Shown piece by piece: positions 1 to 64,000 of a stretch of 64,000 nt of DNA. The stretch is from Caldifarciminota bacterium (GTDB lineage Bacteria > Hydrothermota > Tepidihabitantia > SM23-42). Both the position numbers and the translations under genes were made by a program. The stretch covers positions 311,814 through 375,813 of the forward strand of contig CP070686.1 of NCBI GenBank assembly GCA_020353055.1. Reading direction: 5' to 3'. Positions within the stretch are counted from its first letter, which is position 1, and each line of letters begins with the position of its first letter. Under the pieces are notes generated by a model that saw nothing but the letters and a program-made list of their open reading frames with translations, was not told the origin of the DNA and searched no databases.

Positions 1-34
1 TGTTCCGCAGACAAGAAATCACAAAGATTTTTCC

Positions 35-63
35 TTGACAGATAATGGTAAATCGAATATTAT
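35..63 (+). promoter_or_regulatory. Promoter of the pilT-pilT-recG operon
   Basis: TTGACA at 35-40 and TATTAT at 58-63 are separated by 17 bases, a near-consensus sigma-70 promoter. Transcription would start near 70, leaving a leader of about 120 bases before the first pilT start. The leader contains an inverted repeat (GATTCTG at 131-137, CAGAATC at 149-155) whose role is unknown. Confidence 0.7.
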
Positions 64-190
64 TGTGGAAAATAGTTGCCATGATTGCAAACAAGAATTT
101 TAATAGCACAACAATATACGAAGCCAGAAGGATTCTGTCGTATTCCCGCAGAATCGTGATTACACAGTTAGTATCAGGATTATCGAGCGT

Positions 191-1252
191 ATGACCGCCA
201 GGTTCGACCTCAATAATCTGCTGGAACAGCTGGTGCTGCAAGAAGGCTCTGATCTACATCTCAGGTATGGCGAACCACCGCTCTATCGTATTAGTGGCGA
301 GCTCGTTAAGACAGATCATCCGGATCTTGACGACAAAGATCTCGAAGCGCTAATCCTGGGCATAATGACTCCAGTGCAGCAAGAGATATTCGCCGAACAA
401 CTCGAGTACGACATGGCGTATGAGATACCAGGTGTAGCACGTTTCAGAGTCAACTGCTTCAAGCAGATGAAACACATTGCGGCGGTCATGAGGACAATAC
501 CCATTAAGATACAGACAATCGATGAACTCAACCTACCCAAAGTCTTCAAGAGGATTGCACAGCTCCCACGCGGGTTAGTATTGGTCACCGGTCCGACCGG
601 AAGCGGTAAATCAACGACCCTGGCCGCGATTATCGAGTATATCAACCAGAATTTCCGAAGGCACATCATCACCGTTGAGGATCCCATTGAATTTCAGCAT
701 CGCGACAGAAAGTCAATCATCGAACAACGTGAAGTAGGTATCGACACGAATTCCTACAGTGAAGCTTTGCGCAGGATAATAAGACAGAACCCGGATATTA
801 TTCTCGTCGGTGAAATGCGTGACCTTGAGACCGCTGCCGAGACCATCACAGCAGCAGAAACCGGGCATCTTGTGTTCTCAACACTTCACACAATTGACGC
901 TGTACAAACGGTGGACCGAATCATCGATGTATTCCCGCCGACACATCAGCAACAGATTCGCCTTCAATTATCAATGACACTACAGGCTGTCGTTACCGAG
1001 ACTCTGCTTCGACGGAAGGGCGATGCCGGACGAATACCAGCCTTTGAGATCATGGTGTGCACACCTGCGATCAGAAGCGCCATCAGAGAATCCAAGACGC
1101 ATCAAATATTCACTACAATTCAAACAGGAGCGCGCATGGGAATGATTACCATGGACCAATACCTGAAGAATCTCTACCGTGATGGACTAATCGACCGCGA
1201 AGAAGCCCTGGCGCATTCTACGCGACCCGAAGAGTTAAAGCTGGGAGTTTGA
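191..1252 (+). CDS. pilT: PilT-type type IV pilus retraction ATPase (first of two tandem copies)
   Basis: This is a 353-residue GspE/PilT-superfamily ATPase, the size of typical PilT. Family members are cytoplasmic hexamers that power retraction of type IV pili. Walker A GPTGSGKST lies near residues 134-142. The Walker B/His-box region DIILVGEMRDLET with STLHT follows, and the C-terminal TPAIRSAIRE resembles the AIRNLIRE retraction motif. The next gene, a paralogue, overlaps its stop codon, so the two are translationally coupled. No pilin, PilB or PilC gene is in this window, so the pilus itself must be encoded elsewhere. Whether this copy acts as PilT or PilU cannot be decided from sequence alone. 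Confidence 0.9.
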   Translation: MTARFDLNNLLEQLVLQEGSDLHLRYGEPPLYRISGELVKTDHPDLDDKDLEALILGIMTPVQQEIFAEQLEYDMAYEIPGVARFRVNCFKQMKHIAAVMRTIPIKIQTIDELNLPKVFKRIAQLPRGLVLVTGPTGSGKSTTLAAIIEYINQNFRRHIITVEDPIEFQHRDRKSIIEQREVGIDTNSYSEALRRIIRQNPDIILVGEMRDLETAAETITAAETGHLVFSTLHTIDAVQTVDRIIDVFPPTHQQQIRLQLSMTLQAVVTETLLRRKGDAGRIPAFEIMVCTPAIRSAIRESKTHQIFTTIQTGARMGMITMDQYLKNLYRDGLIDREEALAHSTRPEELKLGV

Positions 1253-2325
1253 AAATGCCGCCAGTACATGAATTGATGAATGTCCAAATTCAAAAGGACG
1301 CCTCGGACCTGATCTTAAAAGTTGGTACGCCGCCCATCATAAGAGCCAACGGTGATCTCATTAATCTTGACTATCCGCCTAATACTGCTTCGGAAATCGA
1401 GCAGAGTATATCTGAAATCCTCACCGAAACGCAGCTAATGGAATTTCGAAATAATAAGGAAATAGATATCTCATACGAACAACCGGGTGGTGCGCGCTTT
1501 AGGATCAACGTTTTTCGCCAACAGGGCGCGGCTGGCATGGTTCTGCGGGCAATACCATCTCGTATACCAAAATTGGAGGAATTAGATTTTCCGTCAGTCC
1601 TGAACAAGATTGTGCTGCGGCCACGAGGTCTGATAATAGTCACCGGTCCTTCTGGATGCGGCAAGTCGACTACCCAATCAGCTCTCATTAACCACCGAAA
1701 TGAAAACGACCGGTGTCATATTGTAACCGTGGAAGACCCAATCGAATTCATTCACACAAACAAGAAAGCGCTGGTCACCCAGAGAGAGGTCGGCCGCGAT
1801 ACACACTCTTTCGCCAACGCCCTAAAGTTTGTATTACGACAGGATCCGGATGTGATTCTGGTTGGCGAAATGAGAGACCTCGAAACTATTGCCCTCGCCA
1901 TTACGGCCGCGGAAACCGGGCACATTGTCGTAACAACACTACATACATCAGATTCCGTATCGACAATCGACCGTATGATAGATGTTTTTCCCCCTCACCA
2001 GCAATCACAAATACGAATGCAGTTATCTCTGAATCTATTATGTGTAATATCACAAAACCTGCTAAAACGCTCAAACAACGATGGTCGGGTTGCGGCCTAT
2101 GAAATACTAATTGCCACACCCTCAGTGAGAAATTTGATACGCGAAGCCAAAACGCACCAAATCGCATCAGCGCTGCAGATTTCCCAGCAACAAGGCATGA
2201 TTTCCTTTGACGCCTGTTTGGCAAATCTGGTTAAAAGAAGAATTGTAACAAAAGAGGAGGCATTGCTTAAGGCTTTAAAACCCGACACCTTCATCAAAGA
2301 AGTAGAATTGCTTTCCAAAACATAG
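1249..2325 (+). CDS. PilT-type ATPase (second tandem copy)
   Basis: A 358-residue paralogue of the preceding gene. Walker A is GPSGCGKST near residues 133-141, Walker B lies in DVILVGEMRDLET, and TPSVRNLIRE near residue 285 is a near-perfect retraction motif. The TTG at 1249 overlaps the upstream TGA; an in-frame ATG at 1255 is the alternative start. The recG GTG shares one base with this gene's stop codon. Having two retraction ATPases in tandem parallels PilT/PilU pairs, in which PilU assists PilT under load. Assigning it as PilU would be inference. Confidence 0.88.
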   Translation: MKMPPVHELMNVQIQKDASDLILKVGTPPIIRANGDLINLDYPPNTASEIEQSISEILTETQLMEFRNNKEIDISYEQPGGARFRINVFRQQGAAGMVLRAIPSRIPKLEELDFPSVLNKIVLRPRGLIIVTGPSGCGKSTTQSALINHRNENDRCHIVTVEDPIEFIHTNKKALVTQREVGRDTHSFANALKFVLRQDPDVILVGEMRDLETIALAITAAETGHIVVTTLHTSDSVSTIDRMIDVFPPHQQSQIRMQLSLNLLCVISQNLLKRSNNDGRVAAYEILIATPSVRNLIREAKTHQIASALQISQQQGMISFDACLANLVKRRIVTKEEALLKALKPDTFIKEVELLSKT

Positions 2326-4403
2326 TGACTAAAAAAACATACCTCCATCTAGACAGTCCGGTACAATACATAAAAGGTGTGGGACCCAAGCGCGCAACTT
2401 ACTTCGGTAAGATTGGAGTCGAAACTGTACATGATCTAATGCGCCTGGTACCTCGAAGATACGTTGACTATTCCACCGTTATGAAGATACGTGACGTTAG
2501 AATAAACGACGAAGCAACCGTTATCGGTAGGATTGAAATCATCGAGGCACGCCGGACGAGAAAACGTGTGCACTTAGTAACCTCCCTGCTTCGTGACACG
2601 ACCGGATCTATCGTCTTGAAATGGTTCAATCGTCCTGACCTGAGGAAAAAATTCAAAGTAGGTGATTCGCTACTGGTATCAGGCAAGGTCACTTTCTACC
2701 GCAGCCAGCAACTCATCAATCCTCTCTATGAAATCATCGGCGAGGAAGAAACAGAACAGAAGAAGCAAGGCGAGGTTATCCCAATCTATCCCTTAACCGA
2801 AGGCTTGAGTATATGGGATGTCCGAAGGGCAGCGAGAATCGCGCTGGACGCATGTCTCAATGAAATCAGAGAAACCCTACCACAATCTCTTATCGACAAG
2901 CATGGATTATTGCAGCTGCGCCAGGCAACGAGACATCTGCACTTTCCGGATGACCTGAAAGCAGCACAAGCTGCACGCCGGAGGCTCGTATACGATGAAT
3001 TCTTCTTCTTCGAATTGACCCTTGCTCGACGGAAGGCGAAGTTGCAGGAACGAACCGGTATTGCGTTTCAAGAAACAGGAACCCTGACCAGGCAATTCAT
3101 CCAGAAACTTCCTTTTACCATGACCCAAGGTCAGGCTACAGCCATGCGAGAAATCGCCGCCGATATGCAGCGCGAAAGACCCATGAATCGACTGCTACAA
3201 GGTGATGTAGGATCAGGAAAAACGGTAGTCTCCCTCTATGCAATACTCATCGCCATCGAAAACGACTACCAGGCAGTCCTCATGGCACCGACCGAGATAC
3301 TTGCAGAGCAACACTACCTAGTTCTTCAGGAATTGCTCTCGGGCATAGGTATCAAGCCATATCTCTTAACCGGAAGCATCAAGGGAAAAGACCGGGGTCT
3401 CATCGCTGATGATATCTCCAAAGGGAAGGCGAAATTAGTGCTCGGAACACACGCCCTCATCGAAGAGGATCTAACATTCGACAAACTGGGTTTGGTGGTC
3501 GTTGATGAACAACACAGGTTCGGGGTCATGCAGCGCGCCGCACTAGTCGGCAAAGGTGCTAACCCCGATTTTCTTGTCCTCTCTGCCACCCCTATTCCAA
3601 GAACTCTTGCTCTGACTTTATACGGTGACCTTGATATCTCAATTATAAAAGAAAAACCACCTAAGAGAGGCGAGGTAATCACCAAGATCGTGAACGACAA
3701 AGAGAAGCCGTCAACCTTTGCCTTTATCAGAAATATCCTATCACAAGGGCACCAGGCCTTCGTTATCTGTCCGATAATTGAAAAATCAGAAACGACCGAT
3801 TTGAGGTCGGTACAGGAGGTAACTGAAGAAATAACCGAGGCATTCCCTGACTTCTCGGTCGGTATAATCCACGGCCGCCTCAGTACTGCAGATAGAATGC
3901 AAATAATGAATGACTACAGACTTGGCAAGATTGCGGTCCTCGTTGCAACAACCGTTGTTGAAGTTGGCGTGGATATCCCGAACGCAACCATCATGATAAT
4001 CGAACACCCGGAACGTTTTGGCCTTGCTCAGTTACACCAACTCAGAGGGCGCATCGGCAGAGGCGCACAGCGATCCTACTGTTTCCTTGTATTGAGTCGC
4101 TACCTGCAGTCGGACACCTACGAGCGCATCGAATTCTTCTCAAAAAATAGCGACGGCTTCGCCCTCGCTCAAATGGACATAAAACTACGAGGGCCCGGAC
4201 AAGTCCTGGGCAAACGGCAGCACGGTTTACCGGATATCAACATCGGCGACCTTGAATTCGACCGAGACCTTCTATATAGCGCACGAGATGATGCCTTCGG
4301 GCTGGTAAAAGAAGACCCTGACTTGAGCCTTCCGGAAAACCACGCCGCCAGGGTAGAGCTGGAGCATTTGGCACACCGAGCCGAGCTTCTACGCATCGGC
4401 TAG
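2325..4403 (+). CDS. recG: ATP-dependent DNA helicase RecG
   Basis: RecG is a superfamily 2 helicase that reverses stalled replication forks and processes branched DNA. The 692-residue length matches the family. An N-terminal wedge/OB region is followed by helicase motifs: GDVGSGKT (motif I, near residue 293), MAPTEILAEQH (Ia), VVDEQHRFG (II), LSATPIPRT (III), and the C-terminal motifs TTVVEVGVDIPNA and QLRGRIGRG. The GTG start at 2325 shares its G with the preceding TAG. It appears to be the last or next-to-last gene of the operon that begins with pilT; the DUF4837 gene follows after 11 bases with its own strong Shine-Dalgarno site. Confidence 0.96.
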   Translation: MTKKTYLHLDSPVQYIKGVGPKRATYFGKIGVETVHDLMRLVPRRYVDYSTVMKIRDVRINDEATVIGRIEIIEARRTRKRVHLVTSLLRDTTGSIVLKWFNRPDLRKKFKVGDSLLVSGKVTFYRSQQLINPLYEIIGEEETEQKKQGEVIPIYPLTEGLSIWDVRRAARIALDACLNEIRETLPQSLIDKHGLLQLRQATRHLHFPDDLKAAQAARRRLVYDEFFFFELTLARRKAKLQERTGIAFQETGTLTRQFIQKLPFTMTQGQATAMREIAADMQRERPMNRLLQGDVGSGKTVVSLYAILIAIENDYQAVLMAPTEILAEQHYLVLQELLSGIGIKPYLLTGSIKGKDRGLIADDISKGKAKLVLGTHALIEEDLTFDKLGLVVVDEQHRFGVMQRAALVGKGANPDFLVLSATPIPRTLALTLYGDLDISIIKEKPPKRGEVITKIVNDKEKPSTFAFIRNILSQGHQAFVICPIIEKSETTDLRSVQEVTEEITEAFPDFSVGIIHGRLSTADRMQIMNDYRLGKIAVLVATTVVEVGVDIPNATIMIIEHPERFGLAQLHQLRGRIGRGAQRSYCFLVLSRYLQSDTYERIEFFSKNSDGFALAQMDIKLRGPGQVLGKRQHGLPDINIGDLEFDRDLLYSARDDAFGLVKEDPDLSLPENHAARVELEHLAHRAELLRIG

Positions 4404-4414
4404 AGGAGGTAAGT

Positions 4415-5377
4415 ATGAAAAATAGGTACTTTTTTGTTATTATGATTCTCACGGTCCTTATGTGCGTAAGACTGCAGAGGAGCCTCGGCAAGAGCAATGA
4501 GGTAATCGTCGCGTCCTCAAGCATTCAAAAAAACTTGGTCACCGAAAGCGTTCAGCAATACAATTACGTCCCCCAGGAAGAGGGAGTATTTAGTTTTATT
4601 TTTATCAATGATACGCTTCTTGATGCTTATAAATTTCACCATGCTATTTTGATATACGGTACGCTTTCCGATGATTATATACAAATATTGCTGGATGAAG
4701 AAGCACGACTCCAGACCGAAATCGACACGTTCATACTTTTCAAGAAACCAGACATTTGGGCAAACGGTCAATTGGCGGTAATTCTCGCGGTCCGAGAACC
4801 AGAGTACATTGAGCAGGCTTTTGCAAAATATGGACAATTGATCGCCCAGATACTGGAGGATAATTACTACCAGAGGGTCAAGCAAAATCATTATGTCGGC
4901 GGCGTGAGCAGCAAGATGAAGAACATGCTTCAGAAATATGGCATTTCGTTTGATATTAGCGACTCATGGCTCATCGACTCTACCCATCAGGATGAAGATT
5001 TCATCTTTGTCCACACGCATTTCCCCGACCGGAGCCTATTTTTCTATAAAGAACCAAAGCCCCAGATTATCGATGATTCATTTGCGCTGGCGAAACGTGA
5101 TTCACTCGCGAAGAAATACTATAACGGCGACTACGTATTGAAAGAGCTTACCCTGGCCGAGCCCATAGAGTTTGCGGGCCTCAAAGGCATACGCTTAAGG
5201 GGAGTCTGGCAGAATGACTCACTGATCGCTGGCGGCCCTTTTCTATCATATTTTCTCGCTGACCAGGACACCCTCTATGTAATCGATGGCATCGTTTTCA
5301 ATCCTGGCGAACGCAAAACAGATTATCTTACCAAGATGGAGGTGATAATGAACTCCTTCAATCTAATTCGTTCTTGA
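4415..5377 (+). CDS. DUF4837 family exported protein
   Basis: A 320-residue protein with a hydrophobic N-terminal signal segment (residues 5-17). A Cys at 17 could be lipidated, but the lipobox is poor. The C-terminal part, with a RLRGVWQNDSLIAGGPFLSY motif and the GxxxxPGERKTDYL pattern after it, resembles DUF4837, a family of envelope lipoproteins of unknown function known mainly from Bacteroidetes. GAGGAGG directly before the start supports ATG 4415. It lies 11 bases after recG and is probably co-transcribed. I infer an envelope location; no function can be given. Confidence 0.7.
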   Translation: MKNRYFFVIMILTVLMCVRLQRSLGKSNEVIVASSSIQKNLVTESVQQYNYVPQEEGVFSFIFINDTLLDAYKFHHAILIYGTLSDDYIQILLDEEARLQTEIDTFILFKKPDIWANGQLAVILAVREPEYIEQAFAKYGQLIAQILEDNYYQRVKQNHYVGGVSSKMKNMLQKYGISFDISDSWLIDSTHQDEDFIFVHTHFPDRSLFFYKEPKPQIIDDSFALAKRDSLAKKYYNGDYVLKELTLAEPIEFAGLKGIRLRGVWQNDSLIAGGPFLSYFLADQDTLYVIDGIVFNPGERKTDYLTKMEVIMNSFNLIRS

Positions 5378-5401
5378 CAAATTATCTATTATGTATAAGA
5401 T
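5374..5401 (+). promoter_or_regulatory. Putative promoter of the TPR-accB-pilT-accC operon
   Basis: TTGACA at 5374-5379 and a weaker TAAGAT at 5396-5401, 16 bases apart. It overlaps the stop codon of the DUF4837 gene and lies just ahead of the TPR gene. The -35 box is perfect but the -10 matches only four of six positions. Confidence 0.5.
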
Positions 5402-5421
5402 AAGTTATACTGAGGCATGAG

Positions 5422-6702
5422 ATGAATGAACTCGACTTTTCTGAAATAGCAAAGCTAAACGAAAAATATAATAAGGATCCGCGATCGAGGATTTTCGTGC
5501 AGTTGGCGGATTCTTATCGCAAGAGCAACATGATTGACGAAGCCCTGGATGTTTTGAACAAAGGGCTCGAATATCATCCGCAATATCCAGTCGCTTATCT
5601 AGTACAGGGCAAGTGCTATTTTGACAAACGCGCCTACATCCAGGCCAGAGATGCTTTTGAGAAAACTATCGGATACGACCCGCAGAATATAGTTGCCCTG
5701 CGTATGCTCGCGAAAACATGCGAAATACTGAAAGACGAAAAAGGTCAAATAAGCGCGTATAAGAATATCATCAGCATCGACCCCCTCGACACGCATGCGA
5801 AAGAAAAACTCTCAATGCTTGAGGCGCTTCAGCGCAAGGAGCCCCTTTACACGGTTGCCATGGCTGAGGAGTATGAAAAACAAGGCAAACTCGAAGAATC
5901 CCTGAAGATATATGAAAATCTCCTGTATACTGATCCGAGTGACCTGATACTCAAGCAAAAGGTGGCCGAAGTCAAGAAGAAAATCCGCGAGGAAAAATTG
6001 AAAATGGAAGGGGAAAAGATCGAGGAAATGCAGGTTGAACCGGTCTTCAAACCGACAGAATTGGCTGAAAGCGCTCCAGTTGAGGAAAAAACAACGCCTT
6101 CGCCGGACAAAAAGGAACAAGCAGCCGCAACGGCCAGCGAAGAGGGAATTCAGAGTCTCGAGGATTTTTTGGTCGAGGAGTTAGAGCAGGCGGCTGAGAA
6201 AGTTGCAGCAGAGAGTATTGATGAAGCACCCAGTGAAGAACCATCGCCGGCGGTCCAGGAACCACCAAAGCCAGAACCAATTGTACTGACCGATGAGTCA
6301 GAAGGCAAAATCGAAGAACCAATAAAGGAAGTACCCGTAACGCCCGCACCCGAGCAAAAACAGGACGAAACCGACGAGGCGGTTGAACTGTCTTTTGGCA
6401 AAATAACTCTTGATAAAGAAGCAACACCGGAAATACAAAACGCCCGAGTCGAACAGGAAAAACAACCTCCGACGGTGAGTGAAGAAGCGCCAACGCCCGT
6501 AGAGATTTCAGAACCAAAGGCCGAGGCGCCCAAGCCCGAGATAATTGCACAACCTCCTCCCGAGACCAAAGATGAAACGCTGCCTCAGGAAGCTGAACCG
6601 CCGGAGAAAACAACCGCCCCCGAGGAAAAAATCGAAGAGAAGAAACCGAAGGAAGAGGATTTCAAATCATTTCAAGATTGGCTCTCAGGACTGCTGAAAT
6701 GA
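5422..6702 (+). CDS. TPR protein with long acidic, proline-rich tail
   Basis: This 426-residue protein has about five tetratricopeptide repeats in residues 10-200 (motifs such as ALDVLNKGLEYHPQYPVAYL). A roughly 200-residue low-complexity segment rich in Glu, Pro, Ala and Lys follows, and the protein ends in a short conserved-looking tail, FKSFQDWLSGLLK. TPRs mediate protein-protein contacts; the tail is probably disordered with a terminal docking motif. No signal peptide is visible, so a cytoplasmic scaffold is likely. Its stop overlaps the accB start (ATGA), placing it as first gene of an operon with accB, a pilT paralogue and accC. The partner is unknown. Confidence 0.75.
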   Translation: MNELDFSEIAKLNEKYNKDPRSRIFVQLADSYRKSNMIDEALDVLNKGLEYHPQYPVAYLVQGKCYFDKRAYIQARDAFEKTIGYDPQNIVALRMLAKTCEILKDEKGQISAYKNIISIDPLDTHAKEKLSMLEALQRKEPLYTVAMAEEYEKQGKLEESLKIYENLLYTDPSDLILKQKVAEVKKKIREEKLKMEGEKIEEMQVEPVFKPTELAESAPVEEKTTPSPDKKEQAAATASEEGIQSLEDFLVEELEQAAEKVAAESIDEAPSEEPSPAVQEPPKPEPIVLTDESEGKIEEPIKEVPVTPAPEQKQDETDEAVELSFGKITLDKEATPEIQNARVEQEKQPPTVSEEAPTPVEISEPKAEAPKPEIIAQPPPETKDETLPQEAEPPEKTTAPEEKIEEKKPKEEDFKSFQDWLSGLLK

Positions 6703-7139
6703 AAATAAGGGATATCGAAAAACTAGTGAAAATTCTCGAAAACAGCATCATTTCCGAGATCGAGATCAGTGATTTTTGGGGGAGAAAAACCAAAATAAAG
6801 AAGGTAGGAGAAGATACTGCTTCAGCGAAATCCACAGAAACAGCCATCAAGGATAAGAAAATGGAAGCACAGGAAAAATCGGACGCTGACAGAAAAAATC
6901 TCGCGTCCATAAAATCGCCAATCGTTGGAACCTTCTATCGTTCCCCATCACCCGACGCACCGCCTTACGCAGAAATAGGTGATATCATTAAACCAGGGCA
7001 GATTGTGTGTATCGTTGAGGCAATGAAATTAATGAACGAAATAGAATCTGATGTGGCTGGCAAGGTCGTGCAGATATTGGTGAAGAATGAGGATCCGGTT
7101 GAATATAATCAGGAACTCATGCTAATCGAGCCGTTGTAG
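6699..7139 (+). CDS. accB: Biotin carboxyl carrier protein of acetyl-CoA carboxylase
   Basis: AccB carries the biotin that AccC carboxylates in the first step of fatty acid synthesis. The biotinyl domain occupies about residues 70-146 and contains the canonical EAMKLMNEI motif, with the biotinylated Lys near residue 110. The N-terminal MKIRDIEKLVKILE helix is typical of AccB. The start is set at ATG 6699, which overlaps the TPR stop as ATGA; a longer reading from TTG 6678 is unlikely. The resulting 146 residues match the family. The accC partner lies downstream but is separated by a pilT paralogue. Confidence 0.95.
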   Translation: MKIRDIEKLVKILENSIISEIEISDFWGRKTKIKKVGEDTASAKSTETAIKDKKMEAQEKSDADRKNLASIKSPIVGTFYRSPSPDAPPYAEIGDIIKPGQIVCIVEAMKLMNEIESDVAGKVVQILVKNEDPVEYNQELMLIEPL

Positions 7140-7158
7140 TATACCGAGGGAGAATAAT

Positions 7159-8277
7159 ATGGAACTAAAAACGCTGCTTGAAAAAATGATAAAAGTGAAT
7201 GCTTCTGATATTCATTTGAAGGCCGGTTCGCCTCCCGTTTTCAGAGTCGATGGTAAACTAGCCGAGGAAAAGGGTGAATCCCTAACCCCTGAAAGTTTGA
7301 AGGCGATGGCATATCAGATCATGACGCCCACACAGCAGCAGATGTTTGAGCGCATGAAGGAGATGGATTTCGCGATCGGCGTCCGCGGCGTCGGTCGTTT
7401 CAGGGTAAATGTCTTTTTGCAGAGAGGTAGTATTGCTATAGCGATGCGCGCTATTCCGATGTCGGTCAGGAGAATTGAAGAATTGAACCTGCCGTCGGTA
7501 CTGAAAGACCTTTCACTTAAACCACGTGGCATGATACTCTGCACGGGCACGACCGGAAGCGGTAAATCTACAACTCTCGCTGCGATGATCGAACATGTCA
7601 ACGAGAATATCGCCAGGCACATAATTACAATTGAAGACCCTATTGAGTACCTGTTCCGGGATAACCTCTCAATTGTCTGTCAGCGTGAAGTGTTAATGGA
7701 CACCGTTTCTTTTTCAGTGGCCCTCAAACACATTATGCGACAGGACCCTGATGTGATTCTCATCGGTGAGATACGAGATCGAGAAACAATGGACGTGGCT
7801 TTGAAAGCTGCAGATACGGGGCATCTCGTACTTTCCACACTGCACACGCTCAACGCCACAGAAACGATCAACCGTATTATTTCCTTCTATCCGCCACACC
7901 AGCATCAGCATGTGCGGGTCCTCCTTGCGGCAACACTCATCGGCGTTATTTCGCTCAGGCTACTGCCTCGCGCTGACGGCAAGGGCCGTATTCCGGCTGT
8001 CGAAGTACTCGTTGCTACACCCACGGTAAAAGACTACCTTATGGATCCAGTAAAGACGCTGCTCATTCAATCTGTAATCGAAGATGGCTTCGGTCAGTAC
8101 GGTATGCAGACTTTTGATCAGGCCATATTCAAGTTGTACAAGGACGGTTTGATCTCTTACGATGATGCCATACAGGCCGTGACGAATCCTGATGAATTCA
8201 AGCTCAGACTCGTCGGTATCGAACAGACTGCAGAACGAGGCTGGGGACAGTTCGAAAAGAAAGACAAGAGTAAGTAA
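7159..8277 (+). CDS. PilT/PilU-type ATPase located between accB and accC
   Basis: A 372-residue twitching ATPase, the third in this window. Walker A GTTGSGKST is near residues 130-138, and DVILIGEIRDRET plus LSTLHT form the Walker B/His-box region. The retraction motif is diverged (TPTVKDYLMD instead of AIRNLIRE). The C-terminal region TFDQAIFKLYKDGLISYDDA resembles PilU-like and PilT2 proteins. A Shine-Dalgarno sequence (GAGGGAGAAT) lies just before ATG 7159. Its place inside the acc operon is odd and suggests co-expression with lipid synthesis, either by chance or to match membrane demand; that is inference. Confidence 0.88.
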   Translation: MELKTLLEKMIKVNASDIHLKAGSPPVFRVDGKLAEEKGESLTPESLKAMAYQIMTPTQQQMFERMKEMDFAIGVRGVGRFRVNVFLQRGSIAIAMRAIPMSVRRIEELNLPSVLKDLSLKPRGMILCTGTTGSGKSTTLAAMIEHVNENIARHIITIEDPIEYLFRDNLSIVCQREVLMDTVSFSVALKHIMRQDPDVILIGEIRDRETMDVALKAADTGHLVLSTLHTLNATETINRIISFYPPHQHQHVRVLLAATLIGVISLRLLPRADGKGRIPAVEVLVATPTVKDYLMDPVKTLLIQSVIEDGFGQYGMQTFDQAIFKLYKDGLISYDDAIQAVTNPDEFKLRLVGIEQTAERGWGQFEKKDKSK

Positions 8278-8311
8278 GCTCACTCTTCATCAATTTCCTG
8301 GGTAAAATTTT

Positions 8312-9649
8312 ATGAAATTCGAAAAGATACTCGTTGCCAATCGTGGAGAAATAGCTTTACGCATAATACGTGCGGCACACGAACTCAATCTGAGAACGGT
8401 TGCTGTCTATTCAGAAATAGACAGTGAATCGCTGCACGCCCGCCTTGCCGACGAGGCAGTCTGCATCGGACCACCGCCAAGCAGAGAAAGCTACTTGAAC
8501 ATCACCAGGATAATCAGTGCTGCTGAGATAACGGGAGCCAAAGCAATACACCCTGGCTACGGCTTTCTTGCTGAAAATCCTGAGTTTGCAGAAATATGCG
8601 AATCATGCGGCATAACTTTCATCGGCCCGAAACCTGACCACATCAGGGCAATGGGTGACAAAATAAAGGCCAAGGTAACAATGGAAAAAGCCGGTCTTTC
8701 AGGAATCCCCGGCAGCCGCGGCAGTATTGAAAATGTAAAGGATGCGCGCAAACTATGCAGGAGTATTGGCTATCCGGTAATATTGAAGGCAGCCGCAGGA
8801 GGTGGCGGCAAAGGTATGCGTATCGCCCGCGATGATGAAGAACTCGACGCTGGTTTTCGCATCGCTCAAGCTGAAGCCAAAGCGGCATTTGGCGATAACC
8901 GAGTATATCTGGAAAAATTCATACAAAAACCCAGACACATTGAGGTGCAGATTCTCGGTGATAATTATGAAAAGGTCGTCGCTCTGGGTGAGCGCGAGTG
9001 CTCGATTCAGCGACGCCACCAGAAACTGATCGAGGAATCACCCTCGCCGATTGTTGACGCAGAATTGAGAAAGAAACTACAGGTCTCAGCCGTGAAGGCA
9101 ACACAGAGTATCGGGTACCGATCGGCGGGCACAATCGAATTCCTGATGGACCAGCAAAAGAACTACTACTTTATGGAAATGAATACGAGGATCCAGGTCG
9201 AGCACCCGGTCACTGAAATGGTGACCGGCGTTGATATTGTAAAAGAACAGATCAAGATAGCCCGCGGGGAAGAGATCGCATTCAACCAGCAAGACATAGA
9301 ATTACGCGGCCATGCGATAGAATGTCGTATCAACGCTGAAGATCCTGATCGTAATTTTGTACCAGTGCCCGGCAAGATAGGTTTTTTTCATATGCCCCAA
9401 GGCATCGGGGTCCGGTTTGATACCCATATTTATGCCGGCCACACTATTCCAAGCCATTATGATTCTCTTATCGGTAAGCTCATTTGTCATGGTAGTTCAA
9501 GAGATGAAGCGATTGCCAGGATGAAACGAGCTCTTGAAGAAATTGTGATCGAAGGTATCAAGACGACAATACCTTTTCACCACAAGATAATGAATCACCC
9601 GAAATATCTATCCGGTGATATCTCAACGAACTTTATTGAAGAAATGTAA
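8312..9649 (+). CDS. accC: Biotin carboxylase subunit of acetyl-CoA carboxylase
   Basis: AccC uses ATP and bicarbonate to carboxylate the biotin of AccB. The 445-residue protein has the biotin carboxylase N-domain ([18 protein letters not shown]), the ATP-grasp glycine loop ([13 protein letters not shown]), the [13 protein letters not shown] segment, the catalytic [13 protein letters not shown] motif and the C-domain ([13 protein letters not shown]). No clear Shine-Dalgarno sequence precedes ATG 8312, although the start fits the family alignment exactly. The carboxyltransferase genes accA and accD are not in the window. It is the last gene of the + operon and converges with pcm. Confidence 0.97.
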
Positions 9650-9707
9650 GAATAGGAGTAACGTCCCTACTTTGTGTAGTGATCTGTTGTCTCGATACGT
9701 AATCCGA

Positions 9708-10439
9708 TCATTGTTCTTCGATTAGACCCTTCATTGGTACGAAGCGCACCGGAATAATTTCTTTCTTTTCCAAAACACCCGCGACTTTTGTATAGAGGGT
9801 CAATATCTGAAAATTCTCACCAAGAGGTACGATCAACCTACCTCCTTCGGCAAGCTGTATGATCAAAGGTTCAGGTAATTCAGGGGGCGCACAAGTGATG
9901 ATGATCGCATCAAAAGGCGCCTTTTCTGGCCAACCAAGAAAACCATCCCCGTGCCTCACGTGTACATTTTCGTATCCTAGGACATTCAGTCGCTTCGCTG
10001 CCGAATCTGCGAGGGATTCAATGATTTCTATCGTAAAAACCTCTCCGGCAAGCAGTGATAAAACCGCAGCCTGATATCCTGACCCGGTGCCGACTTCAAG
10101 AACGCGATCAGTAGATGCCAACTGTATCTCTTCCGTCATCAAAGCCACAATATATGGCTGTGATATAGTCTGTTCTTCACCGATCGGTAAGGGGAAATCC
10201 CCATAAGCCAATTTCTCAAGACTCTTAGGCACAAATCTGTGACGCTCAACTTTGAGCATAGCGGATATCACTCTATCGTCTTTTATGCCCCGTGCTTCGA
10301 TCTGACTATCGACCATATCCTTTCTGGCCAGAATGTCCCACGAGACTTCTTTTTGGTTGTTTTTTGCGGCACATCCGGTGGTTTGAACGGCACTCAACAA
10401 GACCACGGTCAAAGCAAATCTACGAACTGAGATCGGCAT
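9708..10439 (-). CDS. pcm: Protein-L-isoaspartate O-methyltransferase with lipoprotein signal
   Basis: PCMT methylates L-isoaspartyl residues with S-adenosylmethionine to start repair of aged proteins. The SAM-binding motif VLEVGTGSGYQAAVLSLL and the upstream PYIVALMTE and GEEQTISQ segments are characteristic. Unlike cytoplasmic PCMTs, this 243-residue form begins with a hydrophobic signal and a Cys at about residue 23 (VQTTGC, lipobox-like), so it is predicted to be a secreted lipoprotein. It is the last gene of a minus-strand operon behind two roadblock proteins and a large TPR protein. The enzyme family is clear; an extracytoplasmic location is inference, and a SAM supply there is hard to explain. 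Confidence 0.88.
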   Translation of the reverse strand: MPISVRRFALTVVLLSAVQTTGCAAKNNQKEVSWDILARKDMVDSQIEARGIKDDRVISAMLKVERHRFVPKSLEKLAYGDFPLPIGEEQTISQPYIVALMTEEIQLASTDRVLEVGTGSGYQAAVLSLLAGEVFTIEIIESLADSAAKRLNVLGYENVHVRHGDGFLGWPEKAPFDAIIITCAPPELPEPLIIQLAEGGRLIVPLGENFQILTLYTKVAGVLEKKEIIPVRFVPMKGLIEEQ

Positions 10440-10472
10440 TCGTCCTATTCTCCCGATAGCAGGGTACCCTGT

Positions 10473-10775
10473 CTATGTCATTTTGTTCAGTCTGATCTTT
10501 ATCAGGCCAACGTTTGCATCTTTGTGGCAGATGACGAATATGATACCAGCCTCGACTTCTTTCAGGAAAAGAACATTGTCCTCCGTGTAGATTATCGCGG
10601 ATGCGCCTTCGACACCAAGGCTGTTCTTTATGCGGTTTACGACGCGCGCGGCAATTGCCCCAAGCCTCTCTGTATCATATTCGTATGTCGCTTGTCCTTC
10701 AATGATAAAGCCATCATCGCTCACTAACCCGACGCCGAGCACTTTTGGTATTTTGATAAATTCCTTTAACTTCAT
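10473..10775 (-). CDS. Roadblock/LC7 domain protein
   Basis: A 100-residue single-domain protein of the Roadblock/LC7 (MglB-like) fold. The pattern VLGVGLVSDDGFIIEG, followed by a helix (RLGAIAARVVNRI) and the strand pair AIIYTEDNVLFLKEV/IIFVICH, is typical. Roadblock proteins often regulate small Ras-like GTPases such as MglA in bacterial motility and polarity. Its start overlaps the stop of the upstream TPR-roadblock gene by four bases, so the two are probably made together and may heterodimerise. No MglA-type GTPase gene is in this window. Confidence 0.8.
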   Translation of the reverse strand: MKLKEFIKIPKVLGVGLVSDDGFIIEGQATYEYDTERLGAIAARVVNRIKNSLGVEGASAIIYTEDNVLFLKEVEAGIIFVICHKDANVGLIKIRLNKMT

Positions 10776-11863
10776 CCTAATATCTCCTCTATCTCTTCAA
10801 TGATCTTACGAGCATACACAAAAACCAAACCCGGCTTCGCTTCCAATCTGGTGATGACTATCAACAAGGAATCTCCGACTGCCATAACGCATATCGTTTC
10901 ATCCTCTTTCTCGATAATGCAGCGAGTCAGGCCACCACGTTTCAACATTCGGAAGGCTTCATCAACATCCAGACAAATTCCTGCGATCGAAGCACATATT
11001 ACTTCGACATCGTCAGCCGCTTTGCTGTAGTCTTTTATCAACAAGCCGTCCTTGGTTGCGATGAACACGCTCTTCACATTATCCAGTGCCAAGAGCCGCC
11101 CAACTGGTTTGTCGAGGGCTTCAAGAGGCACACTTTCGCTCTCGGGTCTTTTTTCAGGAAGTTCCTGAACGAATGATTCAGCGGCGGCCTCTTCGCGGCC
11201 TTCCTTCTCTGCAACAACCTCTGCAGGACCAGTGGGTAATATCACTTCACGGATGGAACCAACCGATTCAGCAGGCGAGGTCTCATCGTGGATTTCCTCT
11301 TCCGTTTCGGGAGGCAAAACAATCTCATGAACTGCCTCCTCATGATCAGAAGGCAGCACAACTTCATGGATTACTTCCTCCTGGCCCGAGGGTAACACAA
11401 CTTCATTAATCGTTTCTTCACGTCCTGTAGCCTTTGGTTCTTCCTCCGCAGCAGGCTCGGCAACTTGAGTTTTGGGGACCGGTGCGAAATCAGGTATCAA
11501 CTTTTCAAGCGACTGCAAAGCCTCGGCATTTTCAGAATTAAGCTTCAACGTTGTCTCATAGAATTTCTTTGCCTTCACGTTGTCACCCAACTTGAGATAA
11601 CTGTGCCCTAAATATAGATTAGCATTCTCGTCAGCCTTGATGTCTTCGTATATCGCTTCAAGGGTCTCGACGGCCTTGTCGAATTCGCCCTTCAAATAAT
11701 ACGCGCGGCCAAGTATAATTTTTGCTAAATGATAATTAGGGTTGCGTACGAGCCCATCCTTCAATATTGAAATCGCCTCGTCGATCATACCTGATGAAAT
11801 ATAGACATCAGCCAACGTGGCAAAAATCAATGCTCCCGAATCAACCCTCAATTCATCTGCCAT
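10772..11863 (-). CDS. TPR-Roadblock/LC7 fusion protein with 13-residue repeats
   Basis: This 363-residue protein has three to four TPR units in residues 5-130. A linker of five 13-residue acidic repeats (about residues 149-213) follows, and a C-terminal Roadblock/LC7 domain spans about 250-363 (NVKSVFIATKDGLLIKDYS through LFVYARKIIEEIEEILG-like strands and helices). It has no signal peptide and is probably a cytoplasmic scaffold. It lies 15 bases after the large TPR gene and overlaps the next roadblock gene. The arrangement suggests a regulatory module for a GTPase or motility system, given the pilT genes nearby. That link is inference. Confidence 0.75.
   Translation of the reverse strand: MADELRVDSGALIFATLADVYISSGMIDEAISILKDGLVRNPNYHLAKIILGRAYYLKGEFDKAVETLEAIYEDIKADENANLYLGHSYLKLGDNVKAKKFYETTLKLNSENAEALQSLEKLIPDFAPVPKTQVAEPAAEEEPKATGREETINEVVLPSGQEEVIHEVVLPSDHEEAVHEIVLPPETEEEIHDETSPAESVGSIREVILPTGPAEVVAEKEGREEAAAESFVQELPEKRPESESVPLEALDKPVGRLLALDNVKSVFIATKDGLLIKDYSKAADDVEVICASIAGICLDVDEAFRMLKRGGLTRCIIEKEDETICVMAVGDSLLIVITRLEAKPGLVFVYARKIIEEIEEILG
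11225..11419 (-). repeat. Five tandem 39-base coding repeats (13 residues each)
   Basis: Within the TPR-roadblock gene, five imperfect units of 13 residues follow one another with consensus EExIHEVVLPSxx. The first three and the last keep the (E/I)V(V/I)LP core; the fourth has diverged (IHDETSP). They probably form an extended linker. Copy number could vary among strains. Confidence 0.8.
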
Positions 11864-11878
11864 CTCATCTCCTCAATT

Positions 11879-14257
11879 TCATATCTCTTTCTCCAAAATC
11901 TCAGAAAGCTCGATTGTGAGTGTTAAACAGTGTCTTATTTTATCTGCCAAATCTTGTGGTGGACTCAACAATAACGCCTTCTTCCAACTCTCGCAAGCAT
12001 CAGTGAAGGCACCTTGTTGTACGCTCAGCAAACCGCGATGATAATAAGGCAAAGGCTTCGAGGCATCGACTTCAATCGCTTTGTCAAAGTGTTCCTTTGC
12101 CCTACCATACTGATGTTTCTCCGCCCAGTATATTCCAGCAAGAATGTTATATTCATAATCTTCCGGACGCTCACTGGCCAAGAAGTCAACAAATGGCTCT
12201 GCACTAGCATAGTCTTTTTTATTTATATAGATCCTGAGTAGTTTCAGATTTACCCCAACATTTTCTCGATCCCTTTCATACACCCTGATGTATGATTCGA
12301 GAGCATCGTCCTCCTCACCCAATGAATATGCAAGTTCGGCAACTTCATTGAACCATTGTGGATTTTCTGGTTCAAGATCCGCGAGTTCCTGATACTTCGC
12401 CCTTGCTTCTTCGATCCTGCCCTCTTTCTTGAGCATGATTGCAAGAGCGGCAATTATATCGACAACGTCAGGTTGTGCCTGATGCTTGTTCTGGAGTAAT
12501 TCTATTGCTTCGGTAACTTCACCCTGATTGAAGAGAATATCAGCCTTCAGTAAGGCTGCTTTATAGTATTGAGGGTCAATCTCAAGAGCTTCACCAACTC
12601 GTTTGAGGGCATCTGCTGGATTATTCCTACCCAGATATCTTTCTGCTTCAGCCAGAAGTTCGTCAGGTGTAGTCGCCTGCGGTGCCAGTACTTGTTCGAC
12701 CACTTCATCAGTTACAGGATGTGATCTCGGTATGTAATACGGCCCGAATTCAGAAATGGCCGGGTCTAACGATAGGTGATACTTCTCATTATCATAATTC
12801 GGTTCGATCTCCATACCTTTCCTAATATGCACAAGACCTTCTTCGTATTTACCCAGTCGCGTTGCGATGAAACCCATATTGTAATATGCACCGGCATGGT
12901 GGGGTACCACTTCCAGCACTCGCTCGAAGGCATCCAGAGCCTTTTTGTCCTCGCCCCTCTCCATGTACACGAGACCGTGTAGGAAATCGACATCTATACT
13001 TTTATAATCCAACAAAGCGAGCGTCTTATCGTAATCGTCATTTTTCAAATAATGCATGGCCAAATTGAATTTAGCATCGACATTACCCGCTGCCATTGAT
13101 TTCTCATAATTACCCAGAGCTTTATCAATATCGCCGAGCATGTATTGTGCGACCGCGATATTGTTCAGCGCCAGGGAATCATTACCATCCTGAACCAGCA
13201 CCTTCTCAAACCACTCCAGAGCGCCGCCAATTTGCCCTTGCATGATGTTTACCACACCAAGAGCATTTGCGCACTTGACAGCGTCAAAATCGCGTCTCAA
13301 GGCCTGCTGCAAATTGTGTGTCGCCTCCTCAAATTTACCCAGATAAATATCTGCTTCCGCAATAGCAAAGTGCACCTCGGGTGCGCCCTTCTTTAGCTTC
13401 AAGCATTCGTTGAACTCACGTTCGGCTTCATCGAATAATCCTTTGTTACGGTACGACATTCCCATATTATAATGGATCTTGTACGAATCTCCCGAGACCT
13501 TGGGAATACCAAGTTGTTCTTTCAGAAATTCCCATTGATCACGCTGAGACTCAATATCGATAGGCAAACCACCCTCTTCTCTGGCCAACGCAGGGTTCAA
13601 AGATATCGCCTTCTTGACGGCCTCAATGCTATCCTGCGTACGACCTTTCTCACCCAATGCCAAACCCAACAGAAAATACGTCTCGGCCGAATTATCGTCG
13701 AATTTCAATGCCTCCTCGAGATTCTTTATCGACATGTCAATAACACCTTTACGCAGGTAAATCTCACCCATCATTCGATAACCTTCATGCGCCTCCCTGA
13801 TCTTCAGCGCATATTTCATTTCTTCGAGTGCATCGTCATATTTGCCAAGGAATTTAAGCGTATTGCTGAACCCAAAATGGGCACGATAAGAATCTGGATT
13901 GGCATCTAGGACCTTCTTATAGTAAACGATAGCATGCGAGTACTTCTGCAACTTGACATACGTGTCTGCAAGTTCAAGAATCTTATTCTCGTCGTGAGGA
14001 TCTTTCTCTATACTCAGACTCAGCTGTTCGACCCTTTCCTCAAGTTTGCCTGTTTTTCTCAGTATTATCTCAAGGTTGTTGCGCGCCAAAACGAAGTTAG
14101 GATTGAGTTCGAGCGCTTTTTCGAGCTCTTCGATAGCCTCCGGATACAATCCTTTATTATAATAGACGATCGCAAGATTGTTGTGAGCACCAGGATCATC
14201 CGGTGGAATCCTCTCCGCAAAGCTGCTCAAAACCTTCTGCTCGTCTGGTGATATCAT
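11879..14257 (-). CDS. Large tetratricopeptide repeat protein
   Basis: A 792-residue protein made almost entirely of TPR units (for example AIVYYNKGLYPEAIEELEKALELNPN). An irregular stretch around residues 495-530 separates two TPR arrays. There is no signal peptide or membrane segment, so a cytoplasmic scaffold is likely. It opens a four-gene minus-strand unit followed by two roadblock proteins and a lipoprotein PCMT. The Shine-Dalgarno sequence before ATG 14257 is weak. The function is unknown; the long array suggests assembly of several partners. Confidence 0.75.
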   Translation of the reverse strand: MISPDEQKVLSSFAERIPPDDPGAHNNLAIVYYNKGLYPEAIEELEKALELNPNFVLARNNLEIILRKTGKLEERVEQLSLSIEKDPHDENKILELADTYVKLQKYSHAIVYYKKVLDANPDSYRAHFGFSNTLKFLGKYDDALEEMKYALKIREAHEGYRMMGEIYLRKGVIDMSIKNLEEALKFDDNSAETYFLLGLALGEKGRTQDSIEAVKKAISLNPALAREEGGLPIDIESQRDQWEFLKEQLGIPKVSGDSYKIHYNMGMSYRNKGLFDEAEREFNECLKLKKGAPEVHFAIAEADIYLGKFEEATHNLQQALRRDFDAVKCANALGVVNIMQGQIGGALEWFEKVLVQDGNDSLALNNIAVAQYMLGDIDKALGNYEKSMAAGNVDAKFNLAMHYLKNDDYDKTLALLDYKSIDVDFLHGLVYMERGEDKKALDAFERVLEVVPHHAGAYYNMGFIATRLGKYEEGLVHIRKGMEIEPNYDNEKYHLSLDPAISEFGPYYIPRSHPVTDEVVEQVLAPQATTPDELLAEAERYLGRNNPADALKRVGEALEIDPQYYKAALLKADILFNQGEVTEAIELLQNKHQAQPDVVDIIAALAIMLKKEGRIEEARAKYQELADLEPENPQWFNEVAELAYSLGEEDDALESYIRVYERDRENVGVNLKLLRIYINKKDYASAEPFVDFLASERPEDYEYNILAGIYWAEKHQYGRAKEHFDKAIEVDASKPLPYYHRGLLSVQQGAFTDACESWKKALLLSPPQDLADKIRHCLTLTIELSEILEKEI

Positions 14258-14285
14258 AGGTTCATTTCCGGCAACATGAAGAACC

Positions 14286-14302
14286 CCGATATATAATATC
14301 GG
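14286..14302. other. Short perfect palindrome in the TPR operon leader
   Basis: CCGATAT and ATATCGG flank a three-base loop. It sits in the leader between the promoter at 14354-14381 and the TPR start. It could be an RNA hairpin or a binding site for a dimeric regulator; nothing more can be said. Confidence 0.4.
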
Positions 14303-14353
14303 CTATTAGATAAAACGCATTCGTAAAAAAAACTACCCCGTGTCATATACAAT

Positions 14354-14381
14354 ATTTTACTAAAATCCGCCAAAATGTCAA
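14354..14381 (-). promoter_or_regulatory. Promoter of the TPR-roadblock-pcm operon
   Basis: On the minus strand TTGACA (14381-14376) and TAAAAT (14359-14354) lie 16 bases apart. Transcription would start near 14347, giving a leader of about 90 bases. Confidence 0.7.
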
Positions 14382-14427
14382 GAAAATCTTGGTAACTCCA
14401 CACTTCTTGGCTCGTGATAAACAAAAA

Positions 14428-14500
14428 TGCCAGGGCGCAGAATCGAACTGCGGACACCCGGATTTTCAGTCCGGTGCTCTACCAACTGAGCTACCCTGGC
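14428..14500 (-). tRNA. tRNA-Phe (anticodon GAA)
   Basis: Read on the minus strand, the sequence folds into a full cloverleaf: acceptor stem GCCAGGG/CCCTGGC, D-arm with AGTTGGTAGA, anticodon arm with loop CTGAAAA (anticodon GAA), and T-arm with GTTCGATTC. The discriminator base is A. The 3' CCA is not encoded. It has its own promoter just upstream. Confidence 0.97.
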
Positions 14501-14510
14501 TCAATGCATC

Positions 14511-14538
14511 ATTCTATCCAAAAAATATTGGATGTCAA
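14511..14538 (-). promoter_or_regulatory. Promoter of tRNA-Phe
   Basis: On the minus strand TTGACA (14538-14533) and TAGAAT (14516-14511) are 16 bases apart, ten bases ahead of the mature tRNA 5' end. Confidence 0.75.
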
Positions 14539-14577
14539 GTGACTGAGGTTTTAACAACCAACCTTGTGTCCATGCAT

Positions 14578-16209
14578 CTATCTAACACCACTCCCACCTC
14601 TTACGTACCTTGTAACAACCTTCATTACCTCAATAACCATGAATAGCGCAAGTAATACCAGTACAGCGGCGATACAAGTTAACATATACTGACGGCCTTT
14701 CATGAATTGAGAGATCTGAAGGAACAAAGCCCCAAGAGTCGTCAAGAGCATGAATAGCGCTGGATATAACGAATATTTGATGTGTTGGCTCTTACTCAAT
14801 AGCCAGGTAGTCAAAACAAAGAGAGTGAGCGCTGCAACGAGTTGATTTGCCGCACCGAAAACAGGCCATATCGACTGCCAGGAACCGAGCGATAACCATA
14901 AGGCAAAGCCAATGATGACCGCCGTATTGAAGTAGCGGTTCTTGAAGAAACCTATTCCCAATGTATCACCGAACAATTCCTCGCCAAGATAGCGGGCAAT
15001 CCTGGTCGCCGAATCTAGAGTCGTCATGATGAAAGTCTTGAGCATGGTAATCCCCAAAAGCATCCCAAAGGTGTGAAATATCGGTTTCACTATCTCACCG
15101 TATCCAGTGCCGAAGGTCTTAATCCAATTGCCTCCTTTCATCAATTCAGGATACACCAGCCCTTCAGGGCCGCCTTTCCAGTATAATCCGGCGGTTACAG
15201 CCAGCACTGCCAGGATCGCCAACAGACCCTCGGCCAGCATCGCACCATATCCGATTCTACGAGCATCACGTTCGCTACCCAGCTGCTTTGCCGTTGTGCC
15301 ACTAGCCACCAAGGAATGAAACCCGGAAATCGCTCCGCACGCAATGATCACAAACATCATTGGCCACAAAGAACCTGAAGCACTATCCCAGCTGATAAAG
15401 AAGGGCGCATGGATCTGGGGACGCGTTATGAATAGACCAACGTAGCCAAACAACAGCCCAAAAAACAATACAAAACTCGCCAGGTAATCTCTCGGTTGTA
15501 GAAGAATGTTTACCGGTAAGACAGATGCAAGAAATGCATAACCGAATAGACATAGCAACCAGAACGTGAACGTCGCCTGAATAGGAAGAAGATAACCCAG
15601 GAAAATCAGGCAAAACAGCATGACTATTCCCAGCAGGCTCGATAGCAGTAGATTTACATTCCATTTATAGGTCATCAAACCGACAAAAAGAGCAACAAGG
15701 AGTAACCCAAAGGTTGGAATTACCACACTAGGTGTAGTCTGGAGCGTCTTGGCCGCGGATGCGGCAAAAACCGCGATCACCAGGACTAATGTCAGCCAGA
15801 GGAATACCCCGAAGATGAGCTTCGACCGTGAACCAAGAGTACTCTGCGCGATATTGGCAACTGATCTACCCCTTTCCCGTATCGATATCATCAATGCGGC
15901 AAAATCATGTACTCCACCGATGAAGATCGAGCCGAAAAAAATCCACAGAACGGCCGGGCCCCAACCCCATATGACAACAGCTATCACCGGACCAAGGATA
16001 GGCCCGGCGCCTGCGATCGAAGCAAAGTGATGACCGAAAAGAACCATCCAGTGCTTGGCAGGCACGTAATCACGGCCATCGTACATTGAATGAGCAGGTG
16101 TCTTTCTCTTCGGGTCGACACGGAAGAGCCTTTCAAGCAAACGTCCATAAATCAAATAGCCACATAAAAAAACAAGAAAGGCAATGACCGCCAGGAAAAG
16201 TGCGTTCAT
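14578..16209 (-). CDS. cstA: CstA family carbon starvation / pyruvate transporter
   Basis: CstA-family proteins are polytopic inner-membrane transporters; the E. coli members take up pyruvate or peptides under carbon limitation. This 543-residue protein shows the conserved N-terminal motifs PAKHWMVLFGHHFASIAGAGPI and VHDFAALMISIRERGRS, and more than a dozen hydrophobic segments. It is shorter than E. coli CstA (about 700) but close to CstA-like proteins of many other phyla. A clear AGGAGG precedes ATG 16209, and a perfect promoter lies immediately upstream. It is transcribed alone. The substrate is inferred from the family. Confidence 0.9.
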   Translation of the reverse strand: MNALFLAVIAFLVFLCGYLIYGRLLERLFRVDPKRKTPAHSMYDGRDYVPAKHWMVLFGHHFASIAGAGPILGPVIAVVIWGWGPAVLWIFFGSIFIGGVHDFAALMISIRERGRSVANIAQSTLGSRSKLIFGVFLWLTLVLVIAVFAASAAKTLQTTPSVVIPTFGLLLVALFVGLMTYKWNVNLLLSSLLGIVMLFCLIFLGYLLPIQATFTFWLLCLFGYAFLASVLPVNILLQPRDYLASFVLFFGLLFGYVGLFITRPQIHAPFFISWDSASGSLWPMMFVIIACGAISGFHSLVASGTTAKQLGSERDARRIGYGAMLAEGLLAILAVLAVTAGLYWKGGPEGLVYPELMKGGNWIKTFGTGYGEIVKPIFHTFGMLLGITMLKTFIMTTLDSATRIARYLGEELFGDTLGIGFFKNRYFNTAVIIGFALWLSLGSWQSIWPVFGAANQLVAALTLFVLTTWLLSKSQHIKYSLYPALFMLLTTLGALFLQISQFMKGRQYMLTCIAAVLVLLALFMVIEVMKVVTRYVRGGSGVR

Positions 16210-16224
16210 GAAACCTCCTGAGCC

Positions 16225-16252
16225 ATTATAAACGCAACAGCGAATGTGTCAA
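16225..16252 (-). promoter_or_regulatory. Promoter of cstA
   Basis: On the minus strand TTGACA (16252-16247) and TATAAT (16230-16225) are 16 bases apart. The predicted start near 16218 leaves a leader of only about nine bases, made up largely of the Shine-Dalgarno sequence. Confidence 0.8.
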
Positions 16253-16309
16253 CAAACGGGGGCAGCGCGACGTGTATCTCTTCGGAATCCTCACAAGAGT
16301 ATTATTTTC

Positions 16310-19300
16310 TCAACCCGGGCGGTTATGGTATTCATGCAAAGGCCGCGTCACAAGAGAATGCCGTCGGGCAAAATTGATCGCTTCTACCTCGGCTTCGGCT
16401 GAAGTAAGTGCGGTAATGAATGGAATACCCAGTTCCACCGCGAGACGCCTCATCACATAGCCGTCACGTTTTGCACTGTGGGTCATGCTCGGCGTATTTA
16501 TGATCAAATCAATTTGCCGCTGTCGCATCAGGTCCAGAGCGTTCGGCGATTTGTGTTCACTAATGCGGTAGACCGTCTGGACATCTACCCCCTGACGCCG
16601 GAGATAATCGGACGTCCCACGCGTGGCTACGAGTTTGAACCCAGAATCAACCAGAGATCCCACGAGATTCAAGATCTTCGGTTTGTCTTCATCGCGCACC
16701 GTGATATATACCGTTCCCTTTCTACTGAACCTCTCGTCGCTCAGTATTGCCTTGTAGTATGCTGCGCCGAAACTACGATCGATTGCCATAACCTCACCGG
16801 TTGATTTCATCTCCGGTCCAAGAATAGGATCGACACCGGTAAGTTTCTGGAACGGAAACACTGGACCTTTTACCGACACATACCGACGTCTGGCAGGTTT
16901 GGGAAGATTGCCCTGCTTCTTCAAATCTTTGATGGTATTGCCGATGAGAATAAGGGTCGCCAGTTTTGCCAGTGGAATTCCTATTGTCTTCGAAACATAG
17001 GGTATGGTTCTCGAGGCTCGCGGATTTGCTTCGAGCACATATATTTCGCCATTCTGCACCGCGAATTGTATGTTTATGCAACCTCTGGTGTTCAGCGAAC
17101 GGGCGATCTCAATTGTTATGGACTCGATCTTACAGACTCTGTCACCCGTCAACGTCCGCGGAGGTATTACACAGTAAGAATCACCTGAGTGCACGCCCGC
17201 TTGCTCGATATGTTCCATTACACCACCGATGTAAACCTCCTCGCCATCACATATCGCGTCAACATCGACTTCAGTCGCGTTGGCAATGTACTTATCGACA
17301 AGGACCGGATGCTTTCTTGAAACACGCACCGCGGCCTCCATATACTGTTCCAGTCCCCGCTCTTCGTAGACGATCTCCATGGCACGGCCACCTAGTACGT
17401 AACTAGGACGCACGATGACCGGGTAACCTATCGAAGCAGCAACTGCCTTCACATCGCTGAAAGTATAACCGGTACCGAACGGCGGCTGACGGATACCGAG
17501 ACCTTTTAGTAGAGCAGAAAATTGCTCACGGTCTTCAGCACGGTGGATATCGGCGGGTTGGGTCCCCAGGATTTCAATGTCCAGAACACCACAGTTGATC
17601 AGATCAGCCAAGGGCATTGCCAGATTGATCGAGGTCTGACCGCCGAATTGAAGAATCGCCCCGCCAGGTTTTTCTCTTTCGATAACGTTGAGCACATCCT
17701 CAAGCACCAACGGTTCAAAATACAGACGGTTTGATACATCAAAATCAGTTGATACGGTTTCTGGATTGTTATTCATCATTATTGCTTCGTAGCCCGCATC
17801 TTTAATGGCGAGTGCAGCATGTACGCAGCAATAATCGAATTCAATACCCTGACCAATGCGGATCGGTCCGGAACCGATAATCAAAATGCGCTTGTTGCTC
17901 CTGATCCTTGACCTCACATCATTATTTGCCATATAGGTGGAATAGTAGTAAGGAGTGACCGCCTCAAACTCTCCAGCGCACGTATCGACCATATTGAATT
18001 TAGGCACGATACCACATGAAACACGGGTCGACCTTATTTCCTCGACTGGCCTGCCGACGAGCCGTGCGATGTCTTCGTCCGCATACCCGGATCGCTTTGC
18101 TTCGGACAAAAGAGGTGCAGCCAACGGCTCTTTCCTCAATCTTCCTTCGATCTTGATGATATTTGCAATTTTGGTGACGAAGAATGGATCAACGCCACTG
18201 AGCTGCGCGATCTTTCTGACTGAGTAACCCCGGCGCAGAGATTCGGCAATGCAGAAAAGCAGACGGTCGGTCGGCTCTTCAAGCTGCCTTATCAACTCAT
18301 ACTCCTTCACCGGTTCTGGCTCGAATCCCATCTGACTTATTTCTAACGATCTTACTGCTTTGAGCATCGCTTCCTCAATCGTACTGCCGATCGCCATGAC
18401 CTCACCGGTCGACTTCATCTGCGTGGTGATGCGACGCTCGACGGTTGGGAATTTATCGAAGGGCCAACGCGGTATCTTGGCGACAACATAGTCAAGCGCC
18501 GGCTCGAACGCCGCCGTAGTCTTCCCGGTGACCGTATTCGGAATTTCATCCAGATTCATACCCACCGCGATCTTGGCACTGACCCGGGCAATCGGATAGC
18601 CTGTCGCTTTCGACGCCAGCGCCGACGAACGTGATACGCGCGGATTGACCTCAATAACGCGGTAAGACCAGCGCTTCGGATCAACGGCGAACTGGATATT
18701 ACACCCACCGCAGATCTGCAAGGCCCGTATAATCTTCAGGCTAACGCTCCTGAGGGTCTGGTGCTCTTTGTCGGTAAGGGTCTGAGCTGGGGCAAAAACT
18801 ACGCTCTCACCCGTATGCACACCCATCGGGTTCAAGTTTTCCATGCTACAAATCGTAATGCAGTTGTCATTACCATCGCGCATAACCTCATATTCGAATT
18901 CCTTCCAGCCGAGTACGCTCTCTTCGATCAGCACCTGACCGATCTGCGATTGCCTGATCCCCGCCGCTGCGATTTCTTGAAGCTCCTGCCAATTGTACGC
19001 AACTCCGCTTCCTGTACCCCCTAATGTGTACGCTGGACGCACCAGAACCGGATAGGACATAGTGAGCATTGCCTCGCGTATTTGCCCAATAGTATGACAT
19101 GCTACACTCCGCGGAATAGGTACCCTGAGCCTTGCCATCAGACTCCGAAACCTGTCGCGATTCTCAGCCGCCTCGATCGTTTCCCTGTTCGACCCAAGAA
19201 GCTCAACGCCATACCGGTCAAGGATGCCTTCCTCAGCCAGGCGGAAAGACAGGTTCAGGGCGGTCTGCCCGCCAAACCCGGGAAGCAGACCATCCGGCTT

Positions 19301-19543
19301 TTCTATCTCTATGATCTTGGTAATGGTTTCCACGTTCAACGGTTCAATATACACGATGTCGGCGATCTGTGGATCGGTCTGTATCGTTGCCGGATTCGAA
19401 TTCACAACCACGGTCTTGTAACCTTCTTCCCTGAGTGACCTGCTTGCCTGTGATCCTGAAAAGTCGAATTCTGCCGCTTGGCCGATGATGATCGGACCAG
19501 AACCTATGATCATCGTTTTTTTTATGTCTCTGCGTTTAGGCAT
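16310..19543 (-). CDS. carB: Carbamoyl-phosphate synthase large subunit
   Basis: CarB makes carbamoyl phosphate from ammonia (delivered by CarA), bicarbonate and two ATP, feeding pyrimidine and arginine synthesis. The 1077-residue length matches the family. The two homologous ATP-grasp halves are visible: the first begins near MIIGSGPIIIGQAAEFDFSG and the second near ILIIGSGPIRIGQGIEFDY. The C-terminal MGS-like allosteric domain contains INTPSMTHSAKRDGYVMRR. The start overlaps the carA stop by eight bases, so the subunits are translationally coupled. Nothing in the gene is abnormal. Confidence 0.97.
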   Translation of the reverse strand: MPKRRDIKKTMIIGSGPIIIGQAAEFDFSGSQASRSLREEGYKTVVVNSNPATIQTDPQIADIVYIEPLNVETITKIIEIEKPDGLLPGFGGQTALNLSFRLAEEGILDRYGVELLGSNRETIEAAENRDRFRSLMARLRVPIPRSVACHTIGQIREAMLTMSYPVLVRPAYTLGGTGSGVAYNWQELQEIAAAGIRQSQIGQVLIEESVLGWKEFEYEVMRDGNDNCITICSMENLNPMGVHTGESVVFAPAQTLTDKEHQTLRSVSLKIIRALQICGGCNIQFAVDPKRWSYRVIEVNPRVSRSSALASKATGYPIARVSAKIAVGMNLDEIPNTVTGKTTAAFEPALDYVVAKIPRWPFDKFPTVERRITTQMKSTGEVMAIGSTIEEAMLKAVRSLEISQMGFEPEPVKEYELIRQLEEPTDRLLFCIAESLRRGYSVRKIAQLSGVDPFFVTKIANIIKIEGRLRKEPLAAPLLSEAKRSGYADEDIARLVGRPVEEIRSTRVSCGIVPKFNMVDTCAGEFEAVTPYYYSTYMANNDVRSRIRSNKRILIIGSGPIRIGQGIEFDYCCVHAALAIKDAGYEAIMMNNNPETVSTDFDVSNRLYFEPLVLEDVLNVIEREKPGGAILQFGGQTSINLAMPLADLINCGVLDIEILGTQPADIHRAEDREQFSALLKGLGIRQPPFGTGYTFSDVKAVAASIGYPVIVRPSYVLGGRAMEIVYEERGLEQYMEAAVRVSRKHPVLVDKYIANATEVDVDAICDGEEVYIGGVMEHIEQAGVHSGDSYCVIPPRTLTGDRVCKIESITIEIARSLNTRGCINIQFAVQNGEIYVLEANPRASRTIPYVSKTIGIPLAKLATLILIGNTIKDLKKQGNLPKPARRRYVSVKGPVFPFQKLTGVDPILGPEMKSTGEVMAIDRSFGAAYYKAILSDERFSRKGTVYITVRDEDKPKILNLVGSLVDSGFKLVATRGTSDYLRRQGVDVQTVYRISEHKSPNALDLMRQRQIDLIINTPSMTHSAKRDGYVMRRLAVELGIPFITALTSAEAEVEAINFARRHSLVTRPLHEYHNRPG

Positions 19544-20600
19544 TGAAAAATTCCTCGAACAAGAATTGTGTGTCGTATGGACCAGGGCCGGCTTCAGGGT
19601 GGAACTGGACCGAAGATACGGGCAGTTTCCTGTGCCTTATTCCTTCAATGGTTTGGTCATTGACGTTGACCCATGATATCTCGACCCCGGGCACGCTCTT
19701 GTCGCTGATCGCATAACCATGGTTCTGTGAAGTGATGTATATCCTATTACGTTCAATATTCTTGACTCCATGATTCGACCCGCGATGTCCAAATTTCATC
19801 TTATAGGTCTTGAAGCCAAGTGCGATGCTCAGGATCTGATGCCCGAGGCATATGCCGAACACCGGGTACTTGTCGATAAGGTTTTTGACCTCGTTAACAG
19901 TGGTCGCAAGCAACCGTGGATGCTCAGGATTTCCAGGACCGTTGGATATAACGATACCATCCGGATTAATCTCATCTATCGATTCAAAATCGGTATCATA
20001 CGGTACCTGAAAAACAGTGGCGTGACGCCTCAAATGCTCAAGGATACTCTTCTTGACACCGCAATCGACCAGTACGATCCTTCTTGAGTTGTGACTCCTG
20101 TGCACAATGATGTTCTTACATGACACCTCGGCTACGAGATTATCAACATCAGGATAAGGGGAGCCTCTGATCCGGTCTATGATCTGGGGAATATTATTCT
20201 TTCCGGTCTGAGCAAGGAGCGAACCCTTCATCGTTCCTCGATCCCGGATCTTCAAGGTCAGAGCGCGAGTGTCGATTCCATATAGGCATGGAAGCCCATT
20301 ATCTTCGAGGTATTTTACGAAGCGCGTGCCTCGCGTGCTAAAAAAATAGGGCTCTTTGACAACGAGCCCTCTGATCTGAGTCCGGTTTGACTCAGGGTGT
20401 TTTTTGTGAAACCCGTAATTGCCGATCAGCGGGTAGGTCATAACTAGAATTTGACCCGCATAGGACGGGTCGGTAAAAGCTTCCTCGTACCCGCTCATCG
20501 AGGTATTGAAAACAACCTCGCCAAAAACCTCGCCGTCAACAGAAAAACCCCTGCCTTTGAAGACCGAGCCATCCTCAAGGACAAGGATTGTATCCTGCAT
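19536..20600 (-). CDS. carA: Carbamoyl-phosphate synthase small subunit
   Basis: CarA is the glutaminase that supplies ammonia to CarB. The class I glutamine amidotransferase domain shows the nucleophile motif PVFGICLGHQILSIALG and the C-terminal HPEAGPGPYD (catalytic His and Glu). The start is placed at ATG 20600 (MQDTILVLEDG), which aligns with known CarA; the frame stays open 19 codons further up, but that stretch contains the promoter. This gives 354 residues. The -10 box ends 11 bases before the ATG and no Shine-Dalgarno sequence is present, so the transcript should have almost no leader. Confidence 0.95.
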   Translation of the reverse strand: MQDTILVLEDGSVFKGRGFSVDGEVFGEVVFNTSMSGYEEAFTDPSYAGQILVMTYPLIGNYGFHKKHPESNRTQIRGLVVKEPYFFSTRGTRFVKYLEDNGLPCLYGIDTRALTLKIRDRGTMKGSLLAQTGKNNIPQIIDRIRGSPYPDVDNLVAEVSCKNIIVHRSHNSRRIVLVDCGVKKSILEHLRRHATVFQVPYDTDFESIDEINPDGIVISNGPGNPEHPRLLATTVNEVKNLIDKYPVFGICLGHQILSIALGFKTYKMKFGHRGSNHGVKNIERNRIYITSQNHGYAISDKSVPGVEISWVNVNDQTIEGIRHRKLPVSSVQFHPEAGPGPYDTQFLFEEFFNA

Positions 20601-20611
20601 TCTGAAATAAA

Positions 20612-20639
20612 AGTATATATACATATGGGTAACTGTCAA
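20612..20639 (-). promoter_or_regulatory. Promoter of carAB with near-leaderless start
   Basis: On the minus strand TTGACA (20639-20634) and TATACT (20617-20612) are 16 bases apart. Eleven bases separate the -10 box from ATG 20600, so the 5' leader would be about four bases. No pyrimidine-type attenuator can fit. Confidence 0.75.
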
Positions 20640-20797
20640 GACCAAATAACCCTCCAATGTTCCACAATTGCGAAAAGCAATACGTCATCGGATAGAGATC
20701 AATCGGAATTTGAGAACGGGGGTCTTTCAATGATATGTTGAACCTTGATTCCCCGATTGAAACCACGAATGACAGTGGAGGGTGACCGCAGGTGCAA

Positions 20798-20825
20798 TTG
20801 ACAATTCCGTCAAATGATTTATAAT
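20798..20825 (+). promoter_or_regulatory. Promoter of rtcB
   Basis: TTGACA (20798-20803) and TATAAT (20820-20825), both perfect, are 16 bases apart. The predicted start near 20832 gives a short leader that includes the AAGGAGG ribosome-binding site at 20834-20840. Confidence 0.85.
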
Positions 20826-20846
20826 GTAAAGAGAAGGAGGTCGTAT

Positions 20847-22301
20847 ATGTCCTGGCAAGGCAAGCTCGAAAAAATCGATAACTTCAGACACAGAATTCCA
20901 CGCAGTTATAAGGCCGGCATGAAAACTGACGGCGTGATATATGCGTCCGAGAGAATGCTGCCGCAGATTGTTTCGGACCAGGCTCCAGAACAGGTGGCAA
21001 ATGTCGCTACGTTACCGGGTATTGTCGGATGTGCAATGGCAATGCCGGATATCCACTGGGGTTATGGATTTCCGATCGGCGGCGTCGCTGCGTTTAACGT
21101 CGATAAGGGCATCATATCACCCGGTGGTGTGGGATATGACATTAACTGCGGAGTGAGGTTGCTGCGCACCGATCTCACCGAAAACGAAATAAAAGAGAAA
21201 ATCAAGGAATTGGTGCACGCAATATTCAATAACGTTCCTTCTGGTGTTGGCTCAACTGGCAAGATTCGTATTGACGAACGCGAAGTCAAGAATGTCTTGA
21301 TTCACGGCGCTCAGTGGGCATTGAAAAAGGGTTTTGGATGGAAAGAGGATATCGACCTCATCGAGGCGCACGGTGCGCTCGATGGCGCAAATCCGGACCA
21401 GGTCTCAAAAAGAGCGCTCCAAAGAGGAAGACCTCAACTTGGGACACTGGGGGCAGGTAATCACTTTCTTGAAATACAGGTGGTGCAGGATATATACGAC
21501 CGGGACGCGGCGAAGGTGATGGGCATCGAGGATGTCGGTCAGGTAACAGTAATGATACACACCGGTTCGCGTGGTCTCGGTTATCAGGTTTGTGATGACA
21601 ATGTCAAAATCCTGGGCCGTACTACGCAGAAATATGGCATCCAAATTCCCGACCGGCAGTTGGCTTGTGCTCCAATCACATCGCCTGAGGGAAAAGCCTA
21701 TTTTGCACAGATGGCGTGTGCAGCCAACTATGCCTGGGCCAACCGGCAATGTATCATGCACTGGATCAGAGAATCGTTCGAGAAAGTACTCGACAGGAGT
21801 GCCGAAGCTCTGGGCATGCATCTGATATACGACGTGGCGCACAATATCGCCAAGTTCGAACAACACCGGGTGGGCGATCAAATAATGGAATTGTGCATCC
21901 ACCGCAAAGGTGCGACCAGGGCATTCGCGACAGGACACGAAGAGGTGCCCGACAAGTACAAACATATTGGCCAACCTGTACTCATTCCAGGAGACATGGG
22001 TACGAATTCGTATCTTCTGCTTGGAACCGAACTCTCAATGAAAGAGACCTTTGGTTCGACCTGCCATGGTGCAGGTAGAGTCATGTCGCGTACCAAGGCA
22101 CTGAGCAGAACACGCGGACGGAGTATCAGCAAGGAACTCGCGGACAAAGGTATCTATGTGCTGTCAGCCAGCAGTGAAGTGCTGCGCGAGGAAGTACCCG
22201 AAGCATACAAGGATATTGACGTGGTCGTCGATGCTGTACACCAGGCTGGCATATCGCGTAAAGTTGCGCGTATGAGACCGTTAGGTGTGGTCAAGGGATA
22301 G
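20847..22301 (+). CDS. rtcB: RtcB-type RNA ligase (GTP-dependent)
   Basis: RtcB joins RNA ends carrying 2',3'-cyclic phosphate or 3'-phosphate to 5'-OH ends, using GTP and manganese. The metal ligand and guanylylation motifs are present: YDINCGVRLLRT, GAGNHFLEIQ, IHTGSRGLG and CHGAGRVMSR, whose His is the one guanylylated in characterised enzymes. The start is ATG 20847, seven bases after GAGAAGGAGG, giving 484 residues. The sequence is close to the archaeal-like long RtcB found in many bacteria, where it is linked to RNA repair. No archease gene is adjacent. It has its own promoter and is probably monocistronic. Confidence 0.95.
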   Translation: MSWQGKLEKIDNFRHRIPRSYKAGMKTDGVIYASERMLPQIVSDQAPEQVANVATLPGIVGCAMAMPDIHWGYGFPIGGVAAFNVDKGIISPGGVGYDINCGVRLLRTDLTENEIKEKIKELVHAIFNNVPSGVGSTGKIRIDEREVKNVLIHGAQWALKKGFGWKEDIDLIEAHGALDGANPDQVSKRALQRGRPQLGTLGAGNHFLEIQVVQDIYDRDAAKVMGIEDVGQVTVMIHTGSRGLGYQVCDDNVKILGRTTQKYGIQIPDRQLACAPITSPEGKAYFAQMACAANYAWANRQCIMHWIRESFEKVLDRSAEALGMHLIYDVAHNIAKFEQHRVGDQIMELCIHRKGATRAFATGHEEVPDKYKHIGQPVLIPGDMGTNSYLLLGTELSMKETFGSTCHGAGRVMSRTKALSRTRGRSISKELADKGIYVLSASSEVLREEVPEAYKDIDVVVDAVHQAGISRKVARMRPLGVVKG

Positions 22302-22367
22302 ATCTATTATCAACCGACCTGCGGTTTCATCGATGGATCTCATTATCCACATACGATATCCAAGATA

Positions 22368-24125
22368 ATGAAAAAATCACTGAAAGAAAAAATTGCCCAG
22401 TCACCGTTATTACCAGGTGTGTATTTGTTCAAAAATCACAGAAATAAAATAATATACATAGGCAAGGCATCCAATCTGAAGAACCGCCTGACGTCCTATC
22501 TCAATTCTTTCTTCATGGATCAAGCAGTAGATGTCGATATGATTGTGACGAATTCTGATGTTGAAGCACTGACCCTGGAAGAATCCTTGATTAAAATGCA
22601 CAAGCCGAAATATAATATCCGACTCAAAGATGATAAGAAATTCCCCTATCTGAGGATCACGACAAACGAGGACTTCCCCCGCATCTTGTTCACCCGCGAC
22701 CTGACAGATGATGGCTCACTAATCTTTGGTCCGTACACAAACGCGAAGGCACTACGCAGAACACGTGACGCGCTATGCCGCATATTCAAACTGGTTTCCT
22801 GCACCAAGGATCTTTCCAAGAATTACGTCCGACCCTGTTTGGAATTCTATCTGGGCAGATGCAGTGCACCATGTACGCACAACATAACGGAGTCAGAGTA
22901 CCAAAGTCTGGTCAGAAAGGGAATAAAATTCCTGCGCGGCAGTTCGGATGAACTCGAAAAGACCATTGAAAAACAAATGTGGCAACATGCTGAATCTGAG
23001 AATTTTGAGGCAGCCAAGATACTGAGAGATCAGCTGTTCGCCATTCGCAAGATATCCCAACGTCAGCAGATAGTAACCGAAGATAATATCAGCCGGGATA
23101 TAATCGGTACGGCTCGTATTCGCTTCCACGGGGTCGCATGTTTGTTCAGGATACGCGAGAACAGGCTCCAGTCCAAAGAAACATACGATCTCAAGGTCAA
23201 CCCGCAGAGCGGCGATGGTGAAATCGCCAGTGCATTCATCAGGTTAATATACACTCACATCTCCTTTTTACCCAGGCAGATCGTGATCGCATCAATGCCC
23301 GCCGACTGGGATATACAGCAGCGATGGTTTGGAGAAAAGGGATTCAAAGTGGACCTTGTGGTCAAACCAAAAGGTGTGGCAAAAAATCTCTTGGACTGGG
23401 CGAAGAAAAACGCCGAGAATGAAATCTCGACGAGAGTGGCGAAAAAGAGGATCTCCCCGGTGCTCATCGAGATACAGGACAAATTGCATCTGGACAACGC
23501 ACCGCGCTGGATCGAAGGTTTTGATGTCTCCAATCTGGGCGATAAATTCGCCGTTGGTTCCTCTGTTGCATTCAGAGACGGCAAACCTTACAAGCAGTAT
23601 TACCGGAGATACCGCATCAAGAGAATAGCCGGCCAGGATGATTTTGCCATGATGAGGCAAATCGTCAGACGCCGCCTGGAGGATTTGAAGAAGCGCAAAA
23701 GCAAACCTGGTCTTTTACTCATCGACGGTGGTAAGGGACAGCTGAGTTCGGCCCTGCGTGCAATCAAGGGATTGGAAACCGACATTCCAACGTTTGCCCT
23801 GGCCAAACGCAGTGATGAACTATATGATTCGAGCGGTAAAGTCATTTCCATTCCACAAACTTCAAAAGGGTTCTATTTGCTCAAGAGATTGCGTGACGAA
23901 GCACATCGATTCGCGATTGACTATCATCGTAAATTACGTGGTAAGCAAGTTACGAAATCTTTACTGGACAGTATCACAGGCGTCGGTAATCTCCGCAAAT
24001 TAATGATCTTTAAATACTTTGGCAGTATCGAAGCTCTGCGTAAGGCAAGCGAAAAAGAGATTGCCAAAGTACCAGGCATCGGACCAAAGACCGCCAAACT
24101 GATATACGAAGCGCTACACACATAA
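22368..24125 (+). CDS. uvrC: Excinuclease ABC subunit C
   Basis: UvrC makes both incisions in nucleotide excision repair. The 585-residue protein shows the N-terminal GIY-YIG nuclease (LPGVYLFKN, IIYIGKASNLKNRL), the UVR motif near residue 200 (ENFEAAKILRDQLFAI), the RNase H-like second nuclease with GFDVSNLGDKFAVGSSV and LLLIDGGKGQL, and a helix-hairpin-helix pair at the C-terminus (KVPGIGPKTAKLIYEAL). No clear Shine-Dalgarno sequence or strong promoter precedes ATG 22368. uvrA and uvrB are not in the window. Confidence 0.96.
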   Translation: MKKSLKEKIAQSPLLPGVYLFKNHRNKIIYIGKASNLKNRLTSYLNSFFMDQAVDVDMIVTNSDVEALTLEESLIKMHKPKYNIRLKDDKKFPYLRITTNEDFPRILFTRDLTDDGSLIFGPYTNAKALRRTRDALCRIFKLVSCTKDLSKNYVRPCLEFYLGRCSAPCTHNITESEYQSLVRKGIKFLRGSSDELEKTIEKQMWQHAESENFEAAKILRDQLFAIRKISQRQQIVTEDNISRDIIGTARIRFHGVACLFRIRENRLQSKETYDLKVNPQSGDGEIASAFIRLIYTHISFLPRQIVIASMPADWDIQQRWFGEKGFKVDLVVKPKGVAKNLLDWAKKNAENEISTRVAKKRISPVLIEIQDKLHLDNAPRWIEGFDVSNLGDKFAVGSSVAFRDGKPYKQYYRRYRIKRIAGQDDFAMMRQIVRRRLEDLKKRKSKPGLLLIDGGKGQLSSALRAIKGLETDIPTFALAKRSDELYDSSGKVISIPQTSKGFYLLKRLRDEAHRFAIDYHRKLRGKQVTKSLLDSITGVGNLRKLMIFKYFGSIEALRKASEKEIAKVPGIGPKTAKLIYEALHT

Positions 24126-24482
24126 CAAAGAAACCCTAAATTCGAAATCTCAAACCCTAAATTCCGCAAAGACTCAAATCTCCGATTTGACTGCATTTGC
24201 TAGAATCCTCGCGAAGCGGGACAAGCACAAAATCCAAAATACCATTGACCAAAACAGAAAACGTGTATTCGCACACGAGCACACGAGTGGGGTCAAACCT
24301 CACATTCAACATTATTGACACTCTACACCATCGGCTATGGATTGATCTACTTCTTCCATCATGATCTTCCGGTTATCTCTGTAATCCTCTGTTTGATCGC
24401 TGTCACGATTTTTGTGTAAATCTGTGATTTATGAACAAAAATCAGTGTGCCGAAGTATGAGGTGAATCTATGAGTCGAAGAC
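24126..24482. other. Intergenic region with short low-complexity repeats, no gene seen
   Basis: This 357-base gap lies between convergent genes (uvrC and the CBS gene). It holds a 13-base direct repeat (AAACCCTAAATTC at 24131-24143 and 24152-24164). A reworked-looking tract at 24380-24440 repeats TCTGT/AATCTGTG-like words. I found no open reading frame worth calling, no tRNA and no terminator with a clear T-run. It looks like decayed or repetitive intergenic DNA. Confidence 0.5.
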
Positions 24483-25217
24483 TCAGTGTATTTTCAGCCG
24501 GACCTTGCTTATCTTTCTACGGGTTGCTTCGATCACCTTGAATACGAAATTTCTGTACTCGATCTCCTCCCCCACCTTTGGTATACGGTCGGCGTATTTG
24601 ATGATCAAACCGCCGATAGTAGAAACATCATCTTCATCTATTGATATGCTGAATTTCTCGGCAAAATCGTCTATTTCCATTCTGGTATTCAAATAAAACT
24701 CGTTGTCGGATATTTTTTCTATCAGGGGTTTTTTCTTCTTGTCGAATTCGTCTTCGATGTCGCCTACGATCTCCTCGATCAAATCTTCAACCGTAATGAT
24801 ACCAGAAATACCCCCGAATTCGTCGATCACAACTGCCAGCGATAATTTCAATCTCTGCAGTTCGAGAAAAACACCCAACGCCGATTTGTCTTCATAAACG
24901 AAGTGTGGCAAACGAATGAATTCAACCACGGGATAGTCCTGGAAGTCATTCCAAAAAGCAATGATGTCCTTTATATGGAGAATACCGACGATCTGGTCGA
25001 AATTGTCGAAGTAAACCGGATATCTCGAGTAGTGATATCTCTGGTATGAAGCAACCACATCATGCAGTCGCGTATCATACGCCAATGATATGACCTCATT
25101 CTTCGGGATCATGACCTTGTTGACTTCCCGGTCTTTGATCTGGAGTATTTCGTTGATCATCTTTCTCTCGGTAGCAGACAATTTACCGAGTTCGATGATG
25201 TTTCTTCTTGTTTTCAA
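24483..25217 (-). CDS. CBS-pair / CorC-HlyC domain protein
   Basis: This 244-residue protein has two CBS domains (residues about 33-150; VNKVMIPKNEVISLAYD and VIDEFGGISGIITVEDLIEEIVGDIEDEFD) and a C-terminal CorC/HlyC transporter-associated domain. It lacks the membrane DUF21 domain of CNNM-type proteins, as does E. coli CorC (YbeX). CBS pairs bind adenine nucleotides; the family is linked to magnesium homeostasis and ribosome maturation. The start is uncertain: TTG 25217 has AAAGGA almost touching it, and ATG at residue 20 is an alternative. It ends the rpsF operon, 15 bases after the nuclease-family gene. Confidence 0.8.
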   Translation of the reverse strand: MKTRRNIIELGKLSATERKMINEILQIKDREVNKVMIPKNEVISLAYDTRLHDVVASYQRYHYSRYPVYFDNFDQIVGILHIKDIIAFWNDFQDYPVVEFIRLPHFVYEDKSALGVFLELQRLKLSLAVVIDEFGGISGIITVEDLIEEIVGDIEDEFDKKKKPLIEKISDNEFYLNTRMEIDDFAEKFSISIDEDDVSTIGGLIIKYADRIPKVGEEIEYRNFVFKVIEATRRKISKVRLKIH

Positions 25218-25232
25218 ATCCTTTTTATGATG

Positions 25233-25715
25233 CTACTTATTGAAATCGATTTCGCCAAATGATTCGGGCTTGGTAGTACGCAAGCGCCGCTTCAATTCAT
25301 CAATGGTCTTATCGCCTTGCAGAACAATGCCGTTGTGGTTTATGATCTCATCGTTGACCCAAATACTGCTCTTCGTCCGCAGCGCAAGGGCAATCGAATC
25401 AGATGGACGGGCATCGATCGCATAGACCTTGGAATCGACTTCAACGAATATCTTGGCATAGTAAGTTTCTTCCTTTAAATCAACAATACCGATTTTCGAA
25501 ACCTTTGCCTGGAAGGCATCCAGAATCGATTTCAACAAATCATGAGTTAACGGACGCTTTGGTTTGACTCCCTCCAGGGTCAAGGCTATAGCCATGGCCT
25601 CGCTTTCGCCGATCCAGATGGGAAGTGTGCGCTCACCGAATTTTTCTTTAAGGAGTACTACATATGTGTGCCACTGCTGGTCCTCAATGACAGCGTTTAC
25701 AAAAACCTCTAGAAT
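25233..25715 (-). CDS. Bifunctional nuclease family (DUF151) protein, probable ATT start
   Basis: Members of the BFN/DUF151 family include a plant nuclease, but bacterial function is unsettled. Conserved patterns are LPIWIGESEAMAIALTLEG, RPLTHDLLKSILDAF and IDARPSDSIALALR. The first in-frame ATG (25595) would cut the domain in half, deleting LPIWIGESEA and the preceding strands. The frame is open upstream to a stop at 25733-25731. Within that extension the codon aligning with the family N-terminus (xLEVFVNAV) is ATT at 25715-25713, just after the rplI stop and preceded by GAGGTG. I therefore place the start there, giving 160 residues. It lies in the rpsF-ssb-rpsR-rplI operon. Confidence 0.75.
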   Translation of the reverse strand: MLEVFVNAVIEDQQWHTYVVLLKEKFGERTLPIWIGESEAMAIALTLEGVKPKRPLTHDLLKSILDAFQAKVSKIGIVDLKEETYYAKIFVEVDSKVYAIDARPSDSIALALRTKSSIWVNDEIINHNGIVLQGDKTIDELKRRLRTTKPESFGEIDFNK

Positions 25716-25716
25716 C

Positions 25717-26166
25717 CTACACCTCTTCCTCTAACAACGCTAGTTTGAACACGGCCTCGATATTCTCCCCAAGGTGAACCTTTATATCGTATACACCGGG
25801 CTGTTTCAAGGGCTCTTTCAACAGGATATCTTTCTTATCGACCTCCACTCCCTCAGCCTGCAGCAATGACGCAAGGTCAGCAGATGTTATGCTTCCGAAA
25901 GCCTTACCATCCATCCCGGTTTTGATCGTGGTTTTTACTGAAAGGTTATTTATCCGCTCGGCAAGATCCATGCTCATCAAACGTATTTTATCCATCTGTT
26001 TGGAGAACCTTTTTTTCGATTTCTCCAGGCCTCTCAGATTTCCCGCAGTAGCTTCCATGGCAATTTTTCTAGGAATGAGATAGTTCCTCGCATAGCCATC
26101 CCTAACTTCAACGACGTCGAATGGCTTACCGAGTCTATCCACGGGTTTGAGGAGTATGACCTTCAT
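25717..26166 (-). CDS. rplI: 50S ribosomal protein L9 (bL9)
   Basis: bL9 stabilises the L1 stalk region of the large subunit. The 149-residue protein starts [21 protein letters not shown] and continues with [20 protein letters not shown], the hallmark N-domain, followed by the long connecting helix and C-domain ([23 protein letters not shown]). ATG overlaps the rpsR stop by four bases. The order rpsF-ssb-rpsR-rplI is the usual bacterial one. Confidence 0.97.
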
Positions 26167-26366
26167 CGTGTTTCGTATGGCAGCAGAGCGATCTCACGTG
26201 CCCTTTTGATCGCCTGCGATAGCCGACGTTGGTGAAATGAGCACACACCAGTAATTCTCGAAGATAATATCTTACCCCGCTCATTGATGAATCCTTTTAA
26301 CACCGAGGTGTCCTTGTAGTTGATCTCGTCGATGTGTTCTTTACAAAAACGACACTTCTTCCGCAT
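26163..26366 (-). CDS. rpsR: 30S ribosomal protein S18 (bS18), zinc-binding form
   Basis: bS18 binds S6 in the small-subunit platform. The 67-residue sequence carries the family core [24 protein letters not shown] and [17 protein letters not shown]. It keeps the zinc-ribbon cysteines (CRFC near residue 5 and CSFH further on), the so-called C+ form. Its stop overlaps the rplI start as ATGA. Confidence 0.97.
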
Positions 26367-26381
26367 TTCTCTCCTTTCGCT

Positions 26382-26816
26382 CTAGAACGGCGTATCAACC
26401 GCACCATCGTCCTTGTAGTCTTCATCCGTTTCGGACGCTGGTGCTGCTGCTGTCGTTGTACCAGCCTGCGGCAAATCCAGGAATTGAATCCGGCGCGCGA
26501 CTACCTCGATCGCAGATCGCTTCTCTCCCTGAGCCGACTCCCACTGACGCGAACGCAACCTACCCTCGATCAGAACCGCACTGCCTTTTTTCAAGAAATC
26601 ATTTGCCAATTCAGCCTGTCGCCGCCAGGCGACGACGTTGATGAACAGTGTCTCCTCCTGCTGTTCACCGGTCTCTCGATTCTTGTACCGCCGACTCGAT
26701 GCAATACGGAAATCGCAAACCGGGGCACCTTTTTGTGTATAGCGCAATTCAGGATCAGCAACTAGCCTGCCGATCAGCTGAACCGCATTCAAATATCCTA
26801 AACGAAGATCGGCCAT
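26382..26816 (-). CDS. ssb: Single-stranded DNA-binding protein
   Basis: SSB coats single-stranded DNA during replication and repair. An OB-fold occupies residues 8-110 (VQLIGRLVADPELRYTQKGAPVCDFRIA; TLFINVVAWRRQAELANDFLKKGSAVLIEGRL). A linker and an acidic tail ending in VDTPF follow, a slight variant of the usual DDIPF partner-binding tip. The 144-residue length is normal. It lies between rpsF (one base away) and rpsR (15 bases away). Confidence 0.96.
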   Translation of the reverse strand: MADLRLGYLNAVQLIGRLVADPELRYTQKGAPVCDFRIASSRRYKNRETGEQQEETLFINVVAWRRQAELANDFLKKGSAVLIEGRLRSRQWESAQGEKRSAIEVVARRIQFLDLPQAGTTTAAAPASETDEDYKDDGAVDTPF

Positions 26817-26817
26817 T

Positions 26818-27105
26818 TTACACGTCCTTAACGAAAATTATGAAACGCAATATATCTTCGCTGTGTTTAAGTTCCGTCTTGATCTTGTCGATAGCGACCG
26901 GCAGTGCTTCAAAGACATAATTCACGTAGTATCCTTCGTTCAATTTCCTGATTGGATAGGCAAGCGTCTTTTTGCCCAGGTTTTCGGTCTTCAATTCGCT
27001 CTTCGTATTGCCCTTGATGATTTTCTCGACCGCCTGAACGCTTTGTTCTACTTTCTCATCAGTAAGATCTGGATGAAAAATGAACATTGCTTCGTAATTT
27101 CTCAT
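26818..27105 (-). CDS. rpsF: 30S ribosomal protein S6 (bS6)
   Basis: The first gene of the S6-SSB-S18-L9 operon. The 95-residue protein begins MRNYEAMFIFHPDLTDEKV and contains GKKTLAYPIRKLNEGYYVNYVFEA, both typical of bS6. AAAGGA lies ten bases before ATG 27105. A strong promoter is found about 90 bases upstream. I looked for the known S6:S18-binding leader motif (bulged CCG) and did not find one. Confidence 0.97.
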   Translation of the reverse strand: MRNYEAMFIFHPDLTDEKVEQSVQAVEKIIKGNTKSELKTENLGKKTLAYPIRKLNEGYYVNYVFEALPVAIDKIKTELKHSEDILRFIIFVKDV

Positions 27106-27192
27106 AGTCTTTATCCTTTTCTATATCATTTACTTATAACCGACAAAAAAATATGCGCCGCACACCCTGCTAACGCAAAAACCAATTTCATT

Positions 27193-27220
27193 ATTATATC
27201 TATATCTCGCTTGGCGTCAA
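27193..27220 (-). promoter_or_regulatory. Promoter of the rpsF-ssb-rpsR-rplI operon
   Basis: On the minus strand TTGACG (27220-27215) and TATAAT (27198-27193) are 16 bases apart. The predicted start near 27186 gives a leader of about 80 bases. Confidence 0.8.
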
Positions 27221-27229
27221 GGAGAATGT

Positions 27230-27260
27230 GGAGGGCCGACCCTTCTGGGATCGGCCCTCC
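27230..27260 (-). terminator. Strong hairpin after the alpha-2-macroglobulin gene
   Basis: GGAGGGCCGA pairs perfectly with TCGGCCCTCC, and an inner CCC/GGG extends the stem around a TTCT loop. It begins ten bases after the macroglobulin stop and ends just ahead of the rpsF promoter. There is no T-run on either strand, so it is either a weak intrinsic terminator or an mRNA 3'-end stabiliser. Confidence 0.55.
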
Positions 27261-27270
27261 AGTCATCCTG

Positions 27271-30200
27271 TTACATGTTGACCTGCATTTCAATAGGCGG
27301 CTCGAAGGCTCCATCTTCGATGTTATAGTACTCGTATACCTGTGAAGCACGCACCTTTGCGCGAATGGGGTATTTCGCCTGCAGCCGGTACTCTATGTTG
27401 ACCGGTGTACCGAACACAACCTCATCGAGATAGATAATTATTTGTCTTGGCGTGAGGCTGTATTTCTGTATCTTCTTGCCGACGAGTTCATCAAGGGTAG
27501 GCGTCAGGACCTCAAAGCCAGGCGGGATACCAAGATCAACCATCACCATCTGGGCGCGGCCTGGCCTCAATAGTTGCACCCTTACATCGACGTCAACGAT
27601 GTCGTTTACACCAAGCTTCGTGCGGTCATATTCGACATCGATAGTAAAAGGAGGTTTACCCCCTTTCGGGACGATCTCCCACGGTAGGTAGTATTTGCTC
27701 ATGATTTCGTAGAGGAAGTTACCTTCTCCATCGACAATCACCTCGACGGTATTCTTTGCCCCTATGTTACCGCTCAGATCGATCTGATGCATGAGGTCGG
27801 CATTGCTTTTATCCACTCTAAATTCCGACACCTTCTTGCCGTTGACCGTGACGACTATCCTGGCGTCGACATCCTCGCTCGTACTGCCCAGTGCCGCAAC
27901 GAATGCACGAAGGGCGATAATCGTACCCTGCGTTGTATACCAGATTCCCGATTTGTCCTTGGCGCGTATCAGATAGGTCAATGCCTCGCTCACGACGTCG
28001 GTGTACTTACCGGATCTTATTAACGCATATACGGCGAGTCCGGTTGCCTCAATATCTGCTCCAATACCACGGGTGAAGGTTACTGAAGGCAGTCCAGATT
28101 CCCAGTAGACCGCATCCTTATCCCTTTTCGCCATAGCCACGAGACGCTTCAGTACATCAAGCGTAGCGGCGGAATTTGGCTCAAGGGAAACGAGAGCATT
28201 TGCCACGAGGGCGAGCATGTAGGGATCCTTGGCAGCATTCAGGTTCTTCTTTAAATAGTTTAGTCCACTCTGCACCGAGGCACCGCGATCGCCGATTTCG
28301 CCCAATGCCCAGCAGATATAAGCGGTGGGTAGAATCTCATTTTTTTGTATATTACCCCAGGATTCGGCATGCAGGTACTGTGCATCTGGCGACCAGGAAC
28401 CGTCTTTGTTCTGCTGCCCTTTCAACCATTGGACCGTACGTTCAATAATACGCTCGTCGATGTCATACACTTGAGCCATATCATTGAACTCCATCAAACC
28501 GTAGGCGGTCAGAATCTTGTTCGCCGGCGCGTCGCCAAACCATGAAAAACCTCCGCCCTGCACTTCAAATGTCACGAGACGCTGATAACCCAGGCTGATG
28601 TACTCTTCAGCGGTCATCTCGGTCTCCGGTTTGATCTGCTCGGTCTGTCTCAGGTAGTTGAGGACCAATATGTTGGGATAGGTGACCGAAGTTGTCTGTT
28701 CAAAGCAGCCAAAAGGAACACCCAGCAATTTGTCCAGACCCTCGACAACCTGTGAAAAGATACCCGGAAAGATCTTCAAACCAAGCCAGTTGGCATCGCG
28801 AATCGCGTTTACAGGAAACGAAATTTGCTTTTCAACACGACCCGTCAGTCGGTCGGAAACGACATCTTCATACAGTTTTCCATCAGGCAGAACAGCCACC
28901 GAGCGCTTTATGGCATCTGACATTACCTCGCCGTAAGCTCTGACCAGTATCGAGTGGTAACCGAGTTTCTTAACCCTGATCGGAAAATACGCAACACTAA
29001 CCTCATCCTGCCTGAGTTCTCTGACGATTTCGGGATTATCCATGACATCGAACCAATCTTCCTTCTGTAGCACCAACCTGATCTCCTGATCTCTGGGTAG
29101 ATAGTTATAAAGAGCAACCGGTATCGATATCTCATCACCTTCGGTCAAAGCGACCGGCAAGTCGATGTCGACGAAAAAATCCTGAAATACGCGTAAGTGA
29201 GCAAGGTTGGATCCAAGTTCACCGTCCGTAGAAGACGCGAAAGTAGTTATGCGCCATGTCGTTATTGCATCGGGCATCGTCAATGACAGCCTTGCCGTAC
29301 CGTCGTAATCCGTGATGAGCGCCGGTTCAAATACAAAGGTTTCAGGAAAGAATTCGCGCACCCGAGGTTCTTCCTGTGGCTGTTGCACTCCTGTTCCCGA
29401 CTTCATGCCTTTTACTGCGAGACGGCGTACCCCTGCTGCCGCCGGCATCATTGCATCCATCTCCTCGGCAAAGAGAATACCTTCGTCCCACATCATTTCG
29501 TCTACATCATCATCATTATCGATGATGCCGTCCGGCCCGGCCGAGGCAATGGTAAAGTATTGAAAATACTCTTCGGGCGAGCGTACATGGTACCTCCTGC
29601 CCCAAGGATCAAGAATTTCCTCCTGCTGCAGCATGCCTTCTTTTATGAACAAACCAATGGCATCCTCGCTTCTTGGATATTCGCCGTGCTTCTGGAAATA
29701 CTCATTCTGCGCTTCGTAAATTTTGAATCTGACTTCTTCCAATTTTGTGTAGAACGCCTCCTGTATCTTCTCGGTAACAAGTTGCGGTGTGATGTAACTC
29801 ACCGGGTAGTGATCCCTCGGAACGAGAGTTGAAAACATGACATTCTCAGCCCGCGCCTCCATCGCCTTCATCTCCACAATGCTGACCGGCGTGAAACCGT
29901 GTATTTCATAACGCGGCTTCATTATCTCTTCTTCAAGTTTGAAGTAAACCTTTTCCAAACCAGGTTGAAGTTCGGACACGGCGAAAACCGCCTCATCCAC
30001 AACCGCGACGCATAACGCAGCGACCCTGGGACGTCCATCCTGACCAGTCACAGTAAACATTATCTCACCATCCTGTCCTGGTGCATATTCTTCTTGTCCC
30101 TTGCTGACTTTGATATGCAGGTCGTCTGCCGCATTGACATAGCAGAAACGCGTATCGCGTACGATATCACTGCTGCGGGTAACGATATACGCATGCAACC

Positions 30201-31947
30201 AGATCGAACCGCTCAGATCGGGTGTCAGATTCAGTTTATAACGTCCTCTATAGTTTCTAATCGTAACCGATTTTGTCATTATTGTCTGATTGTCTTTGAT
30301 GACATCAAAATAAACACGCCCTGATTGCTTGGAGGTCATGAAGGTAAGGTCGAGTGATTCACCTACATTGTATATGCCGCGTGCCATCCTCATTATTAGC
30401 TGATCGTTAGCCGTATCCAAGTTAAAGACGCGCTCAATCACCGCGGTCTCTCCTTTGTCATCGGTGGCTCTCACTTCAATCTGCGTCTTCGGGTCACGTG
30501 GGGTAAGTTCGAATTCGGCAATCCCATAGTCATCGGTTCGCGCCTTAAAGCGCAGGTCACCAACACGCATCTGGACCTGAGCAAAGCAAGGTGTGCCATC
30601 GGGATATGTGGCAAGAACATAAACCCGGTTTTCAAGATTGGGCCGCAGGAACCCGCCTTCGGGAACGATAGCAAGACCAATGATATCCTTCACGATCTTC
30701 TTTTTTGCAGATATCTTCTCGCTATGATTCGCCGGATCGATTACCTCAACATCGAGGCGTATAAAAGCATCGCCTTGTTCCAATGGCTGACCAACGAAAT
30801 GATCAGGCAGACGATACGTGAAGTGATAGCGTCCTTCTTTATCGGTACGTCCTTCGACCACCGATTCCTGCTGGAATCCGACATCGAATCTGTAAGTGGT
30901 TATCCGGACCAGTGCCTCTGCTACAGGTTTTCCAAAGAAATACTCAGCATCTATGTCACCGTCGATTTGTTCTCCCGGCATGTAGTATTCTCTTCCGGTC
31001 GTCAATTCAATTTTGAACTTCGGTAACACATATTTCTTAACATTAACAGTCTTCTCAACCTTATCGCCGGTGAGAACTACCCTGATCGTATAATCTCCAA
31101 AATTCACTTCATCGGCAAGAGTGAATTCCGTATGTGCAACACCGAAGTCATCCGTCCTCATCTCCTCCTTGTATACCTTATTGCCTTTACTATCCTCCAC
31201 TTCGAAGAGAACGATTTCGTCATCCACCGGATGCAGGTCGGGCCGCCGCAGCGATAAGGATCTCATGTGAATGGTCTGCCCGGGCTGGTATACAGGTTTA
31301 TCGGTCACCAGATAGGTCATGTTACCGCTCAGTACTCTGATGCTCACGTCGTACGAGTCCTTGCCCAGGGTTGAGGCTATATCGAAATGAAGGTCGGCTT
31401 CATCCACAGCCTCAGGAATACCGAAATCGGTCTCACAAGACCCTGCTCGATCCGTGACACCTTCGAATACTACTTTTTCGAACCCGGCAGTCTTCAAGGT
31501 CACCTTTATGCGGGCATTCTCAACAGGAGCGTTATCTCTCTGATTATGCACAATGATACGGTAATTGATCGCCCTATCTCTTATGAATTCGTTTTGGCCC
31601 ATTATCTGCACTATCATGCGGTCTTCGAGCTGATATAGCGAATAGATATACTTTTCTTTCTTGAATTCTGCTACAACCCTAAGCAAATCCCGGTCGCGTG
31701 GTTCTTTCTTCAGTTCGACCTTCAAGGGCACCGAGTAGTAATCTCCCGTCACATAGACATATTTATAAGTATGCCCGATAACTTCATCATTGGTGTCCAC
31801 AATATCGACATCGATCCTTCCATATGTCCCCCTCATATCTTCGATCGGAACTTCGATTTGGAGGACGTCGCGCTGTCGATCCAGGTTCAGTCCCGAAACA
31901 ACACTAAGTGAAGTCACTATGAGTACGACGAATATGATCTTTTTCAT
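27271..31947 (-). CDS. Alpha-2-macroglobulin family protein with thioester and pseudopilin-like insert
   Basis: Alpha-2-macroglobulins trap proteases: cleavage of a bait region exposes a thioester that binds the attacker. This 1558-residue protein has an N-terminal signal peptide (residues 1-19, no lipobox Cys). MG domains follow (TDKPVYQPGQTIHMRSL near 215; a KKYVLPKFKIEL motif like eukaryotic members). Then come ANATO/bait-region-like sequence, the post-bait MG domain (DAITTWRITTFASS), and a thioester domain with GCFEQ near 1077-1081. A C-terminal receptor-binding-type MG domain contains VYEYYN. Between about residues 725 and 815 a segment with DPWGRRYHVRSPEE and SAGPDGIIDNDDD resembles the C-terminal part of GspG pseudopilins. 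AGAAGGAGG precedes ATG 31947. It is probably periplasmic or surface-exposed. Confidence 0.92.
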   Translation of the reverse strand: MKKIIFVVLIVTSLSVVSGLNLDRQRDVLQIEVPIEDMRGTYGRIDVDIVDTNDEVIGHTYKYVYVTGDYYSVPLKVELKKEPRDRDLLRVVAEFKKEKYIYSLYQLEDRMIVQIMGQNEFIRDRAINYRIIVHNQRDNAPVENARIKVTLKTAGFEKVVFEGVTDRAGSCETDFGIPEAVDEADLHFDIASTLGKDSYDVSIRVLSGNMTYLVTDKPVYQPGQTIHMRSLSLRRPDLHPVDDEIVLFEVEDSKGNKVYKEEMRTDDFGVAHTEFTLADEVNFGDYTIRVVLTGDKVEKTVNVKKYVLPKFKIELTTGREYYMPGEQIDGDIDAEYFFGKPVAEALVRITTYRFDVGFQQESVVEGRTDKEGRYHFTYRLPDHFVGQPLEQGDAFIRLDVEVIDPANHSEKISAKKKIVKDIIGLAIVPEGGFLRPNLENRVYVLATYPDGTPCFAQVQMRVGDLRFKARTDDYGIAEFELTPRDPKTQIEVRATDDKGETAVIERVFNLDTANDQLIMRMARGIYNVGESLDLTFMTSKQSGRVYFDVIKDNQTIMTKSVTIRNYRGRYKLNLTPDLSGSIWLHAYIVTRSSDIVRDTRFCYVNAADDLHIKVSKGQEEYAPGQDGEIMFTVTGQDGRPRVAALCVAVVDEAVFAVSELQPGLEKVYFKLEEEIMKPRYEIHGFTPVSIVEMKAMEARAENVMFSTLVPRDHYPVSYITPQLVTEKIQEAFYTKLEEVRFKIYEAQNEYFQKHGEYPRSEDAIGLFIKEGMLQQEEILDPWGRRYHVRSPEEYFQYFTIASAGPDGIIDNDDDVDEMMWDEGILFAEEMDAMMPAAAGVRRLAVKGMKSGTGVQQPQEEPRVREFFPETFVFEPALITDYDGTARLSLTMPDAITTWRITTFASSTDGELGSNLAHLRVFQDFFVDIDLPVALTEGDEISIPVALYNYLPRDQEIRLVLQKEDWFDVMDNPEIVRELRQDEVSVAYFPIRVKKLGYHSILVRAYGEVMSDAIKRSVAVLPDGKLYEDVVSDRLTGRVEKQISFPVNAIRDANWLGLKIFPGIFSQVVEGLDKLLGVPFGCFEQTTSVTYPNILVLNYLRQTEQIKPETEMTAEEYISLGYQRLVTFEVQGGGFSWFGDAPANKILTAYGLMEFNDMAQVYDIDERIIERTVQWLKGQQNKDGSWSPDAQYLHAESWGNIQKNEILPTAYICWALGEIGDRGASVQSGLNYLKKNLNAAKDPYMLALVANALVSLEPNSAATLDVLKRLVAMAKRDKDAVYWESGLPSVTFTRGIGADIEATGLAVYALIRSGKYTDVVSEALTYLIRAKDKSGIWYTTQGTIIALRAFVAALGSTSEDVDARIVVTVNGKKVSEFRVDKSNADLMHQIDLSGNIGAKNTVEVIVDGEGNFLYEIMSKYYLPWEIVPKGGKPPFTIDVEYDRTKLGVNDIVDVDVRVQLLRPGRAQMVMVDLGIPPGFEVLTPTLDELVGKKIQKYSLTPRQIIIYLDEVVFGTPVNIEYRLQAKYPIRAKVRASQVYEYYNIEDGAFEPPIEMQVNM

Positions 31948-31980
31948 TCTGACCTCCTTCTGAAATAAAATACAATCGCG

Positions 31981-31998
31981 TGGGGAAAATATTCCCCA
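31981..31998. other. Perfect hairpin between rpsT and the macroglobulin gene
   Basis: TGGGGAA and TTCCCCA form a seven-base stem around AATA. On the minus strand it lies 30 bases after the rpsT stop and 34 bases before the macroglobulin start. It lacks a long T-run but is followed by a T-rich stretch, so it may attenuate read-through from rpsT. Confidence 0.45.
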
Positions 31999-32027
31999 GA
32001 ACTTGGAGCCAGGTTCGACTGCTGAGG

Positions 32028-32282
32028 TTATTTAAGGGTACTTATATGTTTCATCAACTGCGCCTTATGCCGCGCAGCCGTATTCTTCGAAATAATGCCA
32101 TCCTGAACCGACTTATCAATGATCGCCTGGACTCCAGGATAAGCTTTCATGGCGGATTTTTTGGTTCTTACTTTTTTTATCTTCTTGAGAGCTTCTTTTA
32201 ACTTCTTTTTTCTGTTTCGATTGACAATCCGCCGCTTCGTTGATTTGCGGATATTCTTTAGAACGCTAATTGACCTTTTCAT
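32028..32282 (-). CDS. rpsT: 30S ribosomal protein S20 (bS20)
   Basis: bS20 is a small helical protein of the 30S body. The 84-residue sequence shows the lysine/arginine-rich pattern KNIRKSTKRRIVNRNRKKKLKEAL and ends KNTAARHKAQLMKHISTL, diagnostic of the family. The start ATG 32282 is only six bases after a perfect -10 box and has no Shine-Dalgarno sequence, so the mRNA is probably leaderless. It is transcribed separately from the rpoD operon upstream. Confidence 0.95.
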   Translation of the reverse strand: MKRSISVLKNIRKSTKRRIVNRNRKKKLKEALKKIKKVRTKKSAMKAYPGVQAIIDKSVQDGIISKNTAARHKAQLMKHISTLK

Positions 32283-32288
32283 GGTGCT

Positions 32289-32316
32289 ATTATATACAAA
32301 ATGACAGACCTGTCAA
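32289..32316 (-). promoter_or_regulatory. Promoter of rpsT, leaderless type
   Basis: On the minus strand TTGACA (32316-32311) and TATAAT (32294-32289), both perfect, are 16 bases apart. Six bases (AGCACC) then precede ATG, so transcription should begin at the A of the start codon. Confidence 0.85.
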
Positions 32317-32386
32317 GCAGAATGGACGACAAGTCACCGTATAGTTACTGCACGTCATCATGGGAAAAAGGAGAAAATTGACCCGC

Positions 32387-33970
32387 TCAGTTAATCAGGT
32401 CTTTATACATCTGGAGTTTACGCAGACGTGTTGGATGGCGCAGTTTCTTGAGCGCTTTCGCTTCGATCTGCCTCACTCTCTCTCGTGTTATGTTGAACAT
32501 TCTGCCTACTTCTTCCAGTGTTCTCGGCAAACCGTCATTGAGTCCGAAACGCAGACGGATGATCTTCTCCTCCCTCTTCGGCAGATCATGCAATATGTCA
32601 TTGAAACGGTCTTTGAGTATCGATATCGCGGCACGCCGTGAAGGTGAATCACCCATTGGATCACTGATGAAATCGCCGACAAAACTCGACTCCTCGTCAT
32701 CGATCGGTTTATCCAGCGAAATCGGTATCAGTGCGATGTTGTGTGCCATTCGTACCTTGTCGGTGGGGATATCCAAACGGTCCGCAATCTCCTCAACGGT
32801 TGGGTCGCGACCCAAATCCTGAATCATATCACGCTGCGCGCGGGCCACCTTATTCATCGTATCCAGGATGTGAGCAGGTACCCTGACCGTACGGGCCTGA
32901 TCACCAATCGCACGGGTTATTGCCTGGCGGATCCACCAGGTTGCGTATGTCGAGAATTTGTAACCCTTGCGATAGTCAAATTTCTCAACCGCCTTTATCA
33001 AACCATTGTTGCCTTCACCAACGAGGTCGGCGAACTCCAATCCGCGATTGACGTATTTCTTGGCGATCGATATGACCAGACGCATGTTCCCTTCAATCAT
33101 GCGCTGACGTGCGCGATTTATCAAATCCTCCCATGCACGCACAATTCCTGAAGTTTCGTACAGATGGTTATGATCACCACCCAATGCTGCAGTAAGTAGC
33201 TTCCTATCCTTCTTGCACTGTTTAATCTCATCTTGATTGCGCAGCCGGGGTAGGGTACGGACCACTTTTTCCAACCGCTCAATGTTCTCTTTGAATTCCT
33301 GTATTGCGGCGTTGACAACGGCATGCTGCAGTGAAAGAACATTCACCTTACGCAATATTCGCTCTTCCTTCTCGAAAATACGCCAACCCAAGGTCTTTGA
33401 TTTATCACGCTTAGTCTTCCTGTACAGCTGAAGCAGTGAACCGTAATCCCGCTCTATCGATTTGACCCGTCGCACAAAACGCTGCCGCTCGGCCCAGAAA
33501 GAACGCTTGTCCATCATTGCCTCAATTTCGACCCTGGATATCTGATCCAGACTACGGTGGCAATTTTCGACCTGCTTGCAGACTTCGATCAGCTTATTAA
33601 TCGTACAAGGATACGGCAGAAACTGCCGCTCGATCATGCGATATCCTGTTTCAATCTTCACGGCGAGCTCGTATTCCTCTTCCTTGGTCAAGAGGTCATA
33701 TTTGGCCAATTCCTTAAAATATGCCCGAATCGGTTCTTCAGGCCTGAGCGTGGTCTTCGGGCGACGACGCCCAACATGTTCCTTTCCTTCTTGGACAATA
33801 GTAATACCGTAGTTCGACAGAGTATCAAGAATCTGATCTATATCTTTGGCCGTCGCGCCTTCTGGGATGAGCTTATCGACCTCACCCAGGGAAATACTCC
33901 CTTCGCTCTTCGCCTTTTCAATTATCTTCTTGGAATCCTTCGTTTTTAGAAGTTCTTTTTTAACTTTCAT
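32387..33970 (-). CDS. rpoD: RNA polymerase primary sigma factor RpoD
   Basis: The primary sigma-70 factor directs RNA polymerase to housekeeping promoters. This 527-residue form has region 1.1 (residues 1-60), region 1.2 ([20 protein letters not shown]), a charged non-conserved region, and region 2 with [38 protein letters not shown]. Regions 3 and 4 follow, with the helix-turn-helix [32 protein letters not shown] precedes ATG. It follows dnaG by 58 bases in the rpsU-mutS2-dnaG-rpoD unit. The promoters in this window (TTGACA-16-TATAAT) match what such a sigma factor recognises. Confidence 0.97.
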
Positions 33971-34028
33971 AATCTCCTTTTCTGAACACTATTTTGACCA
34001 ATTATAATATAATATGTTTACCGACACC

Positions 34029-35714
34029 TTACTGCTCGCCACTGGCGGCATTTTCCGTATTTATATTCAACAACTCTCTCTTCAGGGCCAAGAGTTCCTT
34101 ATTATACTGTTCACCAGCCGCTTCATCACCACGTTTATACGCTTCGTTCTGTTTTTTGATGAGCCTCTTCTCCATCACCTGGCCCTTATATTTCTTTATT
34201 GCATCCAACATTCCTTCCTCGGAGACTGGTTCGCCCCGCATTATCCCGGCCAACAGTTTCTCTCTCAGAACCTCATCAACTATTTCTGACAGTTCTGCTA
34301 TGTCAAAATTCTCTTCTTTCAATAATTTTTTGAATAATCTCTTAATCCCATCTTCAATAAAATCATCGGATTTTAGATATTTCTTGACTACGCCAAAATA
34401 CTCATAACCGCTCAAAATCATCGCCATGAGTTCTTCTTCCTGAGAAATCCTTGTCGTCTGGATCTTTCGCTTCGGCGTTTTGACTTTCCCGTTGATCTCT
34501 TTCTGTATCGTTTCAACCGGGATGTCAAAGACATGGGCGGCATATTTCAAATAGCGGTCGTATCGAATGGGGTCTTTGATGCGACCGATGATCTGTATCA
34601 AATCCTTAATCAATGCGATCTCCTGCGCTACCGTATCGGTTTTGACAACTCCTTTGTAAAAGTGAAAGAAATCCGCGGCATTACCCACCAGTTCCTGCAG
34701 TGCTTCGGCACCCTGTGCATTGATGAAGGTATCGGGATCCGAATTCTCAGGCAATAGGGTAACAAAAACATCGACCTGCGCATCGATGAGTAGACCGATC
34801 GCCCGCAGAGCCGCCTTTATCCCCGAAAGATCGCCGTCGAAAAGAATCATTGCCTTTCGGGCGAAGCGCGATAGCAGCAGCGCTTGCTGCTCGGTCAGCG
34901 AAGTACCCAGTGGCGCTGATATATTGTCAAATCCATGTTGATAAATACTCAATAGATCGAAATAACCCTCGACAAGCATCACCTCCCCTTTGGACCGTAT
35001 CTTCTCCTTGGATTGATACAGCCCATACAAACCATCACCCTTTTTGAATATCGGCGTCTCCGGGGAATTCAAGTATTTGGGTTGTATGAAATCATCAATG
35101 CCCCGTCCGCCGAAACCAATTATCCTTCCCGAAAGATTAAATATTGGAAAAATGAGTCTATCACGAAAGAGTTCGCGATTAGTGGATATTAACCCGGCCT
35201 GCTGCAGGCGTGCAACAGAGAAACCTTTCTGTCGCATGAACGTTGTCAGACCACCCGATGCCGGCGCGTATCCAAGACGAAAATCCTGCAGCTTGTCGAG
35301 CTTCATGTTTCGCCTCAGCAGATATTCCTGACCACGTCGGCCAATATCCTTTGTCAGGCAATGGGCATAGAACTGACAAGCCTGTTCGTTCACCTCATAT
35401 AATTCTTTATATCTCAGTCCTTTTGTCGTATCAATCTCGATGCCCAGGTTCTTAGCAAGCCGTTTGATTGCATCGGGAAAATCAAGTTTTTCATACTCCA
35501 TCAGGAAATTTATGGCATTACCGCCTTTCTTACAGCCAAAACAGTAGTATATCCCCTTTTCGGGATTTACATAAAACGAGGGATTCTTTTCGCTGTGAAA
35601 CGGACAAAGACCGCGGTAATTCTTACCCATTTTCTTCAACTGCACGTATCTCCCGATTATGTCGACGATGTCTGTCTGACGTTTTACTTCTTCAATCTTC
35701 TCTTGCTCGATCAA
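34029..35714 (-). CDS. dnaG: DNA primase DnaG
   Basis: DnaG lays down RNA primers for replication. The CHC2 zinc finger (CPFHSEKNPSF ... YYCFGCKKGGNAINFL) is followed by the catalytic TOPRIM core (VMLVEGYFDLLSIYQHG and MILFDGDLSGIKAALRA) and a C-terminal helicase-binding region. The start is placed at TTG 35714, whose last two bases overlap the mutS2 TGA; AAGGGAGAA lies eight bases upstream. A longer reading inside mutS2 (from 35768) is unlikely. This gives 561 residues, within the normal range. Confidence 0.95.
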   Translation of the reverse strand: MIEQEKIEEVKRQTDIVDIIGRYVQLKKMGKNYRGLCPFHSEKNPSFYVNPEKGIYYCFGCKKGGNAINFLMEYEKLDFPDAIKRLAKNLGIEIDTTKGLRYKELYEVNEQACQFYAHCLTKDIGRRGQEYLLRRNMKLDKLQDFRLGYAPASGGLTTFMRQKGFSVARLQQAGLISTNRELFRDRLIFPIFNLSGRIIGFGGRGIDDFIQPKYLNSPETPIFKKGDGLYGLYQSKEKIRSKGEVMLVEGYFDLLSIYQHGFDNISAPLGTSLTEQQALLLSRFARKAMILFDGDLSGIKAALRAIGLLIDAQVDVFVTLLPENSDPDTFINAQGAEALQELVGNAADFFHFYKGVVKTDTVAQEIALIKDLIQIIGRIKDPIRYDRYLKYAAHVFDIPVETIQKEINGKVKTPKRKIQTTRISQEEELMAMILSGYEYFGVVKKYLKSDDFIEDGIKRLFKKLLKEENFDIAELSEIVDEVLREKLLAGIMRGEPVSEEGMLDAIKKYKGQVMEKRLIKKQNEAYKRGDEAAGEQYNKELLALKRELLNINTENAASGEQ

Positions 35715-37702
35715 TTCTGCGGTTCTCCCTTCTCTCTCAGCGATTCGATATCGGTCGGTTCTACCCAATAATAGATATTCTCCAGGCTTATTTTGTACTT
35801 ACCACCCTTTTCGGCGACGACCTGACCGATTCTTCGGAGCTCTCTGATCCGCACCAGCTCGCCGACGCCGGGATGATATGGCTCGGCGCGAGGTTTGTCA
35901 TCGGCCTTCGCCTCGAAGAAATCACGTGTTTTGCGTATCACATTTGGCTTAGGTCCTTCCTTTCTGAGCGTCTTTATGAGTCGCTCAATATCGCTTCTTG
36001 CTTTCCGTAATTCATTTCGGTATTTTAAGCGCATTTCATCCGATTCCTGTTTTTTCTTGGCATTGAAAGCAGAGAGTTTTGTCTCATAGTCGATCACCAA
36101 GTCTGACAGCCTTTTGCGTTCTTCCTCGACCGTTTTATGCTCTCTCGAAAGATCCTCGAAGAGGCGGTTCAGGGAAATCTTATCCTCATCAAGAAAGGAC
36201 GATGCCCGCTTCAGAACGATTTCCTTTATCCCGAGAGTACGCGCCAATTGAAGCGCGTTGCTGGGCTGGGGCACACCAAGAATAAGTCTGTACGTAGGAC
36301 TGTCAGTATACTCCATACCCCCGTTCAGCATATCGTCTCGATTGCTGACAAATATCTTGAGGTTTTCATTATGCGTCGTGGCCAGGACCACATTTTTTTC
36401 TTTGCTCAATTCATCGAGGACAGCCGATGCCAATGCCGACCCCTCTTCCACCGAGGTCTGACTCATCAGTTCATCTAGAAGCACAAGAGAATTGCCGTCC
36501 CCATCGAGTGCACTCTTGATCTGTTTTATATGTGCGGCAAAAGTGGACAGCTGCGATTCAATACTCTGTTCATCACCAATGTCGGCGTAGATCTCATCAA
36601 AGAAAGGCAAAGTGCTGCCCTCATCAGCCGGGATGAAGAGACCGCATTTAGCCATCAGCGCAGCAAGTCCGACTGTCTTGAGCACGACGGTCTTGCCACC
36701 CGCATTTGGGCCAGATATCAACAGTACCCGTTTGCCTGAATTCAGTTTGAGATTCAATGGAACTACCCGCTCATTGATACGTTTGAGGATTGGATGAAAT
36801 GCGTTGATCATAAGCAGTCGCTCGTCAAAGATTGGACGATTGGCGTGCAGTTCTTTGGCGAATCGAACCTTCGCGAAAAGTAGATCAAGACTCACTATGG
36901 ATTCAATATCTTCCTCGATACTATCGATGTTATCACGTAGCCTATCGGTCAGGTAGCGCAATATAACCTCAATTTCGATCCGCTCTTCCTCATCCAGTTC
37001 AATGAGCAGGGCCGCATCCTCGGCAACGGCCGTAGGTTCAATGAAAACTGTCTCACCCGAATTCGAGAACGAATGTATTACTCCCCTGACCTGTTTCTTG
37101 AAATTACTGCGCACCGGGAGCACGTAATGACCAGCGCGCTCCACAACCACGAGGTCGGTGAACATTTTCGGCTGTTCTCTTAACATGCCATTCAAAAAAT
37201 CCCGTAGCCGATTGTTTATGCGTTTCTTCTTCTTGCGAATCTGTGCGAGTTTGGGACTCGCATCGTCTTTTAAAGCCCCGCTCTCATCGATCCGCGCGTC
37301 CAACTCGCGCCGCATTAAACTGTGGTCGTGCAGACCGGCAAAAAATTCTCGTAAGGTGCCAGAATCGAACCTCTTAATCAGAGTACGGACAGAGGCGAGA
37401 AACTTGCCCAACTCGTGGAATTCGTCAACGGAAATATGAGCCTTTGTTTGCAACCGCTTCCGTAGATCTCCCGGAGTGAAAGGCACAAAGAAATCTGCCG
37501 ACTCTCCCGATCTCAGAATTTTTTGAACATTCTCGAGCTCGCAGTCCACCACGGCCTGCGTCTGCAGAGGGCATAAATCCATTGCCCTTTTCTTGCCGGG
37601 GTCGGTACTGCAGAAATGTGAGAGAGAGTTGAGGATTTTTGGCAGTTCTAAGACATCCTCAGCATGGGTTCGCGTTATAACTCCTCCCTTTGTCGCTTCC
37701 AC
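35711..37702 (-). CDS. mutS2: MutS2-like ATPase lacking the Smr domain
   Basis: MutS2 proteins suppress recombination or act in ribosome rescue. The core is clear: MutS-type Walker A SGPNAGGKTVVLKTVGLAALM near residues 320-340, ADIGDEQSIESQLSTFAAHI, and LVLLDELMSQTSVEEGSALA. A coiled-coil and a KOW-like segment (GVGELVRIRELRRIGQVVA) follow, then the protein ends. The usual C-terminal Smr nuclease domain is absent (663 residues versus about 780). No second frame encodes it; dnaG follows at once. The start is uncertain: GTG 37702 overlaps rpsU by 28 bases, and ATA just after GGGAGGAG is an alternative. Confidence 0.88.
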   Translation of the reverse strand: MEATKGGVITRTHAEDVLELPKILNSLSHFCSTDPGKKRAMDLCPLQTQAVVDCELENVQKILRSGESADFFVPFTPGDLRKRLQTKAHISVDEFHELGKFLASVRTLIKRFDSGTLREFFAGLHDHSLMRRELDARIDESGALKDDASPKLAQIRKKKKRINNRLRDFLNGMLREQPKMFTDLVVVERAGHYVLPVRSNFKKQVRGVIHSFSNSGETVFIEPTAVAEDAALLIELDEEERIEIEVILRYLTDRLRDNIDSIEEDIESIVSLDLLFAKVRFAKELHANRPIFDERLLMINAFHPILKRINERVVPLNLKLNSGKRVLLISGPNAGGKTVVLKTVGLAALMAKCGLFIPADEGSTLPFFDEIYADIGDEQSIESQLSTFAAHIKQIKSALDGDGNSLVLLDELMSQTSVEEGSALASAVLDELSKEKNVVLATTHNENLKIFVSNRDDMLNGGMEYTDSPTYRLILGVPQPSNALQLARTLGIKEIVLKRASSFLDEDKISLNRLFEDLSREHKTVEEERKRLSDLVIDYETKLSAFNAKKKQESDEMRLKYRNELRKARSDIERLIKTLRKEGPKPNVIRKTRDFFEAKADDKPRAEPYHPGVGELVRIRELRRIGQVVAEKGGKYKISLENIYYWVEPTDIESLREKGEPQN

Positions 37703-37869
37703 TCCTTCTTACGCGCCGAGATTAGACGTCTCTTACGTTTTTCGCTCGGTTTTTCATAGACTTCATGCCGTTTGACGTCTCTCAAGATACCGGCTCGTTC
37801 CACTGACTTTCGGAAACGACGCAAGGCGTTATCAAAAGATTCTCCATCGTAGACTGTGACTTTTGTCAT
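37675..37869 (-). CDS. rpsU: 30S ribosomal protein S21 (bS21)
   Basis: bS21 helps the 30S subunit engage the Shine-Dalgarno region. The 64-residue sequence starts MTKVTVYDGESFDNALRRFR and contains VERAGILRDVKRHEVYEKPSEKRKR, typical of the family. AAAGGAGGTG precedes ATG 37869. It opens the macromolecular synthesis operon, here with mutS2 inserted between rpsU and dnaG. Confidence 0.97.
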   Translation of the reverse strand: MTKVTVYDGESFDNALRRFRKSVERAGILRDVKRHEVYEKPSEKRKRRLISARKKEWKRQREEL

Positions 37870-37912
37870 TAAATTGGCACCTCCTTTCAGAGTATATTAT
37901 TTATCTCACTTA

Positions 37913-37940
37913 ATTATATTGAAAAATCATGATTTGTCAA
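37913..37940 (-). promoter_or_regulatory. Promoter of rpsU-mutS2-dnaG-rpoD
   Basis: On the minus strand TTGACA (37940-37935) and TATAAT (37918-37913), both perfect, are 16 bases apart. The leader is about 38 bases and includes the Shine-Dalgarno sequence. Confidence 0.85.
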
Positions 37941-38052
37941 GGGGTTATTTGGAAAAGTTCCGATATTTCACGACTTATTTCTCAGGCAGCCAGAGAGAAT
38001 CATCTTTAATGAATATGGAAAAGCTATGAAATATCGTGTGTTTTACCTGAAG

Positions 38053-38721
38053 CTACTGACCAGATGTTTTTTTCCGAACCGCTTCTTGGACGATAGACAC
38101 GCCGCTTGAGGTACCCAGTCGATTGGCTCCGGCTGAAATGAAGTTCCGGGCCTGTTCGTATGTCCGTATGCCGCCGGATGCCTTCACCCCGAAATCAGGT
38201 CCAACAACCGACCGTAACAGTACGACGTCATCAAGTTGTGCCCCCTCGTGAGAGTAGCCAGTCGATGTTTTGACAAAGTGCGCTCCACTCTCCGTGATGA
38301 TATTTGCTGCCGTCACCTTTTCATCCCGGGTCAGCAGACATGTCTCAATGATGACCTTAAGGATCATCCCGGCGCAGACCTGGCTCACCATCTTTATCTC
38401 TTTCCCGATATACTTGAAGTCTTTTTCCTTTAACCTGCCAATGTTCATGACCATATCGATCTCATTACATCCATTCTTGATCAGGTCCTCGGCCGCGTAG
38501 ACCTTAGTCCGCGTGGTTGAAGCACCAAAAGGAAACCCCACCACACTGCAGATCTTCGTCTCTTCGGGCTGCATTCGAACGACGGTCGGCACCCAACAGG
38601 GATTAACTACCGCGGCATAGAACTGGTATTCCGCAACGTCTTTCATGAATTTCATGATATCTGCACTCGTTGCGTCTGGCCTCAGAATTGTCTGGTCGAT
38701 TACTCTGTTCAACGTATCCAC
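38053..38721 (-). CDS. deoC: Deoxyribose-phosphate aldolase
   Basis: DeoC cleaves 2-deoxyribose 5-phosphate to acetaldehyde and glyceraldehyde 3-phosphate in nucleoside salvage. The 222-residue TIM barrel shows LKVIIETCLLTRDE (first catalytic Lys), AHFVKTSTGYS (Schiff-base Lys) and VKASGGIRTYEQA. The start is GTG 38721, which fits the family N-terminus (MDTLNRVIDQTIL). The GTG lies six bases after the -10 box and has no Shine-Dalgarno sequence, which suggests a leaderless transcript. It is divergent from proS and has no co-transcribed neighbour. Confidence 0.95.
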   Translation of the reverse strand: MDTLNRVIDQTILRPDATSADIMKFMKDVAEYQFYAAVVNPCWVPTVVRMQPEETKICSVVGFPFGASTTRTKVYAAEDLIKNGCNEIDMVMNIGRLKEKDFKYIGKEIKMVSQVCAGMILKVIIETCLLTRDEKVTAANIITESGAHFVKTSTGYSHEGAQLDDVVLLRSVVGPDFGVKASGGIRTYEQARNFISAGANRLGTSSGVSIVQEAVRKKTSGQ

Positions 38722-38727
38722 GTACCA

Positions 38728-38755
38728 ATATTAACGTTATGATTTGCGAAGTCAA
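38728..38755 (-). promoter_or_regulatory. Promoter of deoC, leaderless type
   Basis: On the minus strand TTGACT (38755-38750) and TAATAT (38733-38728) are 16 bases apart, followed by six bases and the GTG start codon. The -10 box is imperfect. Confidence 0.65.
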
Positions 38756-38802
38756 GGCCGATACGCAGTATTGATAGGTAGATTGTAAAAAAGGTCGCAG
38801 TA

Positions 38803-38831
38803 TTGACATATTAATATATTTGTGGTATATT
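38803..38831 (+). promoter_or_regulatory. Promoter of the proS-rimP-nusA-infB operon, leaderless type
   Basis: TTGACA (38803-38808) and TATATT (38826-38831) are 17 bases apart, with seven bases to ATG 38839. Transcription should begin at or one base before the start codon. No Shine-Dalgarno sequence exists. Confidence 0.8.
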
Positions 38832-38838
38832 TAAAGTT

Positions 38839-40557
38839 ATGAAATTTGATAAATCGCTAATAGCTACCTTGCGTGAAGATCCAAAAGAAGCCGAGACAAA
38901 AAACCATCGTCTCTTGCTGCGCGGTGGTTTTATCCGGCAGGTCGCGTCAGGTATTCATACTTATTTACCCCTCGGCTGGCGTATCCTTTTGAGAATCAGT
39001 AATATCATCCGGGAAGAGATGGATCGAATAGATGGTCAGGAACTGCTCATGCCCGCGATCTCCCCCAAGGAACTCTGGGAGGAATCAGGCCGCTGGCAGG
39101 AATATGGCGAGGATATGTTCCGGCTGAAAGACCGCAAAGACCGTGAATATTGTCTCTGCCCGACCCATGAGGAAATAGTCGCCGATACCGCACGCCATAA
39201 GATCCGTTCTTATCGGGATTTGCCGCAAATTTGGTATCAGATACAAACAAAATTTCGCGATGAACCGAGACCCCGCTCCGGTGTGCTCAGGTCAAGACAA
39301 TTCATCATGAAAGACTCTTATAGTCTGGACTGCGACCAGGCTGGATTGGATAAGAGCTTCAATCTTCACAAACAAGCTTATGAAAAAATCTTCAAGCGTT
39401 GCGGTTTGGATTTTGTTATCGTTGACGCCTCGAGCGGACTCATGGGCACTGGTGAATCAAAGGAATTCATGGCACTCGTTGCCGGTGGCGAGGATGAACT
39501 CGTCATCTGCCAGCAGTGCGATTACCGTGCGAATATCCAGGTCGCCGAGGGGAAAGGCCTTTCAGCATCTTTCGCAGACATCCCGCTCGAGCAGATCGCC
39601 ACACCTGAAAAACGCACGGTTAGAGAAGTAACGGAATTCCTTAATGTTCCTGCGCAGAATCTTGTGAAGAGCCTTTTTTTCACCGCCGTCAAAAAAGACC
39701 CTATTCTGATATTGATTCGCGGCGATTACGAAGTCAACGAAGACAAGGTTGCGCGGTTGATCGGGCATGGCTATGAGCCGGCAAGCGCCGAGGAGATAAA
39801 ATCTGTGTTCGGTGCTGAACCAGGATACATTGGTCCTGCCGGAATGGGTAAATTGAAAATCTATGCAGATGATCTGCTACTTGATGCGCAGGGCATGATC
39901 ACGGGAGGCAATCGAGACGGCTATCACGTCAGGGGGCTGAATCTCGGACGTGACGTGCGAGTGACCGAATATGCTGATCTCAGAAAGGTAAGATCAGGCG
40001 ACCGCTGTTTAAAATGCGGTGGAAAGATGACCATCGAGAGTGCTCTTGAACTCGGGCATATCTTCAAGCTGGGCACGAAGTATTCGATCAGCCTCGGCGC
40101 GAATTTTCTGGACGAGAAAGGTATCTCGAAACCGATCATAATGGGCAGTTACGGTATTGGGCTCGAGAGAATAATGGCTTGTGCCTGCGAACAAAAAAGT
40201 GACGACCGCGGTGCGGTCTGGCCCATCTCGATCGCGCCGTTTGACATTCACCTTACGATCCTCAATCCGAATGAGGATATTGTCAAAAACACAAGCGCGG
40301 ATGTAATACGGCTGTTGACTAAAGCGGGTTTCTCGGTTATTATAGACGACCGGGACGTTTCGGCTGGGATAAAATTCAACGATGCAGATCTGATCGGTAT
40401 TCCAATACGCGTAACGGTCGGTCCAAAGGGTATCAAGAACAACCAGCTCGATATCCATATCAGAGAAACCGGAGAAACACACTCTGCTACTCAATCGGAA
40501 CTGGTGGCGAAATGTATCGAGATGAGGGAACTCCTGTACCGGAGAATAAATGGATAG
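38839..40557 (+). CDS. proS: Proline--tRNA ligase
   Basis: ProS charges tRNA-Pro. The 572-residue bacterial-type enzyme shows class II motifs: motif 1 around GIHTYLPLGWRILLRI, motif 2 in FRDEPRPRSGVLRSRQFIMKDSYS and motif 3 in GSYGIGLERIMA. The INS editing domain sits between motifs 2 and 3 (about residues 225-400), followed by the anticodon-binding domain. It leads a long operon for translation and ribosome maturation. It has no Shine-Dalgarno sequence and is probably read from a leaderless mRNA. rimP overlaps its end by eight bases. Confidence 0.97.
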   Translation: MKFDKSLIATLREDPKEAETKNHRLLLRGGFIRQVASGIHTYLPLGWRILLRISNIIREEMDRIDGQELLMPAISPKELWEESGRWQEYGEDMFRLKDRKDREYCLCPTHEEIVADTARHKIRSYRDLPQIWYQIQTKFRDEPRPRSGVLRSRQFIMKDSYSLDCDQAGLDKSFNLHKQAYEKIFKRCGLDFVIVDASSGLMGTGESKEFMALVAGGEDELVICQQCDYRANIQVAEGKGLSASFADIPLEQIATPEKRTVREVTEFLNVPAQNLVKSLFFTAVKKDPILILIRGDYEVNEDKVARLIGHGYEPASAEEIKSVFGAEPGYIGPAGMGKLKIYADDLLLDAQGMITGGNRDGYHVRGLNLGRDVRVTEYADLRKVRSGDRCLKCGGKMTIESALELGHIFKLGTKYSISLGANFLDEKGISKPIIMGSYGIGLERIMACACEQKSDDRGAVWPISIAPFDIHLTILNPNEDIVKNTSADVIRLLTKAGFSVIIDDRDVSAGIKFNDADLIGIPIRVTVGPKGIKNNQLDIHIRETGETHSATQSELVAKCIEMRELLYRRING

Positions 40558-40990
40558 AGATTTAGATTTGGAAGGGATTTCGCGAACAATACGTGAGGTC
40601 ATCGAGGATATGGGTCTAAGGTTTTATGATTTTGACTACAACGATGTATCGCGAACATTACGCGTTTACATCGACAAGGAAAAAGGAGGCGTTACGATCG
40701 GGGATTGTCAGAAGGCAAGCAACACGATATCACGCAAACTCGACGAGGACGATTTGATGAATTTTCCATACACGCTCGAAGTTTCGTCGCCAGGCGTCGA
40801 ACGCATCCTCAAGAAACCAGAGCACTACGCATGGGCTGTAGGTAATCTGGTGGAAATCGATACCGGAAGAGAGAAGATCAGAGGTTATCTTAGAGGCACC
40901 AAGAAGAATGGAGTCGTTGTGTCATCGGGAAATGGTGAGAAGATTATACACTACGCTTCGATAAAACGAGCGAACGTCATTGAGGAGTGA
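40550..40990 (+). CDS. rimP: Ribosome maturation factor RimP
   Basis: RimP assists 30S assembly. The 146-residue protein shows the family landmarks LRFYDFDYNDVSRTLRVYID, TIGDCQKASNTISRKLDEDD and YTLEVSSPGVERILKKPEHY. ATG 40550 overlaps the proS stop by eight bases, and nusA follows directly, the classic rimP-nusA-infB order. Confidence 0.95.
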   Translation: MDRDLDLEGISRTIREVIEDMGLRFYDFDYNDVSRTLRVYIDKEKGGVTIGDCQKASNTISRKLDEDDLMNFPYTLEVSSPGVERILKKPEHYAWAVGNLVEIDTGREKIRGYLRGTKKNGVVVSSGNGEKIIHYASIKRANVIEE

Positions 40991-40994
40991 ACCT

Positions 40995-42275
40995 ATGACA
41001 ACTGATACCAAAATGATAATTGAGAACATGAAAGCCGTAGCCCGTGCGCGCGGTGTGAAATTCGATTATGTAATGCAATCCTTGGCCGAAGCAATAGAAA
41101 GCGGCATCAAGAGAAAATTCGGTAAGAATACGGAATCCGAAGTTACCGTAAACAAATCGACCGGCGACATAAAAATCTTTGTGACCAAGAAGGTCGTCGA
41201 CGAAGTAGTCGACGCGGAAACCGAAATTTCTCTGCAAGAAGCACAGCAAAAGAAGGAAAGCTACAAAGTTGGCGACGTATTTCGCATTCCCATATCTATA
41301 GGAGAGCTCGGCAGAACTGCCATCGAGATGGTCAAACAGACGCTCACCCAGAAGGTCAGCGAGGCAGAAAGAAATCGAATCCTTGCCGAGTATGAGAAGA
41401 AGATAGGTGAGATCGTGAAGGGTATCGTCAAGGTAGTTAGCCGCAATGAAATTCTCGTCGACCTTGGTCCGGTGGAAGCGGTAATACCCGGCTACGGGAT
41501 GATGAGGTCGGAGCACTACCGATTGGATTCACCAATACGTGCTGTAGTACATCGTGTCGATCGAGCACAGTGGGGACCTAAAATCATTCTCTCCAGAACC
41601 GACCCGAAATTCCTCGAACGACTTCTATTTTATGAAATACCCGAGATCAAAGATAGCGTAATTCAAGTCGTAAAGATCGTACGCGAACCGGGTGTCCGTG
41701 CAAAACTTGCCGTCCAAACAATTGACCCTAAGGTCGATCCGATTGGCGCCTGCGTCGGGTACCGGGGCAGCCGTATTCAATCAGTCGTTAAGGAACTCTC
41801 TGGAGAACGTATCGATGTCATTCAGTGGAGCAAAGAACCCACCATACAGGTTTCGCGCAGTCTCTCTCCTGCAAAGGTAAAAGAAGTGATTTCGCTGGCC
41901 GAAGGGCATGTTCTGGCGATCGTCCCGGATGATGACTACTCGAAGGCGATCGGCAAGAATGGCGTTAATGTCGACCTGGCGTCTCGACTCTGCGAAGTCG
42001 ACATCGAAATAAAGAAAGTGTCCGAATACGAAAAAGAAATGAAAGAAAAAGAACTTGCTGACATGAAGATCGAGGATGTCGCGCTATTGGATGCAAAATT
42101 GAAGAAAGCCCTCATCAAAAAAGGATATACGAATGTGCTCGCCGTAATCAACGCCCCGGTTGATGAACTAAAATTTCTCCTGTCACTGGACGATGACGCG
42201 GTGAAGGAATTGTTGGAAACCCTGAGACCTAAGGACGAAAAGGAGTCCGGAGATGCCGGCCAAGAAAGTTCATAG
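40995..42275 (+). CDS. nusA: Transcription termination/antitermination factor NusA
   Basis: NusA binds RNA polymerase and modulates pausing, termination and rRNA antitermination. The N-terminal domain (residues 1-125), the S1 domain (about 130-200; EIVKGIVKVVSRNEILVDLG) and two KH domains (GACVGYRGSRIQSVVKEL and KAIGKNGVNVDLASRL) are visible, plus a short C-terminal helical region. The start is ATG 40995, eight bases after GAGGAG; an upstream TTG (40980) is unlikely. This gives 426 residues. The 3' end overlaps infB by 23 bases. Confidence 0.95.
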   Translation: MTTDTKMIIENMKAVARARGVKFDYVMQSLAEAIESGIKRKFGKNTESEVTVNKSTGDIKIFVTKKVVDEVVDAETEISLQEAQQKKESYKVGDVFRIPISIGELGRTAIEMVKQTLTQKVSEAERNRILAEYEKKIGEIVKGIVKVVSRNEILVDLGPVEAVIPGYGMMRSEHYRLDSPIRAVVHRVDRAQWGPKIILSRTDPKFLERLLFYEIPEIKDSVIQVVKIVREPGVRAKLAVQTIDPKVDPIGACVGYRGSRIQSVVKELSGERIDVIQWSKEPTIQVSRSLSPAKVKEVISLAEGHVLAIVPDDDYSKAIGKNGVNVDLASRLCEVDIEIKKVSEYEKEMKEKELADMKIEDVALLDAKLKKALIKKGYTNVLAVINAPVDELKFLLSLDDDAVKELLETLRPKDEKESGDAGQESS

Positions 42276-44340
42276 TGTCGCAAAGAATTTAGGTCTATCG
42301 AGTGCCGCTTTAATAAAACTCCTCGAGGAGATCGGGATAAAGGCCAAAGGCCACATGTCTGCTCTGACTGATGAGGAAATAAAGAAGATTAAGAGTAAGA
42401 TATCGGAGGAGAAGAAACGCGTCAAAAAGGAATTCACACGACGTTATTCAAAACCGAGGGCAAAAGAGAAGAAGAAGAAGATAAACAAAGAAGAGATCAA
42501 AGAAAAAGTAAAATCTACCCTTGCAAAACTCGAAAAGCGTGAGACAAAGAAACATTATAAGCGCGAGATTCCGCAAAAGATAGAAACTCAACCGGCAGAA
42601 AAAATCGTTGAAGTTACAGATTTCATGACTGTCGCCGAACTGGCTCAGTCGCTGGGTAAACCCGTCAGCGAAGTGATCAAGAAGTGCATGGACCTTGGTC
42701 TAATGGTCAGCTTAAATCAACGCCTTGACCTCGACACCATCTCTGTTATCTGCGACGAATTGAGTTGCAAGGTCAAGACCGTATCTATAGAAGAGCAGGT
42801 AAAGACGAAAGAGGTAACCGAAGCGATCGAAAGACCGCCCGTAGTTACTGTCATGGGCCACGTCGATCACGGCAAAACCACACTTCTCGATGCAATCACG
42901 AAGCTCAAGGTGGCCGAAAGAGAGTATGGCAAGATCACGCAGAAGATGGCCGCCTACCAGGTCGAATATCATGATAAGATCATTACATTCCTTGACACAC
43001 CGGGGCACGAAGCATTCACGGCAATGAGGGCGAGAGGCGCACAGGTAACCGACATCGTCATCCTGGTCGTGGCAGCCGATGATGGGGTCATGCCCCAAAC
43101 AGTCGAAGCCATTGACCATGCTCGGGCGGCCGGGGTTCCCATAATCGTCTGTATCAACAAAATAGATCTGCCAAATTCAAACATCAATCTCGTTAAAACC
43201 CAGCTGGCAAAAGCGAACGTGGTCATTGAAGATTTCGGTGGGAAATCAATTTCGGTTGAGGTGTCGGCGCTCAAGGGTAAGGGCATACCAGATCTGCTCG
43301 ATGCCATATTGGTCAAGTCTGAAGAACTAAATCTCAAAGCACCGCTTAGCAAGCTCGCAAAAGGGGTAGTACTTGAGGCCCGTCTCGACCGCGGAAAGGG
43401 TAACGTATCCACAATTCTCGTTCAGGAAGGAACCCTGCGTAAAGGTGACCCCTTTGTATGCGGACCGCATTTCGGGCGGGTACGCGAGTTGTTCGACGAG
43501 AAATTCGAAAAAGTCGGCGAAGCAGTACCGTCGACACCGGTTCTCGTACTTGGCTTCAGTGGATTACCGCAAGCAGGTGAAATATTCCTTGCCGTCGACA
43601 ACGAACACCGAGCGCGGGAACTCGCGGCGCAACGCGAATTGATGGACCGCAGTAGGCGGCTTGCACCGAAGTCAAAACTGACGCTGCTCAACCTTCAAGA
43701 GAAAATCCAAGCCGGTGAAACGAAGGAGTTAAAGATTTTGCTCAAGGCAGACACGGCAGGCTCGGCCGAAGCACTCGACGAGAAACTCCAAGAATTGACG
43801 ACCGATGAGGTATCGGTGAGAGTAGTCCATAAGGGCGTCGGTAAGATAAATGTTTCGGATGTGCTGCTTTCCGAGGTGACTGGCGCAATCTGTGTTGGTT
43901 TTCACGTCGGACCGGATGCCAATGCATTGGAGAGTGCCGAACGCGAAGGCGTGGAGATCAGGACTTACCGATTGATATACGAAGCACTAGATGACCTGAG
44001 AGCCGCCATGCTCGGCATGCTTGAACCAAAGATGCAAGAAATACTGATCGGTGAGGCCGACGTACGTGAAGTGTTCAATATCCCGCGCGCTGGTGTCATC
44101 GCCGGGTGTTACGTAAAAGACGGTAAAGTATTGAGGAATTCAATTGCCCATCTCATTCGTGATAAAAAAGAAATCCTCACTGCAAAAGTAGTATCTCTAA
44201 AGAGATTCAAAGAAGACACCAAAGAAGTAACCGCTGGCTACGAATGTGGTATCGGTCTCGAAGATGTATCTGACATCCAGAAAGAGGACTTAATGCAATT
44301 CTACAAAATCGAAGAACAAACCAGCAAGGATGTCGGATAG
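42253..44340 (+). CDS. infB: Translation initiation factor IF-2
   Basis: IF-2 is the GTPase that brings initiator tRNA to the 30S subunit. The 695-residue protein has an IF2 N-domain (VHSVAKNLGLSSAALIKLLEE), a lysine-rich linker, a second N-domain and the GTPase with GHVDHGKTTLLD (G1, near 202), DTPGHEAF (G3) and NKIDLP (G4). Domains II to IV follow, ending in VTAGYECGIGLE. AGGAGTCCGGAG precedes ATG 42253, which lies inside the end of nusA. Co-transcribed with nusA and the DUF503 gene. Confidence 0.97.
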   Translation: MPAKKVHSVAKNLGLSSAALIKLLEEIGIKAKGHMSALTDEEIKKIKSKISEEKKRVKKEFTRRYSKPRAKEKKKKINKEEIKEKVKSTLAKLEKRETKKHYKREIPQKIETQPAEKIVEVTDFMTVAELAQSLGKPVSEVIKKCMDLGLMVSLNQRLDLDTISVICDELSCKVKTVSIEEQVKTKEVTEAIERPPVVTVMGHVDHGKTTLLDAITKLKVAEREYGKITQKMAAYQVEYHDKIITFLDTPGHEAFTAMRARGAQVTDIVILVVAADDGVMPQTVEAIDHARAAGVPIIVCINKIDLPNSNINLVKTQLAKANVVIEDFGGKSISVEVSALKGKGIPDLLDAILVKSEELNLKAPLSKLAKGVVLEARLDRGKGNVSTILVQEGTLRKGDPFVCGPHFGRVRELFDEKFEKVGEAVPSTPVLVLGFSGLPQAGEIFLAVDNEHRARELAAQRELMDRSRRLAPKSKLTLLNLQEKIQAGETKELKILLKADTAGSAEALDEKLQELTTDEVSVRVVHKGVGKINVSDVLLSEVTGAICVGFHVGPDANALESAEREGVEIRTYRLIYEALDDLRAAMLGMLEPKMQEILIGEADVREVFNIPRAGVIAGCYVKDGKVLRNSIAHLIRDKKEILTAKVVSLKRFKEDTKEVTAGYECGIGLEDVSDIQKEDLMQFYKIEEQTSKDVG

Positions 44341-44623
44341 ATTTTTCGTTTGTCGCTGTGACCTGGACTTGCACATCGATAACTGCCATTCACTCAAGGA
44401 AAAGAGACGCATTGTCACCAGTCTCAAGGAGAAATTGAAGAATCGATATAATGTGGCAATCTGCGAATTTGGGGACCTCTCGCTGTGGCAGCGTACTCAG
44501 CTCGGGCTCGTTACCTGTGGCAATACCAAACAGCACGTTGATTCATCCATGAGAAAGGCACTGGATTTCATAGACAAATTCCATGCTGTTTCCTTACTGA
44601 AATATGACATCGCAATAACCTGA
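44330..44623 (+). CDS. DUF503 (YlxP-like) family protein
   Basis: A 97-residue protein of the DUF503 family, found between infB and rbfA in many bacteria. Family signatures include LHIDNCHSLKEKRRIVTSLKEKLKNRYNVAICEFG-type sequence and QLGLVTCGN. Function is unknown; the position suggests a role in ribosome biogenesis or translation. It overlaps infB by 11 bases and shares one base with rbfA. Confidence 0.88.
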   Translation: MSDRFFVCRCDLDLHIDNCHSLKEKRRIVTSLKEKLKNRYNVAICEFGDLSLWQRTQLGLVTCGNTKQHVDSSMRKALDFIDKFHAVSLLKYDIAIT

Positions 44624-44958
44624 TGAGAAAAGATAGAATTGCCTCGGTCTTGATACGCGCGATATCGGAGATAATCGAACACGATATCAAAGACCCAAGG
44701 CTTGGGTTGGTCACGATCACCACAGTGAATGTCAGCAGCGATCTGAAAATGGCCACGGTGTACTTCTCGAGCTTGACTGATAAAGACGCTGGGCTAGCCA
44801 CACTCAATCGTGCAAAAGGGTACATACGCTCAGAATTGGCCAATCGAGTAAGGATGAAGTACGTACCTGATATCGAATTCAAGATAGATAACAGTTTTGA
44901 ATACGGGAAGAAAATAGATGCGCTCCTTAACGAAATTAGTCAGGATAATAAAGAATAG
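44623..44958 (+). CDS. rbfA: Ribosome-binding factor A
   Basis: RbfA is a KH-like factor needed for late 30S maturation and cold adaptation. The 111-residue protein shows IEHDIKDPRLGLVTITTVNVSSDLKMATVYFS-type sequence and ends RMKYVPDIEFKIDNSFEYGKKI, both typical. It starts on the last base of the DUF503 gene and overlaps nrnA by 41 bases. Confidence 0.95.
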   Translation: MRKDRIASVLIRAISEIIEHDIKDPRLGLVTITTVNVSSDLKMATVYFSSLTDKDAGLATLNRAKGYIRSELANRVRMKYVPDIEFKIDNSFEYGKKIDALLNEISQDNKE

Positions 44959-45874
44959 CAGAAGAATCGTCATCGCCACCCACCGGGACCCGGACGGCGA
45001 TGGTATTGCCGCAGCACTGGCTGCAGCGCATCTTGTTAAGCATTACCATAGAAAAAAACCTCTCCTCTTCTGCCACTCACGTATCCCGTTCAAATATCAG
45101 TTCCTCCTTGGTGACTGGAAATTTACGCGAAAAATCCCTGATTTCGACTTACTGATAGCCGTCGATTCTGCAGGAATCTCAAGAATATTCCCCAAGGATG
45201 CGGAGCAGCATCTACAGGATAAAGCCATCGTTAATATAGATCATCATCGGAGCAACAACTCTTTCGGAGCGTTGAGAATCATCGATGAAAATGCTTCTTC
45301 TGCCTGCGAAATCATCTATTTCATCTTCAAACGTCTCAGGATAGAAATTGAAAAACCCTTGGCAGAAATATTCTACTGCGGCATATACAACGAAACCGGC
45401 GGGTTTGTCTATGCCAACACGACAGAAGAATCGCTGCAGATAGCCAGTGAATTAGTCGGCCTGGGCGTACGTCCAGACCGTCTGGTAAAACAACTGAACG
45501 CCAAGACCCTCAGCGGTACGGCTCTCCTGACCAAGGTCCTGAGCACAATCGAAGTAAAAGGCGGCGTGGCTATGATGTATCTTTTCCAGGACATGTTGGA
45601 AAGGAGCAGCGCCGAGATGTCCGATTCGGAGAATTTCATATCTTTTCTCGAAGCAATCAAAGGGGTGCGGGTTTCTATGTTCCTACGTGAGGAAAAGGAT
45701 GGAACCAGGATCAGTCTTCGTAGCGACGGTATAATAGACGTCGATAGTCTTGCCCGCCGGTATGGAGGCGGGGGTCATCGCCTCGCTGCCGGACTGCGAC
45801 TACGGAAAACCATCCCCGAAGCAAAAAAAGAAATACTCAAAGCAATACTACATGAGATCAGGCAGACATCCTGA
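44918..45874 (+). CDS. nrnA: DHH/DHHA1 phosphoesterase, NrnA type
   Basis: NrnA degrades very short RNAs and dephosphorylates pAp. The 318-residue protein has the DHH domain (ATHRDPDGDGIAAALAAAH; LLIAVDSAG; NIDHHRSNNSFG) and the C-terminal DHHA1 domain with RYGGGGHRLAAG, covering all metal-binding motifs. The start ATG 44918 lies 41 bases inside rbfA, an unusually long overlap, but it is required to keep the first strand of the fold. Its place between rbfA and truB is common in bacteria. Confidence 0.93.
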   Translation: MRSLTKLVRIIKNSRRIVIATHRDPDGDGIAAALAAAHLVKHYHRKKPLLFCHSRIPFKYQFLLGDWKFTRKIPDFDLLIAVDSAGISRIFPKDAEQHLQDKAIVNIDHHRSNNSFGALRIIDENASSACEIIYFIFKRLRIEIEKPLAEIFYCGIYNETGGFVYANTTEESLQIASELVGLGVRPDRLVKQLNAKTLSGTALLTKVLSTIEVKGGVAMMYLFQDMLERSSAEMSDSENFISFLEAIKGVRVSMFLREEKDGTRISLRSDGIIDVDSLARRYGGGGHRLAAGLRLRKTIPEAKKEILKAILHEIRQTS

Positions 45875-45897
45875 TCAAGAAATGGCAACAGTCGACG

Positions 45898-46551
45898 ATG
45901 ATAGAAAAATCAATTGTTCTCGTTGACAAACCGGTCGGCTTCAGTTCGTTCCAAATCGTGCGAATGCTACAGAAGGACAACAGGAAAGTAGGACACGCCG
46001 GCACCCTTGATCCTTTTGCAAGCGGCCTGTTGATTCTGTTGTTCAACCGCGCAACCAAGCAATTCGATCTGATCCAGACAATGGAGAAAGAATACACTGG
46101 CGAGATGTTCCTCGGAATCACCTCCGATACATATGACATCACAGGTCTGAGTAAAGAATCAGAAGAAAAATCAAACGTCGATCTTACTCTAAAGGCACTC
46201 AATCGGGTTACAAGCCGATTTACCGGCGAGGTACAGCAAGTACCCCCCCGTTTTTCTGCCCTCAAGCGGAAAGGGCGAAGACTCTATGAACTAAGCAGGC
46301 AGAATCAGCATGTAACGATGACACCCCGCAGTGTCTCGGTCAAATTATTTGAGATCGAACACGCTGACCCACCCATCCTGACATTCAGGGCAATCGTCGG
46401 CAAGGGTGTATACATTAGATCCCTTGTACATGATTTTGGTGAAGATATAGGTTGCGGCGCTTGTCTCGTGACCTTGAGGAGAACGAGGATAGGTGAGTAC
46501 CAAGTATCGCAGGCTTGCAGATTGGGAAAAATTGCACGACATATGCTATGA
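45898..46551 (+). CDS. truB: tRNA pseudouridine-55 synthase TruB
   Basis: TruB makes pseudouridine 55 in the T-loop of tRNAs. The catalytic motif GHAGTLDPFASGLLI (Asp nucleophile) is near residues 39-53, with DKPVGFSSFQIVRML before it and KEYTGEMFLGITSDTYD after it. At 217 residues it is shorter than E. coli TruB (314) and lacks the C-terminal PUA-like domain, as in some minimal TruB proteins. ribF starts on its last bases (ATGA). Confidence 0.94.
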   Translation: MIEKSIVLVDKPVGFSSFQIVRMLQKDNRKVGHAGTLDPFASGLLILLFNRATKQFDLIQTMEKEYTGEMFLGITSDTYDITGLSKESEEKSNVDLTLKALNRVTSRFTGEVQQVPPRFSALKRKGRRLYELSRQNQHVTMTPRSVSVKLFEIEHADPPILTFRAIVGKGVYIRSLVHDFGEDIGCGACLVTLRRTRIGEYQVSQACRLGKIARHML

Positions 46552-47417
46552 TAATATTAACCGACAGCACTGACCCGGTCACCGAGCACTCAGTTTGCGG
46601 TATCGGGAGCTTTGATGGTGTTCACCGCGGCCATCAAGAGATCGTACTTCGTTTGAAGCAACTGGCAGGGAAAAAGCAGCAAGTAGGCATAATCACTTTC
46701 GCGCCGTTACCATTCCTCATACTAAAGAAGACCCCGATATGCTGTCTGACACCGAGAGAGGAAAAAGAAGCCATCTTCGAACAACTCGGTGTCGATTTCA
46801 TCTATTATTTCACGTTCTCTGACGTCTTTGCACGATACAGTCCACAGAGATTTGTTCAATTGATTGCCGGCCGGATAAAACCTTCAATAATAGTCGTTGG
46901 CGCAAATTTTCATTTTGGCAACATGAGAAAAGGCAATGCGGAGATCCTAAAGAACCTTGCCCGCAAACTGTTCGCGGTTGAGATAATGACCAGGGTTGGC
47001 GATGAAGGTACAATATCGAGTACGCGCATACGCGAATTGCTTTTATTGGGGAACGTAAAAGCGGCCAACCGCCTGCTTGGCCGTTGCTATTCAGTATCGG
47101 GTGCCGTGATAAAAGGAAAAGGAAAGGGTCAAAAACTTGGTTTCCCTACCGTCAATATCCAAATACCTACCGACAAACTAATGCCTTTGGACGGCGTATA
47201 CAAGGTAGAGATAACGGCCCTGGGTAAGCAATATATCGGTGCCATGTTCTGCCGGCAGGATCTTCTGGAAGTTCACATAATAAGCTTCTCAGGCAATCTT
47301 TATGGCGAAAATGTGCATATCGAATTTATCGAACGTATTCGAGGCATAGAACATTTTACCGATGACCGCACCCTGAGGGCTGCAATCGCCACAGACATAA
47401 AGAGAGTAAAAAACTAG
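46548..47417 (+). CDS. ribF: Bifunctional riboflavin kinase / FAD synthetase
   Basis: RibF converts riboflavin to FMN and FAD. The N-terminal FMN adenylyltransferase shows GSFDGVHRGHQEIV and SSTRIRELLLLGNVKAANRLLGR; the C-terminal flavokinase shows GKGQKLGFPTVNIQIP and GVYKVEI. ATG 46548 overlaps the truB stop (ATGA) and fits the family start; a longer reading from 46515 is not needed. It has 289 residues and ends the long proS operon. lpxB converges from the other side. Confidence 0.95.
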   Translation: MIILTDSTDPVTEHSVCGIGSFDGVHRGHQEIVLRLKQLAGKKQQVGIITFAPLPFLILKKTPICCLTPREEKEAIFEQLGVDFIYYFTFSDVFARYSPQRFVQLIAGRIKPSIIVVGANFHFGNMRKGNAEILKNLARKLFAVEIMTRVGDEGTISSTRIRELLLLGNVKAANRLLGRCYSVSGAVIKGKGKGQKLGFPTVNIQIPTDKLMPLDGVYKVEITALGKQYIGAMFCRQDLLEVHIISFSGNLYGENVHIEFIERIRGIEHFTDDRTLRAAIATDIKRVKN

Positions 47418-47489
47418 ATAGTCCGATCCTCAAAAAATACATAACCCCCCTTGCACGCGCAGCTTGTTATTTATGAATCAGAGTTTTAT

Positions 47490-48488
47490 CTAAATGTACG
47501 CAGTAACTGCGTCTTTCACTTGTTGTACCAGAAGACGGTATTCGCTTGATATGAAGCAAGGAACGATTTTTTTGCCGTAGTGCAAATTGGCGATGTTGAA
47601 TTCCCGCACACTGACAAATCTTCTGAGAATTCGATCATCAAGGAATGAAACACGATGGAAGAAGATCTGAGGAATACGCATAGCTGCCGCTTCGAGCGAA
47701 GCAGTACCTGAACTCACAACGAGCAGGTCACAATCCTTCATCATCTGATAACGGTCTCCGTTAAAAACCGGTATCAGACTTTGTTGACTGCTCAAGTCCG
47801 CGGCCGTCTGCGAGTCGAAAGCAATCAAACATAATTCAATATTAGACCCCCGGGTTCGTATGAAATTTGTCAGTTCCAGTATGACTGGTAAGTTCCGTAA
47901 TATCTGCGTCCTCCGGGAACCGGGCATAAAACCGATGCGCGGTTGCCTGTTTCTCCTGGTGTATTTGCCCAATAGACTGAACAGTGGGTTATCCATCAAT
48001 ATCGTGTCAAAACCTAACCGGCGGTAGAAATCAGCCTCGAAAGGAAAGACCGAAATCACAACATCAATCCATCTCTTAAGAAGATTCTTGCGAAAACCGC
48101 CCCATGCCCAGATCTGCGGCGGCAGCATATAAAAAACCTTCATACCATGTCGCTTGGCGATCCTGCACAACGGGATATTCAACCCAGGATACGCTACAGC
48201 AATAAAGGTCTTGGGACGAGTATCCAGAAGAATACGGGCGATTTGCCGGTAAGAGGAATAATGTGATAATAGTGATGATAAGCTGTCGCTCAAACCAAAT
48301 GCAGCAAGCCTTTCATACCAGAGAACGATCTCGGCACCATTCATTTGCATGTTGCCATCACCCACTCCAATAATGGTCGCATCTGGCAATTGTTTTCGCA
48401 AGCGCTTTATGAACAGACCTGCATAAACATCACCAGATGGTTCACCGGCGCACAGGAATATTGGCGATAGGAATTTCGTTTCTTTCAT
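47490..48488 (-). CDS. lpxB: Diverged lipid A disaccharide synthase (LpxB-like)
   Basis: LpxB joins UDP-diacylglucosamine and lipid X during lipid A synthesis at the inner membrane. Family marks are present: CAGEPSGDVYAG at the N-terminus, PPQIWAWGG, FMPGSRRTQILRNLP and VVSSGTASLEAA. However, the usual IDAPDFN motif reads VAYPGLN, GHP/GHT reads MDNPL, and the C-terminus is short (332 versus about 380 residues). It may be a true but diverged LpxB or a related glycosyltransferase. It ends a minus-strand unit behind groESL, fmdB and a DUF2905 gene. No other lipid A gene is in the window. Confidence 0.75.
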   Translation of the reverse strand: MKETKFLSPIFLCAGEPSGDVYAGLFIKRLRKQLPDATIIGVGDGNMQMNGAEIVLWYERLAAFGLSDSLSSLLSHYSSYRQIARILLDTRPKTFIAVAYPGLNIPLCRIAKRHGMKVFYMLPPQIWAWGGFRKNLLKRWIDVVISVFPFEADFYRRLGFDTILMDNPLFSLLGKYTRRNRQPRIGFMPGSRRTQILRNLPVILELTNFIRTRGSNIELCLIAFDSQTAADLSSQQSLIPVFNGDRYQMMKDCDLLVVSSGTASLEAAAMRIPQIFFHRVSFLDDRILRRFVSVREFNIANLHYGKKIVPCFISSEYRLLVQQVKDAVTAYI

Positions 48489-48517
48489 CTATTCAACTTC
48501 TTCTGACCGGGAAATTC

Positions 48518-48730
48518 TTACTTACGGAGGAGAATATTCAGGATAATGGTTATTATAATCGAAAGGAGTATACCAGTCGCAATTGGAAGAATGAACACAA
48601 CATTATCTCTCTTAAATATAATGTCGCCCGGCAGTCCAAAAAAAGAAAATTTCGGGAAAAGCAGTAAAGCGCAACCAATTAAGATAAAAATCAACCAAAG
48701 GATCAGGAAGAATTTTGCGGGATAATGCAC
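48518..48730 (-). CDS. DUF2905 small membrane protein
   Basis: A 70-residue protein with two hydrophobic helices (residues 7-25 and 46-66) separated by the DUF2905 signature FFGLPGDIIFKRDNVVFILP. The family is widespread, short and uncharacterised, often near ruvB or queA genes. The start is GTG 48730. It lies ten bases after fmdB. Confidence 0.82.
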   Translation of the reverse strand: MHYPAKFFLILWLIFILIGCALLLFPKFSFFGLPGDIIFKRDNVVFILPIATGILLSIIITIILNILLRK

Positions 48731-48739
48731 AAAAAAAGT

Positions 48740-49021
48740 TTACTCTTTTGAGTCTTTAGAGGTTTTTGCTGGTGGTTTGGGTTTTGCGTCAGGTTTTTTT
48801 AGGTCAGTGCTCTTCTCCTTCTTCATTTCTGGCAGGTGCGACCGTTTGTAATCCGTGACATAGAATCCGTTACCTTTGAAGATCAAACCTGCACCGCCGC
48901 TGATCAAACGCCTCACCTTCCCCTTACATTTCGGGCATTGAGTCAGTGGTTTGTCGGTAATCTTTTGAAATTCATCAAACTTGTATCTACAAAACAGGCA
49001 TTCGTATTCGTATGTGGGCAT
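48740..49021 (-). CDS. FmdB-type zinc ribbon protein
   Basis: A short putative regulatory protein with the FmdB zinc ribbon: MPTYEYECLFCRYKFDEFQ followed by LTQCPKCKGKVRRLISGG, four Cys in two CxxC pairs. A GLIFKGNGFYVTDY segment and a Lys/Pro-rich tail complete it. The start is set at the ATG giving MPTYEYEC (49021), the invariant N-terminus of the family, rather than three codons earlier. It has 93 residues. The function is not established; FmdB proteins are proposed regulators. Confidence 0.88.
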   Translation of the reverse strand: MPTYEYECLFCRYKFDEFQKITDKPLTQCPKCKGKVRRLISGGAGLIFKGNGFYVTDYKRSHLPEMKKEKSTDLKKPDAKPKPPAKTSKDSKE

Positions 49022-49041
49022 TTGGTGCATGAGGAGAGTCA

Positions 49042-49076
49042 GGGTCAGGAGGCTCGAATGCCTGCCCCCTTGACCC
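49042..49076 (-). terminator. Strong hairpin between groEL and fmdB
   Basis: On the minus strand GGGTCAAGGGGGC pairs with GCCTCCTGACCC through a 13-position stem with one wobble pair. It sits just after the groEL stop. No T-run follows, so it may be a partial terminator or a 3'-end stabiliser that sets groESL mRNA apart from the fmdB-lpxB genes. Confidence 0.5.
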
Positions 49077-49096
49077 CAACCTCCTACACTGCGTTC

Positions 49097-51029
<1,933 letters not shown>

Positions 51030-51033
<4 letters not shown>

Positions 51034-51539
51034 CTTTCCTCCTTGTTTTCTCTTTGCCAAAAAACCCTTGCCAACTTCTGTTCGTCAGAAAATCGATATT
51101 CGACATCTCCTCCGTAGGCGTGATAAAGAGTACGCCCAAGGTGTATTGCCAAATTCTCCGAGGTTGTCTCTACCCTAACGCCCTCATCCTCCTCCACAAT
51201 ACCCATGATCCTATCAAGCGGATTGTGGTTCAAGATCTTCCTCTCCTCGTTCCGCATCATATTGACCATCTCCACGCGCCGCCCCTTGAAAAAACCGCCC
51301 GATATATGGACAATTCCCATCACATAATGATCTTCTTCCTTGCGGCAGGCCGGGCATTTGTGGCGTTCAACCGCCTCTTTCGGATCGAAATCGGGCATTC
51401 TCTGCCACCGTCTGTGCCTGAAAACTAATCCGCAACGTGGACAAAACGTTGGCTCTTTGTAGCTCTTTCTTGTTAGGTAGGGATCCTCCAGATGGGGCTT
51501 CAGGCCCCCTCTTATACCTCTTCTACCCTTCAGCACCAT
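51030..51539 (-). CDS. BCAM0308-like zinc-binding protein
   Basis: A 169-residue protein with two CxxC pairs ([19 protein letters not shown] and [19 protein letters not shown]). It resembles BCAM0308-type proteins, a little-studied family with an NMD3-like zinc region; the assignment is by motif memory only. The C-terminal part ([25 protein letters not shown]) is a recognisable family feature. ATG 51539 is preceded by AAGGAGAGG. It lies between tRNA-Val and groES and overlaps groES, so it belongs to the chaperonin unit. A role in protein quality control or translation is a guess from position. Confidence 0.65.
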
Positions 51540-51568
51540 CCTCTCCTTTTTATTACATATGCTGTGCA

Positions 51569-51642
51569 TGGGCGAAACCCGACTTGAACGGGTGACCTTC
51601 TCCTTGTAAGGGAGACGCTCTCGCCTACTGAGCTATTCGCCC
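51569..51642 (-). tRNA. tRNA-Val (anticodon TAC)
   Basis: On the minus strand the sequence forms a full cloverleaf: acceptor GGGCGAA/TTCGCCC, D-loop AGTAGGCGAGA, anticodon loop CTTACAA (anticodon TAC) and T-arm GTTCAAGTC. The discriminator is A; CCA is not encoded. The zinc-protein gene starts 29 bases after the discriminator, so tRNA processing may release its mRNA 5' end. Confidence 0.97.
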
Positions 51643-51654
51643 TTTAGACAATCT

Positions 51655-51682
51655 ATTATATACGGAAGTTTAGTTTTGTCAA
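51655..51682 (-). promoter_or_regulatory. Promoter of tRNA-Val and probably the groESL unit
   Basis: On the minus strand TTGACA (51682-51677) and TATAAT (51660-51655), both perfect, are 16 bases apart, twelve bases before the tRNA. No other promoter or CIRCE element was found between the tRNA and groES. Confidence 0.85.
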
Positions 51683-51711
51683 GAAAACTGGGACCTTGTG
51701 CTTATGCCTCC

Positions 51712-52575
51712 TCAGTTCAGAACATGCCGGTCAATGAAATCAATGACCGTATCGTAATAGACAGGGCCGAGTATCTCAGGGATGTCATCATGACCGGCTT
51801 CCTCTACCCACAAAGACTCCTTGGGCTCGACGGCCTTTTCCCATATCAGTGGGACATGCCGGTCAAAAACGATGTAGTCATCTGCCCTACCGTGCATCAT
51901 TAAGAGGGGGCAGCCAATATCGGCGATTCTTCGCTCGTTATCGAAGTCCGCATCAACGACATACGAACCAGTAAGGTTGAGGAGGCCGGAATCTCGTAAC
52001 AGGACAGTAGCCGATGCGATCGCCGATTCCAGAATCACACTCGCTGGATGGTTGATATCCGCCGCCAGATAAGTGACCACAAAAGTGCCAAGTGACCAAC
52101 CGTACAGGACTATCTTGGTGGTGTCGACATCGGAACGTGTGCGCACGTAGTCATATGCTTCACGGCCATCCGAGAAGAGGGCTTCGCCTGAGGGTGAACC
52201 TTCACTCATACCATAGCCCTGGTAGTCAAATATGAAGATATTGTATCCAATTTCCCACAGATACTCGACACGTACCCAGTAGCGGTTGATGTTCTCACTC
52301 CTACCATGACAGTAGAGTACCGTTACCGTATTGTTGGCTACAGAATCGGGATTGCCTTTCACATAGAAACCGTATATCTGGTTGCCCATTGAATTCAAAA
52401 CGACCGGCTCAACAAGCGAATCGGGAATTATGAACCTCGTACCCCATTCTACAAGATCTTCATGTCTCAAATATTCATCCACCGTCGTCGGTTCAAATAG
52501 AAAATCGTCGAGCGTCATAACCCGAACACAGCCAACGATAAATAACATGAAAAAGATGCCAATCCGCGGTTTCAT
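51712..52575 (-). CDS. Alpha/beta hydrolase lipoprotein
   Basis: This 287-residue serine-hydrolase-fold protein has a lipoprotein signal (MKPRIGIFFMLFIVGC, Cys at 16). The fold shows the oxyanion-region motif VLYCHGRSENINRYWVRVEYL, the nucleophile elbow LYGWSLGTFV, an Asp in MMHGRADDYIVFDRH and a catalytic His in EEAGHDDIPE. Such proteins act as esterases or thioesterases; the substrate is unknown. GGGAGGAAAT precedes ATG 52575, so the longer reading to 52716 (through the neighbouring gene) is rejected. It lies ten bases after the outer-membrane protein gene. Confidence 0.85.
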   Translation of the reverse strand: MKPRIGIFFMLFIVGCVRVMTLDDFLFEPTTVDEYLRHEDLVEWGTRFIIPDSLVEPVVLNSMGNQIYGFYVKGNPDSVANNTVTVLYCHGRSENINRYWVRVEYLWEIGYNIFIFDYQGYGMSEGSPSGEALFSDGREAYDYVRTRSDVDTTKIVLYGWSLGTFVVTYLAADINHPASVILESAIASATVLLRDSGLLNLTGSYVVDADFDNERRIADIGCPLLMMHGRADDYIVFDRHVPLIWEKAVEPKESLWVEEAGHDDIPEILGPVYYDTVIDFIDRHVLN

Positions 52576-52585
52576 ATTTCCTCCC

Positions 52586-53245
52586 TTAAAGTTGGTACCC
52601 AAAACCAAGAACAAAGCCGAGGGCACCACGACCGAATGGTGTAAGTGTGAAGTCGACCACCCTATCGTCTCCGGACTCAAAGGGTGCATACCACCGTGTC
52701 TCAAGAGTGAGTGCATACCTTCTGCCCAGCGAGATTTCGCTGCCTAACATGAAAGCGGGAACGACATATGGTTCAGAGAATTGTATCATGCTCTGTGCCC
52801 CGCCGTAAAGCACATGCCTGGAGTTCAGGATATCGTAAGTGAACAAGACAGAAAGCTCCGGGTAAAACCTCATGTGACCCACCTCTCCGAAATCATAAAA
52901 ACCATACAACGCAAAACCCGCGGAAAATCCAGGACGCAATCCGAGACTACGCGCAAAGTGTCTCGTGATTCCGGCATCGACACCCAGATTACCGAAAAGC
53001 GCCATTGTCGGGTGAATGCCAACATGCAGGTCGGTGTTGCCTTCCAAACCTAATCGATAGCGGAGGACCGAGTACGGCAGGGGTATTTCCATATCGTAGA
53101 CGGGCGCAACAGGACCACCAGCAGAAAGAACAAATGACTTGTTGCCGGCTCCTGCAGGTTTAACCGATGAAACAGTACCGCATTGGAGCAGTAGTAAACA
53201 GACGAAGAGCGTAATGCATACTACAACATCTTCCCTTACATTCAT
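52586..53245 (-). CDS. Probable outer-membrane beta-barrel protein with lipoprotein-like signal
   Basis: A 219-residue protein with an N-terminal hydrophobic signal ending in LLLLQC (Cys as possible lipidation site). Its body has alternating short beta strands rich in Gly and aromatic residues, ending FGRGALGFVLGFGYQL with a C-terminal aliphatic residue. This pattern suits a small outer-membrane barrel. I do not recognise a named family. GGAGGAATA precedes ATG 53245. It is probably co-transcribed with the hydrolase lipoprotein downstream. A role in the outer envelope is inferred. Confidence 0.6.
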   Translation of the reverse strand: MNVREDVVVCITLFVCLLLLQCGTVSSVKPAGAGNKSFVLSAGGPVAPVYDMEIPLPYSVLRYRLGLEGNTDLHVGIHPTMALFGNLGVDAGITRHFARSLGLRPGFSAGFALYGFYDFGEVGHMRFYPELSVLFTYDILNSRHVLYGGAQSMIQFSEPYVVPAFMLGSEISLGRRYALTLETRWYAPFESGDDRVVDFTLTPFGRGALGFVLGFGYQL

Positions 53246-53335
53246 TATTCCTCCTTCCTCTACCACATTTTTCTATAGAACTACCCTCAACTAACTACAA
53301 TTGATACATAACGTAATGATATTATTACAGAAAGA

Positions 53336-54460
53336 TCAAAGCCTTGCAGCTTTTTCTTCGATCGCCTCCAAAAGGGATGAAAATGAACTCTGAAAAGCAA
53401 CCACACCATCCTTCAGCAATTTATCACAGATATCATTGAGGTCAATACCATATTTCATCAACGCTTCAATGATTGCATGAGCTTGTTCAAGGTCTCCCGG
53501 CAGCGCCTCTGTGACTTCACCGTGATCGAGAAACGCTTCGAGCGTTTTCTCTGGTATCGTGTTGACAGTTTTCTTACCAATTAGTTCAGTAACATACTTA
53601 ATGTCGCTGTATGCAGGATTCTTCGTGCTTGTAGAACCCCACAGTACTCTCTGCACGTTAGCGCCTGCCTTACGCAGTTTTTCAAATCTCTCGCCAGAGA
53701 ACATCCGTGAGTACGCGTCATATATTACCGCGGAGTTGGCAACTGCCGCAGTGCCCAGCAGTCTCCCCAGTTCATCTCGCTGCACGCCATCTGCCTGGGT
53801 ATTCAACTGCTTATCGATGATATCATCTACCGACGTATCAACACGACTCACGAAGACACTGGCGACCGAGTGCACTCGTTTGGCAATCCCGCCCCGCTTC
53901 CGCAAGTTCTCAATTCCTTCCATGTAGGATTCAGATGTTCTGATATACTGCTGCAGGGAGAAAATGAGTGTTACATTCACGTTGATGGACTCGCTCAAGA
54001 GTTCGCCGACCGCAACGAACCCGGCACCTGTTGCTGGCACCTTAAGCATGACATTCGGCCGCGCCACCTTGGCGTACAATCTCTTGCCTTCGGCAACGGT
54101 TCCCTCTGAATCATCGGCGAGTTCGGGATTTATCTCGAGACTTACATATCCATCCAGTCCTTCAGTCATTTCGTATATCGGCTTGAAGAGATCGGCAGCG
54201 TCCTGAATATCCTTTACCGTGATGTCATCGTATATTTCGAAAGTGGTTTTATGCTCTGCCTTCATTTCCTTTATCGGCCGATCATAGTCAGGACTCTTGC
54301 TTATCGCTTTGTCAAAAATCGTCGGATTTGAGGTCAACCCGTACACGCCCTGCTCGATAAGCCGTTTCAACCTTCCGCTGTCGAGCAATGAACGGCTGAT
54401 AAAGTCTATCCAAACACTCTGACCGTACTCATGGAGCTTCAGTAACGCCGTATCTTTCAC
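53336..54460 (-). CDS. tal: Transaldolase
   Basis: Transaldolase moves a dihydroxyacetone unit between sugar phosphates in the non-oxidative pentose phosphate pathway. Key motifs are GVYGLTSNPTIFDKAISKS, the active-site Lys in NVMLKVPATGAGF, INVNVTLIFSLQQY and VHSVASVFVSRVD. The length of about 374 residues matches the longer TalA-type found in cyanobacteria and many other bacteria. The start is placed at GTG 54460, just after GGGAGGTG; an ATG four codons upstream overlaps that Shine-Dalgarno sequence and is less likely. Confidence 0.95.
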   Translation of the reverse strand: MKDTALLKLHEYGQSVWIDFISRSLLDSGRLKRLIEQGVYGLTSNPTIFDKAISKSPDYDRPIKEMKAEHKTTFEIYDDITVKDIQDAADLFKPIYEMTEGLDGYVSLEINPELADDSEGTVAEGKRLYAKVARPNVMLKVPATGAGFVAVGELLSESINVNVTLIFSLQQYIRTSESYMEGIENLRKRGGIAKRVHSVASVFVSRVDTSVDDIIDKQLNTQADGVQRDELGRLLGTAAVANSAVIYDAYSRMFSGERFEKLRKAGANVQRVLWGSTSTKNPAYSDIKYVTELIGKKTVNTIPEKTLEAFLDHGEVTEALPGDLEQAHAIIEALMKYGIDLNDICDKLLKDGVVAFQSSFSSLLEAIEEKAARL

Positions 54461-54542
54461 ATCACCTCCCATCCTTAATCGGAAAATCCGGTCCTATCAA
54501 GCAATGAAGGACTCGTATCTGGCGCAGTTTTGCTGAAAACAA

Positions 54543-54887
54543 TCAAGGCTCGCTCTCGGTCCGGTAATGCGGATGTTTCATCTCCATATTGAGGAAGTAG
54601 CTAATTGCTGTCCTGATAGCGATAATCGAACCAAGGATCGCCAGCTCGGTGAGTGTCGGTTCAATTATTGTTCTCACTATGTCCGCGGCGATCAAAAATT
54701 CAAGACCTGCCAGCAAGTACGCACCAAGATGATGCCTCAGTAGATATCTACGGTTTCTTATGTTCCTGCCACGGAGATGATCATACTCGATACGGATAAA
54801 AGAGAAAAAGCCAAGCAGGACCCCCCAACAGATAACAAAGATACCAAAAGCCCCGATTATATTGGAAACATGGTGCAGTATTTGCAC
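54543..54887 (-). CDS. DUF1622 membrane protein
   Basis: About 114 residues of the DUF1622 family: a first helix (HVSNIIGAFGIFVICWGVLLGFF), the charged motif LRHHLGAYLLAGLEFLIAADIVRTI and a third helix region (ELAILGSIIAIRTAISYFLNMEM). The family is a small inner-membrane protein of unknown function. GGGAGGTG with spacing favours the GTG at 54887; the reading from 54893 overlaps it. It has its own promoter about 90 bases upstream. Confidence 0.82.
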   Translation of the reverse strand: MQILHHVSNIIGAFGIFVICWGVLLGFFSFIRIEYDHLRGRNIRNRRYLLRHHLGAYLLAGLEFLIAADIVRTIIEPTLTELAILGSIIAIRTAISYFLNMEMKHPHYRTESEP

Positions 54888-54977
54888 AACCACCTCCCCT
54901 TTTTCCGAACAATGTACCGACCAAACAGCAATAACAATGTGTGGTCGGACACCATCCCTGTCTGATCAGTACCGCTT

Positions 54978-55005
54978 ATTCTACTTATAGTCCACATCAT
55001 GTCAA
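54978..55005 (-). promoter_or_regulatory. Promoter of the DUF1622 gene
   Basis: On the minus strand TTGACA (55005-55000) and TAGAAT (54983-54978) are 16 bases apart. The leader of about 85 bases contains an inverted repeat, CCGACCA...TGGTCGG, at about 54919-54953. Confidence 0.7.
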
Positions 55006-55041
55006 CCTCCACGCAGTGATGCAACAGTTATTCTTGTCCAG

Positions 55042-55069
55042 TTGACACTGTTCTTTTTTTTGCTATAAT
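55042..55069 (+). promoter_or_regulatory. Promoter of the DUF6485-gcvPB-glmL operon, leaderless type
   Basis: TTGACA (55042-55047) and TATAAT (55064-55069), both perfect, are 16 bases apart with a T-run in the spacer. Five bases separate the -10 box from ATG 55075, so transcription should start at or next to that ATG. There is no room for a Shine-Dalgarno site. Confidence 0.8.
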
Positions 55070-55074
55070 TGATG

Positions 55075-55272
55075 ATGGAATGCAAATCCAAGGACAATTC
55101 AAGGAATTGCAATTGCAGTTATGAACCTTGCTCTCGCAAAGGTAAATGCTGTGATTGCCTGAGTTACCATCTAAACATGCAACAATTGCCTGCGTGCTGC
55201 TTCCCTGATGACGTTGAACGGACATACGACCGCTCGTTCGAAAGATTCGCTGAGATACACGGGAGAAAGTGA
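55075..55272 (+). CDS. DUF6485 small cysteine-rich protein
   Basis: A 65-residue protein with eight Cys in tight pairs (NCNCSYEPCSRKGKCCDCLSY and LPACCF), followed by PDDVERTYDRSFERF, the pattern of DUF6485. It is probably a small metal-binding protein; function unknown. The -10 box ends at 55069, so the ATG at 55075 is the first start codon that can lie inside the mRNA; ATG 55072 or TTG 55069 would be too early. Its stop lies inside the start region of gcvPB. Confidence 0.8.
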   Translation: MECKSKDNSRNCNCSYEPCSRKGKCCDCLSYHLNMQQLPACCFPDDVERTYDRSFERFAEIHGRK

Positions 55273-55274
55273 AG

Positions 55275-56702
55275 ATGGAACTGATATTCGAACAGACCAA
55301 GGACGGCCGACGGGGCTATTCGCTACCGTCGCCAGATGTTCCTTCGCATGAACTTACGGCTGCATTCAGACGTCAGACAACCACCCATCTGCCCGAAGTC
55401 AGTGAACCACAAATCATCCGACACTTCGTCAATCTGTCGGTGATGAACCATCATGTCGACAAGAACTTCTATCCTCTGGGTTCGTGTACTATGAAATATA
55501 ACCCAAAGATCAATGAAGAAACCGCTCGCTTGCACGGATACACAAGAATACATCCCCTGCAACCACAGAGTACCACCCAGGGAGCGCTTGCTTTAATGTA
55601 CGGACTCGGTGAATATCTCAAGGCGATCGTAAACCTCGATGGAATTACGCTACAACCAGCCGCGGGTGCGCAAGGTGAATTCACGGCAATCAGTATGTTC
55701 AAAGCCTATTTCAACAAGAAGAAAGAAGCACGTAAATATATCCTCGTGCCAGACTCGGCGCACGGAACAAACCCGGCGAGCGTCAACTTTTCAGGGTTCC
55801 AGCCACTGACCCTGCCGTCGAGTGACAACGGATTGGTTGATGTGGAAAAATTGATAGCACTGATGACACCCGAGGTTGCCGGACTCATGTTGACCAACCC
55901 AAACACGCTCGGGCTATTTGAAAGGAATGTGAAGAAGATCACCGGTACCGTGCACGACAAAGGAGGTTTGGTCTATCTTGACGGCGCAAATCTTAATGCC
56001 CTCCTGGGCATAACTCGCGCCGGCGACATGGGATTTGACGCCGTTCATTTCAATCTGCACAAGACCTTCTCTACACCTCACGGCGGTGGTGGTCCGGGTT
56101 CGGGGCCCGTGGCCGTAATAAACGACCTTCTGCCATTTCTCCCTGTGCCAACAATAGTCTATGACGGGAAAAGATACGGATTCGATTTCGATGTGCCTGA
56201 TTCCATCGGCAAGGTTCAAACATTCTACGGTAATTTTCTCGTAATGGTAAGAGCCTACACATATCTACGGCTTGTAGGTGCAGCAGGATTAAGGAATATC
56301 TCGAAGTCTGCAATCCTCAATGCCAACTATGTTATTCAATCTCTGAAAGACGATTATCTGCTGCCTTACACCGACTACTGCATGCACGAAGGGGTACTGT
56401 CAGGTCGACAATTGAAGGAATCAGGCTTGAGAACCCTCGATGTGGCAAAACGCCTGCTGGATTATGGTCTACACGCACCAACAATCTATTTCCCATTGAT
56501 CGTTAGTGAAGCTCTAATGATTGAACCGACTGATAGCGAATCAAAAGAAACACTCGATGAATTCGTCAATGCGATGAAAAAGATTCTCGAAGAAGCCAAA
56601 GAACAACCTGATCTCCTGAGAAACGCACCGCACAACACACCGGTGCGCCGTCTTGATGAGGTTAAGGCAATAAAACAATTGAACATAAAATGGAAAACAT
56701 AG
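55275..56702 (+). CDS. gcvPB: Glycine dehydrogenase (decarboxylating) subunit 2
   Basis: GcvPB is the PLP-binding subunit of the split P-protein of the glycine cleavage system. The PLP Lys lies in FNLHKTFSTPHGGGGPGSGP; the N-terminal YPLGSCTMKYNPK and QPAAGAQGEFT are also typical. The start is ATG 55275, with GGGAG nine bases upstream; GTG 55269, overlapping the previous stop, is the alternative. It has 475 residues. The partner genes gcvPA, gcvT and gcvH are absent from this window, which is unusual because gcvPA normally precedes gcvPB. Confidence 0.95.
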   Translation: MELIFEQTKDGRRGYSLPSPDVPSHELTAAFRRQTTTHLPEVSEPQIIRHFVNLSVMNHHVDKNFYPLGSCTMKYNPKINEETARLHGYTRIHPLQPQSTTQGALALMYGLGEYLKAIVNLDGITLQPAAGAQGEFTAISMFKAYFNKKKEARKYILVPDSAHGTNPASVNFSGFQPLTLPSSDNGLVDVEKLIALMTPEVAGLMLTNPNTLGLFERNVKKITGTVHDKGGLVYLDGANLNALLGITRAGDMGFDAVHFNLHKTFSTPHGGGGPGSGPVAVINDLLPFLPVPTIVYDGKRYGFDFDVPDSIGKVQTFYGNFLVMVRAYTYLRLVGAAGLRNISKSAILNANYVIQSLKDDYLLPYTDYCMHEGVLSGRQLKESGLRTLDVAKRLLDYGLHAPTIYFPLIVSEALMIEPTDSESKETLDEFVNAMKKILEEAKEQPDLLRNAPHNTPVRRLDEVKAIKQLNIKWKT

Positions 56703-57010
56703 AATTCGAAGTTACCGAAGAGCGTAAGAAATTTCTGATCAACAAAATCGCTCAGAAAGTGATAGATTACCGCCTTTCACCGGTGGCCATAATTTTTCTG
56801 GAATCATCAAAACCACTGACTTTTTTGGGCAACCAATTTATGATCTTCATGCAACCCTTCTATCGAGCGTTATTCTCGTTTCGTGAATACGAAGAGATCG
56901 CCGCGATGCTGGAAGAACGAAAAAACGTTGAGGCGTTGATCTGCGAGATCGAACGTCTTGAGGAGGAAAGGGATGAAAGGAAAAGAACCGCAAAGAATTC
57001 TGGCCACTGA
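56690..57010 (+). CDS. Small conserved-looking protein of unknown function
   Basis: A 106-residue protein with no domain I can name. Its N-terminal half is mixed (ITEERKKFLINKIAQKVIDY-like helix, then LSPVAIIFLESSKPLTFLGNQ with an aromatic-rich stretch), and its C-terminal part is a charged helix that may form a coiled coil (EERKNVEALICEIERLEEERDE). It overlaps gcvPB by 13 bases and the glmL-like gene by 38 bases, so it is tightly coupled to both. Codon use and position support a real gene. Confidence 0.65.
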   Translation: MENIEFEVTEERKKFLINKIAQKVIDYRLSPVAIIFLESSKPLTFLGNQFMIFMQPFYRALFSFREYEEIAAMLEERKNVEALICEIERLEEERDERKRTAKNSGH

Positions 57011-58769
57011 TTGTGGAAGTACCACAACGAAGGCAATTCTAATTGAGAAGAAAGGCGACGAATATCGCTTGATCGTACGTGGTGAAGCTCCGACAACCGT
57101 CGAAGCACCATTCGAGGATGTCACAAAAGGCGTGCTCAATTCGGTCATGGAAGTTGAAGAACTCTCCAAGGTGAAGATACTCGATGGTGAGAACATCATA
57201 AAGGAAGTCAAAAATGGCGCAGGTGTAGATTTTTATGTCTCAACTTCCTCGGCCGGTGGTGGCCTTCAGATGATGGTTGCCGGCGTCGTACTGACGATGA
57301 CCGCGGAGAGCGCTGCACGCGCCGCCTTAGGAGCCGGGGCAATCGTGATGGACGTGATCGCCTCAAACGACGGCAGGTTACCCCACCAAAAGATAGAACG
57401 TATAAGAAATCTAAGACCAGATATGATCCTTCTTTCGGGTGGTATCGACGGCGGCACCGTATCGCACGTCGTGGAACTTGCCGAGCTGGTCAAAGCCGCC
57501 GACCCGAGACCACGTTTCGGCGTCGGCTATCAACTCCCGGTGATCTATGCCGGCAACAAGGATGCCCGTGATATGATATTGAAAACGCTGGAAGGGAACA
57601 CGGCGCTCGTGGTTGTCGAAAACATACGACCGGTTCTGGAAAGGGAAAATCTCAATCCTGCTCGCCACAAGATTCATGATCAATTCATGGAACACGTCAT
57701 GGCGCATGCACCGGGATATAAAACACTGATGGGTATGACCGATGTGCCGATCATGCCCACACCAGGTGCGGTCGGTTTGCTCGTGGAAACCGTCTCCAAG
57801 AAAGAAAAGATCTCGGTAATCGGCGTCGATATTGGCGGGGCTACCACCGACGTCTTCTCGGTTTTCCAGGAAATTTTTAATAGAACGGTCAGCGCGAACC
57901 TCGGCATGTCCTATTCAATCAGCAATGTTCTCGCAGAAAGTGGCATCGCCAACATAGTCCGTTGGCTGCCCATGGAAATGGATGAACGTGACCTGCGAAA
58001 CCGAATAAGAAATAAGATGATCAGACCAACCACAATACCTCATACCCTTGAAGACCTGAAGATCGAACAGGCGATCGCTCGAGAGGCGTTGAGGCTGGCG
58101 TTCGAGCAGCACAAATCAATGGCCGTTGGGCTCAAGGGTATCCAGCAGGAGAGAACCATTTCCGACGCTTTCAGCCAATCGATGACCGGTGAAACCCTCA
58201 TCGATCTGATGGGGCTGAACCTGCTCATCGGTTCGGGCGGCATACTTTCCCACGCTCCACGCCGCAATCAGGCTGCATTGATGATGATCGATGCCTTCCT
58301 GCCCGAAGGAATAACAAGACTAGCCGTCGATTCAATCTTCATGATGCCACATTTGGGCGTGCTCGCCACGGTGCACGAAAAATCGGCGACCGAAGTCTTT
58401 AACAAGGATTGTCTTGTGCCTTTAGGCACATGTATCGCACCGGTTGGTGAAGGCAAAGAGGGTTCTAACGTTCTGAAGATGATCATTGATTACGGCAATG
58501 GCAAGACCGAAGAACATAAGGCAAAATACGGCGAAATTGAACTCATCCCATTGGGTGTACAGGATGAAGCAACCGTAACACTGCATCCAGAAAAAGGATT
58601 CGACATCGGTGATGGACGGGGCAAGGAAATCCAGACCACTATCAAAGGTGGCATTGTCGGAGTAGTACTTGATTGTCGCGGAAGACCATTTAGGTTACCG
58701 GAAGATAAACGAAAACGCATCGCATCGCTCAACAATTGGTTTGCTGCGACCGACCTCTACCCGCAGTAG
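56973..58769 (+). CDS. GlmL/MutL-like ASKHA ATPase
   Basis: This 598-residue ASKHA-fold protein is of the GlmL (glutamate mutase MutL) family, proposed as a reactivase or chaperone of adenosylcobalamin-dependent mutases. Phosphate-binding motifs are ILATDCGSTTTKAILIE near residue 8 and VIGVDIGGATTDVFS near residue 285. The start is ATG 56973, with AGGAGG six bases upstream. No mutase gene is nearby, so the partner is either elsewhere or different. It lies between a small unknown gene and rpmF. Confidence 0.85.
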   Translation: MKGKEPQRILATDCGSTTTKAILIEKKGDEYRLIVRGEAPTTVEAPFEDVTKGVLNSVMEVEELSKVKILDGENIIKEVKNGAGVDFYVSTSSAGGGLQMMVAGVVLTMTAESAARAALGAGAIVMDVIASNDGRLPHQKIERIRNLRPDMILLSGGIDGGTVSHVVELAELVKAADPRPRFGVGYQLPVIYAGNKDARDMILKTLEGNTALVVVENIRPVLERENLNPARHKIHDQFMEHVMAHAPGYKTLMGMTDVPIMPTPGAVGLLVETVSKKEKISVIGVDIGGATTDVFSVFQEIFNRTVSANLGMSYSISNVLAESGIANIVRWLPMEMDERDLRNRIRNKMIRPTTIPHTLEDLKIEQAIAREALRLAFEQHKSMAVGLKGIQQERTISDAFSQSMTGETLIDLMGLNLLIGSGGILSHAPRRNQAALMMIDAFLPEGITRLAVDSIFMMPHLGVLATVHEKSATEVFNKDCLVPLGTCIAPVGEGKEGSNVLKMIIDYGNGKTEEHKAKYGEIELIPLGVQDEATVTLHPEKGFDIGDGRGKEIQTTIKGGIVGVVLDCRGRPFRLPEDKRKRIASLNNWFAATDLYPQ

Positions 58770-58862
58770 TCGTCAACATCACCTTAACAGATGTTGCCCA
58801 CTTTACGATGCATGCCAAGATTTGGGTTAGAGTCAATGATAAGAAAATTACAAGGAGGCTAG

Positions 58863-59057
58863 ATGGCAGTACCTAAGAGAAGACACTCGCACTCGAGAAA
58901 GAACAAGCGCCGTTCGCAGAAGAAAGTTCGCCCACGTAGTTATGTGGAATGCCCGAAGTGCCATAGTCCGAAACTCCCACATCGTGTCTGTCCGAACTGC
59001 GGCAATTACAATGGCAAACTTGTGGTGCCGCCAAAAGAAGAGAAGGAGAAAGGTTGA
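58863..59057 (+). CDS. rpmF: 50S ribosomal protein L32 (bL32), zinc-binding form
   Basis: The 64-residue sequence begins [19 protein letters not shown] and contains two CxxC pairs ([13 protein letters not shown] and [10 protein letters not shown]), typical of zinc-type bL32. AAGGAGG precedes ATG 58863. plsX starts on its last bases, giving the common rpmF-plsX-fabH order. Confidence 0.97.
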
Positions 59058-60022
59058 TAATCGGATTCGATTTGATGGGGTCAGACAGGGCGCCACTGAG
59101 CGAACTGCATGCTCTGGAAATGCTCAATGAGGAACCGTTATGTGATCTAATGGTCATCGGCAAAGGTGATTACGAAAATGATGTCCAGAATCTGGGCTTC
59201 AATTTTCATCTGGCTGATGACGTCGTCGGCATGCACGAAATCCCCAGCGTTGCGGTACGTCAGAAGAAGCACTCATCACAGGCTATTCTCGTCGACAAAT
59301 TGAAGAAGAAGGAAGTTGATGCCATTGTGAGCGCCGGTAATACCGGTGCGATGCTCGGCTTCAGTATGATCAATCTCGGATTGATCGAAGGCATTCCCAA
59401 GGCAGGACTCGCCATCACCGTACCCACCGAATCAGGTTACGCGGTGATGATAGATGTCGGTGCCAATATTCATCCCAAAACAGTCGATTATTTCAATTAC
59501 GGACTTATGGGTTCAGCATTCGCCGAGATCGCTTTCGCGAAAGACAGGCCGCGCGTAGCGCTTTTGAATATCGGTGCTGAAAGTGCAAAAGGCGACGAAA
59601 TAAGGCAGAAAGCATACCAGAATCTGCAGTCAAGTGCACTCAACTTCATCGGTAATATTGAAGGCAATGATATCATGAAGGGATTCGCAGATGTGATCAT
59701 TTGCGATGGATTCACGGGAAACGTCGTTCTCAAATTCTCAGAAGGAATGATCGACATAATATGGCATATGCTGAAAGACACCGTCGATGCCGTCATGCGC
59801 CGTAAGTTCGGGCAATTTCTCGTCAGACCGGCAGTGCAGGATTTGAAAGCGAAATTCAACTACGAAGAATACGGCGGCGGCATTCTACTGGGAGTAAATG
59901 GTATTGTGATCATTTGTCATGGCCATTCCTCTCCTGACGCCCTCAAGAATGCAATACGGCTCGCAAAAACATGTGCCGAGCATAATCTCGTTGAAGAAAT
60001 CAGAAAGAGGGTAGTTTCATGA
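59054..60022 (+). CDS. plsX: Phosphate acyltransferase PlsX
   Basis: PlsX makes acyl-phosphate from acyl-ACP for phospholipid synthesis. The 322-residue sequence shows [13 protein letters not shown] (a variant of the usual DxMGGDxAP), [33 protein letters not shown] and [15 protein letters not shown]. The start is TTG 59054, overlapping the rpmF TGA, with GAGAAGGAG just upstream. fabH overlaps its end (ATGA). Confidence 0.93.
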
Positions 60023-60993
60023 GGGCTTATATTGCCGGCGTCGGTAGTTATACACCCGATAAGATCCTCAACAATTTCGACTTTGAGAAGATCGTCGACA
60101 CTTCTGATGAATGGATCAGAACGAGATCAGGAATCCAGGAACGTCATATCGCGGCCGATAATCAAGCAACAAGCGACCTTGCCTTCTTTGCCGCGAAGCG
60201 CGCGCTCAAATCCGCAGGTGTTAAATCTAAGAACCTCAGTGCGATAGTCGTTGGTACTGCGACCCCGGACATGCCTTTTCCCTCGACCGCTTGCCTCCTG
60301 CAAAAACGCCTCGGCGCACCCTCCATCTTCGCATTTGACATATCTGCTGGCTGTACAGGTTTTCTTTATGCACTTGGCATTGCGGAAAATTTTGTAATGA
60401 ACAACTACGACAACGTCCTCGTGATTGGCGCCGATACTTTGACCAGGATTACCGATTATACCGACCGTACGACTTGCGTGCTCTTCGGTGATGCTGCAGG
60501 CGCCGTCGTACTCAAAAAAGGCAATTCTGCCTCCGGCATTCTCGCATCTCACTTCGCATCCGATGGTTCATCATGGCAGCTTCTGCACCAACCGGCAGGC
60601 GGTTCAAGAATGCCACCCAGCCACGAGACAGTGGACCAGCGGCTCCACGTCATCAAAATGCAGGGTAATGAGGTTTTCAAGCTAGCGGTCAGAGCAATGT
60701 GTGATGCTGCGGTCATTACCCTTAAGAAAGCAAATGTCTCGGCTTCGCAACTGAAACTTCTGATTCCCCATCAGGCAAATATCAGGATCATTGAAGCAAG
60801 CGCGAAGCGGCTGCACTTACCCATGGATAGGGTTCTGGTAAACCTTGATCGTTACGGCAACACCTCGACCGCTTCTATCCCCCTCGCGCTGGACGAAGCC
60901 GTGAGAACAGGACGCGTAGAAAAAGACGACCTCGTGTTGATGGTCGCATTTGGCGCCGGCTTCACGTGGGGAGGTGTGCTTTTCAGATATTGA
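60019..60993 (+). CDS. fabH: 3-oxoacyl-ACP synthase III
   Basis: FabH starts fatty acid synthesis by condensing acetyl-CoA with malonyl-ACP. The 324-residue enzyme keeps the catalytic triad: Cys in DISAGCTGFLYALG, His in LLIPHQANIRI and Asn in DRYGNTSTASIP. The C-terminal VAFGAGFTWGGVLFRY is typical. ATG 60019 overlaps the plsX stop by four bases. It ends the operon that began with the DUF6485 gene. Confidence 0.97.
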   Translation: MRAYIAGVGSYTPDKILNNFDFEKIVDTSDEWIRTRSGIQERHIAADNQATSDLAFFAAKRALKSAGVKSKNLSAIVVGTATPDMPFPSTACLLQKRLGAPSIFAFDISAGCTGFLYALGIAENFVMNNYDNVLVIGADTLTRITDYTDRTTCVLFGDAAGAVVLKKGNSASGILASHFASDGSSWQLLHQPAGGSRMPPSHETVDQRLHVIKMQGNEVFKLAVRAMCDAAVITLKKANVSASQLKLLIPHQANIRIIEASAKRLHLPMDRVLVNLDRYGNTSTASIPLALDEAVRTGRVEKDDLVLMVAFGAGFTWGGVLFRY

Positions 60994-61379
60994 TGCTGAT
61001 CTGCAAGGCTAAAATCCCCATGAATCGCCCTTTTTTCGTTGATATTCGTCAAATGAGCTAACTCGAAAACCGCATAGATACGATATTGACAATTGTAGGA
61101 AATTTGTTATAATTATCCAATATTAAAGAATTAATCAAAAGATATCAGGAGGGAGGTCCAATAAGACACCTCCTATGCTAATAACCCCCCTTTTGGACCC
61201 CCCTCCACATTTTTGTCAACAACGGGGGCATCGCCGGCAGCAGGAAATTGAACCTGAACTGCCGACAGGCATTGATAATTTATGAATATAAGAAAAAGAT
61301 GGGAAGTTAGAGTCACCACTTTCCAGCCACACTGCTTTCAAATAAACATAAATCAAAGACAACATACTCAGGAGGTATG
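60994..61379 (+). other. Intergenic region and structured leader of the C25 peptidase gene
   Basis: This 386-base gap has a promoter (61086-61113) followed by a predicted leader of about 260 bases, long for this window. It contains inverted repeats GGAGG...CCTCC near 61150-61173 and an extended one near 61231-61270 (CGGCAG/CTGCCG and CAGG/CCTG). I see no known riboswitch. A 36-residue frame at 61175-61285 has no ribosome-binding support. Confidence 0.5.
61086..61113 (+). promoter_or_regulatory. Promoter of the C25 peptidase gene
   Basis: TTGACA (61086-61091) and TATAAT (61108-61113), both perfect, are 16 bases apart. Transcription should start near 61120. Confidence 0.85.
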
Positions 61380-64000
61380 ATGCAATTTTCGCATATTAAC
61401 AAGAGGAATATTGCCATGCTGACTTTCTTGTCGTGCGCCATGCTTGGCGCAAGTTGGATACCCTTTAACCAGGGAGAGTCAATGCGAGGCGCGGAAACAT
61501 ACATCGTTTCCGAAAGTGATTTCTCAGTCACGATGGACATCGAAATCTACGGCATAACCGTGGAAGATATCGATACGAGAGAAATGGTCAACACGCGGAA
61601 TGAGATATTCTCACTCATCAGTATACCAGACGGGTATCACACTGGCGAGCTCGGCAGACCAAGACTGCCGGCCATCAAGCAGACCATTGGCGTGCCTTAT
61701 GGCGCGCAGATGGGAATCGAGATCATCAAAACTGAATATCGAGACATTCCACTCGAATCGATTAACATTGACAAGAGAATAATGCCGGTGTTAGCACCCG
61801 TCGAAAAGATGCCCGGCATTAAACCGGTTTTTGAGATCGACAGCAAGATCTATGGACAGGATGAGTTCTATCCAGGAAACACAGCAAGAATCGAAAGTGA
61901 AGACGTCATGAGAGGACACCGGTTGGCAGTCATCGAGGTCATGCCGATCCAGTATAATCCGGCAACAAATATGCTGCGGTGTTACACTAAACTCGAACTG
62001 AAATTGACCTTTGCCGGCGGCAATATGGCAAAAACACGCGAGGAAATCCTGAAGGACTATTCGCCGCTCTTTGAAGACTTCATCAAGCGCCGTGTATTAA
62101 ACACCAGTATGTATGATAATCTCACGCGCGACGTCCTGCCCTTGCCAATACACTATCTTATTATCACTCATAATAACTTCGAGACTCAGGTCAATGATCT
62201 CGCACAATGGCTGAAACAGAAAGGTTTCAGGGTCAAGGTGGCAAATCAGGACAGCATTGCCTCCTGGACTATCGCTGGCATTGAGAACTACATCGACGCG
62301 CAGAACCCGTTGCCGACGTACCTCCTGTTGGTGGGCGACGTGAATGGTGGATACATGCCGGCGCCAATAGGTAGCCAATCGAACAAGGTCACTGACCTAT
62401 ACTACGCCGAGACCGACGGCTCTGGTTATCTGCCTGATATATTCTACGGCAGGTTGTCGGTCGAGAATACGACGCACATTACGACAATTGTCGAAAAAAT
62501 ATTGAAGTACGAAAGAGCCCAATTGCCCGATATGGCATCATGGTTCAAAAAGGATGCTTTCCTTGCCGGAAATGATAATTACTCGATAACCGAAGGTACG
62601 CATAACTACTGCACAACTAATTTCATGGATCCGAACGGCTATACTACATACAAAGTATATGAGCAAACCTACGGGGCAACGACGGCCGATGTCTTCACCA
62701 ACGTCAACGAAGGAAGGATACTGACCACGATGTCCGGTCATGGAAGTGACGACGGCTGGTACGACGGTCCGCCGTTCCAGGTCTCGCATGTGAACCAGTT
62801 GACCAATGGCGATAAATTGACGATCGCCACCGGCCACTGCTGTCTAGCGAACAATTTTGGCTGGAATTCGGGTCCATGCGGCGGCGAATCCTGGATACGC
62901 AAGGAAAACGGCGGTGGGGTCGCTTACTACGGTTCATGCCCATCAACATACTGGAGCGAAGACGACTGGCTGCAAAAAGAATGGTACGAAGCAATATATG
63001 CCGACTCCATGTACGAACATGCGCGTTTTACGCTAGACGGGATGTACGATGGTCTCTACCTCTCAAGCACGAGTCCGTCGACGAAGCAGTATTATTACGA
63101 AGGCTATCATGTGCTGGGCGACCCGTCACTCGACCTGTGGACCGAAGTGCCGGTCAACATGGTCGTCACCTATGATGGTGCCGTTGTCCCGTCGACCGGC
63201 GACTTCACGGTATCGGTAACCGGCAACGGAAGCCCGCTGGAAGACGCTCTGGTATGCGCGTGGATACCCGGACAATCTCCAGAAATGCACGTTGCAGAAT
63301 ATACTAATGCCGCGGGCATCGCGACGCTCAGCATCTCACCGACGACGCCGGGTGATACGATGTACGTCACCGTCACAAAACATGATTACATACCCCACGA
63401 AGGCGATGCTATGGTCATTGCACCTTCTGGCCCCTATGTGACTGCCGGCTCCACGATCATAAATGACGGCAACAACGGACAGGCTAATCCAGGGGAGACG
63501 GTTCAACTTGGTGTCTGGGCAAAGAACCTCGGTGTCGCAACCGCCTATTCTGTTTACGGATTAATCAGTGAAGCAGACCCTTACATTTCATTGGGTACCG
63601 ATTCTTCTTGGTATAGCAACATTGCTCCGTCAGATTCATCTCTTTCCGCACCTTATTACAGTTTCGATGTCGCAAACAACTGCCCGGATGGTCATGTCAT
63701 TAACTTCACACTGGATTTCACGGACAACGTAGACACAACATGGACATGCGATGTGAATGTCACGGTTTATGCGCCGTTATTGGTGTATCAGGAGTATGCG
63801 GTTTCGGGTGGTAATGGTAATGGGATATTGGAGCCGGGAGAGACGGTGGATTTAGCGATCACCTTGGAGAATGAGGGTGGTGCGGCGGCGAGCAATGTGA
63901 CTTCGACGTTAACGACGGCATCTTCTTGGGTGACGGTCAATGACGGTACGGGTAATTTTGGGACGATTGCGGCTGGTGGGACGGCGAGTAATAGTAGTGA
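61380..64000 (+). CDS. Secreted C25 (gingipain-like) cysteine peptidase, 3' end cut by window
   Basis: The frame is open from ATG 61380 (AGGAGG four bases upstream; ATG 61377 is possible) to the window edge, at least 873 codons. A signal segment (residues 1-25) is followed by a propeptide region with RPRLPAIKQTIGVP and a C25 catalytic domain. PIHYLIITHNNF and LLLVGDVNG lie near 250-320, the catalytic His is in TMSGHGSDDGW near 454, and Cys in ATGHCCLANNF near 487. DGNNGQANPGE (from about residue 695) and GNGNGILEPGE (from about 810) open two related Ig/CARDB-like domains. Family members are typically exported by type IX secretion; the C-terminal sorting signal would lie beyond this window. 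It is a single gene with its own promoter. Confidence 0.85.
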   Translation, partial: MQFSHINKRNIAMLTFLSCAMLGASWIPFNQGESMRGAETYIVSESDFSVTMDIEIYGITVEDIDTREMVNTRNEIFSLISIPDGYHTGELGRPRLPAIKQTIGVPYGAQMGIEIIKTEYRDIPLESINIDKRIMPVLAPVEKMPGIKPVFEIDSKIYGQDEFYPGNTARIESEDVMRGHRLAVIEVMPIQYNPATNMLRCYTKLELKLTFAGGNMAKTREEILKDYSPLFEDFIKRRVLNTSMYDNLTRDVLPLPIHYLIITHNNFETQVNDLAQWLKQKGFRVKVANQDSIASWTIAGIENYIDAQNPLPTYLLLVGDVNGGYMPAPIGSQSNKVTDLYYAETDGSGYLPDIFYGRLSVENTTHITTIVEKILKYERAQLPDMASWFKKDAFLAGNDNYSITEGTHNYCTTNFMDPNGYTTYKVYEQTYGATTADVFTNVNEGRILTTMSGHGSDDGWYDGPPFQVSHVNQLTNGDKLTIATGHCCLANNFGWNSGPCGGESWIRKENGGGVAYYGSCPSTYWSEDDWLQKEWYEAIYADSMYEHARFTLDGMYDGLYLSSTSPSTKQYYYEGYHVLGDPSLDLWTEVPVNMVVTYDGAVVPSTGDFTVSVTGNGSPLEDALVCAWIPGQSPEMHVAEYTNAAGIATLSISPTTPGDTMYVTVTKHDYIPHEGDAMVIAPSGPYVTAGSTIINDGNNGQANPGETVQLGVWAKNLGVATAYSVYGLISEADPYISLGTDSSWYSNIAPSDSSLSAPYYSFDVANNCPDGHVINFTLDFTDNVDTTWTCDVNVTVYAPLLVYQEYAVSGGNGNGILEPGETVDLAITLENEGGAAASNVTSTLTTASSWVTVNDGTGNFGTIAAGGTASNSS

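Follow-up and report, generated by a model that had tools for sequence, protein, structure and literature searches.

A pseudopilin-type domain in the bait insert of a bacterial thioester macroglobulin

A stretch of 64,000 nucleotides from a Caldifarciminota bacterium (contig CP070686.1; hereafter the window) encodes a thioester alpha-2-macroglobulin whose MG6 insert, the region that holds the bait in proteins of this family, contains a domain of the type found at the C-terminus of the pseudopilin GspG. The domain lies between an LNK-like segment and a hypervariable linker, and the linker is followed by an invariant RxxFP motif. On balance, we favour a reading in which the domain serves as a calcium-stabilised, protease-resistant spacer in the MG6 insert that presents the linker behind it as bait. 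The gene and the parts of its product are arranged as follows, in order from the N-terminus.

27271 to 31947, minus strand: thioester alpha-2-macroglobulin gene, 1558 residues (Pfam TED_complement, A2M, MG2, MG3, A2M_BRD and A2M_recep over cut-off).
31888 to 31947, minus strand: likely signal peptide, residues 1-20, without a lipobox Cys, read by eye from the sequence.
29788 to 29967, minus strand: LNK-like segment, residues 661-720, holding the conserved PGLEKVYF-LEKE-PRYEIHG, from conservation and predicted helices.
29503 to 29787, minus strand: pseudopilin (GspG/T2SSG) C-terminal domain, residues 721-815, from profile matches, alignments and structure prediction.
29506 to 29541, minus strand: calcium-loop-like segment AGPDGIIDNDDD, residues 803-814, from conservation, with the ligands taken from part of PMC3396595.
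29371 to 29499, minus strand: hypervariable linker and likely bait, residues 817-859, from variability and predicted disorder.
29344 to 29358, minus strand: R864-P868 (REFFP), counterpart of Arg730-Pro734, the BR-C plug of A2ML1, from invariance and alignment.
28696 to 28710, minus strand: thioester motif GCFEQ, residues 1080-1084.

Membership in the thioester alpha-2-macroglobulin family is indicated by MG domains, an A2M domain and a thioester domain in the Pfam results, and by GCFEQ, which agrees with the Cys-x-Glu-Gln motif. GCFEQ is present in 114 of the 120 homologs listed and in 74 of 80 loci collected from genome contigs, the frames of the remaining six stopping ahead of the motif. A phmmer search with the full length matched CD109, A2M, A2ML1, TEP1 and C3-C5 (best E 2.4e-72), and a PHROGs search of the protein gave zero matches. 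As far as sequence can tell, the macroglobulin is likely a protease trap, and it is predicted to be secreted from a signal-peptide-like N-terminus read by eye; a helix is predicted at residues 2-21 (AlphaFold, residues 1-1060). The first Cys is residue 171, and the stretch between residues 646 and 1081 is free of Cys. Beta strands are predicted at residues 28-105 (window 31633-31866), ahead of MG1, and none of the structural matches listed starts before about residue 106-113. The thioester domain contains His1193 (in YLHAESW, window 28369-28371), a candidate for the histidine of acyl transfer; many WOR-3 rows keep it, and several others have another residue there; a regular expression too strict for a count matched the histidine in 73 of 111 rows.

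The identity of the inserted domain was proposed in a preliminary description made from the letters of the window, and it holds: T2SSG (PF08334) matches residues 759-813 with 22.4 bits, over its gathering cut-off of 21, and the three sequence strings quoted there are found in the protein at residues 742, 780 and 802. The long helix and small antiparallel sheet of the GspG fold are both predicted, and AlphaFold (residues 1-1060) predicts a compact, confident domain with pLDDT of 75-88 rather than a disordered one; the pieces folded are without TED and MG8, and the alignments used were A3, with 50 of the 80 loci, and A4, with 34 of the 120 listed homologs. Homologous inserts score T2SSG at E<=0.01 in 24 of 25 cases in one set and 41 of 51 in another, the remaining 10 of the 51 insert regions falling short of E 0.01 on their own. 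The macroglobulin itself is not a GspG, and the domain works as a part of the macroglobulin. Its score for the GspG equivalog TIGR01710 is 19.2 bits against a cut-off of 88.85, and the N-terminal prepilin cleavage/methylation motif is absent, N_methyl not being among the Pfam matches. Public records P0017, P0075 and P0119 give such macroglobulins the title of type II secretion system protein GspG, which is likely an annotation error arising from the insert. The preliminary description knew of no described case, and our search of the open-access literature (PMC) for macroglobulin with pseudopilin, T2SSG or GspG likewise returned no description of such a protein and nothing that was relevant by its title and the opening of its abstract; among the matches listed for 'bacterial macroglobulin' in PMC, none was to the point.

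Variation among 118 homologous sequences divides the insert into distinct parts. Residues 650-691, with a mean entropy of 0.67 bits and constant length, correspond to LNK together with the last portion of the first MG6 part. Helices are predicted in the LNK-like segment at 665-676 and 698-706, and the pLDDT at 661-690 is 35-40, so the hold on the pseudopilin domain may be less than rigid. A semi-variable stretch at residues 692-708, with a length of 13-35, leads to the domain, which has a mean entropy of 2.04 bits and a length of 91-101 (CV 0.014). The linker is hypervariable, with a mean entropy of 2.86 bits and a length of 36-92 (CV 0.167), and blocks 821-860 have a pLDDT of 24-31 as opposed to 75-88 in the domain (AlphaFold, residues 1-1060). 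The stretch 816-860 spans 45-120 residues in the 76 of 80 loci with the plug. Every one of the 118 linkers contains K or R, and relative to the frames of the 80 loci they are enriched 4-fold in Met, 2.7-fold in Trp and 1.5 to 1.7-fold in Ala, Glu and Gly. Judged by variability and predicted disorder, residues 817-859 are likely the bait. Being Met-rich (about 4-fold; window 29371-29499), the linker could be oxidation-sensitive. Behind it, segment 860-870 has a mean entropy of 0.39 bits, and R864, F867 and P868 are invariant in 118 of 118 homologs and in all of the 76 of 80 loci having the position; VREFFPETF of the window protein aligns with VRKYFPETW of human A2M.

These parts can be placed on the known layout of the family. 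The phmmer match to the N-terminal part of C3 stops at residue 659 and the longer C-terminal matches (CD109, A2M, A2ML1, TEP1, C3-C5) begin at 848-885. The LNK-plus-bait insert is therefore made up here of LNK, the pseudopilin domain and the linker. According to sections of PMC9156758, LNK and bait form one insert in MG6 of A2ML1, and an ANA domain replaces the bait in complement proteins. From the alignment of the plug and this A2ML1 layout, the pseudopilin domain stands in the place of ANA and the linker in that of the scissile stretch. The earlier placement of the domain between an ANATO/bait region and the next MG domain, where proteases cut, is thus correct in locating it in the bait insert, but the bait-like part is the linker that follows the domain, and the ANATO region described as its neighbour is ruled out by zero Pfam matches to ANATO; it is the pseudopilin domain itself that lies where complement proteins have ANATO.

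The reading of the domain as a spacer would operate on the model of A2ML1, for which parts of PMC9156758 describe Arg730-Pro734 as plugging a channel of MG2, MG3 and LNK, with withdrawal of the plug upon bait cleavage proposed to start the conformational change. By analogy, a protease would cut the linker at 817-859, the cut would free R864-P868 from the MG2/MG3/LNK channel, the channel would close, and the thioester would then be exposed and capture the protease. The pseudopilin domain, tied to LNK by a short stretch, would hold the long linker out toward proteases and would itself withstand cleavage because calcium stands in for disulphides. It may stay attached after the cut and perhaps keep the protease near the thioester; the A2ML1 authors suggest that LNK residues, and those on the N-terminal side of the cut, help to retain the protease (PMC9156758). 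The suggestion in the preliminary description of a rigid bait survives in part, in that these data are compatible with a rigid element next to the bait, but the bait-like part is the linker, which is predicted to be disordered, and not the domain.

A broader reading is that this is a bacterial complement-like protein with a pseudopilin domain in the anaphylatoxin slot, a calcium-knit module gating, or released by, proteolytic activation and long kept across many phyla; we regard it as conceivable, though rather doubtful. A reading in which the domain is a detachable C3a-like module that is freed by cuts on both sides as a signal or cap while the remainder acts like C3b is unlikely. The domain does occupy the ANA slot by alignment and by the layout in parts of PMC9156758, and the semi-variable stretch at 692-708 precedes it, but the C-terminal linker is longer and less conserved than the N-terminal connection at 692-720, no processing site was seen there by eye, and the neighbours include no receptor candidate in a screen that is weak and has short flanks. 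The comparison with ANA is positional, and nothing in these data points to a release of the domain.

The role of calcium in the favoured spacer is approached through the structure 3G20, in which, as given in portions of PMC3396595, calcium is bound by the main-chain O of P114 and V119 and the side chains of D117, T122 and D125, the discussion there taking position 8 as main-chain. These residues (P114/V119/D117/T122/D125) align with A803/I808/D806/N811/D814 of the window protein, so that D806 and D814 correspond to D117 and D125, the Asp residues that bind calcium through their side chains; at the position of N811, 64 of the 80 loci have T and 11 have N. In the alignment of the 80 loci, all keep the DPW Asp; D813 and the GxD glycine are kept in 78 each, D806 and D814 in 77 each and the W of DPW in 76. 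All 118 homologs keep both D806 and D814, as do 76 of the 80 loci, in keeping with the calcium-binding fold suggested in the preliminary description. Parts of PMC5131608 state that pseudopilins employ calcium where type IV pilins employ disulphides, and since the 3G20 ligands also align, calcium binding by the domain is likely on sequence grounds. The PERCAL motif G-x-D-G-x-x-[GN]-[TN]-x-D-D is not matched, as G804-P-D-G-I-I-D-N-D-D-D814 deviates at position 7, and the relaxed motif G-x-D-G-x(5)-D-D is present. Of the four loci that do not keep both residues, L065 has N at the position of D806, L115 has E at that of D814, L127 has lost the loop, and in L129 the contig stops within the domain. 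With one ligand changed in L065 and L115, the loop lost in L127 and degraded in L026, calcium does not appear essential everywhere. L026 (which reads IDPYG) and L127 (IDPLG) are of the same macroglobulin kind and constitute a natural test of the need for calcium.

A calcium sensor, with the domain folding only at high calcium and calcium loss opening the trap or making the domain cleavable, could be read into the same data, namely the retention of the ligand Asp pair in 76 of 80 loci and the calcium bound by the equivalent loop of 3G20 (PMC3396595, in part). We give this reading little credence, as a structural calcium, of the kind found in pseudopilins, suffices to explain the conservation, and L127 and L026 retain the position of the domain without an intact loop.

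The architecture is widespread. The region is matched in 23 of 27 genomes of the host's order (G000-G026). For the four genomes without a match, an A2M search shows C-terminal parts of the protein in G011 and G020, one remote match in G018, and none in G019, a genome 53% complete. Across the phylum, it is matched in 30 of 147 genomes. The 80 loci come from a scan of named genome contigs that gave 278 stretches, of which 174 were confirmed and the best 80 kept, ranked by similarity to domain-bearing sequences; being seeded with such sequences, the scan shows the spread of the architecture and not the frequency of domain-free macroglobulins. Titles place 69 of the 80 loci in 12 phyla, with Armatimonadota (33) and Caldifarciminota (10) the largest and 11 loci without a phylum, although nearly all are metagenome bins and individual phylum labels may be wrong. 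Among the loci is L091, whose record is titled Chthonomonas calidirosea, a cultured species for which the taxonomy has four strains. A FastTree phylogeny of 64 macroglobulin bodies with the insert masked has 10 phylum-label changes, compared with a minimum of 8 and a shuffled mean of 25, so the architecture looks, from these sequences, old and largely inherited within groups. A few labels are mixed in the body tree, e.g. one WOR-3 title among two Cloacimonadota titles. In a tree of the inserts, 48 A2M inserts (32 L rows drawn at random and 16 P rows, with L127, L129 and domains of <85 residues dropped) separate from 40 standalone DPWG-containing GspG-type proteins drawn at random, save for the pilin-like rows P0205 and P0212; a single clade of A2M inserts is not rejected (p-AU 0.343), with too few columns for proof. 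Short baits that lack the domain occur in the A2Ms of four class-level relatives (L028-L031), but these belong to a different A2M type and were rejected as empty sites.

This distribution bears on the reading of the domain as a neutral, roleless leftover of an old fusion. The conservation of the domain is moderate in terms of its mean entropy, and the calcium loop has decayed in some lineages, but the length of the domain is near-constant, as its CV of 0.014 indicates, and core and calcium residues are retained in most loci under labels of 12 phyla. A leftover of this kind is therefore improbable.

The surroundings of the gene were examined for partners and for a secretion system. A sigma-70 factor gene adjoins the macroglobulin gene upstream, followed by genes that look ssb- and L9-like by their sequences. 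Within the Caldifarciminota/Stahlbacteria loci, a sigma factor neighbour occurs in 10 of the 81 stretches compared and an ssb-like one in 7, the window being among the 81 (its neighbourhood at 26382-33970). The partner screen was an all-against-all BLASTP of ORFs from the 80 loci and the window, and is weak because the flanks are short. Among its 14 largest clusters, those of the Caldifarciminota/Stahlbacteria hold neighbours of the sigma factor, primase, ssb-, L9- and BFN-like kinds, several big ones read as off-frame or macroglobulin-derived ORFs, and two are five-locus Armatimonadota clusters. The A2M_BRD profile matches exactly two genes in the host genome, the window macroglobulin and a second A2M (L149:1241-6967; G000:C1 around 1315374-1318058) of 1908 residues with a lipobox-like start and YYCLEQ. 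The bait of this second A2M is short and glycine-rich and lacks a pseudopilin domain; with its lipobox-like start and plain bait, it indicates that the cell also has the conventional bacterial type.

No T2SS genes, and thus no T2SS cluster of the kind expected for GspG, lie beside the macroglobulin gene, and T2SSG has no match in the host genome besides it. In a set of 61 genomes, the T2SSG matches outside macroglobulin-sized frames fall in 110-135-residue frames (N-terminal half of the profile only) or in 168-391-residue frames. Docking of the macroglobulin, through its domain, onto the cell's own type IV pilus or type II secretion machine is quite improbable. The genome does encode one secretin and, in a single 404-residue frame, two T2SSF repeats, and it has five places with a prepilin motif, but all of these lie elsewhere and the macroglobulin has no prepilin N-terminal motif. 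The link to a secretion system offered in the preliminary description was rejected on these grounds, the macroglobulin gene being the only T2SSG match in the genome. That the pseudopilin domain is itself the bait, a decoy for pseudopilin-attacking proteases, is highly improbable in spite of its location in the bait insert, as the domain is predicted to be compact and confident and the linker disordered and hypervariable, with K or R in every sequence.

These results suggest that the MG6 insert of thioester macroglobulins has taken up an unrelated folded domain at least two times, the animal case being the anaphylatoxin and the bacterial one the pseudopilin domain. The role of a folded domain in the MG6 slot for activation would become testable apart from vertebrate immunity, and pseudopilin domains would gain a role beyond filaments.

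Compared with human A2ML1, alpha-2-macroglobulin and CD109, the window protein reads GCFEQ where these have Cys-Gly-Glu-Gln, its bait insert contains a folded GspG-type domain, and an extra N-terminal beta domain is predicted at residues 28-105. The enterobacterial-type A2Ms (ECAM, SaA2M) are absent among the matches listed, the best 60 of 73 PDB sequence matches. With GspG, PulG and EpsG the protein shares the fold of the C-terminal domain, the motifs DPWG..Y and SxGPDG, and the calcium loop with DD; it differs in a shorter helix-to-sheet loop in the alignments, in lacking the N-terminal prepilin motif, and in that the domain is embedded in a 1558-residue protein outside any T2SS locus. The PERCAL insertions of bacterial animal-type peroxidases, as presented in part of PMC3396595, similarly set the relaxed motif into another domain, but are insertions of 11 residues, whereas the window protein contains a whole pseudopilin domain. 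In complement C3, C4 and C5, too, LNK is followed by a folded domain and then by the cleaved segment, with the surrounding parts in matching order (PMC9156758); theirs is ANATO, which Pfam does not find here, in place of a pseudopilin domain with a calcium loop. The order of LNK, domain, linker and plug in the window protein is that of LNK, ANA and Nt-alpha' in C3, C4 and C5.
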